From Radicibacter daui (GTDB taxonomy: Bacteria; Pseudomonadota; Alphaproteobacteria; Radicibacterales; Radicibacteraceae): a DNA stretch of 64,000 nt. The position numbers and the translations under genes were made by a program. The notes below the pieces were generated by a model. That model did not search any database, was not told the DNA's origin, and saw nothing but the letters and a program-made list of their open reading frames with translations. The stretch covers positions 2,314,501 to 2,378,500 of the forward strand of contig CP131056.1 in assembly GCA_030657355.1 (NCBI GenBank), given 5' to 3'. The stretch's first letter is position 1. Each line of letters begins with the position of its first letter. Of the stretch, positions 1-64,000 are shown piece by piece.

Positions 1-591
1 GCCGGTCTTGCCGATGACTGGTCCGGCAGCATGTCGGTGGACGGGCTGGCGCTCGTGGCCGGCGCCCGGCGCAGCCTTGCCTTCCGCAAGCATCTGCAGA
101 TGGTATTCCAGGACCCTTACGGCTCGCTGCATCCACACCAGACGGTCGACCAGATCCTGTCCTCCCCGGCCCGCATTCACGGGTTTGGCAGCATCGACAG
201 GCGCATTGCCGAGGTGATGGAAGCTGTCGGCCTTGGCCCGCAGTTCCGTTTCCGCCTGCCGCATCAGCTCTCGGGCGGCCAGCGCCAGCGCGTGGCCATT
301 GCCCGTGCGCTGATCGTGGAACCGAAGGTGCTGCTGCTGGATGAGCCGACCAGCGCGCTCGACGCCTCCGTGCAGGCGGAAATTCTCAATCTGCTGGTGA
401 CCCTCAGGCACGAGCGCGGTCTCACCTACCTGCTGGTCACGCATGATCTGTCGGTGGTCGCCTATCTCTGTGACCGGCTGGCGGTGATGGAAAAAGGCAG
501 TTTTGTCGAAACCCAACCCATCGAGGCGCTGGAGACCGGTGCCTTTGATCAGGACTATACGCGCCGCCTGTTCGCGGCCGCCGCGCGCTGA
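1..591 (+). CDS. Peptide/nickel-type ABC transporter ATP-binding protein, 5' end missing
   Basis: The reading frame is open from the first base, so this is the C-terminal 196 residues of an ATPase whose Walker A lies outside the window. Visible motifs, in order, are the Q-loop (VFQDPYGSLHP), the ABC signature LSGGQRQRVAIARAL, Walker B with the D-loop (LLLDEPTSALDAS) and the switch histidine (LLVTHDLS). The Q-loop form and the DPYGSL segment are typical of the DppF/OppF branch, which energises import of peptides and related solutes at the inner membrane. The protein stops at the signature and H-loop region with only a short tail, so the C-terminal oligopeptide-transporter extension looks reduced. 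An acetyltransferase gene follows 25 bases downstream on the same strand. Confidence 0.93.
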   Translation, partial: AGLADDWSGSMSVDGLALVAGARRSLAFRKHLQMVFQDPYGSLHPHQTVDQILSSPARIHGFGSIDRRIAEVMEAVGLGPQFRFRLPHQLSGGQRQRVAIARALIVEPKVLLLDEPTSALDASVQAEILNLLVTLRHERGLTYLLVTHDLSVVAYLCDRLAVMEKGSFVETQPIEALETGAFDQDYTRRLFAAAAR

Positions 592-616
592 CCCCTTGCC
601 GGAGAAGGACCGTTCG

Positions 617-1315
617 ATGAAGCCCGTTCGGCCCAAAACCGCCGATGCTCCCCGTGCTGACAGACCAATGCTGCCCCGCCCGCCCCTGGATGTGCTGCAT
701 CTGGCAGGGGAGCAGGCCGATCTGGAGCGGCTGGATATCAAGCGGCATGCCAATGAATTGTGGGGTGCCATCGGCAGCCGGGCGGAGCTGTGGGCGGGTA
801 TCCCTTCCGGCCCGTTTCATGACCGGACGACTTTTCGCAAGTGGCTGGACGAACGCATCCGCCGGCCGACGCAGGCGCTGCTGGCGATCATGGACAAGCG
901 CGGCGACCGGCCGGTGGCGGCCGGCCTGTTTTTCCTGCTCAATATCCGCGCTGAGGTAGGCGTCGCCGAGATGGGGCTCGTTTATGGTCCTGCGCTGTCG
1001 CGCCAGACCATCGGCACCGAAGCCGCGCTTTTGCTGATGCGCTATGTGCTTGCCCAGCAGGGTTATCGCCGGCTGGAATGGCGCTGCGATACACAGAACG
1101 AAGCTTCCCTGCAGGCAGCCAGGCGCCTGGGTTTCGAGCCGGAGGGTGTGCTGCGGCACGACAACTGGGCCAAGGGGCGTAATTTCGATACGGCTGTGCA
1201 TGCCATCCTGGCAGCCGACTGGCCGGCCATCGAAAAGCGTATCGAGCACTGGCTGCGGCCGGCCAATTTCGATGCGGGCGGCAAGCAGAAAAAAGCGCTG
1301 TCGGCACGGGGCTGA
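617..1315 (+). CDS. GNAT-family N-acetyltransferase
   Basis: A 232-residue protein with a GNAT fold related to the RimJ/RimL group. The acetyl-CoA-binding part is around residues 130-165 (LSRQTIGTEAALLLMRY, then GYRRLEWRCDTQNEAS). The C-terminal RLGFEPEGVLR segment is the usual beta5-alpha4 element of RimL-like enzymes that acetylate an amino group. ATG 617 is chosen because GGAGAAGG lies just upstream; an in-frame start at 503 would overlap the ATPase gene by about 90 bases. It is probably cotranscribed with the ABC ATPase upstream, so the substrate may be something that importer brings in, but that is inference from position. The stop codon lies inside a terminator hairpin. Confidence 0.88.
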   Translation: MKPVRPKTADAPRADRPMLPRPPLDVLHLAGEQADLERLDIKRHANELWGAIGSRAELWAGIPSGPFHDRTTFRKWLDERIRRPTQALLAIMDKRGDRPVAAGLFFLLNIRAEVGVAEMGLVYGPALSRQTIGTEAALLLMRYVLAQQGYRRLEWRCDTQNEASLQAARRLGFEPEGVLRHDNWAKGRNFDTAVHAILAADWPAIEKRIEHWLRPANFDAGGKQKKALSARG

Positions 1316-1325
1316 CAGCGCTTTC
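1292..1325. terminator. Hairpin terminator overlapping the acetyltransferase stop codon
   Basis: Inverted repeat AAAGCGCTGTC (1292-1302) and GACAGCGCTTT (1314-1324) with an 11-base loop. Read on the minus strand it is followed by a run of six T, so it is the better terminator for the small membrane protein gene at 1355-1525. On the plus strand the 5' arm lies inside the last codons of the acetyltransferase gene and the stop TGA is at 1313-1315. Confidence 0.75.
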
Positions 1326-1354
1326 TGCGAGGGCCATGTCAGGCAGAGGCCGGA

Positions 1355-1525
1355 TCAGAACCCGACATACCCCGGCCTGCCAAACAGCATGAACAGGATC
1401 AGTAGCAGCACGATCAGGCCAATGCCGCCGCCAAACGGCCCGGCTCCATAGTAACCGGACCGGTATCCGTAGAAGCCGCCGCCAAAAAGAAGAAAAATAA
1501 CCAGTATGAGAAGCAGAAGCCCCAT
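1355..1525 (-). CDS. Small two-helix membrane protein, DUF3309-like
   Basis: A 56-residue hydrophobic protein. It has a first membrane helix (MGLLLLILVIFLLFGG), a Gly/Tyr-rich hinge (GFYGYRSGYYGAGPFGGG) and a second helix (IGLIVLLLILFMLFG). This helix, glycine-tyrosine hinge, helix layout and length are those of the DUF3309 family of small bacterial proteins of unknown function, many of them from stress-related contexts. ATG 1525 is preferred over an in-frame GTG at 1540 because GGGAG sits eight bases before the ATG. It stands alone, convergent with the acetyltransferase gene. Confidence 0.7.
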   Translation of the reverse strand: MGLLLLILVIFLLFGGGFYGYRSGYYGAGPFGGGIGLIVLLLILFMLFGRPGYVGF

Positions 1526-1750
1526 GGTGAATACTCCCACTCATTAATGAATGGCACCGGACGTTTTCCTCATTTCAGAAGAAAGCGGAAAATATCCTGT
1601 TGGGCGCCGTTGGGAGTGTAACGGATGGCAGGTGCCGGAAGTTCCGTGAGGGGCTTTTCTCGCCTATCAAAAGTTATGGTTCCGGGCCGGTTCTCGGCTA
1701 TATTCCGCCGCATCGGGGATTAAAGAATTACTCGAAAACCGGGGGTTATC

Positions 1751-2245
1751 TTGAAGGCGCTTGAGAACTTCGTCGAACGTATCATTCTGGCCAGCCGCTG
1801 GATTCTGGTCATTTTCTATCTGGGCCTTGCCGCATCGCTGGCGGTTTATGGCTACTCCTTCATCCTCAAATTCGTACACATGATCGGCACCGTGTCGAAC
1901 ATGGGTGAGGATGACATGATCCTGGCTGTGCTGGGCCTCATCGACGCCTCTCTGGTCGCCAGCCTGATCGTGATGGTGATGATCTCGGGGTACGAGAACT
2001 TCGTCAGCAGCTTCGACAATGCCGAACAGACCGATCTCAGCCTGCTTGGCAAGCTCGACAGCGGCAGCCTCAAGATCAAGGTTGCCTCTTCCATCGTCGC
2101 CATTTCGTCGATCCACCTCTTGCAGGTGTTCCTCAATGCCGACGAGTACGACAATACCAAGATCATGTGGGTGACGATCGTGCATCTCGCCTTCGTCGTC
2201 TCGGCGCTGATGCTGGGTTATCTTGAAAAGATGATGAAGCACTGA
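1751..2245 (+). CDS. UPF0114 (YqhA) family inner-membrane protein
   Basis: A 164-residue protein of the UPF0114/YqhA family, whose function is not known. The N-terminus (KALENFVERIILASRW) is the family's amphipathic start. Membrane segments lie at about residues 17-38, 55-80, 108-126 and 138-155, and the conserved block DASLVASLIVMVMISGYENFVS is clear. Translation starts at TTG, right after GGGGGTTATC; no in-frame ATG upstream is usable. It is convergent with the ABC ATPase gene at 2285 and is not obviously part of an operon. Confidence 0.88.
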   Translation: MKALENFVERIILASRWILVIFYLGLAASLAVYGYSFILKFVHMIGTVSNMGEDDMILAVLGLIDASLVASLIVMVMISGYENFVSSFDNAEQTDLSLLGKLDSGSLKIKVASSIVAISSIHLLQVFLNADEYDNTKIMWVTIVHLAFVVSALMLGYLEKMMKH

Positions 2246-2284
2246 CGATGTGACGGACGGCGCCCGCCACCGGCGACGGCAAGC

Positions 2285-4093
<1,809 letters not shown>

Positions 4094-4173
4094 GACTGGC
4101 AATTCCGGCTTTGAAGATGAAGGTCGCCGTTGCCAGGGCTGTGAGAACCCGGCAACGGCGAAAATTCCGGCGC

Positions 4174-5118
4174 TTATTCGAAAACGGAGCGCGGGAAATA
4201 GAAGGAGACCACCCAGTTCGGCATGTCGACGATCTCGGAAATCCTGAGATCACCGCACACCGAGCAGAGCATGTAGGCCTCGACGGCAGACATGCCGTGC
4301 GTGGCGGTCAGCAGATCCACCATGCCGGAGACCGCCATGCGGGCCCCTTCCATGAGGTCGGGGCCGATGCCGGTCGTCACCTCATAACCCTTGGTGTCGA
4401 GGTGACGGGTTACCGGGCCGGGCGTGGTGAAGCGCGGCATCCTGAGATTGGCGCCCTTCACCAGATCGAGGCTGGCCACGACATTCATCGGGCTTTCAAT
4501 CGCGGTGCCGCACACCTCGCCATCCCCTTGCGCGGCGTGCGTATCCCCCACGGAGAACAGGGCCCCCGCCACCTCTACCGGCAGGTAAAGGGTGGTGCCG
4601 GCAGCAAGGTCGCGGATATCGAGATTGCCGCCCACCCGGCGCGGCGGCACCACGCTGTGGTGACCGGGCTCGGCCGGGGCTACGCCGATGGTGCCGGCAA
4701 AGGGCTTGAGCGGCACGCGGCCGTTCTTGCCAAAAGCCGCAGGCGCCAGGCTCTGCTTGTCATAGGCCCAGATGTTGAGCGCGTTTTCCTTGAACTGGTC
4801 CGCCAGCAGGCCGAAGCCCGGAATGTTGGCGGTCCAGCCGAAACCGGAGGGCTTGAACTCGTGGATGGTGACCTTGAGCGCGTCGCCGGGCTCGGCCCCT
4901 TCCACGAAGATCGGCCCCGTCACCGGGTTGATCTTGCCGAAATCGAGTGCGCCGACATCGCCAACCTGGCTCTCCGGCGTCAACTGGCCGCCGGAGCTGT
5001 CGAGGCACTCGAATTCGATGGTGCTGCCGGGCGCGACCGTCATCGCGGGCGGGATCGAATGATCCCACCCGAAATGATGATGGCGTCCGTGGATGGTGTA
5101 ATTGCAGTTATTGCACAT
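4174..5118 (-). CDS. Formamidase/acetamidase (FmdA/AmdA family)
   Basis: A 314-residue hydrolase of the acetamidase/formamidase family, which releases ammonia from short aliphatic amides. Family hallmarks are the early AMTVAPGSTIEFECLD block, FVEGAEPGDALKVTI, the conserved GDTHAAQGDGEVCGTAIE segment (about residues 190-207) and the late SAVEAYMLCSVCGDLRISEIVD. No signal peptide, so cytoplasmic. Its ATG overlaps the end of the substrate-binding-protein gene by 11 bases, so the two are translationally linked, and the dual ATPase gene follows. This context says that the imported solute, or a product of it, carries a hydrolysable amide. The exact substrate cannot be read from sequence. Confidence 0.93.
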   Translation of the reverse strand: MCNNCNYTIHGRHHHFGWDHSIPPAMTVAPGSTIEFECLDSSGGQLTPESQVGDVGALDFGKINPVTGPIFVEGAEPGDALKVTIHEFKPSGFGWTANIPGFGLLADQFKENALNIWAYDKQSLAPAAFGKNGRVPLKPFAGTIGVAPAEPGHHSVVPPRRVGGNLDIRDLAAGTTLYLPVEVAGALFSVGDTHAAQGDGEVCGTAIESPMNVVASLDLVKGANLRMPRFTTPGPVTRHLDTKGYEVTTGIGPDLMEGARMAVSGMVDLLTATHGMSAVEAYMLCSVCGDLRISEIVDMPNWVVSFYFPRSVFE

Positions 5119-6751
5119 CTTTGGCGTACACGTAGTCGTAGTTCACCGGCACATGCACCGGATCGACAAACAGCGCATCGTCACCGCCGAGGCGGGCCGA
5201 ACGCATGGTGAAACGCTCTTCATTGAAGATCGGCGCCCACGGCGCATCGTCCATGATGCGGGTGAAGATGGAGCCCCAGAGCTTCTCGCGCTCTTCCTTT
5301 TGCGACGGCTCGACCATGCTGTCGGCCTTGGTCGCCTCGGCATCAAGCGCCTCATTGCAGTACCAGGACCAGTTCCAGCCGCCCTGGGTGGCGCCGGCGC
5401 AGCCGAGGATGGGGCCGTAGAAGTTGGAGGGATCGGGGAAGTCGGCGATCCAGGCCATGCCGCCCGACCAGATCATCGGGGCCTGATCCGGTTCGCCGCC
5501 GGCCGCGATCACGTTGGCCTGGGCCAGCGCCTTGATCTCGGCCTTGATACCGATGCCGGAGAGATCCTGCGCAATCGCCTGGGCGATGCGCGGGTTGGGG
5601 TCGGTATTGTAGACGTAAAGCTCGGTCGGGAAGCCGTCGGGGAAACCGGCATCGGCCAGCAGCTTCTTGGCGGCTGCCGGATCGTACGGATAACCCTTGT
5701 AGGCCTTGTCATAGCCCGGCATCGAGGGCGGCAGCGGCTGGTTGGCCGGTACGGCGCGCCCGTTGATGATCTTGACGATGCGGTCCTTGTTGATGGCCAT
5801 GTTGACGGCCTGACGGACCTTCACATTGTCGAACGGCTTCATCTTGACGTTCATCGTCACATAACCGGTCTGGAGCTGGCCGCCCTGGATGATCAGATCC
5901 TTGTAGTTCGGATCGTTCTTCACTTCGAGGAACTTGGCCGGCGGAATGCCGTCGCCCGGAATGTCGATCTCGCCCTTCTGCAGGCGCAGGAGCGCCACGA
6001 CCGGCTCCTGGCCGATCTCGAAGGTGATCTTGTCGAGCTTGGGAACGCCGCCCTTCCAGTAATCCTTGTTACGCTCGAGCACGATGTGCTGGCCGAGCGT
6101 CCAGTCCGCCATCTTGTAGGCGCCGCTGCCGACCGGATGCTTGCCGAAATCGGCACCGTACTTCTCCACCTCTTCCTTCGGCACGACCGAGGAGAAGTTG
6201 ATGGCCATCACATGCAGGAAGGTGGCGTCGGGATGGGAAAGCTCGATCTTCAGCGTGTAGGGATCGACAACCGTCACACCCGTCAGGCTCTTGGCCTTGC
6301 CGGCGGACACATCGTCATAACCGACGATGGAGGCAAAGAAACCGGCGCCCGGCGACTGCGTCTCCGGATTGGTCACGCGATCGAAGGAATATTTGAAGTC
6401 GTCCGCGGTCACTTCGCGGCCGTTATGGAACTTCACGCCCTTGCGCAGCTTGAAGGTGTAGGTCTTGCCGTCCGGCGAGATTTCATAGCTCTCGGCAAGG
6501 TCGGTGGTCAGGGTGCTGGTGCCGGGCTCATAGTCCATGAGGCCGTCGAAGATCGACTTGATCATCGACCAGTTCTGCCAGTCGTAACCGATGGCCGGAT
6601 CGAGCGTGGAGACGTCATCCTTGTAGGTGACGATCATCTCGCCGCCCTGCTTGACGCCGGCTTCGTACTTGTCGTCATAAGCCGCAGCGGGGCCGGCGGC
6701 CATCAGGCCGAGAGTGCCCGCAAGAGCGGTCGAAAGTAGCAGTTTCTTCAT
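5108..6751 (-). CDS. Peptide-type ABC transporter periplasmic substrate-binding protein (family 5)
   Basis: A 547-residue solute-binding protein of the DppA/OppA family (SBP_bac_5). A Sec signal peptide (KKLLLSTALAGTLGLMAAG, cleavage near AAA-YDD at residue 24) precedes the mature domain. Family blocks include VSTLDPAIGYDWQNWSMIKS, the GKTYTFKLRKGVKFHNGREV signature region at about 95-115, and HPVGSGAYKMADW. It captures solute in the periplasm for DppB/DppC. The cluster is headed by an amide-sensing AmiC-like protein and contains a formamidase, so the ligand may be an amide-bearing compound rather than a peptide. A 104-base gap with a small hairpin separates it from the upstream permease gene. 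Confidence 0.94.
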   Translation of the reverse strand: MKKLLLSTALAGTLGLMAAGPAAAYDDKYEAGVKQGGEMIVTYKDDVSTLDPAIGYDWQNWSMIKSIFDGLMDYEPGTSTLTTDLAESYEISPDGKTYTFKLRKGVKFHNGREVTADDFKYSFDRVTNPETQSPGAGFFASIVGYDDVSAGKAKSLTGVTVVDPYTLKIELSHPDATFLHVMAINFSSVVPKEEVEKYGADFGKHPVGSGAYKMADWTLGQHIVLERNKDYWKGGVPKLDKITFEIGQEPVVALLRLQKGEIDIPGDGIPPAKFLEVKNDPNYKDLIIQGGQLQTGYVTMNVKMKPFDNVKVRQAVNMAINKDRIVKIINGRAVPANQPLPPSMPGYDKAYKGYPYDPAAAKKLLADAGFPDGFPTELYVYNTDPNPRIAQAIAQDLSGIGIKAEIKALAQANVIAAGGEPDQAPMIWSGGMAWIADFPDPSNFYGPILGCAGATQGGWNWSWYCNEALDAEATKADSMVEPSQKEEREKLWGSIFTRIMDDAPWAPIFNEERFTMRSARLGGDDALFVDPVHVPVNYDYVYAKDVQ

Positions 6752-6787
6752 GAGATCAGGTTCCCTGTTCTTGAGTTTCTGCTTTAA

Positions 6788-6805
6788 GGCACTGAATGAA
6801 GTGCC
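6788..6805 (-). other. Small intercistronic hairpin before the substrate-binding-protein gene
   Basis: Perfect six-base-pair inverted repeat GGCACT/AGTGCC around the loop GAATGA (plus-strand reading), in the 104-base gap between the permease and binding-protein genes. There is no T run after it. Such hairpins often protect 3' mRNA ends or set a higher expression level for the binding protein; that role is inferred. Confidence 0.45.
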
Positions 6806-6855
6806 GGGTGGTGCCCATTTTTTGACGGTTTTGGTATTTCAGGCCGGGTGCCGCC

Positions 6856-7776
6856 TCACCTCAGCTTGATGCGGGGATCGATGAGCGGGGCGACGAGGTC
6901 GGCAATCAGGTTGCCGAGTACGATCGCGCAGGCTGAAATCAGCGTGACGCCCATGATGATCGGAATATCGATGCGCTGGATGGCCTGCCAGGCGAGCTGG
7001 CCGATGCCGGGCCAGCCATAGACGCTCTCCACCACCACGATGCCGGACATGAAGATGCCGATGTCGATGCCGATCATGGCGATGATGGGCAGGACGGCAT
7101 TGGGCAGCGCGTGGCCGAGGATGACCTGCCAGCGGGCAAGGCCCTTGGCGCGGGCGGTGCGGATATAGTCCTGCCGCAGCACATCCAGCATGGCCGAGCG
7201 CATCATGCGGGCATACCAGCCGGCGCCCAGCAGGCCGAGCGTGAGCGATGGCAGGACCAGATGGCGGAAGGTGCCGTACCCGCCGATGGGAAACCAGCCG
7301 AGCAGCACGGCAAAGACATAGAGCAGCAGGATGCCGATCACGAACTGCGGCGTGGAGACGCCGACAAAGGATAGCACCATAAGCCCTTGATCAAGCTTGC
7401 TTCCCCGCTGCACCGCGGCAACCATTCCCATGGTGAGGCCGATGACGAGTTCGCTGACGATGGCGCCGGCCATCAAGAGCAGTGTTGCCGGCAGGCGCGA
7501 GGCGATGAGCTCCGCCACTTCGGTTTTCTGCAGATAGGAACGGCCGAAATCGCCGTGCAGCAGGCCGGTTGCATAGCGCCAGTACTGGACGAGGAACGGC
7601 TGATCGAGCCCGAGCTGGGCGCGGATGTTGGCAACCGTCTCCGGCGTGGCACTGCGCCCGGCAATCTGGCGCGCCGGGTCGGCCGGCAGGATATAGAGCA
7701 GGATGAAGGTAACGAGGCTGATGCCGATGAGGATGAGCAGCGTCTGGCCCAGGCGGCGCAAGAGATAGGCGGCCAT
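6856..7776 (-). CDS. Peptide-type ABC transporter permease, DppB-like
   Basis: A 306-residue inner-membrane permease. The N-terminal helix AYLLRRLGQTLLILIGISLV and the ILPADPARQIAG loop are typical of DppB/OppB. Six membrane segments are visible, and the cytoplasmic EAA loop is around residues 190-215 (YIRTARAKGLARWQVILGHALPNA as a region). The C-terminal block ESVYGWPGIGQL matches the family. The gene begins two bases after the stop of the DppC-like gene and is followed, after a hairpin, by the binding-protein gene. It forms the transmembrane channel with DppC. Confidence 0.94.
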   Translation of the reverse strand: MAAYLLRRLGQTLLILIGISLVTFILLYILPADPARQIAGRSATPETVANIRAQLGLDQPFLVQYWRYATGLLHGDFGRSYLQKTEVAELIASRLPATLLLMAGAIVSELVIGLTMGMVAAVQRGSKLDQGLMVLSFVGVSTPQFVIGILLLYVFAVLLGWFPIGGYGTFRHLVLPSLTLGLLGAGWYARMMRSAMLDVLRQDYIRTARAKGLARWQVILGHALPNAVLPIIAMIGIDIGIFMSGIVVVESVYGWPGIGQLAWQAIQRIDIPIIMGVTLISACAIVLGNLIADLVAPLIDPRIKLR

Positions 7777-7778
7777 GA

Positions 7779-8687
7779 TCAGTGCCTTCCCTTCTGGGTC
7801 GGGTCGAGAATGTCACGCAGGGCGTCACCCACGAGATTGAAGGCCAGCGCGAGCAGGATGATCGCCACGCCGGGGATGAAGACGAGCCAGGGTGCCGAGG
7901 TGAAGTAGGTCTGGTTTTCGTAGATGATGTTGCCCCAGGACGGGGTTGGCGGCTGGACGCCGATGCCAAGGAAGCTGAGTGTGGCTTCCAGCAGCACCGT
8001 GGTGGCGATGCCGAGCGTTGCCCACACCACGATGGTGGAGACGAGGTGTGGCAGCACATGGCGGAAGAGGATGCGCGCCTTGCCGGCACCAAGCGCCCAC
8101 TCCGCCTCGACGAACTCGCGTTCCGCCAGCGAGCGGGTTTCCGTGTAGATGACGCGTGCCACCTGCACCCAGTTGACCATGGCGATGACGAGGGCAACGA
8201 TCCACAGGCTGGGATGGAAGAGCGCGGCCAGCACGATGGCGAGCAGCAGTGCGGGAAAGGCCATCATCAGGTCGGTAAAGCGCATCAGTACCGAACCGAC
8301 GATGCCCTGGAAGAACCCGGCGGTAATGCCCACCAGAGCACCGATCACCACAGCGATACCGTTGGCGACCACCCCGATGATCAGCGACGTACGGGCGCCA
8401 TAGACAAGGCGGGAAAAGAGGTCGCGGCCGAGCAGATCGGTGCCGAACCAGAACTGGGCGTTCGGCGGCAACGGCGCCCCCTCCAGCGTCAGCCCGTCAA
8501 AAAGCTGTTCGGTCGGTTCGTGCGGCACGATGAAGGGGGCGAAAATAGCCGCCAGCACCACCAGCACGATGATGGCAAAGCCGAACATCGCCAGCTTGCG
8601 GCGCATGAGTTCCCTGAGAACGCGCCCGGCCCGCGGGGCGGCCGCTACCGGGGCGGCTCCGCTTTCAGGCGCGGCTGCGAGAGTCAT
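7779..8687 (-). CDS. Peptide-type ABC transporter permease, DppC-like
   Basis: A 302-residue permease. After a short cytoplasmic tail comes the first helix (MFGFAIIVLVVLAAIFAPFI) and the periplasmic block FWFGTDLLGRDLFSRLVYGAR, the classic DppC/OppC signature. The EAA loop lies in the ARVIYTETRSLAEREFVEAE region, and SFLGIGVQPPTPSWG is the conserved C-terminal motif. ATG 8687 is chosen because AGGAACG precedes it and the mature DppC N-terminus fits; longer in-frame starts reach into the upstream regulator gene. It overlaps the end of that amiR-like gene by 23 bases, tying transporter expression to the regulator. Confidence 0.93.
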   Translation of the reverse strand: MTLAAAPESGAAPVAAAPRAGRVLRELMRRKLAMFGFAIIVLVVLAAIFAPFIVPHEPTEQLFDGLTLEGAPLPPNAQFWFGTDLLGRDLFSRLVYGARTSLIIGVVANGIAVVIGALVGITAGFFQGIVGSVLMRFTDLMMAFPALLLAIVLAALFHPSLWIVALVIAMVNWVQVARVIYTETRSLAEREFVEAEWALGAGKARILFRHVLPHLVSTIVVWATLGIATTVLLEATLSFLGIGVQPPTPSWGNIIYENQTYFTSAPWLVFIPGVAIILLALAFNLVGDALRDILDPTQKGRH

Positions 8688-9285
8688 CTTTATCGTTCCT
8701 GTCTGTCTTGCTGGCGATGAGGGCATCCGCCGCGTCCTCGACGCTCTGGCGGGCCGACATGGCAATTTCACGCAGCCGCTGCAGGGCGGTTGCCTCGTCA
8801 ATCTTTTCGCTGGTCATCAGCAGCACGAGCGCTCGCGCCACGGCGGAGCGGCGGGCAAGGCGCGAGCGTAGTTCCGCCACCTCCCCCTCCAGCGCGCGTT
8901 GAGCAGCGAAGGTGCGAACGGCGATCATCAGGGCGCTGAAGGCGCCGCCGGAGCCGAGCGGCTTGCGTAGATGGGCAGAGGCCCCCTGCCGCATCGCCCA
9001 CTCCACCCGTCCCGGCGTTTCCGAACCCAGCAGGGCGATGAGCGGTATCGGCGCGGCGCCGGGCTCCCACGGGAATTGCCCGTCATATCCCATGTCCGCA
9101 TCGAAGAAGATGACGCTGGCAGCGGCATCTTCCGGCGTCAGCTCCGGCCAGACCTGACGGCCGGAAATGCCCAGCCGCTCCAGCTGGCGCAGCAACGCAT
9201 CCGCATCCGCATGCGGCCGGTGCAGCACGATGGCCGTCCAGCTGCGGAAATTGGGGGTGCGGAAATGCGGGGCGTTGCCGGGCAT
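8665..9285 (-). CDS. AmiR-type ANTAR-domain transcription antiterminator
   Basis: A 206-residue protein with an N-terminal pseudo-receiver domain (about residues 15-125), a coiled-coil linker (about 128-150) and a C-terminal ANTAR RNA-binding domain (about 140-200; conserved LLMTSEKIDEATALQRLREI and SARQSVEDAADALI). In the Pseudomonas amide system AmiR binds the leader RNA of the operon and prevents termination. AmiC holds AmiR inactive until an amide binds. The start ATG shares its A with the stop TGA of the amiC-like gene, as expected for partners made in fixed ratio. The receiver part lacks an obvious phosphorylation setting, again as in AmiR, so control is probably by ligand and not by a kinase. 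Confidence 0.88.
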   Translation of the reverse strand: MPGNAPHFRTPNFRSWTAIVLHRPHADADALLRQLERLGISGRQVWPELTPEDAAASVIFFDADMGYDGQFPWEPGAAPIPLIALLGSETPGRVEWAMRQGASAHLRKPLGSGGAFSALMIAVRTFAAQRALEGEVAELRSRLARRSAVARALVLLMTSEKIDEATALQRLREIAMSARQSVEDAADALIASKTDRNDKDDSRSRA

Positions 9286-10448
9286 CAGCTGATGACCCTC
9301 AGGTTCGGCCGCATGACACGGGCACTGAGCTCCGCCGGGTTGAAATCAACCAGATAGGGGTCGGGCGAAACTGCGCTCGGCGCGCTCTCAACAATCTCGA
9401 ACCGGCCGCCGGCGGCAATGCGCCCCAGATGCGGGGTAAGCGCGGTGTGGTTCGTACGGCGGTCGACCTGCACCTCGCCAAGCGGTCCTGAAAAGCTGCG
9501 GGAGGTAACGAAGGCCTGCACGGCTTCCGGCTCGTCACTGCCGGCCTCGCGGATCGCTTCGGCCAGCAGGCGCACGGAAAGCCAGGAGCTGGCAAAGAAG
9601 GAAGAGACGCGGCGTGCCTGGCCAAGGCGCTGGCGCGTACGGGCCAGGAACGCGCGATTGGCAGCGGTGTCGAGGCTTTCGAAATAGATGGCGGTCGACA
9701 GGTGGCCGATGCCGGCCTCCCCGATCATGTCCAGTTCTGCCTCGGTCACATTGCAGCTGACCACCGGCCGGCGCGCCGGCAGGAAATCCGGATCATCCAG
9801 ACCAAGCTGGTGATAGGCGGCCAGAAAGGCATAGCTCGACGGGCCGATGAGGTTGTTCAGCACGAAATCCGGCTTCTTCTGGCGGATTTCTTCAATGATG
9901 CGTTCAACATCGACCGAGCCGATGGGCAGGTAACGATCCCCCAGCACGCTGCCATTGCAATCGGCCAGAAGTTCGCGGGCGATACGGTTCGTCTCCCAGC
10001 CCCAGATGTAGTTGGAGCCGACGAGATAGGCGTTGACGCCATAACGCGGCAGCACATGGGCGAACAGCGGCACGATGTGCTGGTTGGGACAGGCGCCGGT
10101 ATAGATCACATGATCGTTGGCCTCGAACCCTTCATAGGGGCACGGATACCACAGCAGGCTGCCCCGTTTCTCGATGACGGGGATAACCTCCTTGCGGCTC
10201 CAGGAGGTGATGCAGCCAACAAGATGGCGCAGATCACGGCTGCGCAGCAGCGTGTCGGCGATCGGGGCATAACGTTCGATGGAGCCTTCCGGGTCTCCCA
10301 CCTCGGCGCGCAGGCTGAAGGGAAAGCTGTCATCCTCGTTGATCTCGGCAAGCGCCATCAGCGCGCCGTCAAGCGCATCCGACCCCAGCGCCGCATAGGG
10401 GCCGGAGGTGGAATAGAGGATCCCGACTGGATAGGTGCGCGTGGTCAC
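9285..10448 (-). CDS. AmiC-like amide-binding sensor (LivJ-type periplasmic-binding fold, cytoplasmic)
   Basis: A 387-residue protein of the AmiC/UrtA branch of type I periplasmic-binding proteins. It starts directly with YPVGILYSTSGPYAALG and has no signal peptide, so it acts in the cytoplasm as a sensor, unlike UrtA, which is exported. Typical family segments are GCITSWSRKEVIPVIEK, LLWYPCPYEGFE and VGSNYIWGWETNRIARE. GTG 10448 is chosen because GGGAG lies upstream and the fold begins there; an in-frame start at 10502 would fall in the leader terminator. Known AmiC binds acetamide-type amides and releases AmiR. Here it leads an operon for a peptide-type importer and a formamidase. A terminator with an alternative stem lies 58 bases upstream. 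Confidence 0.9.
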   Translation of the reverse strand: MTTRTYPVGILYSTSGPYAALGSDALDGALMALAEINEDDSFPFSLRAEVGDPEGSIERYAPIADTLLRSRDLRHLVGCITSWSRKEVIPVIEKRGSLLWYPCPYEGFEANDHVIYTGACPNQHIVPLFAHVLPRYGVNAYLVGSNYIWGWETNRIARELLADCNGSVLGDRYLPIGSVDVERIIEEIRQKKPDFVLNNLIGPSSYAFLAAYHQLGLDDPDFLPARRPVVSCNVTEAELDMIGEAGIGHLSTAIYFESLDTAANRAFLARTRQRLGQARRVSSFFASSWLSVRLLAEAIREAGSDEPEAVQAFVTSRSFSGPLGEVQVDRRTNHTALTPHLGRIAAGGRFEIVESAPSAVSPDPYLVDFNPAELSARVMRPNLRVIS

Positions 10449-10505
10449 CTGCTGTTGCTCCCTTTGGCCGGTCCGGTGAGTGTCACGCCGGGCCAGGGCC
10501 AAAAC

Positions 10506-10560
10506 AAAAAACCCCGCCTCCGTTTCGAGTTCTGCCGGTAAGGCGGTTCTCCAGAAACGG
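10506..10560 (-). promoter_or_regulatory. Leader attenuator: terminator with a competing antiterminator stem
   Basis: Read on the minus strand, CCGCCT (10546-10541) pairs with AGGCGG (10519-10514) and is followed by TTTTTT (10511-10506), an intrinsic terminator. A second pair, CCGTTTC (10560-10554) with GAAACGG (10526-10520), has its 3' arm directly beside the terminator's 3' arm and encloses its 5' arm, so the two stems cannot nest and should exclude each other. Such an arrangement suits control by the ANTAR protein encoded downstream. I could not find the paired A1-G4 hexaloop hairpins of classical ANTAR targets. The terminator could also simply end transcripts of the hydrolase gene at 10729. 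Confidence 0.65.
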
Positions 10561-10611
10561 AACGACGGGGCGCAATTGCCGCCCGGCGATCAAGGCCGGT
10601 ATTTGACCGTA

Positions 10612-10639
10612 ACGTTAAGGGCCATGACGGTGCTGTCAA
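10612..10639 (-). promoter_or_regulatory. Candidate sigma70 promoter of the ami/dpp operon
   Basis: On the minus strand, TTGACA (10639-10634) is followed after 16 bases by TAACGT (10617-10612). Transcription would start near 10605, giving a leader of about 157 bases before the GTG of the AmiC-like gene, with the attenuator inside it. The -35 is perfect, the -10 weak. Confidence 0.55.
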
Positions 10640-10728
10640 GGCCGAATTTGCTCAAGTGATAGGCTCTTCGATCTCGCGACCTTATTTGCCTAAATTTTAA
10701 GCAGCAGTTACAAGGCAGCCATGAATGG

Positions 10729-11436
10729 TTACAGCTGCATGAGGCCCAGTAATTCCTCATGCGACATCACATGGCAATAGATCATGTTGATGATCTCCAG
10801 TTCGCGTACATGAATTTCGTCAGAAGCCGCCGCACAGCAATCATCGAGAACCACCACCTCGAAGCTCTCATCGGCAAGGCTGCGCACGGTGGAGGAGATG
10901 CACTGGTCGGTAAAAATGCCGGCCACCACCACGGTGCGGATGCCCATGTTGGCGAGCATGAGGCGCAGATTGGTGCCGGTCAGCGCGCTGTCGGTGGTTT
11001 TGGTGACGACGATCTCGTCCCCCTGCGGGGCAAGGGCGGGCACGATCTGCGACGGGTCTTCCAGATGCGGCAGCAGAAGGTAATTGAAGCCCGGCTTTTT
11101 CTGGCTGAGCGAGCGGTCCCGCCCGTCCCTGGTCACACAGGCGATGCGGGCGAACATCCGCTCAATGCCGGCAGTGCGGAATTTTGCCAGCACGGTTGCG
11201 ATGTTGGGGATGACGGCGGCGTGCATGCGCTCATGAAACGGTGTCCAGGCATCGAAATGCGCCCTCTCCGCCTCTGTCGCCAGTGACCCCCGCTCGGGGC
11301 GGGCGAGATAGGTGTTCTGCACATCGATGACCAGCAGGGCCGTGGTCTTCGGGTCGAGCGGCGGATCGTCCGGCTCCGGCGCGGTGGCGTAATAGAGCGA
11401 GCGATAGGCCTGCTTCCAGGGGATGGTGCGTTTCAT
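10729..11436 (-). CDS. Isochorismatase-family cysteine hydrolase
   Basis: A 235-residue alpha/beta hydrolase of the isochorismatase-like family, which includes nicotinamidase, N-carbamoylsarcosine amidase, biuret hydrolase and ureidoacrylate amidase. The catalytic triad is visible as Asp38 (LLVIDVQNTY), Lys146 (EIVVTKTTDSALT) and Cys179 (GIFTDQCISST), so an amidase or ureidase reaction is likely. ATG 11436 is chosen for a GGAAC nine bases upstream; a second ATG at 11445 is too close to it. The gene points the same way as the ami/dpp operon and ends about 90 bases before that operon's candidate promoter, so a shared pathway of amide nitrogen use is plausible. The substrate is unknown. Confidence 0.9.
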   Translation of the reverse strand: MKRTIPWKQAYRSLYYATAPEPDDPPLDPKTTALLVIDVQNTYLARPERGSLATEAERAHFDAWTPFHERMHAAVIPNIATVLAKFRTAGIERMFARIACVTRDGRDRSLSQKKPGFNYLLLPHLEDPSQIVPALAPQGDEIVVTKTTDSALTGTNLRLMLANMGIRTVVVAGIFTDQCISSTVRSLADESFEVVVLDDCCAAASDEIHVRELEIINMIYCHVMSHEELLGLMQL

Positions 11437-11585
11437 TGGCGGCATGTTCCGGTCGGTTGGAGCTTCAAGCTTGCGGCAGGTTAGCCACAGCGGCACGCCT
11501 TGCGCCAGAAGGCTGAATGCGCCGCATGGCGGGCATCAATTTTCAGTGCCAGAGTGCGCCGGTTATCCCGAGCCCGGAGGCCCTG

Positions 11586-12215
11586 ATGCCGCAACTGACT
11601 GTTCTTGCCGGTTTTTCCCTGGTCGCCCTGGGCATGGTGCTGACCCCCGGCCCGAACATGGTCTATCTGATTTCGCGATCACTCTGCCAGGGGCGAACTG
11701 CCGGGCTCATCTCGCTCGGCGGTGTGGCGCTCGGGTTTTTCTTCTATGTCGCCTGCGCTTCTCTGGGCATTACCGCGCTGGTCTTTGCAGTGCCGGTTGC
11801 CTATGACGCGCTCAAGATCGCCGGCGCGCTCTACCTGCTCTACCTCGCCTGGAATGCCGTTAAGCCAGGTGGTCGTTCACCCTTCGAGGTGCGGCAGTTG
11901 AAGCCGGACAGCCCGCGCAAACTCTTCCTCATGGGGCTCACCACCAACCTGCTGAACCCCAAGGCGGCGGTGCTTTATCTCTCGCTGCTGCCACAGTTCG
12001 TCGATCCGGCGCAGGGCAGCGTGCTTGGTCAGTCGCTGATCCTCGGCTGCACGCAGATTTGCATCAGCATGACGGTCAACAGCCTCATCATCGTGACCGC
12101 CGGCGCCATTGCCAGCTTCCTTGCCACCCGCCCGACCTGGATGCGTATCCAGCGCTGGGTAATGGGCACCATGCTGGCGGGCCTTGCCGTGCGCATGGCG
12201 GCAGCGCCGCGCTGA
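11586..12215 (+). CDS. LysE/RhtB-family amino-acid exporter
   Basis: A 209-residue inner-membrane protein of the LysE/RhtB family, which exports amino acids such as lysine, threonine or homoserine lactone. The signature TPGPNMVYLISRSLCQG is at about residues 19-35, followed by hydrophobic segments and the conserved LTTNLLNPKAAVLYLSLLPQF region at about 118-138. ATG 11586 is preceded by GGAGG, and longer in-frame starts are not needed. It is divergent from the hydrolase gene and ends at a strong bidirectional terminator. The exported amino acid cannot be told from sequence. Confidence 0.92.
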   Translation: MPQLTVLAGFSLVALGMVLTPGPNMVYLISRSLCQGRTAGLISLGGVALGFFFYVACASLGITALVFAVPVAYDALKIAGALYLLYLAWNAVKPGGRSPFEVRQLKPDSPRKLFLMGLTTNLLNPKAAVLYLSLLPQFVDPAQGSVLGQSLILGCTQICISMTVNSLIIVTAGAIASFLATRPTWMRIQRWVMGTMLAGLAVRMAAAPR

Positions 12216-12243
12216 AGCGTCCCTGAAACGGACCCGAAACAGC

Positions 12244-12284
12244 AAAAAGGGGCAGAGACGCCGCAACGTCCCTGCCCCTTTTTT
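12244..12284. terminator. Strong bidirectional terminator
   Basis: AAAAAGGGGCAG (12244-12255) pairs with CTGCCCCTTTTT (12272-12283), extended inside by a partial GACG/CGTC pairing around a short loop. A/T tracts on both sides serve both the exporter gene (+) and the chemoreceptor gene (-). Confidence 0.9.
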
Positions 12285-12297
12285 ACTGCCGGCTTGC

Positions 12298-14358
12298 TCA
12301 GATGGCGTTGATGCCGCTGAGGAAGCTCGAAACGTGATCCTTGAGTTCTTCCGCGCGACTTCCCACCGCATCGGAGGCGTGGCGCACCTGTTCGGCGACC
12401 CGGGCGGTATTGTCGACCGAGGCGCCGATACGCTCGACATCGCTGACAGCGCGGGCTGAGTCCGCCGCGGCCTGCCGCACTGTCTGCGAGATGCCTTGAG
12501 TAACGGCGGACTGTTCTTCAACAGCCGCCGAAATGGCCTGCACGATTTCGCCGATATTGCTCATCGTGCTGTTGATGCTGGTGATCGCCGACACCGTCGA
12601 TCCGGTAGAGTTCTGCACGCTGGTGACGTGATTGGAAATTTCCTCCGTCGCCTGCGCCGTCTGGCCCGCGAGGTTCTTCACTTCCTGGGCGACGATGGCA
12701 AAGCCTTTACCGGCTTCACCGGCGCGGGCGGCCTCGATGGTGGCGTTGAGCGCCAGCAGGTTGGTCTGCTCGGCGATGTCGCGGATAAGGGTGACCACCT
12801 GTCCGATATGCTGGGCGACGGTTGCCAGTTCGTCGACCGCCTTGCGTGCCTCTTCGCTGTGGTGCGCGGCCAGAGAGACGACGTTTTTGGCCTGGGTGGT
12901 CTGGCTGCTGATTTCAGTGATGGAGGAGCTGAGCTCATCCGTTGCACCGGCCACGCTCTCAACCTTCGTCGAGGCTTCGCCGGATGAATGGGTGACGGAG
13001 CGTTTGTCGGCATCCGTGCTCTGGACAATGCCGCTCAGCGTGGCCGCAGTGTCGTTCATCTGCCGGGAAGCATCTTCAATACCGGTGATGACGGCACCAA
13101 TGCCGGTTTCAAATTGGATAACGCGGTCCCGCAGCGCCTGCGCCCGCAAGGTCTGGTTGTCGGCTTCCTGCTGGCGTTCCTCCTCCAGCCGGTGCCGTTC
13201 GGCGGCGTTGTCGCGGAAAATCCGCAGAGTATTGGCAATCGCGCCAAGCTCATGCCGGCGCGGCAGGCTGGACATGACGACCTGCGTATCGCCGGCGGCA
13301 AGCCGGGTAATGGCGGCGCGCACCTCCCCCAGCGGGCGCACGACGGCAACGATCATTGCCAGCACGAACACCAGCACGAGGACAATCACGCCGCCCATGA
13401 TGGCAAGGATGTGCGTGCCGGTGGCGTTCCGGGTTTCGCTGAGGCTCGTCGCCGCTGTATCGGCAAGCTGCCGCAGTTCGCTGCGCATGTCTGCCAGCTG
13501 CTGCATCAGTGTGCCGGACTGCTGCTGGGCATCGGCCAGCAGCGTCTGGATATTCTGGCCGGCACTTGCCCATTCCTTAAGGGCGTCTTCGTAGCCGTCG
13601 ATGGTCTGGTGCAGCTTTTCCTTGAGCCCGGCGTCAGGGCTCTCGGCCTGGTCGATGGTGCGCCGGATGGCCTCGAACCGCGCATGCAGCGTGTCGACGG
13701 CCTGGCTGTTGGCAAAGTCCCGGGTGAGGATCAACTGGTTCACTTCGGAATCGATCTTCGGCATCTGTCCCATGAGGCGCGTCGAACCCATGGCATCACC
13801 CGCCTCGCGCAGGGCATCTGCGGCGGCACGAAAGTCCTTGCTTGCCGTCGCCATGCGGGCAGGCAGCGAGGCGCCATCGGCGCTCTGATCAGCCGGCGCC
13901 AGCTTGACGGCCAGCAGATCGAGCGAACCGAAACTCTCCTTGAGGGCGGCTGCCGTTGCCTGCGCCTTCTGCGCGCTGTTGCTGATCCCGGTGCCTAGGT
14001 TGCCGGTTTTGAGTGCGGCCAGATATTGATCGACCTGCTCCAGCGCGGTCAGTACCGCCTGCCGGCTGTCGGCCGCGCCGTCGACGGCATGGCGTGTCAA
14101 CTGGTCGAGCAGCGAACGTGCCGCGATGTCGATGTCATAGGCCTCGGAAACGGCCTGGTTGAAATGCTGGTTGCGCTCAAAAGCCCGGGAAACATCACTG
14201 TCGCCCTTGAGCCAGCTGACGCCGATGGCGCCGATACCGACGAACATCACCACGCTGAAGGAAATGATGTAGGCGCGGATCGAGGCGATGTCGGAGAGGG
14301 TCTTCTTTCGCCGCGCGGTTGTTCCCGCCGGGGGCGGCGCGGACTGGGCGATATCCAT
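12298..14358 (-). CDS. Methyl-accepting chemotaxis protein
   Basis: A 686-residue inner-membrane chemoreceptor. Membrane helix 1 is at about residues 30-50. A long all-helical periplasmic sensor region of about 260 residues follows, resembling the helical bimodular type. Helix 2 ([20 protein letters not shown]) is near residue 320, then a HAMP domain ([18 protein letters not shown]) and the cytoplasmic signalling domain. Its invariant hairpin tip [20 protein letters not shown] binds CheA/CheW. No C-terminal CheR-tethering pentapeptide is seen. A strong AAGGAGG precedes ATG 14358. No chemotaxis kinase genes are in the window, so it feeds a system encoded elsewhere. The ligand is unknown. Confidence 0.94.
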
Positions 14359-14989
14359 GGCTCTAAACCTCCTTGGCGACCGGAGGGTGACCGGCTGGCA
14401 TAAGCGCCAGAAGAGCCGGCGTCCTTCCCGGGCGTACTTGCTGCTGCGAACTGCCGGAAACGGCCCGGGGCTTCAAACGGCACTACGAACATGCTGTCCG
14501 GTATTGATGATCGAGCGGTCTGTATCGCTCAATCCGGACGACGTTCCGGTGACCTCTGGAGCTGTTTTCGGGCTGGCGTCGGTATTCAGAACTTCCGGAG
14601 CAGAAGCTGTCGCGGAGGAGCGGTGCTGGTGCGGTCCATGGGCTTGTCCTTCCCTGAGTGAGGTCTGCGGCAAGATGTGCAGTTTTCTGCCATCCATGCT
14701 CATCTTCTGGCCTTGAGGCTCTGGTGGCGGAGCTTTTGTCCGCGCTCCGCTGGCGAAGGGTCTTGCCGGGCAAGTGCCGGCAGCCTCTCCCTACGCAATC
14801 GGATTGATTCTGGATCGCATGAGAATGCCGCTATGGCAAGTGATACGTTTCAAAACGAATATAAAATGAAACAAAAAAACCAAAAATGATAAATGCCCGA
14901 CGGACATCTGGAGGCATACCGGACCGGCCGGAGCCGCCGGGCGCCGGTTCATGAAGACCCGTGACTGTCGGAAGAGGCTGGAGGGGCGT
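14359..14989. other. 631-base stretch without a secure gene
   Basis: This gap lies between the SDR and chemoreceptor genes, both on the minus strand. It holds one weak minus-strand open frame (14473-14703, listed separately). An AT-rich tract at about 14845-14890 stands out from the GC-rich surroundings and contains CGTTTCAAAACG (14846-14857), an imperfect palindrome. Read on the minus strand the tract contains TATATT-like boxes and could be the promoter for the chemoreceptor transcript. I see no RNA gene in it. Confidence 0.5.
14473..14703 (-). CDS. Possible small hypothetical protein upstream of the chemoreceptor gene
   Basis: A 76-residue frame beginning ATG-AGC-ATG, with AAGG seven bases before the ATG. 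The predicted protein is polar, rich in Ser, Thr and His, and has no recognised domain, signal peptide or membrane helix. Its codon third positions are clearly less GC-rich than those of neighbouring genes. It lies downstream of an AT-rich possible promoter and 114 bases before the chemoreceptor gene, so it could be cotranscribed with it. It may equally be non-coding. Confidence 0.3.
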   Translation of the reverse strand: MSMDGRKLHILPQTSLREGQAHGPHQHRSSATASAPEVLNTDASPKTAPEVTGTSSGLSDTDRSIINTGQHVRSAV

Positions 14990-15736
14990 TCAGCGCCCGC
15001 CCGAAATATCGATGATCGCGCCGCTGGTATAGGACGCGGCATCGCTCAGAAGCCACAGGATTGCTTCGGCAATCTCCTCCGGCTTGCCGGGCCGGCCGAA
15101 CGGGGTGGTCACCCCAAGCCGGTGCGCGCGATCCGGCTGGCCGCCGCTGGCGTGGATATCGGTATCCGTAAGGCCGGGACGCAGTGAATTGACCCGCACG
15201 CCTTCCGGGCCGAGTTCCTTTGAAAGGCCGAGGGCCAGCGTATCCACGGCCGCCTTGGAGGCCGCATAGTCGACATACTCGAAGGGCGAACCGATCCGGG
15301 CGGCAATCGAGGAGACGAGGACGAGCGAGCCGCCCTTCCCGCCCCGGCTTCTGGCCATGCGGCGCGCGGCTTCGCGGGCTGTGAGAAACGCGCCGAGCGT
15401 GTTGACGGCAAACATGCGCTCAAGGCGGCTGGCGTCCATATCGACCAGCGCCTGCTTGTCGCCGACGATGCCGGCATTGGCCACGACGCCGTCAAGCGGG
15501 CCGAACGCGGCAGTAACGGCATCGAACATCGCGATCACATTGGCTTCCCGCGAGACATCGCCGGCAATCGCCACCGCCTTGCCGCCAGCGGCAACAACAT
15601 CTGCCACGGTCTTTTCGGCGGCTTCCCGGTTGCCGGCATAGTTGACGCCGACCGACCAGCCACGAGCGCCGGCCAGAAGGGCAACTGCGCGGCCGATACC
15701 CCGGCTGGCGCCGGTAACGAGGATGGTCTTGCTCAT
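14990..15736 (-). CDS. SDR-family NAD(P)-dependent oxidoreductase
   Basis: A 248-residue classical short-chain dehydrogenase. The cofactor motif TGASRGIG is at residues 8-15, the NAG motif at about 87-89, the catalytic Ser in SLVLVSSIAARIG, and the YxxxK pair in YVDYAASKAAVDTLA. RPGLTDTDIH follows as usual. Length and layout match FabG-like oxidoreductases. The Asn-Tyr segment after beta2 (VNYAGNREAAE) instead of an acidic residue suggests NADP(H). It stands alone between unrelated genes, so the alcohol or ketone substrate is unknown. Confidence 0.92.
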   Translation of the reverse strand: MSKTILVTGASRGIGRAVALLAGARGWSVGVNYAGNREAAEKTVADVVAAGGKAVAIAGDVSREANVIAMFDAVTAAFGPLDGVVANAGIVGDKQALVDMDASRLERMFAVNTLGAFLTAREAARRMARSRGGKGGSLVLVSSIAARIGSPFEYVDYAASKAAVDTLALGLSKELGPEGVRVNSLRPGLTDTDIHASGGQPDRAHRLGVTTPFGRPGKPEEIAEAILWLLSDAASYTSGAIIDISGGR

Positions 15737-15801
15737 GACAACAGGTCCCGAAAAACGGTCACGGGTGGAGAAAACAGGAGGCCAGACGGAAAGGCGCCAG
15801 C

Positions 15802-16419
15802 TTAGCTGCCGGTTTCCTTGGGCATCTGTTCCTTGAGGCGGGTGCGCAGGATAGCCACACGGTGCGGCGAGAGGCCAACGCGGCGGGCGATCTCACCGTC
15901 CGACAGGCGGCTGCGGACCGGGTCGTTCAGATATTCCACCGCCATTTCCTGCGGGTCCTGGCGGCGGTTAAGCATGGCATTGGTGTGGATAGCGCCGGAA
16001 AGGCGCTCGTTCAGAATCTTGATCGAGCGCTGGAAGCCGTCAGCCTCTTCCACCGCCTTGCTGTTCATTTCCTGGATCTTCTGGCGCAGCGCCCGCTCGG
16101 TGGCGGCGGCTTGCTCGCGTACCAGCTTCAATTCCTGTGTACGGCGCTCCAGAGCGGCTTCCAGAAAGCGGACCCGGGAGGCCAGAGAGTCAGCTGGCCC
16201 TTGCGGAAACGGGCTGCGGGCCGGTTTGGCGGCTTCCGCGCGCGCAGTGGCCTCTTCAACCGTCGTGGTGTCGACCGGCTGTTCTGGCACGATATCGAGC
16301 AGGCTGAGCCCTTCGCCCGCCAGCAGGCGTCGCGCCACGCGCAGCGCCGTCAGCGCCTCTTCCTGTTCGGAGGAGTCGACGAGTGCCAGGATTTTTTCCA
16401 GCTTCTCGCGGTTTTTCAT
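15802..16419 (-). CDS. DUF2786-like protein with coiled coil and C-terminal helix-turn-helix
   Basis: A 205-residue protein of unknown function. The first 45 residues (EKILALVDSSEQEEALTALR, then RRLLAGEGLSLLDI) resemble the DUF2786 domain. A Pro/Ala-rich stretch follows, then a coiled coil at about residues 80-125 (LASRVRFLEAALERRTQELK), and a C-terminal LSDGEIARRVGLSPHRVAIL segment that looks like a helix-turn-helix. DNA binding is therefore possible. ATG 16419 has AGGA upstream. It sits between the SDR gene and a small unknown gene on the same strand, with 51 bases between. Confidence 0.7.
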   Translation of the reverse strand: MKNREKLEKILALVDSSEQEEALTALRVARRLLAGEGLSLLDIVPEQPVDTTTVEEATARAEAAKPARSPFPQGPADSLASRVRFLEAALERRTQELKLVREQAAATERALRQKIQEMNSKAVEEADGFQRSIKILNERLSGAIHTNAMLNRRQDPQEMAVEYLNDPVRSRLSDGEIARRVGLSPHRVAILRTRLKEQMPKETGS

Positions 16420-16470
16420 GCGTCCTGTCCTGCCCCTATTCCCGCTTGCCGGGAATAGCCCCTTATAATG

Positions 16471-16689
16471 TCAGCGTTTATAGGGGTTCTCCAGCCCGGA
16501 GACGAGCGCTATCAAAGTCTTGCGGATCTGTGTCTCTTCAACACCCATCAGCAACGCGTCTTCCAGGGCATCCTGCGCGGCATCGGCAAGCTCGCTGAGC
16601 GCCTCGTTCAGCACACGGATCTTCTCTTTGCAGGAGAGCACTTTTCCGTCGGCGTCATGCCACACAGGCAGTTCAGTCCGGGCAGTCAT
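16471..16689 (-). CDS. Small conserved-looking hypothetical protein
   Basis: A 72-residue protein, largely helical and acidic (RVLNEALSELADAAQDALED, then ALLMGVEETQIRKTLIALVSG). Its single Cys is in LSCKEKI, and it ends NPYKR. I do not recognise a named family. ATG 16689 has AAGG upstream and lies inside the end of the LysR gene (17-base overlap), so it is probably translated from the same message. The gene for the DUF2786-like protein follows 51 bases later. Confidence 0.6.
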   Translation of the reverse strand: MTARTELPVWHDADGKVLSCKEKIRVLNEALSELADAAQDALEDALLMGVEETQIRKTLIALVSGLENPYKR

Positions 16690-17596
16690 CCAGCACCTTT
16701 TCCCAGGCCGGCTTCGGCCCGATGGAGAGCTTGAGAAAATCAACCAGCGCCCTGACCTTGGGCGAGAGGTGGCGGCTGTGGGGATAGACGGCATAGATGC
16801 CGACCTCATCCTCCAGCACCGTCGATAATATCACCTTGAGCTGGCCGGTTCTCAAAAGCTCGTCACACACGAAGGTGGGCACCACGGCGATGCCATGACC
16901 CGCCATGGCAAGGCGGCACATCACCTCGCCGTCATTGGTGTGCACACGCCCGGAAATGCGGATGGTCTTTGGCCCCTCCGCGCCATTGAGGCGCCAGACA
17001 TCACCGCCATCGGTGGCGGTATAGACGATACACTCATGGGTCGAGAGTTCGGCCAGTGTCTGCGGTTCGCCGCGCTCGGCCAGATAGGCCGGGCTGGCAA
17101 TAGCAATGCGGCGGGCGCTGGCAAGGCGCGCGGCGATCAGCGAGCTGTCGCGCAGATGGCCGACACGGATGGCCAGATCATAACCTTCATCGACCAGATC
17201 GACGAACCGGTCATTGAGGCTGACATCGAGCGAGATGTCAGGATAGGTGCGCATGAACTCGCCCAGAATGGGGGCAAGATGGATGCGACCGAGGGAAGTG
17301 GGCGCACTGATGCGCAGCGTGCCGCGCGGGGCCGTTTGCAGGTTGGTGACGGCGGCTTCCGCTTCTTCGACATCCGCCAGGATTCTCTTGCACCGCTCGT
17401 AGAAAGCCTGTCCGACCTCGGTCGGGCTCAGGCGCCGTGTGGTGCGGTTGAGAAGCCGGGCTCCCAGCCGGTTTTCAAGATCGTTGATGCGGCGGCTCAC
17501 CACCGACTTGGAGAGGCCGAGTTCGCTGGCGGCATTGGTAAAGCCACCGGTTTCCACCACGCGAATGAAGGTCTCTAAATCCTGGAAACGATCCAT
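16673..17596 (-). CDS. LysR-family transcriptional regulator
   Basis: A 307-residue LysR-type regulator. The N-terminal winged helix-turn-helix (about residues 5-62: FIRVVETGGFTNAASELGLS, RLGARLLNRTTRRLSPTEVG) is followed by a LysR effector domain in two lobes with the conserved GRIHLAPILGEFMRTYPDI and DEGYDLAIRVG blocks. This form belongs to the CrgA/DsdC-like group common in proteobacteria. It is divergent from a lipoprotein gene; the 131-base gap between them holds an AT-rich palindrome. Its own 3' end overlaps a small unknown gene. The effector is unknown. Confidence 0.93.
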   Translation of the reverse strand: MDRFQDLETFIRVVETGGFTNAASELGLSKSVVSRRINDLENRLGARLLNRTTRRLSPTEVGQAFYERCKRILADVEEAEAAVTNLQTAPRGTLRISAPTSLGRIHLAPILGEFMRTYPDISLDVSLNDRFVDLVDEGYDLAIRVGHLRDSSLIAARLASARRIAIASPAYLAERGEPQTLAELSTHECIVYTATDGGDVWRLNGAEGPKTIRISGRVHTNDGEVMCRLAMAGHGIAVVPTFVCDELLRTGQLKVILSTVLEDEVGIYAVYPHSRHLSPKVRALVDFLKLSIGPKPAWEKVLDDCPD

Positions 17597-17634
17597 GCCC
17601 CTGCCCGATCGAAGGTCTGATCCGAAGTATCATC

Positions 17635-17650
17635 AATTTTATTTAAAATT
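17635..17650. promoter_or_regulatory. AT-rich palindrome between the LysR gene and the lipoprotein gene
   Basis: AATTTTATTTAAAATT is nearly a perfect inverted repeat and stands in a GC-rich region. It lies 39 bases before the LysR start and 78 bases before the lipoprotein start. It could be the binding site of the LysR protein or the shared promoter area. Confidence 0.4.
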
Positions 17651-17727
17651 TTATCTATGACGGTTCTTATGAAAAGGCTATTGTGTCCAGTGCGGTCAGG
17701 TAGGCCGTCTCCAGCAAGGATGTCACC

Positions 17728-18129
17728 ATGAAGGTGCCCCGCGATACCCTCTTCGCATCCGGCGTGCCGAAACGCGCGCTCCGGCAATCCATTCTCTGTG
17801 CCGGCCTTGGTACCGTATCGCTGCTGCTGAGCGCGTGCGGACCTGACGTTGCCTTTTATACCGGCGTTGCCTCCATCGCCTCCTTCGGCGAGACCGGCAA
17901 GGGCCTGGTGGATCATGCCGTTTCCTACCAGACCGGCCAGGATTGCAGCCTCGTTCATGTCGACGAACGGCGCGACTACTGCATTGACCACAATGCCGAA
18001 GATCAGCTGGCGCTGACCCCGCCCCCTTCCTACTGCTACCGGACGCTGGGATCGGTCGAGTGCTTCACACGGCCCGACACGCGCCGCGATACGCCGGCCC
18101 TGGGCTCGGGTGCGCTGGCGGCGCGCTGA
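17728..18129 (+). CDS. Small putative lipoprotein
   Basis: A 133-residue exported protein. After a basic N-terminus and hydrophobic stretch, LLLSAC at about residues 32-37 forms a lipobox, so lipid attachment at Cys37 and an envelope location are likely. The mature part holds four further cysteines (DCSLVH, DYCID, YCYRT, ECFTR), which suggests two disulfides. The product has no recognised domain. ATG 17728 has an AAGGATG just upstream. It is divergent from the LysR gene and may be its target. Function unknown. Confidence 0.72.
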   Translation: MKVPRDTLFASGVPKRALRQSILCAGLGTVSLLLSACGPDVAFYTGVASIASFGETGKGLVDHAVSYQTGQDCSLVHVDERRDYCIDHNAEDQLALTPPPSYCYRTLGSVECFTRPDTRRDTPALGSGALAAR

Positions 18130-18176
18130 AGGCTGCCTGTTACCGCAGGAGGACGCCGGCTGCGCCGGCTTGAGCC

Positions 18177-18620
18177 TCACGAGGATTTTTTGGTGGCCTT
18201 GAAGGCACCGGCGATGATTTTGAGAGAACTCTTGTGATCGGTGCCCGCCGGCGTGCGGGCTTCCTGTTCGGTCCGCCGCATCTCGACGGCATCGCGCACC
18301 GTTTCGGGTGCCTTTTCTGCCTGCGCAGGCGCAGGCGCTGCCCCGGCTTCGGGTGTGGCGGCCATGCGGGCGAGGATCTTGTCGAGCGCATCGCCCGTCA
18401 GCTTCTTGGGGGCTGCCGCGGCCTTGGCGGGCAGCACCTTGCCGCCGCCGCAGCGCTGGATGGCATGGGCGATGATTCCACTCATGAACGGGCCGCTGAG
18501 GCCGCGCAGCAGCCGGTCGTCGTCATTGATGAGCTGGGCGAGGATACGGTGCGCCTGGGTGGCATTGCCGCCGGCGGCCGCAAGTACCTGCTTTACCTTC
18601 GTGGTTGCATAGGCATCCAT
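18177..18620 (-). CDS. Hypothetical protein with helical N-terminal domain and Ala/Pro-rich tail
   Basis: A 147-residue protein I cannot assign. Residues 1-60 (KVKQVLAAAGGNATQAHRIL, LINDDDRLLRGLSGPFMSGI) look like a small helical domain with an NATQAHRIL segment that resembles a DNA-binding or regulator helix. The rest is low-complexity Ala/Pro/Lys, ending in lysines and serines. No signal peptide. ATG 18620 opens the frame. It is convergent with the lipoprotein gene and divergent from the DsbA-family gene. Confidence 0.6.
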   Translation of the reverse strand: MDAYATTKVKQVLAAAGGNATQAHRILAQLINDDDRLLRGLSGPFMSGIIAHAIQRCGGGKVLPAKAAAAPKKLTGDALDKILARMAATPEAGAAPAPAQAEKAPETVRDAVEMRRTEQEARTPAGTDHKSSLKIIAGAFKATKKSS

Positions 18621-18788
18621 GAACGGGCTCCTTTTATCCTCACCCGCCAGCCAAGGGGCTGTTGCCCTTAGCGGCGTCGAGGTTCACAGTAACACCCTAA
18701 TGGCAAAGCGGAAATGGCCTTCGGACGTATGTTCCGGAGCGCTCCCTGCCCCTTGATCCAGGCCCCCTTTCTTCCCGGAACTTCGACC

Positions 18789-19463
18789 ATGGTGCAGCTG
18801 CAAATCTTCGCCGATGTCGTTTGCCCCTGGTGTTACATCGGACATGTCCGCCTTGAGCGCGCGCTGGCGCGCCGGCCCGAGCTGGATGTCGAAATTTCGT
18901 GGATGCCGTTTCAGCTCAATCCGGACATGCCGGAGCGCGGCATCGACCGGCAGCTTTATCTTGAGAGCAAGTTTGGCGGGCCGGACCGTGCCGCCCAGCT
19001 TTATGCGATCATCGAGGCGACGGCGCGCAAGGACGGCATCGAGGTTGATTTCGACCGCATCCAGGTGATGCCGAATACGGCGATGGCCCACCGCCTCGTG
19101 CGATATGCCGCCGACCGCGGTCTTGCCGCGATGATGATGGACCGCCTGTTCCGCGCCTATTTTCTCGAAGGGCGTGATCTGGGCGTGGCGGAAGAACTGA
19201 CCGACCTGGCCGGCGAGATCGGCCTTTCCGAGCCGGAAGTGCGCAACTTTCTCAAGGGCTCGACCTTTCTCTCCGCCATCCGCTCGGCGGACGGCGCTGC
19301 TCGCCGCCTTGGCGTGCAGGCTGTGCCCTGCTTCGTTTTTGGCAATCGCTATGTGATTGCCGGCGCGCAGGAGCCGGAGACGTTCCAGCCCCTGTTCGAC
19401 CTCCTGGCGCTCGAGCAGGCCGACCTTGCCGCCGGGCCGATGGCCCCGCAAAGCATGATGTAA
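18789..19463 (+). CDS. DsbA-family (FrnE-like) thiol oxidoreductase
   Basis: A 224-residue cytoplasmic protein with a thioredoxin fold containing an inserted helical domain, as in FrnE and 2-hydroxychromene-2-carboxylate isomerase relatives. The active-site CPWC is in FADVVCPWCYIG at residues 9-20, and the cis-proline region is QAVPCFVFGNRYVIAGAQ near residue 180. ATG 18789 is chosen because the fold begins there; an in-frame ATG at 18714 adds 25 residues with no signal-peptide character. FrnE-type proteins handle disulfides during oxidative stress; the substrate here is unknown. It converges with mfd across a hairpin. Confidence 0.9.
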   Translation: MVQLQIFADVVCPWCYIGHVRLERALARRPELDVEISWMPFQLNPDMPERGIDRQLYLESKFGGPDRAAQLYAIIEATARKDGIEVDFDRIQVMPNTAMAHRLVRYAADRGLAAMMMDRLFRAYFLEGRDLGVAEELTDLAGEIGLSEPEVRNFLKGSTFLSAIRSADGAARRLGVQAVPCFVFGNRYVIAGAQEPETFQPLFDLLALEQADLAAGPMAPQSMM

Positions 19464-19473
19464 AAGGCTGACG

Positions 19474-19498
19474 GGCCTGAACCCTCCCGGTTCAGGCC
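19474..19498. terminator. Hairpin between the convergent DsbA-family and mfd genes
   Basis: Perfect ten-base-pair inverted repeat GGCCTGAACC / GGTTCAGGCC with loop CTCCC. It overlaps the mfd stop codon. The T tracts are poor, so it may act as a two-sided roadblock and not as a classical terminator. Confidence 0.6.
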
Positions 19499-22400
19499 GC
19501 CTTGTTCTTCTGCCGCGCGATGATGGCGAGGTTGCGCACCACGGTGCGCACGCCCTTGACGCGCTTGGGCGTCTCTTCCCAATTGCGGATTAGCACCAGC
19601 TTCTGGTCCGGGCGCACCTTGATGGTGCCGGCGCCCTTGGCGACATAGTCCATCAGGCCGGCCACGTTCCTGAAATCGTTATTGCGGAAGCTGATGACCG
19701 CGCCCTTGGGCCCGGCATCCACGCGCTCGATATTGGCCGTGCGGCAGTCGGCCTTGATGGCAACGACACTCAGCAGGTTTTCCACCTCGTCCGGCAGTTT
19801 GCCGAACCGGTCGATAAGCTCGGCCGCAAAGCCTTCCACCTCGTCCGCATCCACCAGATTGGCGAGGCGGCGATATAGCTCCATGCGCACATTGAGGTCG
19901 GCGACATAGCTTTCTGGAATGAGCACCGGCATGCCCAGCTGGATTTGCGGCGTCCACTGCGCTTCCTCGGCCTTGCCGAAATCGGCCCCGCCGGCCCTTG
20001 CGGAGTCAACCGCCTCGCGCAGCATCTGCTGATAAAGCTCGATGCCAACCTCACGCACCTGGCCGGACTGTTCCTCGCCCAGCAGGTTGCCGGCGCCGCG
20101 GATATCCATGTCGTAGGAAGCCAGCTGGAAACCGGCGCCAAGGGTATCGAGCTGTTCGATCACATGCAGGCGCTGCTGGGCCGTGCCCGCGAGCACGGTG
20201 CCGGCGCGATAGGTGAAATAGGCATAACCACGCAGCTTGGCGCGACCGACGCGGCCCCGGATTTGATAGAGCTGGGCGAGGCCGAACATGTCGGCCCGGT
20301 GCACGATCAGCGTGTTGGCGTTCGGAATATCGAGGCCGGATTCAATGATGTTGGTGGCGAGCAGGATGTCGTAACGCCCGTCATAGAAGGCGGTCATCAC
20401 CTCCTCCAGCTCGGTCGGCGTCATGCGGCCATGGGCGGAGATGACCTTAAGCTCCGGCACCAATGTGGCGAGCCGCTCGGTCAGCATCGGCAGGTCTTCA
20501 AGCCGCGGGCAGACATAGAAGCTCTGGCCGCCGCGGAAATGCTCGCGCATCAGCGCTTCGCGGATGACCACCCCGTCATAGGGCAGCACGAAGGTGCGCA
20601 CGGCAAGACGGTCAACCGGCGGCGTTGCGATGATGCTGAGCTCGCGCACACCGGAAAGCGCCATTTGCAGCGTGCGCGGGATCGGCGTTGCAGAGAGCGT
20701 CAGCACGTTGACGTCTGCGCGCAGCTGCTTCAGCCGCTCCTTCTGGCGCACGCCGAAATGTTGTTCTTCATCGACGATCAGCAGGCCCAGATTCTTGAAG
20801 CTCAGGCCCTTGGCCAGCAGCGCATGGGTGCCGATGACAATATCGATGGTGCCGTTTTCCATGCCCTTCTTGACGAGGGTGCTTTCCTTGGGCGTCACAA
20901 GACGAGAGAGCTGGCCGATGCGGATCGGCATGCCTTCAAAACGGCGGGCGAAGTTCTGCACATGCTGGCGGCAAAGCAGCGTGGTGGGCACCACCACCGC
21001 TACCTGCTTGCCGGACATGGCAACGGTAAAAGCCGCGCGCAGCGCCACTTCCGTCTTGCCGAAGCCGACATCGCCGCAGATGAGCCGGTCCATCGGTTTG
21101 CCGGAGCCCAGATCGTTCAGCACATCGCCGATGGAATTCAACTGGTCATCCGTCTCCGCATAGGGGAAGCGGGCGCAGAATTCCTCATAAAGCCCTTCGG
21201 GTGGCTGGATGACCTCGGCATGGCGCAGCTCGCGGGCAGCAGCCACCTTCATCAGCTCCACCGTCATGTCGCGGATGCGCTGTTTGACGCGCGCCTTGCG
21301 CGCCTGCCAGCCTGCACCGCCCAGCTTGTCCAGCGTCGCTTCCGCACTCTCCGAGCCGTAACGGGTCAGCAGTTCAAGATTTTCGACCGGCAAATAGAGC
21401 TTGTCGCCATCGGCATAGATAAGCCGCAGGCAGTCATGCGGCGCACCGGCCGCCGTGATGGTCTCCAGCCCATCGAACCGGCCGATGCCGTGATCGACAT
21501 GGACGACGAAGTCGCCGGGCGTGAGGCTGGAGACTTCGGCGATGAAGTTCTCCGCCTTCTTGCGGCGGCGCTGCGGACGCGTCAGCCGGTCGCCGAGGAT
21601 GTCCTGCTCGGTGAGGATGGCAAGCTCACCGGTCTCGAACCCCAGCTCCAGCGGCAGCACCGCAAGACCGACAAAACCGCCGGCCAGCGGCGCGATGTCA
21701 AAGCCGTCGAGCGGTTTGGTGCGCTCCACCCCATGGTCATGCAGCAACGTCGTCAGGCGCTCGCGCGCACCGGCGCTGTAGGCGGCAACCAGCACCGTCT
21801 TGCCGGCCTTGCCAAGGGCATCAATATGGTCGGCAACCGAGGACCAGATGGTGTCCGGATCAATCGTCTCCGCCGTCTGCGCGCCTGCCTTGCCGCGCTG
21901 GGGCGCGAAATTGCGCCCGCGCCGGGCGCCGAGATCGATGCCGGCCTGGATGCTGGTATCGACGGCAAAGGGCGAGAAGTCGGCAACCGCACGGCGCACC
22001 AGCCTTGCGTCGAAATCGCCTTCGGTCAGGTAGAGCCGTTCCGGCGGCAGCGGCTTGTAGGTGGGCGAGCCAGACTTGCGGTCGCTCTCCAGCATGGTGC
22101 GGCGGGCAGCGTAGAAATCGGCAATCTGGCTGAAGCGCGCGGTGATCGCCTCGCCGGCCTGGAAATCGAAGCTGATGGCCGCGTCGGGCAGGAAGTCGAA
22201 CAGCGTTTCCAGCCGCTCGTGGAAGAGCGGCAGCCAATGTTCCATGCCGCCGGCCTTGCGGCCTGCGGAGATTGCTTCATAAAGCGGGTCGTTATCCTGC
22301 ACCGCACCGAAAAGCTCGCGGTAGCCGGAACGGAAGCGCTGGATGGCCGCCTCATCAAGCAGGATTTCCGACACCGGAGTGAGCGAAAATTCGTCCAGCT

Positions 22401-23013
22401 TGCTGGTGGTGCGCTGGGTCAGCGGATCGAAGGCGCGCACCTGCTCCAGCTCGTCGCCGAAGAGATCAAGGCGCAGCGGCTCCTCGAAGCCGGGCGGGAA
22501 CAGATCGATGATATCGCCGCGGATGGCATATTCACCAGGCTCGCGCACGGTTTCGGCGCGGGCATAACCATTCTGGGCGAGGAAGATCTTCAGCACGTCG
22601 GCGTCGATCATCTCGCCGCGCCGCGCGGTGAAGGAAGCACTGGCAAAAGCGCTGCGCGCGGGCACGCGCTGGGTCACGGCATTGACGGTCGTCAGCACCA
22701 AACGCGGGCCGGAAGGACGCGCCGCCAGCGCGGCAAGCGTGCGCACACGCTCGCCGACGACATCGTTCTTGGGAGAGACGCGGTCATAGGGAAGGCAGTC
22801 CCAGGCCGGGAAAACCAGCACCTCGAGCCCCGGCGCGAAGAAGGCCAGCATGTCGGCAAGGGCCTGCACACGCGCATCGTCGATGGCGATATGCAGCACG
22901 CCGCCCTCGCCTGCACTTGCCACCAGTTCGCGGATAACAAGCGCGTCATATCCCGGCGGGGTGCCGCCAAAGATCGCGCGGCCGGTAGTCAGCGTCAGCG
23001 TCGGGACCGCCAT
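19492..23013 (-). CDS. mfd: Transcription-repair coupling factor Mfd
   Basis: A 1173-residue protein of normal Mfd length. It removes RNA polymerase stalled at DNA damage and recruits UvrA. Order: UvrB-like N-terminal domains (LVFPAWDCLPYDRVSP near residue 85), the RNA-polymerase-interacting domain (TPGDFVVHVDHGIGRFDG region, about 500), then RecG-like helicase motifs with Walker A GDVGFGKTEVALRAAF, the DEEQHFGVRQKERLK box and SATPIPRTLQMALSG, and the C-terminal TRCF domain. ATG 23013 is chosen because GGGGAGGAAGG lies just before it; a start at 23031 would place that site inside the gene. The sdhE gene lies directly upstream on the same strand. Confidence 0.97.
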   Translation of the reverse strand: MAVPTLTLTTGRAIFGGTPPGYDALVIRELVASAGEGGVLHIAIDDARVQALADMLAFFAPGLEVLVFPAWDCLPYDRVSPKNDVVGERVRTLAALAARPSGPRLVLTTVNAVTQRVPARSAFASASFTARRGEMIDADVLKIFLAQNGYARAETVREPGEYAIRGDIIDLFPPGFEEPLRLDLFGDELEQVRAFDPLTQRTTSKLDEFSLTPVSEILLDEAAIQRFRSGYRELFGAVQDNDPLYEAISAGRKAGGMEHWLPLFHERLETLFDFLPDAAISFDFQAGEAITARFSQIADFYAARRTMLESDRKSGSPTYKPLPPERLYLTEGDFDARLVRRAVADFSPFAVDTSIQAGIDLGARRGRNFAPQRGKAGAQTAETIDPDTIWSSVADHIDALGKAGKTVLVAAYSAGARERLTTLLHDHGVERTKPLDGFDIAPLAGGFVGLAVLPLELGFETGELAILTEQDILGDRLTRPQRRRKKAENFIAEVSSLTPGDFVVHVDHGIGRFDGLETITAAGAPHDCLRLIYADGDKLYLPVENLELLTRYGSESAEATLDKLGGAGWQARKARVKQRIRDMTVELMKVAAARELRHAEVIQPPEGLYEEFCARFPYAETDDQLNSIGDVLNDLGSGKPMDRLICGDVGFGKTEVALRAAFTVAMSGKQVAVVVPTTLLCRQHVQNFARRFEGMPIRIGQLSRLVTPKESTLVKKGMENGTIDIVIGTHALLAKGLSFKNLGLLIVDEEQHFGVRQKERLKQLRADVNVLTLSATPIPRTLQMALSGVRELSIIATPPVDRLAVRTFVLPYDGVVIREALMREHFRGGQSFYVCPRLEDLPMLTERLATLVPELKVISAHGRMTPTELEEVMTAFYDGRYDILLATNIIESGLDIPNANTLIVHRADMFGLAQLYQIRGRVGRAKLRGYAYFTYRAGTVLAGTAQQRLHVIEQLDTLGAGFQLASYDMDIRGAGNLLGEEQSGQVREVGIELYQQMLREAVDSARAGGADFGKAEEAQWTPQIQLGMPVLIPESYVADLNVRMELYRRLANLVDADEVEGFAAELIDRFGKLPDEVENLLSVVAIKADCRTANIERVDAGPKGAVISFRNNDFRNVAGLMDYVAKGAGTIKVRPDQKLVLIRNWEETPKRVKGVRTVVRNLAIIARQKNKAA

Positions 23014-23047
23014 GGTGCCCTTCCTCCCCAAGCGTCCTTGACGTTTA

Positions 23048-23347
23048 TCAGCCCTGGTAACCGTGCGCGTAGTAGGCGCGCAGCTTCTGCCACACCGAGG
23101 TGTCGATATCGGCGGGCGTCGGTTCGCGGTCGGTCAACCAGTTGTAGATGTCCGGATCGTTCTCTTCGAGCAGGGCGTCATAGGCCGCCACTTCATCGGC
23201 AGAAAAACCGGCGAGATGCGCATCGGCAAAACGCCCGAGCAGCAGATCGGACTCTCTTGTGCCGCGATGCCAGCTGCGAAAACGCAGGCGCCGGCGGCGG
23301 GTTTCGAGGTCTTCCTGGGCTTCCGGCTGGTTCTGGGAGGTGGTCAC
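23048..23347 (-). CDS. sdhE: FAD assembly factor SdhE (succinate dehydrogenase flavinylation)
   Basis: A 99-residue SdhE/YgfY (DUF339) protein that promotes covalent FAD attachment to succinate dehydrogenase. The RGxxE motif is visible as RGTRESDLLLGRFAD at about residues 29-43, followed by YDALLEENDPDIYNWLTDRE, the family's second block. GTG 23347 is preferred for a GGAA at good distance; TTG 23356 is the other option. The sdhE-mfd pair on one strand is usual in alphaproteobacteria. A SOS box lies in the gap between sdhE and the divergent recG. Confidence 0.92.
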   Translation of the reverse strand: MTTSQNQPEAQEDLETRRRRLRFRSWHRGTRESDLLLGRFADAHLAGFSADEVAAYDALLEENDPDIYNWLTDREPTPADIDTSVWQKLRAYYAHGYQG

Positions 23348-23502
23348 AGGTTTCAATTCCGGTGTTTTTTCAAAAGGGTAGCCGCCCCGGGCCGCGCCGG
23401 CAAAAAGGAAGCCCGGCGGGCCGCAGCAGGCTTGCTGCGTGTTATTCTGGCTGACATATAGACCGCCGAGCCGGTACTGTCAGCCCCGTGGCGCACGGAT
23501 TT

Positions 23503-23517
23503 GTTCTCATCCTGTTC
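23503..23517 (+). promoter_or_regulatory. Candidate SOS (LexA) box upstream of recG
   Basis: GTTC-TCATCCT-GTTC matches exactly the GTTC-N7-GTTC direct repeat bound by LexA in alphaproteobacteria. It ends 17 bases before the recG start codon, inside the expected promoter and leader region, and could also act on the divergent sdhE-mfd genes. Confidence 0.65.
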
Positions 23518-23534
23518 ACGACGAGAGGTAAGTT

Positions 23535-25616
23535 TTGCGCCCGGAAGCGCTCTTCAGCCTGTTCAAGCCGTTGCAGACCCTGCCCGGAGTGGGACCGCGC
23601 CTTGCGGTTCTGCTGGAAAAGCTGGTGGGCGCTCACGTGGTGGACCTTATCTGGCATCTGCCGGTCGGCATCGTCGATCGCTCGCACCAGCCGCGTATTT
23701 CCGGCATTGAGCCCGGCCGGCTGGTAACGGTAACGGTGGTGGTCGAGGCGCATCAGCCGGCGGCCCGCGCCGGCCTGCCCTCCCGCGTGCGCTGTGCGGA
23801 CGAAACCGGAACCCTCGACCTTGTCTTCTTCCATGCCCGTGGCGACTGGCTGCAGAAACAGCTGCCTGTCGGCTCGACCCGGGTGGTGAGCGGCCGCGCC
23901 GAGTTCTATCATGGCCAGCCGCAGATCGCGCACCCGGACCTGATCGTCGATCCGGCTGAATTTGATCCGTCGGCGGCGGTGGAGCCGGTCTATGGCATGA
24001 CCGCAGGGCTTGCACCCAAGACGCTGGCAAAGATCATGACTGCGGCGCTCTCGAGCGCGCCCGATCTGCCGGAATGGCTCGACGGGCCGCTGAAAGCGCG
24101 CGAGGGCTGGGCCGACTGGCGCGAGGCGCTGATGACGGCGCATTCCCCGCAGTCGCTGGCTGAACTTGACCCGCAGTCCCCTGCCCGCCAGCGCCTTGCC
24201 TATGACGAACTGCTGGCCGGCCAGCTGGCGCTGGCGCTCATTCGCCGGGCGCAGCGACGCCTCAAGGGGCGTGAGCTGAAGGGCGACGGCCGGCTGCGCA
24301 GCGCCATCGAGGCGCGCCTGCCTTATCGCCTGACCAATGCCCAGCAAGGCTCGCTTGCCGAAATCTTTGCCGACATGGCGGCACCTGCCCGCATGCTGCG
24401 GCTGCTGCAAGGCGATGTCGGCAGCGGCAAGACGGTGGTGGCGCTGCTCGCCATGCTGGCCGCCGTCGAAGCCGGCACTCAGGCAGCGCTGATGGCGCCG
24501 ACCGAAATCCTTGCCCGGCAGCATCTGGAAACACTGGCGCCGATGCTGGAAGGCTCGGGCGTACGCCTTGAGATCCTGACCGGCCGCGACAAGGGCAAGG
24601 CCAGGGAGGCGCTGCTGGCCCGGCTTGCTGCTGGGGAGATCGATATTCTTGTCGGCACCCACGCCGTGTTCCAGGACGATGTGGCCTTTGCCGATCTGGG
24701 TCTTGCGGTGGTGGACGAGCAGCACCGTTTCGGCGTGCACCAGCGCCTGCAGCTTTCCGGCAAGGGCAGCGCCGTCGACATGCTGGTGATGACGGCAACG
24801 CCCATTCCGCGCACCCTCACCCTTACCGCCTATGGCGACATGGAGGTGAGCCGCCTGACGGAAAAACCGCCTGGCCGCCAGCCGGTTAAAACCATCGTTC
24901 TGCCTTCCACCCGGCTGGGTGAGGTGGTGTCCGCCATCTCCCGCAAGCGCGCGGAAGGCGCGCGCATCTACTGGGTGTGCCCGCTGGTGGATGAGAGCGA
25001 GCAGATGGACCTTGCTGCCGCGACAGACCGGCAGGTGATGCTGGAGGCGGAATTCGGCCCCGGCGTCGGGCTTATCCACGGCAAGATGAAAGCGGCGGAC
25101 AAGGACAAGGTGATGGCGGATTTTGCTGCCGGGCACTTGTGGATGCTGGTGGCAACCACCGTGATTGAAGTGGGCGTCAACGTGCCGGAAGCCACCGTGA
25201 TGGTGATCGAGCATGCCGAACGCTTTGGCCTTGCCCAGCTGCACCAGTTGCGCGGACGCGTCGGGCGTGGCAGCGGAGAATCCACCTGCCTGCTGGTCTA
25301 TGACGGCCAGCCCGGAGAGACCGCCAAGGCGCGCCTGCGCATCATGCGCGAGACGGAAGACGGCTTCGTTATCGCAGAAGAAGATTTGCGCCTGCGCGGC
25401 GCCGGCGATGTGCTGGGCACCAAACAGAGCGGCCTGCCGCAGTTTCGCCTGGCAGACCTTGCTGAACATACGCCGCTGCTTGAGATCGCGCGCGACGATG
25501 CGCGCCTGATCCTGAAGATGGATGGCGAGCTGCAAAGCGACCGTGGCAAGGCGCTGCGCACGCTGCTTTATCTGTTCGAGCGGGACGCCGCGGTGCGTTA
25601 CCTGCGCTCCGGCTAG
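23535..25616 (+). CDS. recG: ATP-dependent DNA helicase RecG
   Basis: A 693-residue RecG, which regresses stalled replication forks and branch-migrates Holliday junctions. An N-terminal wedge (OB) domain begins with LQTLPGVGPRLAVLLEKL and the HLPVGIVDRS block. Then come helicase motifs: Walker A GDVGSGKTVVALLAML, Walker B VVDEQHRFGVHQRLQ, motif III TATPIPRTLTLTAYGD, and motifs V-VI (VATTVIEVGVNVPEATVMVI; QLRGRVGRG). The C-terminal LRGAGDVLGTKQSGLP block completes the family layout. Translation starts at TTG 23535, with AGAGG upstream. A SOS box sits just before it. Confidence 0.97.
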   Translation: MRPEALFSLFKPLQTLPGVGPRLAVLLEKLVGAHVVDLIWHLPVGIVDRSHQPRISGIEPGRLVTVTVVVEAHQPAARAGLPSRVRCADETGTLDLVFFHARGDWLQKQLPVGSTRVVSGRAEFYHGQPQIAHPDLIVDPAEFDPSAAVEPVYGMTAGLAPKTLAKIMTAALSSAPDLPEWLDGPLKAREGWADWREALMTAHSPQSLAELDPQSPARQRLAYDELLAGQLALALIRRAQRRLKGRELKGDGRLRSAIEARLPYRLTNAQQGSLAEIFADMAAPARMLRLLQGDVGSGKTVVALLAMLAAVEAGTQAALMAPTEILARQHLETLAPMLEGSGVRLEILTGRDKGKAREALLARLAAGEIDILVGTHAVFQDDVAFADLGLAVVDEQHRFGVHQRLQLSGKGSAVDMLVMTATPIPRTLTLTAYGDMEVSRLTEKPPGRQPVKTIVLPSTRLGEVVSAISRKRAEGARIYWVCPLVDESEQMDLAAATDRQVMLEAEFGPGVGLIHGKMKAADKDKVMADFAAGHLWMLVATTVIEVGVNVPEATVMVIEHAERFGLAQLHQLRGRVGRGSGESTCLLVYDGQPGETAKARLRIMRETEDGFVIAEEDLRLRGAGDVLGTKQSGLPQFRLADLAEHTPLLEIARDDARLILKMDGELQSDRGKALRTLLYLFERDAAVRYLRSG

Positions 25617-25641
25617 GGCCGGTCATGAGGGGGAATATCAG

Positions 25642-26997
25642 GTGAGTGAAAACCGGAACACCGCCGTCCGTCAGCAATATGAGGATTTCCCCTACCCCCG
25701 CCGCGATCCGGCGGAGGAAGCAACGCGCCTGCTGCGCCCGCCCATGGAATATCTCGCTCGCATCAACCATCACGGCTGGCGCGGTGCCAAGGTTTTCGGG
25801 CCGGAATTTCGTGCCCTTGTGGCCGGCGGCGGTACCGGTGACAGCTCGATCTTTCTGGCCGAGCAGCTCAAGAGCTTCGGCGGCACCGTGGTACATCTGG
25901 AGCAGAGCGCTGCAAGCATCGGCGTTGCCCGCGAACGTGCCGCCCGGCGCGGCCTTGCCAATGTCACTTTCGTGCAGGGCATGATCGAGGCCGCACCGGA
26001 GCTGGTCGGCGGCCCCGTCGACTACATCAACTGTGCCGGCGTGCTGCACCATATGGCCGACCCGCAGCAGGGGCTGAATGCCCTTGCCGCCACGCTGAAG
26101 CCGGACGGGGTTGCCGGCATCATGGTCTATGCGCGCTATGGCCGGTATCCGACCGAGCATATGCGCTCGCTTTTTGCCAGCCTCGGCGTACCCGAGGCCC
26201 CTTCCCGCGCCGAGCAGACGGCGCTTGCATCCTCCCTCGTGCAGCACCTGCCCGCCACCAACCCCTTCCGCCACGCCGATGCCGACGGGTCGCTGACAGC
26301 AGCGCTCTTGAAGGATGAGCACGAGTTGCATGACCTGCTGCTGAGCCCGCGCGAGCGCAGCTACACGGTGCCGGAGTTCCATGGGCTGGCGGCAGGCGCC
26401 GGCCTCAAGGTTGCCGGTTTCACCGGCTTTTTCCTTGAAGGCGGCACCAATGCCAGCTTCTACCGGGTGGAGAGTTACCTGGCAGACCCCGCCCTGCTCG
26501 CCCGGGCGCTTTCAAAACCCCTTGAGCAGCAGCAGGCGATTGCCGAGCTTTTGCATGGCAACATCCCGCTCCACAGCGCTTATCTGAGCCGTTCGGGCCG
26601 CGCCGGTGCGGCGAGCCTCAGCGATCGCTCGCTGGTGCCGTTCTTCTTCATGGCGCCGGAGGGGGGCATGCTGGCCGCCTGGTCCGCCGCCGCCCGTGCC
26701 AGCCGGCCGGTGCAGATTGCCGACAGCTATGGCAACGGCCTGACCGTCAACGCCGTGCCGCCGATTACCGCCGTTGCTGGCCTCATCGATGGCAGGCGCT
26801 CCATCAGCGACATCATGGCGGCCGCCTCCAGCGTGCCGGAGCTGATGTTCGCGCCAAACCCCGCCGGTCTGGCGTTACAGGCGCTGGAGGCGTTGTTTGC
26901 CAGTTTCGAGCAGTTTGACTGGCTTTTGCTGGGCCGCGGGCAGGCTTTTGCCGAACCGCAGGTGGCCGGTGCGATGCTGAAGATCATTCCGGGTTGA
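25642..26997 (+). CDS. Class I SAM-dependent methyltransferase with long C-terminal extension
   Basis: A 451-residue protein. Residues about 5-30 (VRQQYEDFPYPRRDPAEE) form the short leader typical of this methyltransferase group. The SAM-binding motif I is ALVAGGGTGDSSIFLAEQL, motif II is in VVHLEQSAASIGVARERA, and the motif IV region is VDYINCAGVLHHMADP. About 200 further residues follow the fold and end in a GRRSISDIMAAASSVPEL-type helical region, similar to the C-terminal part of peptide-modifying or lipid-associated methyltransferases; I do not know its role. GTG 25642 is chosen for a GGGGGAA ribosome site. It follows recG by 25 bases and may share its transcript. Confidence 0.82.
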   Translation: MSENRNTAVRQQYEDFPYPRRDPAEEATRLLRPPMEYLARINHHGWRGAKVFGPEFRALVAGGGTGDSSIFLAEQLKSFGGTVVHLEQSAASIGVARERAARRGLANVTFVQGMIEAAPELVGGPVDYINCAGVLHHMADPQQGLNALAATLKPDGVAGIMVYARYGRYPTEHMRSLFASLGVPEAPSRAEQTALASSLVQHLPATNPFRHADADGSLTAALLKDEHELHDLLLSPRERSYTVPEFHGLAAGAGLKVAGFTGFFLEGGTNASFYRVESYLADPALLARALSKPLEQQQAIAELLHGNIPLHSAYLSRSGRAGAASLSDRSLVPFFFMAPEGGMLAAWSAAARASRPVQIADSYGNGLTVNAVPPITAVAGLIDGRRSISDIMAAASSVPELMFAPNPAGLALQALEALFASFEQFDWLLLGRGQAFAEPQVAGAMLKIIPG

Positions 26998-27061
26998 CCT
27001 AGCCGGGCGTGCGCCATATTGTCCGCCGCGCTTCGCCGCCAAGGCAACTTCATGAAGCAGC

Positions 27062-27137
<76 letters not shown>

Positions 27138-27204
27138 CCCCACCTAAATATCTGTACCGAAATCCGCCGACTCTTGTTCAGCGGGTCGAGGAGCTCTGCT
27201 GACG

Positions 27205-27237
27205 GGCCGGCTTCGCCGCTCCCGGCCGGGTTGTTTT
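27205..27237 (+). terminator. Probable terminator of the tRNA-Lys transcript
   Basis: GGCCGG (27205-27210) and CCGGCC (27222-27227) pair across an 11-base loop and are followed by GGGTTGTTTT. The remaining 180 bases before the carbonic anhydrase gene show nothing else I can name. Confidence 0.5.
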
Positions 27238-27419
27238 CACATCTCCGCAGTTTCAAATGCAGCAAAGACAGAAGCCTGCTTGTTCGTTGGCGGCTTTGTT
27301 GTATTCATTGGGCCTAGCCCGACACCGGCCCCGCTGGCCGATACAGAATTGGGTGTCAGCTGAGGCGGGTCGGATGCGACCGCACGGCTTGTTCTTCCTG
27401 TTTATGGCTGGATTTTCTG

Positions 27420-28085
27420 ATGCTCGATGATCTCTTTCGCCGCAACGCCGACTGGGCGCAGGCGCAGATTGACCGCGACCCGATGTTCTTCAAGCGCCTC
27501 GTGGCGCTGCAAACGCCGGACTATCTGTGGATCGGCTGCTCCGACAGCCGCGTGCCGGCCAATGAAATCACCGGTCTTGCGCCGGGTGAAGTCTTCGTGC
27601 ACCGCAATGTCGCCAATCTGGTGCACCCGACCGATCTCAACCTGCTCTCCGTGCTGCAATATGCCGTCGAGTTCCTCAAGGTTCAGCACATCATGGTGGT
27701 GGGCCATTATGGCTGCGGCGGTGTGATTGCGGCCTGCGACAGCATCAAGCGCGGCCTCATCGACCACTGGCTGCGCCCCATTCAGGACCTTGCTTCCAAG
27801 AACAAGGCCGAGCTTGACGCCATCGAGAGCGAAAAGGACCGGGTGAACCGGCTCTGCGAGCTCAATGTGCTGGAGCAGGTGCGCCACATCGGCGAATCCC
27901 CCATCGTGCGTCAGGCATGGGAAGCGGGCCAGCCGCTGGAGCTGCATGGCTGGATTTACAGCCTGGAAGATGGCCGCCTGCGCGATCTGCAGTGCAGCCG
28001 CGATGCCAATGGCCCGATTGCGCCGGACGGTCCGGCCCCGGAGGCCTGGCTCAAGATTCCGCCGCACGCGCACCACGATCACTGA
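27420..28085 (+). CDS. Beta-class carbonic anhydrase
   Basis: A 221-residue beta carbonic anhydrase, interconverting CO2 and bicarbonate. The zinc ligands are Cys40 (WIGCSDSRVPANEI), His96 and Cys99 (VVGHYGCGGVIAACD). The Asp42-Arg44 dyad of the CSDSR motif is present, and HRNVANLV is conserved. Size and the LHGWIYSLEDGRL tail fit the Can/CynT-like clade. The C-terminus ends in a histidine-rich PPHAHHDH, which may bind metal. ATG 27420 is the only sensible start, though its ribosome site is weak. A strong terminator separates it from the ABC operon downstream. Confidence 0.95.
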   Translation: MLDDLFRRNADWAQAQIDRDPMFFKRLVALQTPDYLWIGCSDSRVPANEITGLAPGEVFVHRNVANLVHPTDLNLLSVLQYAVEFLKVQHIMVVGHYGCGGVIAACDSIKRGLIDHWLRPIQDLASKNKAELDAIESEKDRVNRLCELNVLEQVRHIGESPIVRQAWEAGQPLELHGWIYSLEDGRLRDLQCSRDANGPIAPDGPAPEAWLKIPPHAHHDH

Positions 28086-28104
28086 ACAAACAGCGTTTAA
28101 CGGA

Positions 28105-28140
28105 AAAGCCCGGCCTCATGACGAAGCCGGGCTTTCTTGT
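28105..28140 (+). terminator. Terminator after the carbonic anhydrase gene
   Basis: AAAGCCCGGC (28105-28114) and GCCGGGCTTT (28126-28135) form a ten-base-pair stem followed by CTTGTTTT. It lies 20 bases after the stop. Confidence 0.88.
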
Positions 28141-28209
28141 TTTAAAGCTCCCGGTCGGGTCCTTTTGCCGCACGAAGCTGAATGTGAAGGGCTTGCCCGG
28201 GCGGTAATT

Positions 28210-28239
28210 GTTACATTATATCGTCCGTTACATTGTATC
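28210..28239 (+). promoter_or_regulatory. Tandem 13-base operator upstream of the MacB-type ABC operon
   Basis: GTTACATTATATC (28210-28222) and GTTACATTGTATC (28227-28239) are direct repeats with a period of 17 bases, differing at one position. Each copy is also roughly palindromic (G-TA-A-T-TA-C positions), like boxes of the Fur/Zur family. The downstream genes resemble a zinc-starvation-induced locus, so Zur is the best guess; the first gene starts 24 bases later. Confidence 0.6.
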
Positions 28240-28262
28240 ATTATCGAAGGGCGCGCGGCGGT

Positions 28263-28919
28263 ATGGAACTGGTGAGATCGACGGGGCTGCGATTGAAACG
28301 GCCTGGCGGGCCGACCCTTTCTTTCCCCGATCTGGTGATCCGCAGCGGTGAGCGGATATTGCTCACCGGCGCGTCCGGAGCCGGCAAGACCACGCTGCTT
28401 TCCATGCTCACCGGTTTGCTGGCTCCGCAGGAAGGCGCTGTGCTGCTGGACGGCCAGGATTTTTATACGCTCGGTTCCGGCGCACGGGACCGGCTGCGCG
28501 GGCGGCGCTTTGGCTTCGTGTTCCAGACCCTGCACCTGCTCCCCTCCCTCACCTTGCGGCAGAATATAGCGCTTGCCGCCAATATGGCCGGGCTGCCGGT
28601 GGATGAGGCGCGTCTTGATGGCCTGCTGGCGACACTTGGCCTTGCCGGCAAGGCGGCGCGCCGGCCAGACGCGCTGAGCCAGGGCGAGCAGCAGCGCGCA
28701 GCCATTGCCCGCGCCGTGCTCAATCGGCCCGCCATCATCGTGGCGGATGAGCCGACCTCCGCTCTTGATGATGCCAATGCCGGTGCGGTGATGCAGTTGC
28801 TGCTGGATCAGGCGGAGGAGACCGGGGCGGCGCTGCTGGTCGCAACCCATGACAGCCGCATCCTGTCGCTTGGCGAACGCCATATCCATCTGCTGCCGGC
28901 CGAGGAGAACGCGGCATGA
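28263..28919 (+). CDS. LolD/MacB-type ABC transporter ATP-binding protein
   Basis: A 218-residue ABC ATPase. Walker A is GASGAGKTT, the Q-loop region is FGFVFQTLHLLPSLTLRQN, the signature is LSQGEQQRAAIARAVL (Gln in place of the usual second Gly), Walker B is IIVADEPTSALDDANA, and the switch histidine is in LLVATHDSRIL. This is the LolD/MacB type that works with a FtsX-like permease and usually pumps or remodels at the envelope. ATG 28263 is chosen; an earlier frame start lies in the operator. It overlaps the permease gene by four bases. With the next two genes it matches the order of the Pseudomonas PA4064-PA4066 part of a Zur-controlled locus (family knowledge, not checked). Confidence 0.9.
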   Translation: MELVRSTGLRLKRPGGPTLSFPDLVIRSGERILLTGASGAGKTTLLSMLTGLLAPQEGAVLLDGQDFYTLGSGARDRLRGRRFGFVFQTLHLLPSLTLRQNIALAANMAGLPVDEARLDGLLATLGLAGKAARRPDALSQGEQQRAAIARAVLNRPAIIVADEPTSALDDANAGAVMQLLLDQAEETGAALLVATHDSRILSLGERHIHLLPAEENAA

Positions 28920-30121
28920 ACGCCTTTTCCCTCGCCCTCGCCGCCATCCGGGCGCGCGGCCTGCAATCGGGCCTGTGCGTACTGGCTGGTGCCGCCGGCA
29001 TCGCGCTGCTCAGTGCCATTTTCCTGATTTCCACCGCGCTGGATCGTGGGCTCGCCCGCAACGCCGAAGGTGTGGATGTCGTGGTCGGCGCCAAGGGCAG
29101 CCCGCTGCAACTCGTGCTGTCGAGCGTCTATCACGCCGATGTTCCGACCGGGAATATCGAGGCGGAGGATGCCGAGCGGGTGAGCCACAATCCCGCTGTC
29201 CGCCTGGCGGTGCCGCTGGCGCTTGGCGACAATTATCACGGCTGGCGTATCGTGGGCACCACGCCGGACTATCTCGCCATGCACCATGCCAGCCTTGCCG
29301 ATGGCCGGCAGTGGAACGTGCCGTTCGAGGCCGTGGCCGGAGCGCTTACCGGGCTTGAGGTGGGCGACGAGTTTGCCGGGGTGCACGGATTTGCCGCTGA
29401 CGGCGACGATGTGCATCACTTCCACAATTACACCATCGTCGGCCGCCTGAAGCCGACCGGCACAGTGCTGGACCGCCTTATCCTCACCTCGGTTGAAAGC
29501 GTGCAGCAGCTTCATGGCCATCCGGACGCCGATGATGATGACGCTGCGGAGGAAATGAAGATTGCCCATCAGGTGACGGCGCTGCTCATCAAGGTAAAGA
29601 GCCCGATCGCGATCATGAACCTGCCGCGTGAGCTCAACCGGTCCTCAAACCTGCTGGCGGCAAGCCCGAGTTATGAGATGGCACGGCTTTCCACCGCGCT
29701 GGGGCTCGGACGCGGGCTGCTCACCGCGCTTGGCGCTGGTTTCGTGATCCTGTCGGCGCTGATGCTGCTTTCCGTGTTGGCTTCCAGCCTGACGGCGCGG
29801 CGCTATGATCTGGCGCTGCTCAGGGTTCTGGGCGCCTCGCGCGGGCGGCTTTCCGCCACCATCCTGTCGGAGGCGTTGGTGCTGAGCCTTGCCGGAGCGC
29901 TGCTTGGTTTGGTCGCAGGGCACCTGATTGCCTTTTTCCTCTCGGTGACGGTAAAGAGCCTTGGCGGTATGGTGTTGCCATCGGCGCTGCTGGTGCCGCA
30001 GGCGCTGGATTTCTGGCTGCTGGTGCTGGGCGGGCTTGCCGGCCTTGCCGCGGCGCTGGTGCCGGCGATTTCAGCGGCCAGAACAGATATTGCCGCTTTG
30101 CTTGCAAGAGGAAGAGCCTGA
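28916..30121 (+). CDS. FtsX/MacB-type ABC transporter permease
   Basis: A 401-residue permease. Membrane helix 1 at about residues 15-38 (SGLCVLAGAAGIALLSAIFL) is followed by a periplasmic MacB-type domain (GVDVVVGAKGSPLQLVLSSV onward). A cluster of three helices is at about 270-395 (GAGFVILSALMLLSVLASSL, then LLRVLGASRGRL and the last segments). RYDLALLRVLGASRGRLSA is the FtsX-domain coupling region. The periplasmic part contains a His/Asp-rich patch (HGHPDADDDDAAEEMK, and GDDVHHFHNY) that could bind metal. The start overlaps the ATPase gene (ATGA) and the stop TGA overlaps the next ATG by one base. Confidence 0.9.
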   Translation: MNAFSLALAAIRARGLQSGLCVLAGAAGIALLSAIFLISTALDRGLARNAEGVDVVVGAKGSPLQLVLSSVYHADVPTGNIEAEDAERVSHNPAVRLAVPLALGDNYHGWRIVGTTPDYLAMHHASLADGRQWNVPFEAVAGALTGLEVGDEFAGVHGFAADGDDVHHFHNYTIVGRLKPTGTVLDRLILTSVESVQQLHGHPDADDDDAAEEMKIAHQVTALLIKVKSPIAIMNLPRELNRSSNLLAASPSYEMARLSTALGLGRGLLTALGAGFVILSALMLLSVLASSLTARRYDLALLRVLGASRGRLSATILSEALVLSLAGALLGLVAGHLIAFFLSVTVKSLGGMVLPSALLVPQALDFWLLVLGGLAGLAAALVPAISAARTDIAALLARGRA

Positions 30122-30672
30122 TGTCTTCGAGGGTCCGGATGTCTGCCGCCGTGATGATGCTGGCCGCCGCTATTGCCGTGGCTCCAGCCCTGCCGGCAAG
30201 CGCGCTCACCTACCAGGAAAACAGCGACGGCACGACCCGGACCCTCAACGACTACATCAAGGACTATGTGGACGTGCCCAAGGGCGCGACCGACTGGAAA
30301 GTCTTTGGCCAGACGCAGGAAATTGACGTCAAGGGCGTCGACAAGGACGGTTACGACTACGAATATACCAAGCCGGAGTTCACCCCGGCGGTCGAGGCGC
30401 TCGACGGCAAGCAGGTGACGGTCAAGGGCTTCATGTTCCCGCTGGGTGAGACCGAGGGGCAGAAACTCTTCCTGTTCGGCCCCTTCCCGCTCAGCTGCCC
30501 CTATCATTATCACGTCGGCCCGTCGCTGGTGCTCGAAGTGCATGTGGACAAGAAGCCGATCAACTTCTCCTACGATCCGATCACCATCACCGGCAAACTC
30601 CAGCTGGTGAAGGAAGATCCGGAGATGAACACCTTCTTCCGCCTCATGGACGCTAAAGTGGTCAAGGGCTGA
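30121..30672 (+). CDS. Exported DUF3299-like protein
   Basis: A 183-residue protein with a Sec signal peptide (cleavage near residue 29, PASA-LTY). The core VTVKGFMFPLGETEGQKLFL, then SCPYHYHVGPS and EVHVDKKPI, resembles DUF3299, whose members are found with MacB-type ABC genes. The Cys and the HYH pair in SCPYHYH may bind a metal ion such as zinc. Such proteins are known in zinc-limitation loci, but their action is not established. It is the last gene of the operon and its 3' end overlaps the convergent glycosyltransferase gene by 11 bases. Confidence 0.8.
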   Translation: MSSRVRMSAAVMMLAAAIAVAPALPASALTYQENSDGTTRTLNDYIKDYVDVPKGATDWKVFGQTQEIDVKGVDKDGYDYEYTKPEFTPAVEALDGKQVTVKGFMFPLGETEGQKLFLFGPFPLSCPYHYHVGPSLVLEVHVDKKPINFSYDPITITGKLQLVKEDPEMNTFFRLMDAKVVKG

Positions 30673-31480
30673 CGAGTTCGGCTCGCCGGCTCATGAAGGC
30701 GTAAAAACTGGTGGCAACCGGCAGCGCCGCCATGAAGGCGCGGTTGTCCGCCTTTTTCTGCCGATAAAGCGCCAGAGCGCGATCCTGCAATTCGGGCGGA
30801 ATACGCGTCTTGCCGCCAGCGATGCGCCGCATGATCTCGTCATAGGTGCGCTCGACCCGGCGGGAGAAATCCAGCTCCGCGCTCACGCTGCCATGGCGCA
30901 GCCGCAGGCGATAGCGTACGCGCGGCGCCAGCGGCAGTTCCCCGCCGCACAGCGCCAGAAGCTCCGCGGCATGCAGCGTATCCTGTGACAGCATCGCCTC
31001 GAACCGGCCGACCAGATCGCGATGCACGAGTGGGCGGAAGGAGGCGCCGGTGCGGCCCAGCTCCTCCAGCGTCAGCCACTCCCCGCGTTCCGGCAGCAGG
31101 CTCACAAGGCTGCCATCGCCGTTTTCAATCGCGGTGCGCGCAAAAGCAGCGCCGTGACAGCGCGCAAGCGGCAGCAGGATTTCGAGATAACGCGCCGACC
31201 ACAGATCGTCGGCATCAAGGAACGCGATGAATTCGCCGTGTGCACCCTCAAGTCCCCGGTTGCGCGCCGGGCCAACGCCGCTGCGCACTGGCCCGGGGGC
31301 CGGAAACAGGAACGGCCCCTGCCCGTCGTCAAAGGCGTCGTAACGGCTGCCATCGTCACTGACGATAACGATCTCCACCGCCTCGGGATCAAGCCCGCAG
31401 GCACGGATCGACTTCACGGCAGCACCCAGATAGCGCTGCGCCTGAAAGGCCGGGATGATCACGGACACCACGGGCTGCAT
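30662..31480 (-). CDS. Family 2 glycosyltransferase
   Basis: A 272-residue GT-A fold enzyme. VSVIIPAFQAQRYLGAAVKS opens the nucleotide-binding domain, VSDDGS is the first acidic site, GVGPARNRGLEGAHGEF follows, and FLDADDLWSARYL carries the DxD metal-binding motif. It would transfer a sugar from a nucleotide donor, probably in envelope glycan synthesis. No membrane helix is seen. ATG 31480 is chosen because GGGGAG precedes it. It converges with the DUF3299-like gene, overlapping by 11 bases. Donor and acceptor are unknown. Confidence 0.88.
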   Translation of the reverse strand: MQPVVSVIIPAFQAQRYLGAAVKSIRACGLDPEAVEIVIVSDDGSRYDAFDDGQGPFLFPAPGPVRSGVGPARNRGLEGAHGEFIAFLDADDLWSARYLEILLPLARCHGAAFARTAIENGDGSLVSLLPERGEWLTLEELGRTGASFRPLVHRDLVGRFEAMLSQDTLHAAELLALCGGELPLAPRVRYRLRLRHGSVSAELDFSRRVERTYDEIMRRIAGGKTRIPPELQDRALALYRQKKADNRAFMAALPVATSFYAFMSRRAELVSP

Positions 31481-31591
31481 CGGCAGGCTCTCCCCGGTCG
31501 GACGGCATGTCACGCTGCGTGATGGGCGATATAGTACATGAAGATCAGCCGAACAGGACAGCTCGCGAAATCTTGATGATAGCTGAAGGGC

Positions 31592-32767
31592 TTAGACGGC
31601 CTGCCCCGCGCACCAGCCACTGGCCCACGCCCACTGGAAGTTATAACCGCCGAGCCAGCCGGTAACATCCACGGCCTCGCCGATGGCATAGAGACCGGGC
31701 ACGGATTTGGCCTCCAGCGTGCGGGAAGAAAGCTCGCCCGTGTCGATGCCACCGGCCGTCACTTCCGCCTTGGAGAAACCTTCGGTTCCGCTCGGCTTGA
31801 AAGGCCAGCGTTTGAGGAGGCCGCCAATCTCGCGCAGCTTCTTGTCGCCGATTTCGTTCATCGGCCGGTTATCGAAGCGCTGCTGGCAAAGCGCCTGTGC
31901 AAGGCGGGCCGGCAGCATTTCGCCAAGGATAGTCTTGAGCTCGGCCTTGGGGCGTTCATGCTTGCGGGCGAGCAGCATTGCCTCCGGGTCCTGACCGGGC
32001 ATCAGGTCGAAGAGGACGGTGTCACCCGCCTTCCAGTAGGACGAAATCTGCAACACAGACGGGCCGGACAGGCCACGATGGGTGAAGAGCATCGCTTCCT
32101 CGAAGCGGCGCTTGCCGATACTGGCAATAGACGGCAGCGAGACACCGGCAAGGCCGGGCACCAGATCGCTGTCGCTGGCCCCCAGCGTAAAGGGCACCAG
32201 CGCCGGGCGCGGCGTTACCACCTTGAGGCCGAAGCGCCGCGCCATATCATAGGCAAAGCCGCTGGCGCCCATCTTGGGGATCGAGGGGCCGCCGGTTGCC
32301 AGCACCAGCGCGGGCGCTGTGACGTCACCGCTCGTGGTGGCGACCTCAAACTCGTCCTTGCGGGTGAGCGAGGTGACGCTGGTCGAAAGGCGAAGTTCCA
32401 CGCCGGCGTCTTCGGCTTCCGCCAGCAGCATGACGACAATCTGGTGGGAGGACTGGTCGCAGAAAAGCTGCCCCAGCGTCTTTTCATGCCAGGCGATGCC
32501 GTGGCGGTCGACAAGCCCGATGAAATCTTTCGGCTTGTAGCGGCCGAGGGCGGATTTGCAGAAATGCGGGTTTTCGGAGAGGAAGTTTTCCGGCCCGGCA
32601 TGGATGTTGGTGAAGTTGCAGCGCCCGCCGCCGGAAATCAGGATCTTGGCGCCCGCCTTGTCGGCATGGTCGATCAGCAGCACCCGCCGGCCACGCTGGC
32701 CGGCGCTGATGGCGCACATGAGACCGGCAGCGCCGGCACCGATGATGATGACGTCATAAGAGGCCAT
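31592..32767 (-). CDS. HI0933/YhiN-family FAD-dependent oxidoreductase (BaiN-like)
   Basis: A 391-residue flavoprotein. The Rossmann motif GAGAAGLMCAISAGQRGRRV is at residues 10-29, followed by AGAKILISGGGRCNFTNI, the hallmark of the HI0933 family. The end of the protein has the second FAD motif LYAIGEAVDVTGWLGGYNF and QWAWASGWCAG. Family members are annotated as NAD(P)/FAD-dependent oxidoreductases; their physiological substrate is unsettled. ATG 32767 opens the gene. It lies between glycosyltransferase and coaD on the same strand, with a hairpin after coaD. Confidence 0.9.
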   Translation of the reverse strand: MASYDVIIIGAGAAGLMCAISAGQRGRRVLLIDHADKAGAKILISGGGRCNFTNIHAGPENFLSENPHFCKSALGRYKPKDFIGLVDRHGIAWHEKTLGQLFCDQSSHQIVVMLLAEAEDAGVELRLSTSVTSLTRKDEFEVATTSGDVTAPALVLATGGPSIPKMGASGFAYDMARRFGLKVVTPRPALVPFTLGASDSDLVPGLAGVSLPSIASIGKRRFEEAMLFTHRGLSGPSVLQISSYWKAGDTVLFDLMPGQDPEAMLLARKHERPKAELKTILGEMLPARLAQALCQQRFDNRPMNEIGDKKLREIGGLLKRWPFKPSGTEGFSKAEVTAGGIDTGELSSRTLEAKSVPGLYAIGEAVDVTGWLGGYNFQWAWASGWCAGQAV

Positions 32768-32809
32768 GAAGCCGGTATCCTGAAAGCTTGGCCTTTTGAA
32801 ACAAGCTGG

Positions 32810-32837
32810 CCGGGAGCGCCCCTGCGGCGGCTCCCGG
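32810..32837 (-). terminator. Hairpin after coaD
   Basis: CCGGGAGC and GCTCCCGG pair across a 12-base GC-rich loop just after the coaD stop. There is no strong T tract (the minus strand reads on as CCAGCTTGTTTC), so it is a weak terminator of the gyrA-coaD message. Confidence 0.55.
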
Positions 32838-32845
32838 CGAACCCG

Positions 32846-33364
32846 TCAATCCCTGGGCGGCAGCTCCGGCAGGCCGAAGCGCAGGCGAACCTGGGCCGCG
32901 ACGCGCGGGCTGACGAAATGGCGGATATCTCCGCCGAAACGGCCGATTTCCTTGACGAAGCTGGACGAGATGAACTGGTGGCGATCGCTCGCCATCAGGA
33001 ACACCGTCTCGATCGTCGGGCTCAGCCGGTAGTTCATGCTGGCCATCTGGAATTCATATTCGAAATCCGAGACGGCACGCAGGCCGCGGATGAGAATGCG
33101 GGCGCCGCAGGTTTCGGCAAACGATACCAGCAGCTTGTCGAAGGGGCGCACCTCGATGGTGGCGCCGCCCTTGACCGCATCGGCGATATCCGCCTTCACC
33201 ATCTCCACCCGTTCGGCGGTGGAAAACAGCGGACCCTTGTTGTCATTGCGGGCCACGCCGACGATGAGGTGGTCAACCACCTTCACCGCCCGCTGGATGA
33301 TGTCGAGATGGCCGACGGTGATCGGGTCGAACGTGCCGGGGTAGAGGCCGACAAGCCCGCTCAT
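32846..33364 (-). CDS. coaD: Phosphopantetheine adenylyltransferase CoaD
   Basis: A 172-residue nucleotidyltransferase of the CoA pathway, making dephospho-CoA from 4'-phosphopantetheine and [22 protein letters not shown] at residues 8-26 carries the (T/H)xGH ATP motif with Thr11 and His19. [20 protein letters not shown] and the late [16 protein letters not shown] block (the second ATP motif) are intact. Its ATG overlaps the gyrA stop by four bases, so it is expressed with gyrA. Confidence 0.97.
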
Positions 33365-36153
33365 TCGTCGCTTCCTTCGCCGGCTCCGTCGTCAGTCGCC
33401 TGCGCACCAGTTTCGGATGCTTTCACTTCGCTGGTGCCAGCGGCTCCTTCGGTCTCTTCTTCCTCGGCCACGGCTTCGCCGGTCAGATGAGCGCAAGAGA
33501 CCACCGCCTCGCCGTCAGAGACCCGGAACACAGTAACGCCCTTGGTCTTGCGACCGGCGATACGCACCTGGTTGATCGGCACGCGGATCACCTGCCCGCC
33601 ATTGGTCACCAGCATGATCTGGTCGCCATCGATGACCGGGAAGGTGGCGACCACCTTGCCCAGACGGTCATTCATGTCGATGTTCCAGATGCCCATGCCG
33701 CCACGGCCGGCAAGCCGGTACTCATAGGACGAACTGCGCTTGCCGAAGCCGTTCTGTGTCACGGTGAGCAAGAGCTGCTCGCGGGCCGCCAGTTCCTCGA
33801 ACCGTTCCTGGCTGAGCGTGCCAAGGGCGCTCTCATCCACATCCGGATCGACGGTGGCTGCCAGATCGGCATCCTCGTCCTGGTTGCGTTTCATACGCAG
33901 ATAGGCGGCGCGCTCTTCCGGCGTCGCTTCGACATGATCGATGATCGTCATGCTGACGATCTCGTCATCCCCGCCAAGGCGGATGCCGCGCACGCCGGTG
34001 GAGGACCGGCCGGCGAAGACACGCACATCGGTCACGGCAAAGCGGATGCACTTGCCGGCGCCGGTTGCCAGCATGATGTCCTGATCGTCACGGCAGATCT
34101 GCACGGAGATGAGGCGGTCGCCCTCCTCCTCCAGCTTCATGGCGATCTTGCCATTGGCCATGACGTTGACGAAGTCGCTGAGCTTGTTGCGGCGGATGGT
34201 GCCGTGGCCGGTCGCGAACATGACAAACATGTTCTCGGTATCGGCCTCGTTATCCGGCAACGGCATGACGGTGGAGATCGTCTCGCCCGGCTCCAGCGGC
34301 AGCAGATTGACCAGCGCCTTGCCACGCGAGGTCGGGTTACCCATCGGCAGCTTGTAGGTCTTGAGCTTGTAGACCATGCCGCGGGTGGAGAAGAACAGCA
34401 GCGCGGTATGGGTATTGGCGACAAAGAGGTCGGAGACGAAATCCTCGTCCTTCGTCGTCATGCCCGAGCGGCCCTTGCCGCCGCGGCGCTGAGCCCGGTA
34501 GGTGACGAGCGGCACGCGCTTGACGTAGCCGGCATGGCTGACCGTCACCACCATGTCCTCGCGCTCGATCAGCGCTTCGATATCGGTATCGAATTCGATG
34601 TCGAGGATCTCGGTGCGGCGCTTGTTGCCGAAACGCTCGCGGATATCAAGCAGCTCGGCCCGCAGCACTTCCATCAGGCGCACACGGCTGCCGAGAATCG
34701 CCAGATATTCCTGGATGCGGGCGACGATCTCGTTGAGTTCTTCGGCGATCTTGTCGCGCTCGAGGCCAGTCAGGCGATGCAGGCGCAGGTCGAGGATGGC
34801 GCGGGCCTGCGCCTCGGTCATGCGGTAGGTATCGTCTTCCAGCAGCAGGCTCGCCGGATCGTCCACCAGCCGGATGAGCGGCGCGACTTCGCGCGAGGGC
34901 CAGTTGCGCGAGGTCAGCGCTTCCCGCGCCTCCTGCGGATCGGCGGCTTCGCGGATGATGCGGATGATCTCGTCGATATTGGCGACGGCAACGGCAAGGC
35001 CGATCACGACGTGGGCGCGTTCGCGGGCCTTGTTGAGCTCGAAGATAGTCCGGCGGGTGATGACTTCTTCGCGGAACTCCACGAAGGCCACCACGACCTC
35101 ACGCAGGCCCATCAGTTCCGGACGGCCGCCCTTCAGCGCCAGCATGTTGACGCCGAAGCTGGTCTGCATCGGCGTATAACGGAAGAGCTGATTGAGCACG
35201 ACATCCGGCGTGGCATCGCGCTTCAGCTCGATCACCACACGGACGCCATCGCGGTCGGACTCGTCACGCAGGTCGGAAATGCCTTCAACCAGCTTTTCCT
35301 GCACGCATTCGGCGATGCGCTCGACCATGCGGGCCTTGTTCACCTGATACGGGATCTCGGTGACGATGATGGCTTCGCGGTCCTTGCGCGGCTGCTCGAT
35401 ATGGGTACGCGCCCGCATGATGACCGAGCCGCGGCCGGTATGGGCCGCAGCCCGCGCGCCGGCGCGGCCGACAATCAGGCCGCCGGTCGGGAAGTCGGGG
35501 CCCGGGACAATCTCCATCATCTCGTCGGTCGAGATTTCGGGATTATCGACATAGGCTATGCAGGCATCGATGACTTCGGTCGGATTGTGCGGCGGCACGT
35601 TGGTCGCCATGCCGACAGCGATACCGCCGGCGCCGTTGACGAGCAGGTTCGGGAAACGCGCCGGCAGAACGGTCGGCTCCAGAATGCTTTCGTCATAGTT
35701 CGGCTGGAAGTCGACGGTGTCCTTGTCGATATCCTCCAGAAGTGCCTCGCCGGCCTTGGCAAGGCGCGCTTCGGTATATCGCATGGCGGCGGCACGGTCG
35801 CCGTCCATGGAGCCGAAATTGCCCTGGCCCTGGATGAGCGGCACGCGCATGGAGAAATCCTGCGCCATACGCACCATGGCTTCATAGATCGAGCTGTCGC
35901 CATGGGGGTGATACTGACCCATGACGTCACCGACGGCGCGCGCGGATTTCTTGAAGGATTTCGTGCTGTCGTAGCCGCCTTCCTTCATCGCAAAGAGGAT
36001 ACGGCGGTGCACCGGCTTGAGGCCGTCACGCACATCCGGAAGCGCGCGGCTGACGATCACGCTCATGGCGTAATCGAGATAGCTGCGGCGCATTTCCTCT
36101 TCGATGGTGACGGGATTGATGGCGCTATTGGGAGTAGCGGCGCTGTCGGTCAA
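33361..36153 (-). CDS. gyrA: DNA gyrase subunit A
   Basis: A 930-residue GyrA. The catalytic tyrosine is Tyr126 ([11 protein letters not shown]), equivalent to Tyr122 in E. coli. The quinolone region [15 protein letters not shown] has Ser87 and Glu91 at the positions of E. coli Ser83 and Asp87. The GyrA-box QRRGGKG lies in the C-terminal beta-propeller, which wraps DNA. The acidic C-terminal tail (EEEETEG to the end) is usual. It introduces negative supercoils with GyrB. It is read from the minus strand, with coaD overlapping its end, and the start ATG is clear from the family alignment. Confidence 0.98.
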
Positions 36154-36246
36154 GTCACGTAATCCGTCTGGTCAGTACACACTTGGGGAAGCTTGTTTAG
36201 CACGCGCAGCAACGCGTGTCAGCGCTATGAAATCATTTGGAAGTCA

Positions 36247-37626
36247 TCAGCCCGTACGCGCCGGTTTTGCTGGAGAAATCCGGTGCGAAAGCCACCAGAA
36301 ACGGCCGGCCATCGCGCTGAAGGAAACGAGGCTTGCCAGGAAAACCGCCTGGAAGATTCCGGTCTGCCCCTGCCCGGCCAGAAAGGTCAGGATAAAGGCG
36401 AGCGGAATCATCACGCCATAATAGCTGCCGAAGTGGCAGGCGGTGGGAAACCAGGCATCGCCCCGGCCGCGGCAGGAGAGGTTCATCACCACCTGCCCGC
36501 CATCGGTCAGCAGCGCCACCGCCACCCAGGGCAGCAGCGGTGCGGCAAGGCCGATCACGTCGCGGTCATCGGTAAAGAGCGCCAGCATGGGCTCGGGGAT
36601 GGTCATGTAGAGGACGGCGAGCGCTGCCGGAATGGCCGCGCCCATGCCAAGGCCCATCCAGCCGGAAAGCGCCATCACGCGCCGGTCTCCCCGTCCCCAG
36701 GCATGCCCCACTTCCACCTGCGCCGCGACGCCAAAGGAAAGGAAGACCATGAAGGGCAGCAGCAGGAACTGGAACGCCACGCTCTGGGCGGCAAGCGCCA
36801 GCGTGCCCAGCATGCCGGCAATGAGGGTGAGCACCGAAAAGGACGAGGCTTCGAAACCGGAACTGACGGCGGTGGCATAGCCAAGGCGGCGCTGTTCGGT
36901 GCCGATGCCGGCGGGCCCGTGCTCGGGCTTGCGAATGCCGTAGAAATCCCGGTTCGGCATCCACCAGACATAGGCGGCCATGCCGGTTGCCAGCAGGATG
37001 TTGACGACCAGCGTTGCCGTGGCCGCGCCGAGCGCGCCAAGCGCCGGGAACCCGAGCTTGCCATGCACTAGCACGATGTTGACGGCGGCGTTCACCACAT
37101 TGGCGATGATGATGGCAACCATGCCCGGCAGCGGGCGCTTCAGCGCCTCCAGAAGCGAGGTGCTGGCGATGTAGAGGCCAACGAAAGGCAAGGCGAGCGC
37201 AATGAGGCGGGTTACCGGCGCACCGGAGGCCGCCATCTCCGGCGTCTGGCCCAAAAGGCGCAGCAGCGGCTCGGCAAACTGCAGCCCCATGGCGATGGCA
37301 AGGGCAACGGTGAAGCCGAGGAAAAGCGAGCGCCGCCAGACTGCGCCGCAGCGCTGGGGATGACCCTGGCCAACCGAGCGCGCAGCAATCACCGCACCGC
37401 CGCTCAAAAGGCCGATCAGCACCGGTACGAGGCAGTCATAAAGCGTGGCGCCGAGAATGAAGTCGGCCATCTGGTCAGGCCCTGCCCGGCCAAGGATGAC
37501 GACATCGATGGCCAGCATGGCGACGACGGCAAGGCGAGAGACCACCACCGGCCCGGCAAGGCGCATCAGGGCGCGGGCACGCTCCATGATTTCCTGGCGC
37601 GTATAGGGGGCGATATGGGCGCTCAT
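36247..37626 (-). CDS. MATE-family multidrug/toxin exporter
   Basis: A 459-residue protein with about twelve membrane helices in two halves, as in MATE transporters of the NorM type, which export organic cations or drugs by Na+ or H+ antiport. The first half begins ALMRLAGPVVVSRLAVVAM. The conserved GALGAATATLVVNILLATGM region is in the middle, and the second half has SSFSVLTLIAGMLGTLALAA and TDGGQVVMNLSCRGRGD. ATG 37626 has GGAG upstream. It lies between gyrA and recQ on the same strand; substrate unknown. Confidence 0.92.
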   Translation of the reverse strand: MSAHIAPYTRQEIMERARALMRLAGPVVVSRLAVVAMLAIDVVILGRAGPDQMADFILGATLYDCLVPVLIGLLSGGAVIAARSVGQGHPQRCGAVWRRSLFLGFTVALAIAMGLQFAEPLLRLLGQTPEMAASGAPVTRLIALALPFVGLYIASTSLLEALKRPLPGMVAIIIANVVNAAVNIVLVHGKLGFPALGALGAATATLVVNILLATGMAAYVWWMPNRDFYGIRKPEHGPAGIGTEQRRLGYATAVSSGFEASSFSVLTLIAGMLGTLALAAQSVAFQFLLLPFMVFLSFGVAAQVEVGHAWGRGDRRVMALSGWMGLGMGAAIPAALAVLYMTIPEPMLALFTDDRDVIGLAAPLLPWVAVALLTDGGQVVMNLSCRGRGDAWFPTACHFGSYYGVMIPLAFILTFLAGQGQTGIFQAVFLASLVSFSAMAGRFWWLSHRISPAKPARTG

Positions 37627-37715
37627 GGCGCGTCGGCTCCGGCATGAGAGAGGCAAAAGGGCCGGAGCTATACCACCGCCGGAAGGCCCCTTCCAGCCTC
37701 CCCCTCACACTTGGC

Positions 37716-39530
37716 TCAAACGGCCCGTTCCGCCGCCAGAACTTCCAGCACGCCGTCGCCGTAACGCTCCAGTTTTGCCGCGCCGATACCGGAGATTCCG
37801 GCAAGGTGGGCAAGGCTGCTGGCCCCGCTTTCGGCAATGGCGAGCAGGGTTGCGTCGTGGAAGATGACGTAGGGCGGCACGCCTTGCGTCTCGGCAAGGC
37901 GCTTGCGCCAGCCCCTCAGTGCCTCGAACACCGGCCTTGCATGTTCCGGCACTGTGCGGCTGGCGCCGGACTCGCGGGCACGGACCTTGTCCTTGCGCGG
38001 CCGGGTGATTTCCAGCTGCTGCTCACCGCGCAGCAGCGGGCGCACGCGTTCGGCGGGGCCGAGATGGAGGCCGCCATGCCCTTCGACATCCACCACCAGC
38101 AGGCCGGCGGCTACCAGCTGGCGAATGACGGATTGCCATTCGCTCTTGGAAAGGTCGGTGCCGAGCCCGTAGGTGGAGAGCTTGTCATGCCCGTACTGGC
38201 GGATGCGGTCGGTGTCGCCGCCCCGCAGGATGTCGATGATGTGGCCGGCGCCGAAACGTTGCTCAGTGCGGTAGACGCAGGAGAGCAGCTTCTGGGCGAT
38301 CACCGTGCCGTCGATGGTTTCCACCGGGTTGAGGCAGGTATCGCAGTTGCCACAGCCCTGATCGAGATGATCGGAGAAATATTCGAGCAGGATCTGTCGG
38401 CGGCATCTCGCAGATTCGCAAAAACCGAGCAGCGCGGAGAACTTGTTGCGCTCGATGCGCTTCTGCTCCTCGGCCGCTTCCGATCCTTCGATGAAGCTGA
38501 AGACCTTGGCCACATCCTGCGCGCCATAGAGCAGCAGCGCGGTCGATGGTAGCCCGTCGCGGCCAGCGCGGCCGGTTTCCTGATAATAGGCCTCAAGGTT
38601 CTTGGGCAGGTCGAGATGGACGACGAAGCGTACGTCCGGTTTGTCGACCCCCATGCCGAAGGCGATGGTCGCCACCATGATCAGCCCCTCTTCCTTGAGG
38701 AAGCGGTCCTGATGGTCGGCGCGCACGCGGGCATCAAGCCCGGCATGGTAAGGCAGCGCGTGATAGCCCTTGTCCCGCAGCCATTCCGCGGTGCGCTCTG
38801 TCTTGGAGCGCGACATGCAGTAGATGATGCCGCTTTCGCTGGACGGCCGGCTGTCGAGAAAATCCTCCAGCTGCTTGTTGGTGCTGGCTTTCGGCTCGAC
38901 GAGATAGCGGATGTTGGGCCGATCGAAGCCGGAGACGAAAACCTCACCGCGCCCGAGCGCCAGTCGCTCCACGATGTCACGCCGGGTCGGGCCGTCGGCC
39001 GTTGCCGTCAGTGCGATGCGCGGCACCTGCGGGTAGCGTGTGGCCAGCAGGTCGAGCCCGCGATATTCCGGGCGGAAATCATGGCCCCACTGGCTGACGC
39101 AGTGCGCTTCATCGACGGCAAAGAGCGAAAGCGGGATGGTATCCAGCCGGTCCAGCATGTCATCGGCCAGCAGGCGCTCCGGCGCCATGTAGACGATGTC
39201 GATCTCGCCATTATGCATGGCGCGCAGAGTCGCCCGCGCTTCGTCCGCCTCGACAGAAGAATTGAGCGCGCCGGCCCGCACGCCAAGCTGGCGCAGCGCT
39301 TCCACTTGGTCGCGCATCAGCGCAATCAGCGGCGAGACGACGATGGCGACACCGGACCGGCAGAGCGCCGGGATCTGGTAACAGAGGGACTTGCCGCCGC
39401 CCGTGGGCATCAGCACCAGCGCGTCCCCGCCCCCGACCACATGCTCTATGATCGCCTTCTGCGGACCGCGAAAGCGCGGATAACCAAAGACATCATGGAG
39501 AACTTGTTCGGGGTCGTGCGGCAGGGACAT
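37716..39530 (-). CDS. recQ: ATP-dependent DNA helicase RecQ
   Basis: A 604-residue RecQ of normal length. Walker A is [16 protein letters not shown], the DEAH box is [20 protein letters not shown], and motif VI is [15 protein letters not shown]. Zinc-binding cysteines are in [15 protein letters not shown] and GNCDTC. The RQC domain follows, and the C-terminal HRDC domain is [16 protein letters not shown]-like (about residues 520-600), ending with an [13 protein letters not shown] loop. It unwinds DNA in recombination repair. ATG 39530 is the natural start. Confidence 0.97.
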
Positions 39531-39645
39531 GAAAACTCTTTGAGGCTTTAGGCGTGGCCTGAGGCGGAAGTGCCGCCGGCTCCTGGAATGTGCCCCGCAT
39601 GGTTAGCGCATGCCGGCCGCCACGCCGAGAGCTTTGATCGCGGTC

Positions 39646-39674
39646 TTGACAGAAAACCGCACCGCCGACATTGT
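39646..39674 (+). promoter_or_regulatory. Candidate promoter of the LacI/ABC operon
   Basis: TTGACA (39646-39651) is followed after 17 bases by CATTGT (39669-39674). The LacI-type palindrome begins 12 bases further on, at the expected transcription start, so a bound repressor would block RNA polymerase. Confidence 0.5.
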
Positions 39675-39686
39675 TTCAGAAATATT

Positions 39687-39702
39687 GCTTAATCGATTAA
39701 GC
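39687..39702. promoter_or_regulatory. LacI-type operator, perfect 16-base palindrome
   Basis: GCTTAATCGATTAAGC is a perfect inverted repeat with the central CG typical of LacI/PurR-family sites. It lies 64 bases before the regulator's start codon. A near copy (13 of 16 bases identical) precedes the adenine deaminase gene at 47343-47358. Confidence 0.82.
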
Positions 39703-39766
39703 CATTCACCTGTCGGCATGGCGCTTCGGTACGCATCACGGCCGGCGAAAACTGTTGGGGGCGCAG

Positions 39767-40750
39767 GTGGCTGAGCGGGAAATCACGATCGAGGCGATCG
39801 CGAAGCGGCTGGGGGTTTCCACCGCCACCGTTTCCTATGCCCTTACCGGCCGTGGCCGGGTTTCGCAAAAGCGTGTTGAGGAAATTCAGGCTGTTGCGGC
39901 CGAGATGGGCTACGTGCCCTCCCATGCCGGGCGCAGCCTGCGCACCGGGCGGTCGGCCCTTGTCGGCCTTGTGGTGCCCAACATCACCAACCCCATCTTC
40001 CCGTCGCTGGCCCAGGAGATCGAGAGCGAGCTCTATCACCGCGGTTTCGGGGTACTGCTCGCCGACTCCCACAATAACGAGGGCCGGCAGAACGAGGCGA
40101 TCCAGCATCTGGCGGCGCGCGGCGCCGGTTCGGTGATCGTTATCCCCTGCCATGGCAGCGCGGTGCCGGACATGGGCATCCCGACCGTGCTGATCGACAG
40201 CTCGGAAACGCCGGGCAATGCGGTTGCCAGCGACCATCACGCCGGCGGCCGGCTGATGGCGGAGCATCTGCTCTCGCTCGGCCACCGCACCATCCTGCTG
40301 CTGGCCGGGCCGACGCGCTCCCGCGTGGCGCAGCTTCGTGCGGAAGGCTTTCGCTCGCGGTTTGCCGAGGCCTCCGGCGTCGACATCAGCATTCACCATT
40401 CCGGGTACGGCATTGCGGCCGGCAGCCTCGGTACCCAGCAGAACTGGCGCCTTGCCATGACGGCCGTTGCCGCCGTCTCCGACACGCTTGCCATCGGCGC
40501 GCTCAAGGCGCTGAGCCAGCGCGGCGTCAACGTGCCGGGCGATGTGTCGGTCACCGGCTTTGACGATACCGTGTGGGCGGAGTTGGTGACGCCCGCCCTC
40601 ACCTCCGTTCATCAGGATGTGCAGACCATCGCCATGGAAGCCGTGCGCATTGCGCTTGGCGAGCGCGAGCCTGGCGTCATCGTGCCGATGAGTATCGCCG
40701 AGCGCGCCTCCACCGCCAACGCGCCGCCCACACCCATCAACAAAGGCTGA
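39767..40750 (+). CDS. LacI-family transcriptional regulator
   Basis: A 327-residue LacI/PurR-type regulator. The N-terminal headpiece (TIEAIAKRLGVSTATVSYAL, VSQKRVEEIQAVAAEMGYVP) carries the helix-turn-helix and is followed by the hinge RSLRTGRSA. The effector domain begins LVGLVVPNITNPIFPSLAQE. SVTGFDDTVWAELVTPALTS is the usual C-terminal block. GTG 39767 is preferred over TTG 39755 because GGGGG lies seven bases upstream. It heads the operon for the importer and nucleoside hydrolase, and matching operators stand before this gene and before adenine deaminase, so it probably controls both and itself. The effector is probably a nucleoside or base. Confidence 0.92.
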   Translation: MAEREITIEAIAKRLGVSTATVSYALTGRGRVSQKRVEEIQAVAAEMGYVPSHAGRSLRTGRSALVGLVVPNITNPIFPSLAQEIESELYHRGFGVLLADSHNNEGRQNEAIQHLAARGAGSVIVIPCHGSAVPDMGIPTVLIDSSETPGNAVASDHHAGGRLMAEHLLSLGHRTILLLAGPTRSRVAQLRAEGFRSRFAEASGVDISIHHSGYGIAAGSLGTQQNWRLAMTAVAAVSDTLAIGALKALSQRGVNVPGDVSVTGFDDTVWAELVTPALTSVHQDVQTIAMEAVRIALGEREPGVIVPMSIAERASTANAPPTPINKG

Positions 40751-40843
40751 AGGACGCGGGATGCCACCCCCGTAAACCTCCGGCACTCCGGGCCGAAACC
40801 AGGCCCTACCTCTCTGAAGCCCTGTCCTTGCGGAGTTGATAAA

Positions 40844-41860
40844 ATGCTGAAGTCCATCGCCCTTGGCGCAGCCGGCATCCTGCTGGCCGGCACCGCGCTT
40901 GCCGACACCCCGACCCTTACCGTTTCGACCTACGGCATTGCCCAGGACGATTTCCGCAAGATCCTCTTCGACCCGTTCGAGGCCGAGTGCGGCTGCAAGG
41001 TGGTGGTCGATATCGGCAACAATGCCGAGCGTCTGGCCAAGATTGCCGCCAATCCGGACGGGTATGATCTGGTCGCCTTTTCCGATTTCGGCGCCCTGGA
41101 CGCCGCCAATCGTGGCCTGCTGCAGCCGATCGATACGTCGAAGCTGAGCAACTACGACAAGCTCTATGACAGCGCCAAGGACCCGGTCGGCAACAAGATG
41201 GCAGTTGGCTACACCATCTATGCCACCAGCATCGTCTACCGCACCGACAAGTTCGGCACCGTCAATTCCTGGGCTGATCTTCTGTCCGACAAGGCCAAAG
41301 GCCAGGTCGCCGTTCCGAACATTACCACCACGCAGGGGCCGCTCATCCTGCACATGCTGGCGGAAGCCGCCGGCGACAAGGATGTGAGCTACGCGAACGA
41401 GATCCAGAAGCTGGCGGACGCCAAGGGCGACATCGTCACCTTCTATGAGCGCTCCTCCCAACTCACCACCCTCTTCGCGCAGGAAGAAATCTGGCTGGCC
41501 CCGACCGGCCGTTATGCCTGGGGTAACTTGCTGAAGACCGGCCTGCCGCTTGCCTGGGCGACGCCGAAGGAAGGCCAGACCGGCGGCATGAATGTGCTGA
41601 GCATGGTCAAGGGCAGCAAGCACCCGGACCTTGCGCTGAAGCTCATCGACAAGTGGCTTTCCACCGAAACCCAGACTGCGCTCGGCAATGCCCTCGTCGA
41701 CAGCCCGGCCAACAAGGAAGCCAGGCTGGAAGCCGACAAGGGCGCGCTCATGACCTATGGCGCCGACCAGATCAACTCCATCAGCTTCATCAAACCGGCT
41801 GATCTGCTGGCTCACCAGGAGCAGTGGATCAAGGACTGGAACGCGAAGATCAGCCAGTAA
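40844..41860 (+). CDS. ABC transporter periplasmic binding protein, polyamine/iron-type (family 1)
   Basis: A 338-residue binding protein with a Sec signal peptide (LKSIALGAAGILLAGTALA, cleavage near residue 20). The mature protein begins TLTVSTYGIAQDDFRKILF and follows the PotD/AfuA-like fold, with YDLVAFSDFGALDAANRGLL and TIYATSIVYRTDKFGTVNSW typical of the family. It would capture the solute for the permeases encoded next. The operon also contains a nucleoside hydrolase and a deaminase-linked operator, so a nucleoside is the likely ligand, not a polyamine; this is inference. Confidence 0.88.
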   Translation: MLKSIALGAAGILLAGTALADTPTLTVSTYGIAQDDFRKILFDPFEAECGCKVVVDIGNNAERLAKIAANPDGYDLVAFSDFGALDAANRGLLQPIDTSKLSNYDKLYDSAKDPVGNKMAVGYTIYATSIVYRTDKFGTVNSWADLLSDKAKGQVAVPNITTTQGPLILHMLAEAAGDKDVSYANEIQKLADAKGDIVTFYERSSQLTTLFAQEEIWLAPTGRYAWGNLLKTGLPLAWATPKEGQTGGMNVLSMVKGSKHPDLALKLIDKWLSTETQTALGNALVDSPANKEARLEADKGALMTYGADQINSISFIKPADLLAHQEQWIKDWNAKISQ

Positions 41861-41922
41861 GCGGCTCGTGACAGCGCCGGCAGGGACAAGGACCGTGGTC
41901 GAAAGGCAAATGGTTAAGGCCA

Positions 41923-42759
41923 ATGTTTGAAAAACGATCGACCGGGGTATTGCTGACCCTGCCGGCGCTGGTGTTTCTGCTGGTGCTGTTTGTGCTGCCG
42001 GTGATGGTACTGCTGACCCGCAGCCTTGCCCTGCCGGAAGGTTGGGGGCTTGGCAATTTCGCCAGCTTCTTCAGCTCCGAACTCAATCGCACCATCTTCT
42101 GGCGCACGCTGCGGCTGGCGGCGACGGTTACCGCAGCCTGCGTCGTGCTCGGTTACATCACCGCCTTCGGGGTGCTCTCCTATACCAAGGAGCGGCGCGG
42201 CATGCTGACGGGCTTCGTCATCCTGCCGCTGATGATCTCGCCGGTGGCACGCACCTACGCCTGGATTGTGGTGTTGGGGCGCACCGGCTTTCTCAATGCC
42301 GTTCTCACCTCGCTCGGGATCATCGACAGCCCCCTGCGGCTGCTCTTTACCGAAACGGCGGTCTTCATCGGCCTTGTGCAGCTCTTCCTGCCGCTGATGG
42401 TTCTGCCGCTGCTCTCCGCGCTCGAAAATCTGCCGCGCGACGTTATTCCCGCAGCCCAGTTGCTGGGCGCCTCGCGCCTCATGGTGCTGTTCAAGGTCAT
42501 CCTGCCGCTGACGCGGGAGGGGCTGGTGGTTGGCGGCACGCTCGTCTTTACCGGCAGCGTTACCGCCTACATCACCCCGGCCATCCTCGGCGGCTCCAAG
42601 GTCATGATGCTGGAGACCCTGCTTTACCAGCGCATCAATGTCGCCAATGACCTGACGGGCGCAGCCGTCATCGCGGTGATCCTCGTCATCACGACGCTTG
42701 CCGCCAACAAGCTCTTGCGCCGGCTGGCAACGCCCCGGCAGCGGCAGGAGGCCCGCTGA
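41923..42759 (+). CDS. ABC transporter permease, PotB-like
   Basis: A 278-residue inner-membrane permease with six membrane helices (LTLPALVFLLVLFVLPVMVL at the start). The cytoplasmic EAA loop is at about residues 172-192 (LPRDVIPAAQLLGASRLMVL). Its last helices are followed by a basic tail. It forms a heterodimer channel with the next gene product. The stop TGA shares its last base with the start of the second permease gene. Confidence 0.92.
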   Translation: MFEKRSTGVLLTLPALVFLLVLFVLPVMVLLTRSLALPEGWGLGNFASFFSSELNRTIFWRTLRLAATVTAACVVLGYITAFGVLSYTKERRGMLTGFVILPLMISPVARTYAWIVVLGRTGFLNAVLTSLGIIDSPLRLLFTETAVFIGLVQLFLPLMVLPLLSALENLPRDVIPAAQLLGASRLMVLFKVILPLTREGLVVGGTLVFTGSVTAYITPAILGGSKVMMLETLLYQRINVANDLTGAAVIAVILVITTLAANKLLRRLATPRQRQEAR

Positions 42760-43532
42760 TGCAGTTTCTCTCTCGTTCCCTGCTGTGGCTGGTGCTGCTG
42801 TTCCTGCTCGGGCCGTTCGTCGTCATCGTGGCCGCGGGCTTCAGCGCCGGCGATACGCTGACCTTCCCGCCGCAAGGCTGGTCGCTGCGCTGGTACATCA
42901 AGATCTTCACCATCCCGGAATTCCAGCATTCCTTCGTGCTGAGCGTCTGGGTCGGTGTTGGCGCCACGCTATTGGCGCTGGTGCTGGGTGTTCCGGTTGC
43001 CTACGCCATCGCCCGCTACCGCCTGCCCTTCGGCGAGACCATCCGCACGCTGGTTTCCGCGCCGCTCATCGTACCCGGCATCATCATTGGCCTCGCCCTG
43101 CTGCGCTATGTGGTCTTCACGCTCAATGCGCCGGTCGAGATCACGCTGCTGCTGGGCCATACCACGTTGCTTATCCCCTATGCGGTGCGCGTGGTGTCGG
43201 CGAGCCTTGATAATCTGCGCAGCGATATCGAGGAGGCAGCGGTGCTGCTCGGCCGCAGCCGGCTTGGCGCTTTCTTTGCGGTGGTGATGCCCAACATCCG
43301 GGGCGCCATTCTCGCCGCCTTCGTGCTCAGCTTCATCACCTCCTTCAATCAGGTGCCGGTCTCGCTGTTCCTCAGCGGCCCCGGCGTTTCCATGCTGCCG
43401 ACGCAGATGCTCTGGTACATGGAATATACCTACGACCCCTCGATCGCCGCCCTCTCCGCCCTGCTCGCGCTCGGCGCGATGCTCATGGTTTTCCTGACCG
43501 AGCGGCTGCTCGGCCTTTCCCGCTATATGTGA
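42759..43532 (+). CDS. ABC transporter permease, PotC-like
   Basis: A 257-residue permease, the partner of the preceding one. It opens with a membrane helix (LLWLVLLFLLGPFVVIVAAG) and a periplasmic segment (PPQGWSLRWYIKIFTIPEF) found in PotC-like proteins. The EAA loop is at about residues 150-170 (NLRSDIEEAAVLLGRSRLGA). Five to six membrane helices are visible. The ATPase gene follows 15 bases later. Confidence 0.92.
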   Translation: MQFLSRSLLWLVLLFLLGPFVVIVAAGFSAGDTLTFPPQGWSLRWYIKIFTIPEFQHSFVLSVWVGVGATLLALVLGVPVAYAIARYRLPFGETIRTLVSAPLIVPGIIIGLALLRYVVFTLNAPVEITLLLGHTTLLIPYAVRVVSASLDNLRSDIEEAAVLLGRSRLGAFFAVVMPNIRGAILAAFVLSFITSFNQVPVSLFLSGPGVSMLPTQMLWYMEYTYDPSIAALSALLALGAMLMVFLTERLLGLSRYM

Positions 43533-43547
43533 CGGACATCTGCCCCC

Positions 43548-44582
43548 ATGAACGAGCTTCTGGTTCTCGATCATCTGACCCTGGCCTACGGGCGCGGCGC
43601 GCCGGCGGTAGAAGGCATGTCGCTGAGCGTGAAGGAAGGCGAGCTGGTCTCCTTCCTCGGCCCTTCCGGCTGTGGCAAGTCCACCACCATGCGGGCTATT
43701 GCCGGCCTGCTCACGCCGCGCAGCGGGCGCATCCTGCTGGCGGGCGAGGATGTGACGGCGGTGCCGCCCAACAAACGCGGCGTCGGGCTCGTCTTCCAGT
43801 CCTATGCGCTCTTCCCGCATCTGACGGTGTTCGAGAATGTCGCTTTCGGCCTGCGCGCCCGCAAGGAGAGCGCCGCCGTCATCCGCTCGCGGGTGGAAGA
43901 GATGGTGGCGGCCGTCGGCCTTGCCGGCTTCGAGCATCGCCTGTCGACCGATCTTTCCGGCGGCCAGCAGCAACGTGTCGCCCTTGCCCGCGCCATGGCG
44001 GTGCGTCCGCGCCTGTTGCTGCTGGACGAGCCGCTTTCCAACCTCGATGCTCGTCTGCGCATCGAGATGCGCGCCGAGCTTATGCGCCTGCAGCGCGAGT
44101 ACGGCATCACCATGATTTATGTGACGCATGATCAGGGCGAGGCGCTGGCGCTTTCTTCCCGCATCGCCGTGATGAACAGGGGCCGCATCGAGCAGCTTGG
44201 CACGCCGCAGGCGCTTTACGCCGCTCCGGCAACGCCCTTCGTTGCCACCTTCATGGGCTTTGAAAATGTCTTCACCGTCGATGGCAATCAGCTGGCGGCC
44301 GGTGACGGTAGCAAACTGCCGCTGGTGCAGCAGCCGGGTGCCGGGGTGCAGGCTCTGGCCTGGCGCCCGCAGGCCGTGACCCTCGGCAGCGGGCCTTACA
44401 GCGGCACGGTGCGTGGCGCCTCCTATCAGGGCGACAGCGTTGAATATCTGATCGACAGCGCCGGCGGCACCATCAAGGCAAGCGCGGCAGCGGGCAGCAA
44501 TTTCATCCCTGCCGGCTCCGAAGTCAGCTTCGACCTGCCGCTTGCCGGCGCCGCCCTTATCCCGGCCGGTGCCGGCGCATGA
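43548..44582 (+). CDS. ABC transporter ATP-binding protein, PotA-like
   Basis: A 344-residue ATPase. Walker A is GPSGCGKSTTMRAIAGLL, the signature is LSGGQQQRVALARAMA, Walker B is LLLLDEPLSNLDARLRIEMR, and the switch histidine is in IYVTHDQGEAL. A C-terminal TOBE/OB regulatory domain (about residues 250-340) completes the PotA/UgpC layout. It energises the PotB/PotC-like pair. Its stop overlaps the start of the nucleoside hydrolase gene by four bases, so enzyme and importer are made together. Confidence 0.94.
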   Translation: MNELLVLDHLTLAYGRGAPAVEGMSLSVKEGELVSFLGPSGCGKSTTMRAIAGLLTPRSGRILLAGEDVTAVPPNKRGVGLVFQSYALFPHLTVFENVAFGLRARKESAAVIRSRVEEMVAAVGLAGFEHRLSTDLSGGQQQRVALARAMAVRPRLLLLDEPLSNLDARLRIEMRAELMRLQREYGITMIYVTHDQGEALALSSRIAVMNRGRIEQLGTPQALYAAPATPFVATFMGFENVFTVDGNQLAAGDGSKLPLVQQPGAGVQALAWRPQAVTLGSGPYSGTVRGASYQGDSVEYLIDSAGGTIKASAAAGSNFIPAGSEVSFDLPLAGAALIPAGAGA

Positions 44583-45523
44583 TGGGCCGCCGCGGTATGT
44601 GGATCGATACCGATCTCGGTTTTGACGACATCGCCGCCATCGCCATGGTGCTGGCCAGTCCGGACCATCAGATTGCCGGCGTCGGTCTTGTTGCCGGCAA
44701 CGCGCCGCTTGATCAGGTCATTCGCAACGCCTTTGGCAGCAGCGCGCTTTTTGGCTGGGCGCTGGACTGGCATGCCGGCGCTACGGCACCGCTGCGGGAA
44801 AAGCTTGTGACGGCAGACTATGTGCTTGGCGAGACCGGTATCCGGACCGCCGGGCGCTCCTTGCCGGTCGCCACTGGAAAGCTTGCTTCCGGGGATGCGG
44901 TGGCTGCGATGCAGGAGTGGTTATCCACCTTGCCTGAAGGCAGCGGCGACATTCTGGCGCTCGGCCCCCTCACCAACATCGCGCAGCTGGTTTCGGCCGG
45001 GAGGTTTCTGGACCGGATCGGCCGCATCGTGCTGATGGGTGGCTCCACCGATCGCGGCAATCACACAGCCGCGGCGGAGTTCAACATCGCGGTCGATCCC
45101 GAAGCGGCGGATATCGTGTTTTCGGCGGGGTTGCGCACTGAAATGGTCGGGCTCAACGCCTGCCGCGAGGTGCCTGTAATTGCCGATGATGTGCACTGGA
45201 TGCGCGGTTTTTCCGGCATCGCCGCGCAAACCATGGCCGACATGCTGGAAGGATATCTCTCGATCCGCTCCGCCGATCTGTCGCGCCCGATGCCGCTCTT
45301 TGATCCGCTGGCGGCCGCGGCGCTGGTGGCGCCAGAACTTGTCACCTTGGCGCCGGCGCGCGTGGATGTGGAGCTTGAAGGGCGCCTTACCCGCGGCATG
45401 ACCGTGTGCGAGCTGCGCGTGCCGCAGCGGGCGGATGCCAATGCCCGGGTGGCGGTGGGTGCAGACAGCGATGGCGTTCGCCGGCTGCTGCGGGCGGCGC
45501 TACAGCTGGCGGTATCCGGCTAG
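44579..45523 (+). CDS. Nucleoside hydrolase (IunH family) with atypical active-site histidines
   Basis: A 314-residue member of the inosine-uridine nucleoside N-ribohydrolase family, which splits a nucleoside into base and ribose. The calcium-binding DTDLGFDDIAAI is at residues 10-21, GLVAGNAPLDQ and AEFNIAVDPEAADIV are intact. The usual His before the C-terminal Asp is replaced: FDPLAA instead of HDP. The HGKTG-type His region of other members reads DYVLGETGIRT here. Loss of both histidines recalls group III purine-specific enzymes. It overlaps the ATPase gene and is convergent with adenine deaminase. Confidence 0.9.
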   Translation: MMGRRGMWIDTDLGFDDIAAIAMVLASPDHQIAGVGLVAGNAPLDQVIRNAFGSSALFGWALDWHAGATAPLREKLVTADYVLGETGIRTAGRSLPVATGKLASGDAVAAMQEWLSTLPEGSGDILALGPLTNIAQLVSAGRFLDRIGRIVLMGGSTDRGNHTAAAEFNIAVDPEAADIVFSAGLRTEMVGLNACREVPVIADDVHWMRGFSGIAAQTMADMLEGYLSIRSADLSRPMPLFDPLAAAALVAPELVTLAPARVDVELEGRLTRGMTVCELRVPQRADANARVAVGADSDGVRRLLRAALQLAVSG

Positions 45524-45532
45524 GCGATCGTT

Positions 45533-47317
45533 TCAGGCCGCGTCGGGAAAGAGCGGGATCGGCTCCTGCGTTGCCACATCCATCAGCGGATAAAGATCGG
45601 TAATGCGCACCGCCGGTACCACCGGCAGGGCAAGGCCCGTCCCCACCACGATGGGCGGCGTGGCATGCGGGCGGATGCCCATGGCGTAGGCAGCGTTGTT
45701 GAGCGCGGTTGCCTGCGCCGTCATGGTCTCGACCGTCTCGTAGGACATGAGCCCGGCGAGCGGCAGCGGCACCTCCTCCACCATCGCCCCGTCCCGGCTC
45801 AGCACGAAACCGCCGCCGATCTCCTGCAAACGCTGGCAGGTTGCCAGCAGGTCGGCAGCGTTCTTGCCGTAGACGAGCAGGTTGTGGCTGTCATGGGCGA
45901 CGGTGTGGCCGTAGGCGCCGACCGTAAGGCCGGTGCCGCGGATAAGCGACAGGCTGGGTTTGTGCGTCTGGCCGTGGCGCGGCACGACGGCAATCAGGCA
46001 GATATCTTCCGGCAGGCTCGCCAGATCGACGGCGCCGTTCCGCACCGGGATTTCCGCTGTCTCCAGCTTCGTGGTCCGGTTCTTCTGCAGGGCCATGACA
46101 TTGGCGGTGACGGTGCCGTCGGCTATCGGTGCCGCGAGGCGGAAATCATCCTCGGTGAGCGGGTTCAGCTTTACCGAATTCGCCGTGGCGCGGCCGGCCA
46201 GCGGGTCGGCGATGCGGCGCATCAGGGCGCCGCCGGCAACGATCTGCCGGCCGCCGACATAGACATCCACGGCCCGCAGGCTTTCCGGTCCGTCATAAAG
46301 CGTGAAATCGGCAACCCGCCCCGGGGCAATGGCGCCGAGGTCGCGCAGATTGTAGTGCGTGGCCCCGATAAGGCTTGCCCACCGCAGGGCACGCGCGGGC
46401 TCGACGCCGTATTTGATGACTTCGCGCACCACCCGGTTCATGTGGCCGACATTGACGAGATCGCCCGGCGCCACATCGTCGGTGCAGAGCGCGATATCGA
46501 CATGTTTTGCCGTCAAGAGCTCCGGCATCACCGCCGGCAGGTGGTTGGAGTGCGAGCCCAGTTTGACGAAGGGCAGCAGGCCAAGGCGCAGCTTTTCCAG
46601 CGCTTCGGCGCCGCCGCGCAGCTCATGGTCGTTCTCCACGCCGGCAGCCATATAGGCTTGCAGCGTGCGGCCGACGACAGCCGGGGCATGGCCCTGGATG
46701 GTCTTGCCGGCCTTTGCGCCGGCTTCGATGATGCCGAGCATGCGCTCGTTGCCGCGCGACACGCCGACAAAATCCATGACTTCCGCCACGGAGATAACAC
46801 GCGGCCAGGCCAGCATCTCGGCAATGTCTTCCGGATCGAACCGGGCACCCGTCGTCTCGGCGCCCAGCACGGCGGGCACGCAGGAGGGCACAGCGACCAG
46901 AACGCGCAGCGGCAGCCCTTCGCTGCCCTCCAGCATCAGGCGCACACCCTCCTTGCCCATCACATTGCCAATCTCGTGCGGATCGATGATGACGGTGGTG
47001 GTGCCATGGCGCAGCACGCCTTCGGCATAACGCGCCGGCGTGACCATCGAGCTTTCGATGTGCAGATGCACGTCGATGAGGCCGGGCGCCGCCACAAGGC
47101 CGGTGGCATCGACATCGCGCCGCCCCTCAAGCCGGTCGATTCCGGCGGGACCGACATAGGCAAAGCGCCCGCAGGTGATGCCGATGTCGCTCGATGTCAG
47201 CTCGCAGGTAAAGACATTGGCCAGCAGCGCATTGCGGATCAGCAGGTCGAAGGGCCGCTCGCCGCGGGCGGAGGCCACGACAGCCTGGCGATCTTTAAGG
47301 CTCATCGGTGTGAACAT
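45533..47317 (-). CDS. ade: Adenine deaminase
   Basis: A 594-residue amidohydrolase converting adenine to hypoxanthine and ammonia. The metal-binding motif HLHIESSMVTPARYAEG is at about residues 82-98, then TTTVIIDPHEIGNVMGKEG, GHAP and LCTDDVAPGDLVNVG. The C-terminal adenine deaminase domain (NNAAYAMGIRPHATPPIVVG and on) is present, as in long bacterial Ade proteins. ATG 47317 has GGAA upstream. The LacI-type operator lies 25 bases before it. It converges with the nucleoside hydrolase, nine bases apart, so base release and deamination are encoded side by side. Confidence 0.94.
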   Translation of the reverse strand: MFTPMSLKDRQAVVASARGERPFDLLIRNALLANVFTCELTSSDIGITCGRFAYVGPAGIDRLEGRRDVDATGLVAAPGLIDVHLHIESSMVTPARYAEGVLRHGTTTVIIDPHEIGNVMGKEGVRLMLEGSEGLPLRVLVAVPSCVPAVLGAETTGARFDPEDIAEMLAWPRVISVAEVMDFVGVSRGNERMLGIIEAGAKAGKTIQGHAPAVVGRTLQAYMAAGVENDHELRGGAEALEKLRLGLLPFVKLGSHSNHLPAVMPELLTAKHVDIALCTDDVAPGDLVNVGHMNRVVREVIKYGVEPARALRWASLIGATHYNLRDLGAIAPGRVADFTLYDGPESLRAVDVYVGGRQIVAGGALMRRIADPLAGRATANSVKLNPLTEDDFRLAAPIADGTVTANVMALQKNRTTKLETAEIPVRNGAVDLASLPEDICLIAVVPRHGQTHKPSLSLIRGTGLTVGAYGHTVAHDSHNLLVYGKNAADLLATCQRLQEIGGGFVLSRDGAMVEEVPLPLAGLMSYETVETMTAQATALNNAAYAMGIRPHATPPIVVGTGLALPVVPAVRITDLYPLMDVATQEPIPLFPDAA

Positions 47318-47341
47318 GCTGAAATTCCGCGAAAAAGAATC

Positions 47342-47359
47342 TGCTTAAACGTTTAGGCA
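47342..47359. promoter_or_regulatory. LacI-type operator before the adenine deaminase gene
   Basis: TGCTTAAACGTTTAGGCA is an inverted repeat with one mismatched pair. Its core (47343-47358) matches the operator at 39687-39702 at 13 of 16 positions, including the central CG, so the LacI regulator 7.6 kb away probably binds both. Confidence 0.8.
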
Positions 47360-47405
47360 AGGAAGTGTGCCATAGCCCTTCCAGCCCAGCAATCGGATTG
47401 GCGCC

Positions 47406-47927
47406 TCAGGCAAGGCCGCCCAGCAACTTTCCCATCAGGCGGTAAAGCTGTTCCTGCTCGTCGGGGCTGAGTGCCGCCAGGATGGTGCGCTCATTCTCCA
47501 CATGGGCCGGCAGCACCTCATCCAGCAAGGCATGCCCCTTCTCCGTCAGTGCCACCAGAAAGGCCCGCCGATCATCCGGATGCGGCTCCCGCCGCACCAG
47601 CCCGGCCTTTTCCATCCGGTCAAGCCGGCTGGTCATGCCGCCTGAGGAGATCATGGCCGCCTCATAGAGCGCCGTCGGGGTCAGCCGGTAAGGCGCGCCG
47701 GAGCGGCGCAGCGTTGCCAGCACGTCAAATTCGCCGCGCTGCAGACCATATCTGGCAAAAAGTGGCACCAGCCGCCCCTGTGAAATCACCTGGGACGCCT
47801 CGTTCAGCCGGCCCAGCACCGCCATGGGAAAGGAGTTGAGCTCCGGCTTTTCCCGCTGCCATTGGCGCCAGGCAAATTCCGCCCGATCCACCGCCTGCCC
47901 GCTGCCGGGTTCCTCTGGTCTGGTCAT
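47406..47927 (-). CDS. MarR-family transcriptional regulator
   Basis: A 173-residue MarR-type winged helix-turn-helix regulator. The DNA-binding region is RYGLQRGEFDVLATLRRSG, then LTPTALYEAAMISSGGMTSR (recognition helix), LDRMEKAGLVRREPHPDDRR (wing) and AFLVALTEKGHALLDEVLP. It is divergent from a DMT exporter gene, and an 18-base palindrome lies between the two starts. It most likely represses that exporter and itself until a phenolic or other ligand binds, as is usual in the family. Confidence 0.92.
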   Translation of the reverse strand: MTRPEEPGSGQAVDRAEFAWRQWQREKPELNSFPMAVLGRLNEASQVISQGRLVPLFARYGLQRGEFDVLATLRRSGAPYRLTPTALYEAAMISSGGMTSRLDRMEKAGLVRREPHPDDRRAFLVALTEKGHALLDEVLPAHVENERTILAALSPDEQEQLYRLMGKLLGGLA

Positions 47928-47939
47928 CTGTGATCCAGT

Positions 47940-47957
47940 TATCTTGACGTTAAGATA
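47940..47957. promoter_or_regulatory. MarR-type operator palindrome
   Basis: TATCTTGACGTTAAGATA is an 18-base inverted repeat with one mismatched pair, and its TATCTTnACGTnAAGATA form resembles sites of MarR-family regulators. It lies 13 bases before the marR-like start and 70 before the exporter start. Confidence 0.8.
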
Positions 47958-48027
47958 CTTAATGGAGAGATTTTATCGCCGATCAGGCAGCAAGCCAACT
48001 GCTGCCGTTTTTGCGGGAGGTTTCACA

Positions 48028-48957
48028 ATGTCCGCCACTGCCTCGTCCCCCACAGCATCGTCTGCCACCGGGCAGCCACTTGTCAGCCAGCAAGGCGGGC
48101 CTGCGGCACTTTTCTGCCTGCTGGCCGTCGGGCTGCTGCTCGGTCTTACCGCCAATCTGGTGAAACTGGCGGTCGGCGCCGGCTGGCAGCCCTTGCCGCT
48201 GCTGTTCTGGTCCACGGCGCTGGCCGGCCTTGTTCTGCTGCTGGCCGCGATGGCAACGGGCCAGCGCCCGGGTTTCAGTGCCCGCCATCTCGCCTACTAT
48301 CTGATCTGCGGTTTTCTCAGCATCGCTGCGCCCAATGCCATCGGCTTCAGCGCCGTGCGGCATGTGGGCGCCGCCTTTGTCGCGCTGTCGCTCGCCTTTC
48401 CGCCACTGCTGACCTATCTGCTCGCCCTGCCCCTCGGGCTGGAGCGGTTCCGGCTGACGCGGGCTATCGGCGTGGTTGCCGGTCTTGGCGGCGCCCTGCT
48501 GCTTGCGCTCTCCAAAGCCGGGGAGCCGAGCGCTCCGCTGTTCTGGATCGCCCTGACGCTGGCGAGCCCGCTGTTTATCGCCGGCGGGAATATCTATCGC
48601 ACCCTGCACTGGCCGGAGGGCGCAACGCCGCTGTCGCTGGCGCCCGGCATGCTGCTGGGCGGCGCACTGCTGCTGGCGCCGTTTTCCTTCGCCAGCGGCG
48701 ACCTTCTGCCCGCGACGGAGGGCGCGGTTTATTTCCTGCCGGCGCAGGTCTTTGTCTTCTCGGCGACCTATGCGCTCTATTTCATTCTGCAGAAACTGGC
48801 GGGGCCGGTTTATCTGAGCCAGATCGGCACCGTCGGTGCACTGGCGGGGGCGGCAATCGCAACCTTTGCTCTCGGTGAAGCGCCGGTGCCGATGATAGTG
48901 CCGGCCGCAATCGCCATCCTGGCTGGGGTCGTGCTGGTTAACCGGCGCCGCCGCTGA
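48028..48957 (+). CDS. EamA/DMT-family exporter
   Basis: A 309-residue membrane protein with about ten helices in two EamA repeats, typical of the drug/metabolite transporter superfamily. The first repeat (LFCLLAVGLLLGLTANLVKL) and the second (LFWIALTLASPLFIAGGNIY, YFLPAQVFVFSATYALYFIL) are clear, and the C-terminus is basic. The first 25 residues are a Ser/Ala-rich cytoplasmic tail. ATG 48028 is chosen because GGGAGG lies seven bases before it; an in-frame ATG at 47962 would put the ribosome site inside the gene. Divergent from and probably controlled by the marR-like gene. Confidence 0.88.
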   Translation: MSATASSPTASSATGQPLVSQQGGPAALFCLLAVGLLLGLTANLVKLAVGAGWQPLPLLFWSTALAGLVLLLAAMATGQRPGFSARHLAYYLICGFLSIAAPNAIGFSAVRHVGAAFVALSLAFPPLLTYLLALPLGLERFRLTRAIGVVAGLGGALLLALSKAGEPSAPLFWIALTLASPLFIAGGNIYRTLHWPEGATPLSLAPGMLLGGALLLAPFSFASGDLLPATEGAVYFLPAQVFVFSATYALYFILQKLAGPVYLSQIGTVGALAGAAIATFALGEAPVPMIVPAAIAILAGVVLVNRRRR

Positions 48958-49074
48958 GCGGGAGCCGGCCAAGCGGCTGGTATTCTTTACAAAACCCGCC
49001 AGATGTGGAAGCTGTCGCCAACTTCCCGCCCCTCGCGGCCCGTCCTGTTGCCGCATCCTTCGGAGAACTGTTCC

Positions 49075-50016
49075 ATGCCCCGCAAGATCATCATCGATAC
49101 CGATCCGGGTCAGGACGATGCGGTTGCCATTCTGCTGGCGCTGGCTAGCCCGGCGGAACTGGAAGTGCTGTCCGTGGTCACGGTGGCCGGCAATGTGCCG
49201 CTTGCCCATACCAGCGTGAATGGCCGCAAGATCGTGGAACTTGCCGGTCGGCCGGATATCCCCGTTTATGCCGGCTGTGAGCGCCCGATGCGCCGCCACC
49301 TGATCACCGCCGAGCATGTGCACGGCAAGACCGGCCTTGATGGTCCGGAATTGCCGGAGCCGACGATCCCGCTGCAGGCGCAGCACGGTGTTGATTATCT
49401 GGTCGACACCATCCGGGCGAGCGAGCCGGGCGAGATCACGCTCTGCACGCTGGGGCCACTCACCAATGTAGCCATGGCCCTCATCAAGGCGCCGGAAATC
49501 GCCCCGAAGATCCGCGAGATCGTGATGATGGGCGGTGCCTATTTCGAGGTCGGCAACATCACGCCGGCAGCGGAATTCAATACCTATGTCGATGCCGAAG
49601 CCGCCGATGTAGTGCTGCGCTCCGGCGTGCCCGTCACGATGGCGCCGCTGGATGTGACGCACCGCGCGCTCTGCAACGACATCCGGCTGGAGCGCATCCG
49701 TGCGCTGGGGAACAAGGCCGGTAATGCGGTGGCGGCCATGCTCGGCTTTTCCGAGCGCTTCGACCTCAAGAAATATGGCTGGGACGGCGCGCCGCTGCAC
49801 GATCCCTGCGTGATCGCCTGGCTGCTGTGGCCGGAAATTTTCGTCCATCGCAAGATCAATGTGACGATGGAAATCTCCAGCCCGCTCACCTACGGCATGA
49901 CTGTTGCCGACTGGTGGCATGTCACCGATCGACCCCATAACGTGACCTTCCTGCGCGATCTCGACAGCGATCTTTTCTACGAACGTCTGACGGCACGTCT
50001 TGCAACCCTGCCCTGA
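49075..50016 (+). CDS. Nucleoside hydrolase (canonical IunH/Rih type)
   Basis: A 313-residue nucleoside N-ribohydrolase. The calcium-binding DTDPGQDDAVAILLA is at residues 8-22, VTVAGNVPL follows, HVHGKTGLDGPEL supplies one active-site histidine, MMGGAYFEVGNITPAAEFNT the loop, and LHDPCVIAWLL the C-terminal His-Asp pair. All catalytic features are present, unlike the paralogue at 44579. ATG 49075 has GGAG eleven bases upstream. It lies between the DMT exporter and the LysR gene and has no LacI-type operator in front, so it may serve a different nucleoside. Confidence 0.93.
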   Translation: MPRKIIIDTDPGQDDAVAILLALASPAELEVLSVVTVAGNVPLAHTSVNGRKIVELAGRPDIPVYAGCERPMRRHLITAEHVHGKTGLDGPELPEPTIPLQAQHGVDYLVDTIRASEPGEITLCTLGPLTNVAMALIKAPEIAPKIREIVMMGGAYFEVGNITPAAEFNTYVDAEAADVVLRSGVPVTMAPLDVTHRALCNDIRLERIRALGNKAGNAVAAMLGFSERFDLKKYGWDGAPLHDPCVIAWLLWPEIFVHRKINVTMEISSPLTYGMTVADWWHVTDRPHNVTFLRDLDSDLFYERLTARLATLP

Positions 50017-50072
50017 GGCGCCTGCCATGATATGTAAGGGCTGTGACTTCCCGCAGAAGGAGCTGCCCCACC

Positions 50073-50996
50073 ATGTCGGCACTTGATGAAATCCAGGTTT
50101 TCCTGCGGGTGGTCGAGCGCGGCAGCTTTACCGGGGCTGCCAACCAGCTCGGCCTGCCGCTGACTTCCGTCAGCCGCAAGATCAAGAGCCTTGAAGAACG
50201 GCTGGGGGTGCAGCTTCTGCACCGCACGACCCGGCGCGTTACCGTAACCGAAGCCGGCCGGGCCTATTACGAACGCTGCGTCGATGCGGTCGAGGCCATC
50301 GAACAGGCCGAGGCCTCGGTCAAGGCGCTGACGCGCGAGCCGGAGGGGCGGCTGCGCATTCTTGCCCCCTACTCCTTCGCCACGCTGGTGCTGGACAGTG
50401 CGCTTGCCCAGTTCCGCCTCCGCTACCCATCCGTGCGGCTCTCCATCACGCTCGACAACTCCATGCGCGATCTGGTGGAAGGCGGTTTCGACATCGCCGT
50501 GCGCCACGGGCCGCTGCCGGAATCGAGCTATATGGTCCGCCACCTTGGCGGCAGCAGCTACAATTTCGTGGCCTCCCCGGCCTATCTCGACCGGGTTGGC
50601 ACACCGACGCACCCGCGCGATCTGCTGGACCATGAACTCATCGCCGTGCAGCCGGACAGCGACCATGTCACCTGGAACATCACCGGTCCGGACGGCTCGA
50701 CCGAACTCAGGTTCCAGCCCGCACTGACGGTGAATGACCAGATTTTTGCCGTGCGCTATGCCGTGAGCGGCGGCGGCATCGCCCTGCTTTCTCGCGGGCT
50801 GGTGCGCAAGCGCGTCGCCGACGGCGATCTGCGCATGATTTTGCCCGGCTGGCGCCGGCAGGAAGATCTCGACCTTTATGCCCTGTTCCCGCGCCGGGCG
50901 ACGCTCGATCTCAAGACCCGGGCCTTTCTCGATTTCCTTGTCGAGCGTGTTGGACGCTGGTTTGCCCAGGCCGAACAGCTCGGGGCGGCCGAGTAA
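50073..50996 (+). CDS. LysR-family regulator, probably AaeR-like
   Basis: A 307-residue LysR regulator. The helix-turn-helix (VFLRVVERGSFTGAANQLGL, LTSVSRKIKSLEERLGVQLL) is followed by an effector domain (RLRILAPYSFATLVLDSALA, VEGGFDIAVRHGPLPESSYM). GAAGGAG precedes ATG 50073. It lies immediately upstream of, and in the same direction as, the FUSC-DUF1656-HlyD genes, so it probably activates this aromatic-acid efflux system. In E. coli the aaeR gene is divergent; here it is in line. Ligand unknown, perhaps an aromatic carboxylate. Confidence 0.88.
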   Translation: MSALDEIQVFLRVVERGSFTGAANQLGLPLTSVSRKIKSLEERLGVQLLHRTTRRVTVTEAGRAYYERCVDAVEAIEQAEASVKALTREPEGRLRILAPYSFATLVLDSALAQFRLRYPSVRLSITLDNSMRDLVEGGFDIAVRHGPLPESSYMVRHLGGSSYNFVASPAYLDRVGTPTHPRDLLDHELIAVQPDSDHVTWNITGPDGSTELRFQPALTVNDQIFAVRYAVSGGGIALLSRGLVRKRVADGDLRMILPGWRRQEDLDLYALFPRRATLDLKTRAFLDFLVERVGRWFAQAEQLGAAE

Positions 50997-51145
50997 GAGG
51001 TAATATCCCGGATATGTACATTATGTATGGTGTTTAAGGTGGATTATCCCGCGGTGCGTTAAGTGTAGTATCGCCGCCCGCCATGAAGGGCTGCGAGCAC
51101 CCGGTTAGGTACTTGCCGTTCCGTCTGGCTGATCTAGCTGAGCAC

Positions 51146-53254
51146 ATGATGAGCGACGCCACTTTAGAGGCCTTGGACAAACCCGGGATCGGAACCCGCA
51201 TCGGCGCTGCCATCCAGCGGATCGAAACCCTGCCCTTCGCCTGGCTGTTCGCCCCGAAGACGCTCAGCCTGCGGTTTGTGCTGGCGACACTCTCGGCCGG
51301 CCTCGGTGCGCTCTACATCGCCTTCCTGCTCGATTTCAACCAGCCGCACTGGGCGATCATGACGGTCTTCATCGTCGCGAGCCCCCTGCCCGGTCAGGTT
51401 TTCGAAAAAGGCCTCTTTCGTTTCGCCGGTACCGTGGTGGGTGCCAGCATGGCGGTGGTGTTGATCGGCGCCTTTGACCAGATGCCGGAACTGCTGCTGT
51501 TCAGCCTTGCCTGCTGGCTGGCGCTGTGTACCGGCTTTTCCACGCTGCTCAGGGGCTTTCGCGCCTATGGCGCCGTGCTGGCGGGTTATACCTGCGCCAT
51601 CATCACCCTGGCCGCCGCCGCTGCGCCGTCGCAGGTCTTTACCCTTGCCGTCTATCGCGCGTCGGAAATCAGTCTTGGGGTTGCCTCAATGGCTGTTGCC
51701 TCCATCCTGTTTCTGCCGGGTTCGGCCCGCGGCGCGGTTGAGCAGCGGCTGACCGGCGCCCTGATGGCGGCGGTGCGTGCGCTGAGCGAGCTGCTGCATG
51801 GCCGCGAGGGCGAACCGCCGGCAAGGCTGGTGGGCGAACTCGGCACCATCCGCGCCATGGTGGATACCGCCCGCAGCGAGGACGGGCGCTTCCGCCGGCT
51901 GGAAGCCATGCTGCGTGCCACCATCAACGGCATCTTCGCCCTCAAGGTCGCAAGCCAGGGCCTGCGCCTCGCCGCGCTTTCGCGGGAATGGCAGATTGAC
52001 AGCATGGTCTCCGGCTGCCGCGCGCTTCTGGAGGTGCGTACCTTCCTGGGCACCCTGCCGGCCTCCCCGTCGCCCGAAACCTCCCGCACGCTGCTGCGGC
52101 CGCAGATATCGGCGCTGATGCGCGCGCTCGACGATGTTGTGGAGAACACGAACGTCAAGAACCATGCGGCCGTGCAGCTTGCCATGCTGTGCCAGCGCTG
52201 CCGCCTGACGCTGGTTCACCTCGAAGCCGCCTTGCTGGGGCTTGAGGCGATGGCGACCGGCCGCAGCGTGGAGATATCTCAGCGGCGCCAGGCGCTGAAG
52301 GTGCATCTCGACTGGCGGCAGGCGGCAACCAACGCCCTGCGTACCTTTATTGCGGTTGGCGTCGCTTCCGCCTTCTGGATCGGATCGGCGTGGAATTCCG
52401 GCGCCGGCATGCTGACGATCACCGCCGTGATCTGCAGCCTGTTTGCCACCACAGACCGGCCGCATCTGGCCGCCCTCGGTTTCCTCAAGGCACTTGCGGT
52501 CGGCGGTGCGTTGGCGGTGCTTTACAAGGCCGCGATCTTTCCGGCGATCAACGGCTTTCCGTTGTTGGCACTGACGCTGGCGCCGGCGTTAGCCTGGTCT
52601 TCCCTCGGGGCCGCAGGCGGGCCCAACCCGGGCGGCGCCGGTGCCACCGGCATGCTGTTCCTCTCGATGCTGGTGCCGGCCAACACATTTACCTTCGATG
52701 CCGTCTCCACCTTTCAGGACATCGGGTCGACCGCCGCCGGCGTGGTTTTTTCGGCTGTCGCCTTCCTCGTCGTCCTGCCCAAGAACCTGCCGCGCATGGC
52801 GCATGAACAGATGGCGGCGGTGCGCGCCGACGCCCTGCGGCAGCTGCGCATCGGCACCTTTGCAGAAATATCCAGTTTCGGCACCCGCAGCTTTGACCGT
52901 CTTGCCCGTGCCCTGCAGCTTGGGGCGCCGGTGCCGCTTCTCCTGGGGGCCATGAGTGCTGTTGCTGCCGGCGTCGAGGCCGGGCGCCTGCGCGAGCTTG
53001 AGCTTTCACCCGCAGTGCGCCTTGCCATCGATGAAGCGCTCGAGCGGCTCAACATCGCCGTGCGCAGCCCGACGCTGACGCCGGAAGGCCAGCAGGCGGA
53101 GCTGGCCGGCGCCATCGAACCCGCCATGCACACAATCGTGGCGGCGCTCGCCGAAACACCGGGCGCCGAGCAGCGCCAGCTCTGGCAGGGGCTGGTCTCG
53201 CTCGACACGCTGCGCCTGGCATCCGAACGACTGAACAGGATTGATAACAAATGA
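51146..53254 (+). CDS. FUSC-family aromatic-acid exporter, AaeB-like
   Basis: A 702-residue inner-membrane protein of the FUSC/AaeB family that exports hydroxylated aromatic acids. It has two homologous membrane blocks. The first is at about residues 40-185 (LRFVLATLSAGLGALYIAFL, HWAIMTVFIVASPLPGQVF), then a soluble region of about 240 residues, then the second block (NALRTFIAVGVASAFWIGSA, MLTITAVICSLFATTDRPHL). A C-terminal soluble part ends the protein. ATG 51146/51149 is chosen; an in-frame start at 51083 is possible. It is followed by the DUF1656 and adaptor genes. Confidence 0.9.
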   Translation: MMSDATLEALDKPGIGTRIGAAIQRIETLPFAWLFAPKTLSLRFVLATLSAGLGALYIAFLLDFNQPHWAIMTVFIVASPLPGQVFEKGLFRFAGTVVGASMAVVLIGAFDQMPELLLFSLACWLALCTGFSTLLRGFRAYGAVLAGYTCAIITLAAAAAPSQVFTLAVYRASEISLGVASMAVASILFLPGSARGAVEQRLTGALMAAVRALSELLHGREGEPPARLVGELGTIRAMVDTARSEDGRFRRLEAMLRATINGIFALKVASQGLRLAALSREWQIDSMVSGCRALLEVRTFLGTLPASPSPETSRTLLRPQISALMRALDDVVENTNVKNHAAVQLAMLCQRCRLTLVHLEAALLGLEAMATGRSVEISQRRQALKVHLDWRQAATNALRTFIAVGVASAFWIGSAWNSGAGMLTITAVICSLFATTDRPHLAALGFLKALAVGGALAVLYKAAIFPAINGFPLLALTLAPALAWSSLGAAGGPNPGGAGATGMLFLSMLVPANTFTFDAVSTFQDIGSTAAGVVFSAVAFLVVLPKNLPRMAHEQMAAVRADALRQLRIGTFAEISSFGTRSFDRLARALQLGAPVPLLLGAMSAVAAGVEAGRLRELELSPAVRLAIDEALERLNIAVRSPTLTPEGQQAELAGAIEPAMHTIVAALAETPGAEQRQLWQGLVSLDTLRLASERLNRIDNK

Positions 53255-53356
53255 CCCTGCCGGACCGGCCCGGCACCCGCCTGAAGAAGGTTGCACCTGC
53301 CCGTCCGGCTTGCCGGGGCCTCGCGGCATCCGCCGCGGCGCCTTATGGAGACTGAA

Positions 53357-53572
53357 ATGATCGATGACGTGATTGTCGGCGGAGTCTTTCTTGCCCCGAT
53401 CCTGCGTTACATAGTGCTGGCGATTGTTGCGGTATTCGTCGTGAGACCGCTGCTGGCGCTGACAAGGCTGGACAGGCTCATCTGGAACAAGCCGCTTTTT
53501 GAGCTTGGTCTTTTTGGGCTTTTTCTCTCACTCTTTTACTTCAACAGCGACCGGCTGGCGGCCCTGATCTGA
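53357..53572 (+). CDS. DUF1656 small membrane protein, AaeX-like
   Basis: A 71-residue protein with two membrane helices (APILRYIVLAIVAVFVVRPL and LFELGLFGLFLSLFYF) around a short basic loop, typical of the DUF1656/AaeX family that accompanies AaeA and AaeB. ATG 53357 has GGAG six bases upstream. It lies 102 bases after the FUSC gene and two bases before the adaptor gene. Its function in the pump is not known. Confidence 0.85.
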   Translation: MIDDVIVGGVFLAPILRYIVLAIVAVFVVRPLLALTRLDRLIWNKPLFELGLFGLFLSLFYFNSDRLAALI

Positions 53573-53573
53573 A

Positions 53574-54509
53574 ATGGCAGCTCTCTCAACCTTGCTTCGT
53601 ATGGCCCTCACGCTGATCGTGGTGGCTGCCGCCCTGCTTTTTGGCGCCGCCTTGTGGCAGAGCTATCGCTATGACCCCTGGACGCGCGATGGCCGTGTGC
53701 GGGCGGAAGTGGTGCGCATCGCCCCGCAGGTCGCTGGCCCCGTCCAGACCCTGGACGTGCTGGATAACCAGTTCGTTCACAAGGGCGATGTGCTGTTCAC
53801 CATCGATCCGGCCCGCTACGACCTGGCGGTCGCTTCGGCGCAGGCTTCGCTGGAGACGGCGCAGCATGATTTCGCCATCAAGACCGCCCAGTCGCGCCGG
53901 CGCGAGAAGTTGAGCGATCTCGCTGCTTCCAGCGAGGACAAGCAGGTCTATGCCGCCCAGGCGGCAATGGCCGGCTCCGCCGTGGCGGAGGCGCAGGCCG
54001 CGCTCGATCTCGCCAAGCTCAACCTCTCCTATACGACTGTTCGCTCGCCGGTGAATGGCTATGTCACCAACCTCAAACTAAGGGCGGGCGACTATGCGTC
54101 AGCCGGTGCCAACATTGTGTCGCTGGTGGACAGTGACAGCTTCTGGATCGTCGGTTATTTCGAGGAAACCAAGCTGCCACTGATCGAGACCGGCATGCCG
54201 GCGACGGTCAAGCTGATGGGCGTGTCGAAGCCCCTCACCGCGCATGTCGACAGTATTGCGCGCGGCATTACCGACGATAACGGCACCACCGGCGATGCCG
54301 GCCTCGCCAGCATCAACCCCACCTTCACCTGGGTGCGTCTGGCACAGCGCATTCCGGTGCGCCTTGCCATCGATAACGTGCCGGCGGATGTGGTGATCGC
54401 GGCCGGCCAGAGCTGCACCATCGAAGTCGGCGATGAGCGTCCGACGCTCAAGCAGCGTATCGACCGCATTCTCGGCTCGGTAGCGGGCCGGGTCGAAAAG
54501 GAAATCTGA
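53574..54509 (+). CDS. HlyD-family periplasmic adaptor, AaeA-like
   Basis: A 311-residue membrane-fusion protein linking the AaeB-like pump to an outer-membrane exit. The N-terminal helix is MALTLIVVAAALLFGAALWQ. The barrel/lipoyl half PQVAGPVQTLDVLDNQFVHK leads into a helical hairpin (VASAQASLETAQHDFAIKTA) and SYTTVRSPVNGYVTNLKLRA, the signature of the lipoyl domain. It ends EKEI. It is the last gene of the aaeR-like operon, which ends at a terminator. Confidence 0.9.
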   Translation: MAALSTLLRMALTLIVVAAALLFGAALWQSYRYDPWTRDGRVRAEVVRIAPQVAGPVQTLDVLDNQFVHKGDVLFTIDPARYDLAVASAQASLETAQHDFAIKTAQSRRREKLSDLAASSEDKQVYAAQAAMAGSAVAEAQAALDLAKLNLSYTTVRSPVNGYVTNLKLRAGDYASAGANIVSLVDSDSFWIVGYFEETKLPLIETGMPATVKLMGVSKPLTAHVDSIARGITDDNGTTGDAGLASINPTFTWVRLAQRIPVRLAIDNVPADVVIAAGQSCTIEVGDERPTLKQRIDRILGSVAGRVEKEI

Positions 54510-54515
54510 AATAAC

Positions 54516-54539
54516 AAGGCCGGCTTCAATGCCGGCCTT
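54516..54539. terminator. Terminator between the adaptor and trhO genes
   Basis: AAGGCCGGC and GCCGGCCTT form a nine-base-pair stem around TTCAAT, between two convergent genes. It lacks a long T tract on either side but is well placed for both. Confidence 0.75.
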
Positions 54540-54554
54540 CCTGTTTCTTCCGGC

Positions 54555-55472
54555 CTATTCGCCGCGTGGCCCCAGATGGCGGCCGCCGCGCTTCTCGGCA
54601 AGCTGCGTTTGCCGCCAGCGTTCACGCGCCGATGCCTTCTGCCGCTCGGTCAGCGTGTCCGCGCAGCGCGGGCAGCACACGCCTTCCTCAAAATCCGGCG
54701 CGCTGCGAATTTCGCCGGTGATCGGGCGGCGGCAGCCGGCGCACAGCTCGGTATATTCGGCCACCAGCCCGTGGCCGATGCTGACCCGCTCGTCAAAAAC
54801 GAAGCAGCCGCCCTGCCACAGGCTTTCCTGCTCCGGAACCTTCTCCAGATAATTCAGGATCCCGCCCTTGAGGTGGTAAACCTCGTCGAAGCCGGCGCCG
54901 AGCATGAAGGAGCTGGCCTTCTCGCAGCGAATGCCGCCGGTGCAGAACATGGCGACCTTGCGGTGCCTTGCCGGGTCCAGTTCCCGCCGCACATAATCCG
55001 GAAATTCGCTGAAGGAGGTCGTCGCCGGGTTGATGGCGTCCTTGAAGCTGCCGAGCTCGACTTCAAAATCATTGCGCGTATCGATGACGATCACGTCCGG
55101 ATCGCTGATCAGCGCATTCCAGTCTTCCGGCTCGACATAGGTGCCGACACGCGCCGTGGGGTCGACGCTGCGGTCGCCGATGGTCACGATCTCGGCCTTG
55201 AGGCGAACCTTGAGGCGCAGGAACGGCATCTCTTCGGCATGGGAGTATTTACGCTCGATGGTGCCAACGCCGGTGAGCTGCTCCAGCCCGGCCAGCAGCG
55301 GCCCGATATTTCCGGCCGGCGCCGCCAGGGTGCCGTTGAGCCCCTCTTCCGCCAGCAGCAGCGTGCCGCGCGCCCCAAGCTTGTGGCACAGCGCTTCAGC
55401 CGGTTCGCGCAGCCCGGCAAAGTCCGGCAGCCGGGCGAATTTATAGAAAGCGGCAATCTCGACGGCGGGCAT
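54555..55472 (-). CDS. trhO: tRNA uridine 5-hydroxylase TrhO (YceA, rhodanese family)
   Basis: A 305-residue protein of the TrhO/YceA family, which uses O2 to hydroxylate U34 of certain tRNAs. An N-terminal acylphosphatase-like domain (EIAAFYKFARLPDFAGLREP) is followed by a rhodanese domain (IVIDTRNDFEVELGSFKDAI) with the active-site loop MFCTGGIRCEKAS; Cys177 and Cys183 are the key residues. A C-terminal region holds two Cys pairs (CAGC and CCPRC), a possible zinc site. Between the AaeA-like gene and the MFS gene. Confidence 0.93.
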   Translation of the reverse strand: MPAVEIAAFYKFARLPDFAGLREPAEALCHKLGARGTLLLAEEGLNGTLAAPAGNIGPLLAGLEQLTGVGTIERKYSHAEEMPFLRLKVRLKAEIVTIGDRSVDPTARVGTYVEPEDWNALISDPDVIVIDTRNDFEVELGSFKDAINPATTSFSEFPDYVRRELDPARHRKVAMFCTGGIRCEKASSFMLGAGFDEVYHLKGGILNYLEKVPEQESLWQGGCFVFDERVSIGHGLVAEYTELCAGCRRPITGEIRSAPDFEEGVCCPRCADTLTERQKASARERWRQTQLAEKRGGRHLGPRGE

Positions 55473-55495
55473 CGCGCGGGTAACCTGTCGTGGGC

Positions 55496-55538
55496 AAAAA
55501 TCAGGGACTGGCGGCGTTATAGTCCGCCAGTCCCTGAT
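55496..55538 (-). terminator. Strong terminator of the MFS exporter gene
   Basis: ATCAGGGACTGGCGG pairs with CCGCCAGTCCCTGAT across a nine-base loop, a perfect 15-base-pair stem, followed on the minus strand by a T run (plus-strand AAAAA at 55496-55500). It lies 19 bases after the MFS stop. Confidence 0.92.
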
Positions 55539-55557
55539 CCGCCAATGGCGCCGCTCA

Positions 55558-57015
55558 CTAGAGCGCTTCTTCCGCCGTTTCCGCCTCGCCGCGCGGACGG
55601 TGCCCGCTCATCGTGGCGCCCGCATCAGCGCTGAATTTCAGGTGCCACCAGGTGGCCGCCAGCGAGATGGTGGTTACCACGATAAAGGCGGCAGAGAAGT
55701 CCGTCATGGCCGGCACCCCATGCCCCTGCGCCCACATGGAGGCGTGGAGAGCGCCGGCGCCAGTGCACACGCCAGCCGACAGCATCAGCTGCTGGAAGGT
55801 AGAGTGAAAGCCCATGGCACTGCCCAGCTTGCGTGGCGGCACCTCGTCGAAAACGATGGTGTTGTAGGCGGCGAACTGCAGCGACATGAAGAAACCGCTC
55901 GCCAGCAGCACGCCAAAAAGGGCGCCATGCGGCCATTCCGGACGGAAGGCGGCACAGACCGCATATCCCCCGGCGGCAAAGAAGCCATTGACCACCATGA
56001 TGCGGCGGAAGCCGAACCAGCGCAGCAGGCGCGGCGCCATCAGGCGCATGGAGATGGAGCCGATGGCCGTCGCCATCACCACAAGGCCGCTATGCACGGC
56101 GGAGAAGCCGAGGCCGACCTGCAGCATCAGCGCCAGCAGGAAAGGTTGCGCGCCCTGGGTAATGCGGGTGAGCGAGCCGGCGATGGTGGCAAGCCGGAAG
56201 GTCGGGTACTTGAGCAGATCGAGATCAAGCACCGGCTCAGGGTGGCGCCTTGCATGCCAGACATAGATTACCGCCGCGGCAATTCCCCCGGCGCCCAGCA
56301 GCAGCGCCATGCCGGTATTGGGCGATGTGCCGAGCATCTCCAGCGAGAACATCAGGCTGCTGAGGCCGGCGGCCACCAGCGCGAAGCCGTAGAAGTCAAA
56401 GCGGCCGGGCCGGGGCTCGCGGATATCGTCGATAAAGAGCGTGACCAGCACGACGCCGAGAATACCAACCGGGATGTTGATGTAGAAAATCCAGCGCCAG
56501 GACGCCACGGCGAGGATGAAGCCACCAAGCGGCGGCCCGAGGATCGGCCCCATCAGCGCCGGCAGCAGCAGCCAGGACATGGCGGCTACCATCTCGTGCC
56601 GCTGGACCGAGCGGAAAAGCAGCAATTTTGAAACCGGTATCATCATAGCACCGCCCATCCCCTGCAGGAAGCGCGAGACGACGAGGAAATCGAGGCTGGT
56701 CGCCTGGGCGGAAAGGATGGACCCGGCGGTAAAGACGATGATAGCGGCGCGGAAGATGTTCTTTGCGCCCCAGCGATCCGCCATGTAGCTGCTGGCCGGC
56801 ACGAAGATGGCGAGACTGAGCAGATAGGCCGTGAGCGCGATGCTCATATCGGCGGCCGCCTCCCCCATATCGCGCGCGATGGTCGGCAGCGCGGTGGAGA
56901 GGATCGTGGCGTCCAGCTGTTCCAGAAACAGGGCGCTGGCGATGATCAGGGCAACGACGCGGAAATTGCGGGGACTTGGCGACGCTTCAAGGACGTCGGC
57001 GGTCTGGTCGGACAT
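55558..57015 (-). CDS. MFS multidrug exporter of the DHA2 (14-helix) type
   Basis: A 485-residue transporter. The N-terminal helix VVALIIASALFLEQLDATIL with the LDATIL acidic site is the hallmark of DHA2 drug/H+ antiporters (EmrB-like). The loop YMADRWGAKNIFRAAIIVF is the MFS motif A between helices 2 and 3, and GGAMMIPVSKLLLFRSV and LGPPLGGFILAVASWRWIFY follow as motifs B and C. About 14 helices are visible. ATG 57015 is chosen over GTG 57057. It lies next to ssb on the same strand. Confidence 0.92.
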   Translation of the reverse strand: MSDQTADVLEASPSPRNFRVVALIIASALFLEQLDATILSTALPTIARDMGEAAADMSIALTAYLLSLAIFVPASSYMADRWGAKNIFRAAIIVFTAGSILSAQATSLDFLVVSRFLQGMGGAMMIPVSKLLLFRSVQRHEMVAAMSWLLLPALMGPILGPPLGGFILAVASWRWIFYINIPVGILGVVLVTLFIDDIREPRPGRFDFYGFALVAAGLSSLMFSLEMLGTSPNTGMALLLGAGGIAAAVIYVWHARRHPEPVLDLDLLKYPTFRLATIAGSLTRITQGAQPFLLALMLQVGLGFSAVHSGLVVMATAIGSISMRLMAPRLLRWFGFRRIMVVNGFFAAGGYAVCAAFRPEWPHGALFGVLLASGFFMSLQFAAYNTIVFDEVPPRKLGSAMGFHSTFQQLMLSAGVCTGAGALHASMWAQGHGVPAMTDFSAAFIVVTTISLAATWWHLKFSADAGATMSGHRPRGEAETAEEAL

Positions 57016-57165
57016 CTGGTTGGCACTCGGGAAGGCCGGGGCGTACCGGAATGGCACGCCCCTCAGCCGAAACCCGGGTCGAGGGCGTCAATTTGGGGCG
57101 CGAACGGCCTGGGCGGAAGAAAGCTGATGCAAAAGAAGGGTCAAGGATATGGCCCGCTTCACGGA

Positions 57166-57729
57166 TCAGAACGGAATATCGTCGTCGAGATCGGCCGCCG
57201 GCGGCGTGGAACGACCGCCGCCACCACCGCCGCTGAAACCGCCCCCACCCTGGGAGCCGCCGCCATATCCGCCGCCCTGCGAGCCGCCGCCGAAACCGCC
57301 ACCGCCGCCACCGAAGCTGGAGCCGCTGTCGCCGTAATCGTCGCCGCCGCCGAAGCTGCCGCCACCGCCGCCTTCACCGCGGCCATCGAGCATCGTCAGC
57401 TCGCCACGGAACGGGCGCAGCACGACTTCGGTCGTGTACTTCTCGCTGCCGCTCTGGTCAGTCCATTTGCGGGTTTCGAGCTGGCCTTCGATATAGACCT
57501 TGGCGCCCTTCTTGAGGAAACGCTCGGCAACACCGACCAGCGCCTCGTTGAAGATCACCACACGGTGCCATTCCGTGCGCTCCTTGCGCTCCCCGGAATT
57601 ACGGTCTTTCCAGCTCTCCGAAGTGGCGATCGCTAGGTTGCAAACCCGTCCCCCGCTCTGCATCGAGCGGACCTCGGGATCACGGCCGAGGTTACCGACG
57701 AGAATGACCTTGTTGACGCTGCCCGCCAT
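57166..57729 (-). CDS. ssb: Single-stranded DNA-binding protein
   Basis: A 187-residue SSB. The OB-fold domain at residues 1-110 begins [20 protein letters not shown] and includes [20 protein letters not shown] and [21 protein letters not shown] glycine-rich linker follows (blocks of GGGGG, SGGGG). The acidic tail ends DDDIPF, the partner-binding tip. ATG 57729 opens the gene. It is divergent from uvrA across a gap that holds a SOS box. Confidence 0.97.
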
Positions 57730-57867
57730 AGCTTTCGCCTTTATAGAAAATTAATCACTGAAGATGCCAAACCCTAGGCTGACAACAGCTTTTCGGCAAG
57801 CCGATTAGACGCATTGACAGCCCCGGAGCGGCTATGACGGCAGGTTCTGTGAGCCGGACCTCTTGAC

Positions 57868-57882
57868 GAACATTTGAAGAAC
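57868..57882. promoter_or_regulatory. SOS (LexA) box between ssb and uvrA
   Basis: GAAC-ATTTGAA-GAAC is an exact GAAC-N7-GAAC direct repeat, the alphaproteobacterial LexA site. It is 139 bases upstream of the ssb start and 129 bases upstream of the uvrA start, so it can serve both divergent genes. Confidence 0.85.
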
Positions 57883-58010
57883 ATTGAAGGTGCGCTGGAA
57901 ATGAGGACTCGTTCCCGGCGGGTGGCATCCCATATAAGATGCCGCACCGCCACATAAGGCGGGCCCTTACCCCTGAAGCCGTTCATCTGCCGATCCGGAG
58001 CAGCCGACCC

Positions 58011-60860
58011 GTGACGCTCAAGACCCTTTCGGTGCGCGGTGCGCGCGAGCACAATCTCAAGAACGTCGATCTCGATCTGCCGCGCGACAAGCTGGTGGTC
58101 ATCACCGGGCTTTCCGGATCCGGCAAATCCTCCCTCGCCTTCGACACCATCTATGCCGAAGGTCAGCGGCGTTATGTGGAAAGCCTCTCGGCCTATGCGC
58201 GCCAGTTCCTGGAACTGATGCAGAAGCCGGATGTCGATTCCATCGAAGGCCTGTCGCCGGCGATTTCCATCGAGCAGAAAACCACCTCGCGCAACCCGCG
58301 CTCGACGGTGGGCACCGTCACCGAAATCTATGACTACATGCGCCTCTTGTGGGCGCGCGTCGGCATTCCCTATTCGCCCGCCACCGGCCTGCCGATCGAA
58401 AGCCAGACCGTGACCCAGATGGTTGACCGCATCATGGCGATGGCGGACGGCACGCGGCTTTATCTGCTGGCCCCGGTGGTGCGTGGCCGCAAGGGCGAGT
58501 ACCGCAAGGAACTGGCGGAACTGCGCAAGCGCGGCTTCCAGCGCGTGAAGATCGACGGCGAACTGCACGAGATCGACGAGGCGCCGGCGCTCGACAAGAA
58601 GAAGAAGCACGACATCGAGGTGGTGGTAGACCGCCTCGTGGTGCGCGAAGGCCTTGGCAACCGTCTCGCGGACTCCCTGGAGACCGCGCTTGGCCTCGCG
58701 GACGGCATTGCCATTGCCGAGAACGCCGATGGCGGTGAGCGCACGATCTTCTCCGCCAAGTTCGCCTGCCCGGTGAGCGGCTTTACCATCGAGGAGATCG
58801 AGCCCCGCCTCTTCTCCTTCAACAATCCGCATGGCGCCTGCCCGGCCTGCGACGGCCTTGGCCACAAGCCTTATTTCGATCCGGATCTGATCGTGCCGGA
58901 CCGTGACAAGACCCTGCGCGGCGGTGCGGTGGCGCCGTGGGCGAATTCGCAGAGCCAGTATCACCACCAGTCGCTGGAAAGCCTCGCCCGTCATTTCGGC
59001 TTCAGCCTCGACGTGACCTGGAACCATCTGCCGGAGAACGCCCGCGAGGTCATCCTCTACGGCTCCGGCAAGGAAGCTGTGCCGCTCAGGTTCGAGGACG
59101 GCCTGCGCACCTATGAGACGCGCAAGCCCTTCGAGGGCGTGCTGACCAACATGGACCGCCGCTACAAGGAAACCGACAGCGCCTGGGTGCGCGAGGAACT
59201 GGGCAAGTACCTCTCCTCAAAACCCTGCGAAGCCTGCGGCGGCGCGCGCCTGAAGCCGGAAGCGCTGGCGGTCAAGGTTGGCATGAAGACGATTGCCGAC
59301 ATCTCCAACCTTTCCATCCAGCATGCCGGCGAATGGTTTGACGTCATCGAGGGAGACCTCAGCCCGAAGAACCGCGAAATCGCCGCGCGCATTCTCAAGG
59401 AAATCCGAGACCGTCTGGGTTTCCTGCGCTCGGTCGGCCTCGGTTATCTCGGCCTTGCCCGCATGTCGGGCACACTTTCCGGTGGCGAGAGCCAGCGCAT
59501 TCGCCTCGCCTCCCAGATCGGCTCCGGCCTTACCGGCGTGCTCTATGTGCTGGACGAACCGTCCATCGGCCTGCATCAGCGCGACAATGACCGCCTGCTG
59601 GAAACGCTGAAGCGCCTGCGCGATCTCGGCAATACCGTCATCGTCGTCGAGCATGACGAGGATGCCATCCGCACCGCCGATTATGTGGTCGATATGGGCC
59701 CGGGCGCGGGCGTCCATGGCGGCACCGTGGTCTCGCGCGGTACGCCGGAAGAGGTGATGCACGACCCGGCCAGCCTCACCGGCCAATACCTCTCTGGTTC
59801 GCGCCGGATCGAGGTGCCGAAGGTACGCCGGCCCGGCAATGGCAAGTCGGTCAAGATTGTCGGTGCGCGTGGCAACAACCTCAAGAACGTCTCGGCGGAA
59901 ATTCCGCTCGGGACCTTCACCTGCATCACCGGCGTTTCCGGCGGCGGCAAATCCACCCTGACGCTGGAGACGCTCTACAAGGGTGCTGCCCGCGCCCTGA
60001 TGGGCACGCGCGAGCCACCGGCCGACCATGACCGGCTGGAGGGGCTGGAGTTCCTCGACAAGATTGTCGACATCGACCAGTCGCCCATCGGCCGCACGCC
60101 GCGCTCCAACCCCGCGACCTATACCGGCGCCTTCACGCCGATCCGCGACTGGTTTGCCGGCCTGCCGGAAGCCAAGGCCCGCGGTTACGGGCCCGGCCGC
60201 TTCTCCTTCAACGTCAAGGGCGGCCGCTGCGAGACCTGCCAGGGCGATGGTGTCATCAAGATCGAGATGCACTTCCTGCCCGACGTGTTCGTGACCTGCG
60301 ATGCCTGCGGCGGCCATCGCTATAACCGTGAAACGCTGGAAATCCATTATCGCGGCAAGTCGATTGCCGAGGTGCTGGACATGACGGTTTCCGAAGGCGC
60401 CGAGTTCTTCAAGGCCGTGCCATCAATCCGCGACAAGCTGGAGACGCTGGAGAGCGTCGGCCTCGGTTATGTCAAGGTCGGCCAGCAGGCAACCACGCTT
60501 TCCGGCGGCGAGGCGCAGCGCGTCAAGCTCTCCAAGGAACTGTCGCGCCGGGCAACCGGACGCACGCTCTATATCCTCGACGAGCCGACCACGGGCCTGC
60601 ATTTCGAGGATGTGCGCAAGCTGCTGGAAGTGCTGCATGCCCTTGTGGAGCAAGGTAATACCGTCGTCGTCATCGAGCATAATCTCGAGGTCATCAAGAC
60701 GGCCGACTGGCTGATCGATCTTGGCCCCGAAGGCGGCGATGGCGGTGGCGAGCTGGTTGCTACCGGCACGCCTGAAGAAGTTGCCAAGGCCGAGCGCAGC
60801 CATACCGGCTACTATCTGGCCCCGCTGCTGGGCGTGAAACGGCGAGCAAAAGCCGGCTGA
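58011..60860 (+). CDS. uvrA: Excinuclease ABC subunit A
   Basis: A 949-residue UvrA, the damage-recognition subunit of nucleotide excision repair. First ATPase half: Walker [10 protein letters not shown], later signature [17 protein letters not shown] and Walker [17 protein letters not shown]. The second half: GVSGGGKST, then [16 protein letters not shown] and [16 protein letters not shown]. Zinc fingers are visible as CPVSG/CPACDG and CETCQG/CDACGG. GTG 58011 is chosen because the family begins [20 protein letters not shown]; an in-frame ATG at 57939 is less likely. A SOS box lies upstream. Confidence 0.97.
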
Positions 60861-60875
60861 ACCCGGATGAATTCC

Positions 60876-60906
60876 GGCGGGGTGTGGCGGGCTGCCGCAC
60901 CCCGCC
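60876..60906 (+). terminator. GC-rich hairpin after uvrA
   Basis: GGCGGGGTG and CACCCCGCC pair across a 13-base loop, extended by CCGG on both sides. No T tract follows, so efficiency is uncertain. Confidence 0.5.
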
Positions 60907-60991
60907 CGGATTGATGTGCCTCAAAGTGCCCAGGGACAGAATGTCCTAGCCTCTCCATCGGAAGTTAATCTCGCTGCCGGGAGGGAAGCAC

Positions 60992-61474
60992 ATGACCAGC
61001 ACACTCGATCAGAAGTTTCTTGTTGTTCTGCGGTTCCTGATGGCGTGGACCTTCATCTACGCCGCGTCGCATCAGGCGTTCGACCCGAACTTCAGCATTG
61101 TCGGGTTTCTTGACCACACCAAGACATTCCACGGCTTTTTCTCGATCTTCACCGGCCCGGAAATCGCGCCGGTTTTCAGCTTCCTGGTTGCCTGGGGCCA
61201 TCTGGCCATCGGCCTGTCGCTGCTGTCCGGCTGCCTGGTGCGGCTCAGTGCGCCGGTCGGCGCCGCCATCCTTTTCCTTTACTGGATGGCGCACATGGAC
61301 TTTCCGTTCATCTCGGACCGGAACAACTTCATCGTCGATTATCACATTGTCTACATCACGGTGCTGCTGTACCTGACAGCGAAAAATGCCGGCCAGTATC
61401 TCGGGCTCGATGCCTGGCTGAAGACACTGCCGGTCGTGCGCCAGCACACGCTGCTGAAGCCGATCCTCGGCTGA
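60992..61474 (+). CDS. DoxX/DoxD-like inner-membrane protein
   Basis: A 160-residue protein with four membrane helices (VVLRFLMAWTFIYAASHQAF, IAPVFSFLVAWGHLAIGLSL, VGAAILFLYWMAHMDFPFIS, DYHIVYITVLLYLTAKNAG). Its layout follows the DoxX/DoxD family, which includes the large subunit of thiosulfate:quinone oxidoreductase and many unknown membrane proteins. ATG 60992 is preceded by a GGAGGG. Between uvrA and trmFO; it may share the trmFO transcript. Function unknown. Confidence 0.75.
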   Translation: MTSTLDQKFLVVLRFLMAWTFIYAASHQAFDPNFSIVGFLDHTKTFHGFFSIFTGPEIAPVFSFLVAWGHLAIGLSLLSGCLVRLSAPVGAAILFLYWMAHMDFPFISDRNNFIVDYHIVYITVLLYLTAKNAGQYLGLDAWLKTLPVVRQHTLLKPILG

Positions 61475-61560
61475 TGTCCGGGGCGCCGCCGGTCTGGCTT
61501 TTGAGCCGGCCGGCGGCACCTTATGGAACGGCGCTTGCGCTGCGTGCGGGAGTAGCGTAG

Positions 61561-62952
61561 TTGCGCGTCATCATGAGCAACACGCCCTCCTCCCTCCGCC
61601 CGGTCCATGTGATCGGTGGCGGCCTTGCCGGTTCCGAAGCCACCTGGCAGCTCGTCAACGCCGGCGTGCCGGTTGTCCTGCATGAGATGCGCCCCGAGCG
61701 GCGCACCGATGCGCACCAGACCGACGGCCTTGCCGAGCTCGTCTGCTCCAACTCGTTCCGCTCGGACGACTGGGAATATAACGCGGTCGGGCTGCTGCAT
61801 GCCGAGATGCGGCGTGCCGGCTCGCTGATCCTGGCGAGCGGCGATGCCAACCAGGTGCCAGCCGGTGGCGCGCTTGCCGTGGACCGCGACGGTTTTTCTG
61901 CCGCCGTCACCAGGGCGATCACCGAACATCCGCTGGTGACGGTGGAGCGCGGCGAGATTGCCGGACTGCCGCCGGAAGACTGGGACAGCGTGATCGTGGC
62001 GACCGGCCCGCTCACCTCACCCGATCTTTCCAAGGCTATTCAAGAGCTTACTGGCGAAGGCTCGCTTGCCTTCTTCGATGCCATTGCTCCCATCGTCTAC
62101 AAGGAAAGCGTCGATCTTTCCAAGGCATGGTTCCAGTCGCGCTATGACAAGGTCGGCCCCGGCGGTGATGGCAAGGACTACATCAACTGCCCGATGGACG
62201 AGACGCAGTACAATGCCTTCATCGATGCGCTGCTGACCGGTGACAAGACCGAGTTCAAGGAGTGGGAGAAGGACACGCCTTACTTCGAAGGCTGCCTTCC
62301 CATCGAGGTGATGGCCGAGCGTGGGCGCGAGACGCTGCGCTTCGGGCCGATGAAGCCGGTCGGCCTTACCAACCCGCATAGCGATGTGAAGCCCCATGCC
62401 GTGGTGCAGCTGCGCCAGGACAATGCGCTTGGCACGCTCTATAACCTCGTGGGTTTCCAGACCAAGCTGAAATGGGGTGCGCAGAAGGACATCTTCCGCT
62501 TCATCCCCGGCCTTGAAGAGGCGGAATTTGCCCGCCTCGGCGGTATCCACCGCAATACCTTCCTCAACTCCCCGCGCCTGCTGGATGCAACGCTGCGTCT
62601 CAAGGCTTTGCCGCGCCTGCGTTTTGCCGGTCAGATCACGGGCTGTGAAGGCTATGTGGAAAGCGCGTCTGTCGGCCTGATGGCTGGCCGCTTCGCCGCA
62701 GCCGAGCGTCTGGGCCGCGAAGTTGTGGTCCCGCCGCTGACCACGGCTTTCGGTGCCCTCCTCAGCCACATCACCGGCGGCGCGGCAGCAGACACCTTCC
62801 AGCCGATGAACATCAATTACGGCCTGTTCCCGGATATCGGGCCGGAGATCACCGCTAACGGCAAGCGCCGCAAGATCAAGGGCAAGGATCGCAAGCGCGC
62901 CATGAGCGTGCGGGCGCTGGAAGATCTGCCCGCCTGGCTCGCCGCTTTCTGA
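61561..62952 (+). CDS. trmFO: Methylenetetrahydrofolate-tRNA-(uracil-5-)-methyltransferase TrmFO
   Basis: A 463-residue folate- and FAD-dependent enzyme making m5U54 in tRNA. The FAD-binding motif [20 protein letters not shown] is at residues 17-36, then [20 protein letters not shown] with SNSFRSDD, and [15 protein letters not shown] carries a conserved cysteine. The C-terminal [20 protein letters not shown] and [14 protein letters not shown] blocks fit. TTG 61561 has GGGAG eight bases upstream; ATG 61573 is in frame but has no ribosome site. A strong terminator follows. Confidence 0.96.
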
Positions 62953-62971
62953 AGGCTCTGCCAGAAACAGT

Positions 62972-63007
62972 AAAGCCGGCCTTCCGAAAGGAGGCCGGCT
63001 TTTTTTT
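62972..63007 (+). terminator. Terminator after trmFO
   Basis: AAAGCCGGCC and GGCCGGCTTT form a ten-base-pair stem around CTTCCGAAAGGAG-type loop bases and are followed by a run of T, the strongest terminator in this part of the window. Confidence 0.92.
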
Positions 63008-63028
63008 CAAAGGCTTGCCCCGGTCTGC

Positions 63029-63883
63029 TCAATAGCTGCCGAGAAGTGCCTTCATCCAGACCCTGAGCTGCGTCGGGCCTCCGGGCCGGGCAAGGCGGGG
63101 ATCGAAGGGGCTGCTGCCATTACGCTTCAGCGTCGCCAGATAGCCGTCGGCGAGCGTAAGTGGCAACAGAGCTACCCGGGCACTGCGCTTCACCTGCCGC
63201 ATGAGGGAACGGGCATTTTTACTGTGTTCCCGGATGCTTGCGAGCTGTGGCTTCAAAAGCGGCTGAAGCTCTGTCGTCTTCGGCCGGTCGATCAGTTGGG
63301 TGGCGGTGATGCCGGCCGCTTCAAGTGCCGTCTTAGGCACGGTGACCCGCCGATGGTGCAGATCATACGGCATGGCGCGGATCAGCCCTAGCTGTGCCCA
63401 GGCGATGGCGGCGTGGCGGGCCGCTTCATCGGCATTGCCGTCCGTTTGCCCACAGATCCTGAGAGCCAGCCTGAAGAGCGGCGCAGCAGTTTCGGCGGCA
63501 TAGGCTTCAAGCGCGTCCTGGTCGACAAAGCCGGAGGGCTCGAAATCCTGCGCCCGGGCATCGATGATGGCGAAAAAATCATCGGCGCTCAGCTGATGGC
63601 GGCTGAAAGTCCCGGCAAGCGCCTCCAGCACTTCATGCTGTCCGTGAGGAGTGGCACCTTCGCCAATTTTTTCAATGGCTTCCCGCCACCATTGCAAGCG
63701 GATGGCACCGAGCGTCGGCTCGCTGACCACGTCGCGGGTGCGGGCAATTTCGATATTGAAGGCGTAAAGCGCGAACAAATCCTCCCGCACCGCCGCATCG
63801 GCAAACAGGCTGGTGAGGAAACGGTCGCGGTCCGAACGGCGCACCTGCTCGGCGCACCATGTCAGGGTCGGTGTCGATGTCAT
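63029..63883 (-). CDS. Phytoene/squalene synthase-like protein (NDUFAF6-like)
   Basis: A 284-residue protein with the trans-isoprenyl-diphosphate synthase fold. The first block DLFALYAFNIEIARTRDVVS lacks the DxxxD catalytic aspartates of true phytoene synthases (the usual DDVID-type cluster reads IEIARTRDVVSE). LGAIRLQWWREAIEK and GLIRAMPYDLHHRRVTVPK are typical of the NDUFAF6 branch, a complex I assembly factor widespread in alphaproteobacteria. So it is probably an assembly factor, not a synthase. ATG 63883 starts it; next gene is divergent. Confidence 0.82.
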   Translation of the reverse strand: MTSTPTLTWCAEQVRRSDRDRFLTSLFADAAVREDLFALYAFNIEIARTRDVVSEPTLGAIRLQWWREAIEKIGEGATPHGQHEVLEALAGTFSRHQLSADDFFAIIDARAQDFEPSGFVDQDALEAYAAETAAPLFRLALRICGQTDGNADEAARHAAIAWAQLGLIRAMPYDLHHRRVTVPKTALEAAGITATQLIDRPKTTELQPLLKPQLASIREHSKNARSLMRQVKRSARVALLPLTLADGYLATLKRNGSSPFDPRLARPGGPTQLRVWMKALLGSY

Positions 63884-63969
63884 TGATTTCGCTTTCCCGA
63901 ACGACTGGTGCCGGTGTATTGGCCCGCAGCCGCCCCTTTATCCGCGCCCAGATATAAAGGTGGTGAAAA

Positions 63970-64000
63970 ATGGCGCAATTGGTATTCTGCCTCAAGCATG
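63970..64000 (+). CDS. First codons of a gene truncated by the window edge
   Basis: ATG 63970 opens a frame that begins MAQLVFCLKH and runs off the right end. An AAGGTGG ribosome site lies just upstream. Ten codons are too few to name a family. Confidence 0.45.
   Translation, partial: MAQLVFCLKH

Follow-up and report, generated by a model that had tools for sequence, protein, structure and literature searches.

Introduction

By definition, ANTAR-target RNAs have a pair of hexaloop stem-loops with A in the first loop position (A1) and G in the fourth (G4) (PMC3369931, PMC8164766), and two hairpins whose loops have A1 and G4 are reported from the amiE leader of the AmiC/AmiR system (PMC3369931). 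In the EutV/eut, NasR and NasT/nas systems, an upstream hairpin (P1) is followed by a second (P2), which the protein stabilizes and which overlaps the terminator 5′ arm (PMC3369931, PMC8934654). In RNA-bound EutV, G4 stacks on Tyr164 and is held by Arg142, Lys149, and Glu160 (PMC8934654). The EutV structure paper reduced the minimal ANTAR site to a single hexaloop and raised the question of whether sites of this kind function naturally; both hairpins and G4 were held to be necessary for antitermination (PMC8934654).

The window analyzed here, a stretch of 64,000 nucleotides from Radicibacter daui, contains an operon with amiC- and amiR-like genes behind a leader RNA. Leaders of this operon family were not described in the open-access literature that we searched. 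Our analysis indicates that this leader is very probably an attenuation leader under antitermination control, in which the ANTAR domain of AmiR holds P2, the terminator is blocked, and transcription reads through into the operon.

Results

An amide operon headed by its own regulators

The genes behind the leader all lie on the minus strand. The first is amiC-like (9285–10448), encodes an amide-receptor homologue with Pfam Peripla_BP_5/6 matches, and has the ribosome-binding site AAAGGGAG (10465–10458) ahead of a GTG start (10448–10446). It is followed by an amiR-like gene (8665–9285) and, as assigned by Pfam, by two Opp/Dpp-type permeases (7779–8690 and 6856–7776), a family 5 solute-binding protein (5108–6751), an FmdA/AmdA acetamidase/formamidase (4174–5118), and a fused double ABC ATPase (2285–4102). 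Together these genes form an operon for the uptake and hydrolysis of amides, with its own regulators at its head. Across 80 homologous alphaproteobacterial loci, contig ends excepted, the order amiC-amiR-permease-permease-binding protein is the same, with amiR as the second gene of the operon. The window AmiR scores above the curated Pfam cutoffs for both of its domains (AmiR_N, 43.8 against 27 bits; ANTAR, 36.8 against 27.3 bits) and matches AmiR 1QO0_D in phmmer (E = 1.5e-11). Its AlphaFold2 model (pLDDT 89.6) has AmiR (1QO0) and RNA-bound EutV (6WW6) as top Foldseek matches. Directly upstream of the leader, also on the minus strand, lies an isochorismatase-family gene (10729–11436) with weak similarity to the biuret amidohydrolase BiuH and to RutB.

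Leaders were compared across 85 loci: 78 complete homologous loci, the window, one relative from a class search, and five plasmid loci. Three loci of other operon types (L003–L005) and two truncated loci were left out of this set, and loop and base conservation was counted over the 50 distinct leaders among the 85.

A conserved promoter and a terminator before amiC

The preliminary description had proposed a TTGACA-16-TAACGT promoter, and this element is present on the minus strand, with the −35 at 10634–10639 and the −10 at 10612–10617. Its spacing is conserved: TTGAC-N16..18-(T)AnnnT precedes the hairpins in most homologous leaders, and in most two-hairpin leaders the −10 ends about 30 nt before P2. 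Transcription would be expected to start near 10604, giving a leader of about 10604–10506 on the minus strand. The conserved promoter thus puts the start upstream of the terminator; a start downstream of it had been listed in the preliminary description as speaking against the proposed leader.

The minimum-energy fold of the window leader (−42.5 kcal/mol) is a terminator hairpin with the 5′ arm GCCCCGTC (10564–10571) and the 3′ arm GGCGGGGT (10518–10511), the last base of which is the first of a six-T tail (10511–10506). The stem and six-T run noted earlier are present, on the minus strand. Across 27 leaders, the base stem is 99.4% paired and shows covariation. The upper hairpin varies among lineages. 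The leader segment also folds better than shuffled sequences (z −2.5, computed on the opposite strand, which has the same inverted repeats). A simple sigma-70 and terminator scan reported neither element, owing to a poor −10 and a long terminator loop; the comparative data support both promoter and terminator. In most leaders, the U tract is followed by a short spacer and then by a second T run and a G (TTTTTTGTTTTGG), for example at 10511–10499 in the window.

In the preliminary description, a CCGTTTC/GAAACGG stem was named as the structure that competes with the terminator. This stem (10560–10554 with 10526–10520) is nested in the minimum-energy fold as the upper terminator hairpin. It crosses solely a weaker CCGCC/GGCGG helix, and the fold with that helix enforced reaches −33.2 kcal/mol. 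The interleaved arms reported earlier can indeed pair and cross, but they do so only if the wrong 5′ arm is taken for the terminator. Since the upper terminator differs among lineages, the named pair is not the conserved switch. The broader idea of mutually exclusive structures ahead of the AmiC/ANTAR pair held up, with a terminator and a competing hairpin both present; the competitor is a different hairpin, P2.

P2 overlaps the terminator in every leader

P2, GGC[AATTGC]GCC (10569–10580, minus strand; loops are bracketed here and below), was not noticed in the preliminary description. The bases of its 3′ arm also begin the terminator 5′ arm. A hairpin at this edge of the terminator was found in 85/85 leaders, nearly all of them GGC-N6-GCC with the GCC starting the terminator 5′ arm; the alternative stem is thus kept in every leader examined, where its loss from homologues had been put forward as evidence against the switch. 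P2 was located by pattern in most leaders, and it lands at the terminator in each one examined. In 84 of the 85, the terminator triplet has a 3-bp partner with a loop of exactly six nucleotides; of the other terminators of these loci, 32 were examined, and none has such a hexaloop hairpin on its 5′ arm.

No other element of the leader is as conserved as P2. Among the 50 distinct leaders, its 5′ GGC carries 1.9–2.0 bits per base, and the sequence further 5′ carries little information, close to random. The 5′ GGC is not part of the terminator, so its conservation is not accounted for by termination. The leader is under selection. In three Thalassospira leaders both P2 arms are swapped (GCC-N6-GGC) and the loop is still six nucleotides long. 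This is the one clear compensatory change in P2; support elsewhere comes mostly from the invariance and position of a 3-bp stem. P1 and P2 together are 96.7% paired, with a covariation score of 0.175 compared with 0.034 for shuffled alignments (reached in 0/500 shuffles), a signal that comes mostly through P1. No covariation was measurable in the set of single-hairpin leaders, in which the stem is invariant.

The predicted fold was the terminator in 76/85 leaders and P2 in 0/85, with P2 costing a median of 6.3 kcal/mol. According to folding of the window leader, formation of P2 removes three pairs from the base of the terminator and detaches this base from the U tract.

P1 is present in some leaders and absent from others

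Upstream of P2 by about 2 nt, the window leader has P1, CCGGC[CTTGATC]GCCGG (10583–10599, minus strand). P1 presence was scored by labels: 55/85 leaders have it, with covarying pairs, compared with about 13 expected from shuffled sequence. The window P1 has a heptaloop; in other leaders the P1 loop is mostly 5–9 nt long. No P1 was recognized in the other leaders (about 30), which have P2 alone, and most of these have a promoter too near P2 to accommodate it: the −10 typically ends 16–26 nt before P2, most commonly 16–19, so that roughly 10 nt of transcript would precede P2. Leaders of this kind include those of Nitratireductor, Brucella/Ochrobactrum, Shinella, Devosia, and Maritalea. Mapped on the AmiC protein tree, P1 presence requires four changes, three of them forced by well-supported branches, with loss and gain indistinguishable and with the long branches of Klebsiella, Sulfitobacter, and Neorhizobium placed less certainly. 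P1 has therefore changed state repeatedly.

The P2 loop and the AmiR contact residues depart from the A1-G4 pattern

Position 1 of the P2 loop is A in 46/50 distinct leaders; the window P1 loop starts with C. G4 is present in P2 of 8/50 distinct leaders, which corresponds to a single change on the tree, and the window has T at this position. Overall, most P2 loops have C or T at position 4, and most have a purine at position 5. The 18 distinct P1 heptaloops, by contrast, all have G at position 4, which may mean that G4 is retained in the hairpin that would recruit AmiR and relaxed in the antiterminator. No hexaloop hairpin of at least three pairs with both A1 and G4 occurs in the window intergenic region, and when the sequence upstream of amiC was searched for pairs of A1-G4 hexaloops, the window gave none and other loci gave scattered single hits. 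The earlier remark that the familiar A1-G4 pair is not visible was correct; a conserved A1 hexaloop, P2, is present nonetheless.

AmiR and NasT are the two ANTAR proteins of the window genome. Relative to the EutV contacts, the window AmiR keeps Arg142, Glu160, Arg168, and Met172 and has Leu in place of Lys149 and Tyr164, substitutions that could change or weaken binding of the loop. None of the AmiR sequences aligned from this operon family has Lys149, and many single-hairpin species, together with Roseibium, have an AmiR that also lacks Glu160. Recognition unlike the Eut/Nas type had been suggested beforehand, and a P2 mostly without G4 facing an AmiR without Lys149 fits that suggestion. Two AmiR relatives that keep Lys149 (L005 and L121) have leaders with A1-G4 hairpins, GAGC[AGGGCA]GCTC and GAGC[AGGGTA]GCTC. 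G4 was found in 0/33 leaders whose AmiR has no acidic residue at the Glu160 position. Coevolution of loop position 4 with Glu160 was considered and was not significant, as the tree offers 3–4 independent pairs and the correlation is inseparable from ancestry. Loss of Lys149 as the sole cause of G4 loss was also rejected: another AmiR clade without Lys149 keeps G4, with T1.

One copy of the leader in the genome

With a covariance model, one real copy of the leader was found in its own genome, at 55.2 bits compared with 26.3 bits for the next match; the remainder was background, and no wider regulon was seen. The E-values of the model are unreliable in GC-rich genomes, among which 208/289 genomes “match” at low bit scores. 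Searches of Rfam at gathering and relaxed thresholds returned no relevant family. The nas (nasT) locus of the same genome has, ahead of the nitrate genes (L114:6560–6660), a P1, GGCCC[GATGGC]GGGCC, and a P2, CAGC[AACGCT]GCTG, next to a terminator. This leader is likely to be the target of NasT, which keeps Lys149, Glu160, and Tyr164. Its detection served as a positive control, from which it follows that the loop scan recognizes the standard A1-G4 form.

Discussion

The leader most likely is an ANTAR antitermination leader and works like one, although it misses G4 in P2 and a hexaloop in P1. Because the predicted folds favor the terminator and never P2, termination would be the default, and read-through would need something that holds P2. 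The obvious candidate is AmiR, the operon-encoded ANTAR protein; gene linkage, architecture, and protein family all point to such binding. According to the folding predictions, RNA starting near 10604 would by default fold into the terminator GCCCCGTC...GGCGGGGTTTTTT, and transcription would stop before amiC. When amide is present, AmiC would release AmiR, by homology to Pseudomonas AmiC/AmiR, and the ANTAR domain of the freed AmiR would then hold P2. P2 held in this way would capture the first three bases of the lower terminator stem, the terminator could not close against the U tract, and polymerase would continue into the operon, from amiC and amiR to the genes of the amide ABC transporter and the acetamidase/formamidase. 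In leaders that have P1, its probable role is to recruit AmiR before P2 has been transcribed.

Other explanations for the terminator were weighed against antitermination by AmiR. It follows the isochorismatase-like gene on that gene's own strand, and terminators between genes are common, so it could be a constitutive intrinsic terminator of that gene with no switch. We consider this improbable: the gene adjoins the operon in the window genome only, yet the terminator and P2 occur in 85 leaders, a conserved promoter separates gene from terminator, and the 5′-arm hexaloop hairpin is missing from the 32 other terminators of these loci. Even less credence attaches to a switch in which CCGTTTC/GAAACGG is the antiterminator and CCGCC/GGCGG the terminator stem. 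Pairing can be drawn for either helix, and the two do cross, but the nested terminator is stronger than the crossing one by about 9 kcal/mol, and the bases of CCGTTTC/GAAACGG are not conserved.

A regulated terminator before a transport operon would in principle also be compatible with a ligand-binding riboswitch or with leader-peptide attenuation. The space before the terminator, about 35–40 nt (about 20 in single-hairpin leaders), is too short for an aptamer or a leader peptide, no Rfam family fits, and the conserved part is an ANTAR-shaped hairpin beside an ANTAR gene, which together make this reading highly unlikely. It is similarly hard to credit that NasT and not AmiR antiterminates at P2. 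NasT is a second ANTAR protein in the genome and retains the EutV residues that AmiR has partly lost, but its own leader carries a canonical A1-G4 P2, and it is amiR that is linked to the present leader in homologous loci.

As in AmiC/AmiR-amiE, there is an AmiC-type receptor, an AmiR_N-ANTAR protein, an amide-catabolism operon, and a leader terminator. Unlike in amiE, the regulators are the first genes of an operon that also encodes an Opp-type ABC transporter and an amidase of the FmdA type, the stem of P2 has 3 bp and its loop usually lacks G4, P1 is non-hexaloop or absent, and AmiR has no Lys149. The upstream P1 and a P2 overlapping the terminator 5′ arm are shared with the Eut and Nas leaders, where P2 is stabilized by the protein, as is proposed here (PMC3369931, PMC8934654). 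Those leaders have A1-N-N-G4 hexaloops in both hairpins, whereas here A1 is kept, P2 position 4 is mostly a pyrimidine, and many leaders have P2 only. Divergent actinobacterial ANTAR RNAs likewise have A and G only partly at loop positions 1 and 4; they keep dual stem-loops and few lie at terminators (PMC8164766), whereas here all lie on the terminator and a single hairpin recurs. Set against the definition of ANTAR targets, P2 overlaps and excludes an intrinsic terminator, and both tandem stem-loops are present in the window and in 55/85 leaders, with P2 alone in about 30. The loops are not both hexanucleotides (P2 a hexaloop, the window P1 a heptaloop), and P2 in the window has no G at position 4. 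We thus regard the leader as a recognizable but unusual variant, a non-canonical and sometimes single-hairpin ANTAR antiterminator of an amide operon.

Whether the AmiR family has a shifted RNA code seems to us evenly balanced. Such a code would consist of a single terminator-overlapping hexaloop, A1-N-N-Y-R-N without G4, with the matching lysine lost and P1 dispensable in several branches, and one ANTAR hairpin would then suffice in nature. The leaders form a natural test, in which the same operon and regulator family occurs with and without P1 and with and without G4, alongside changed G4-contact residues. Amide control of the uptake operon is predicted for rhizobia, Brucella-group bacteria, Roseibium, Thalassospira, and Klebsiella plasmids.

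A plasmid acetamidase operon of Klebsiella, amiC-amiR-ABC transporter, has been described with a gene set of this kind (PMC13209695). We found the same gene order on Klebsiella plasmids, as in Klebsiella pneumoniae plasmid CP094369.1 (L118:8001–15833), where the operon runs amiC-amiR-permease-permease-binding protein-FmdA-ATPase; AmiC matches occur in 726 Klebsiella plasmid records. The Klebsiella leader has a single hairpin, AGGT[AATGAA]GCCT, which is canonical A1-G4, unlike P2 of the window.

Hexaloop hairpins were also seen downstream of amiR in other loci. In another AmiR clade, in which Met172 is replaced by Thr (L153, L157–L163, and L165), P2 hexaloops of the form T-N-N-G-N-A on GGC/GCC stems lie at a terminator. 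Several loci of this clade have one or two A1-loop hairpins before P2, such as GAGC[AGGTTT]GCTC and CGGC[AGGGCT]GCCG, and three-hairpin arrays are possible there. In L166 and L167, two consecutive terminators downstream of amiR each have a hexaloop hairpin, GGT[AACGGA]ACC (canonical) followed by GGC[AATACG]GCC, which suggests tandem antitermination sites.
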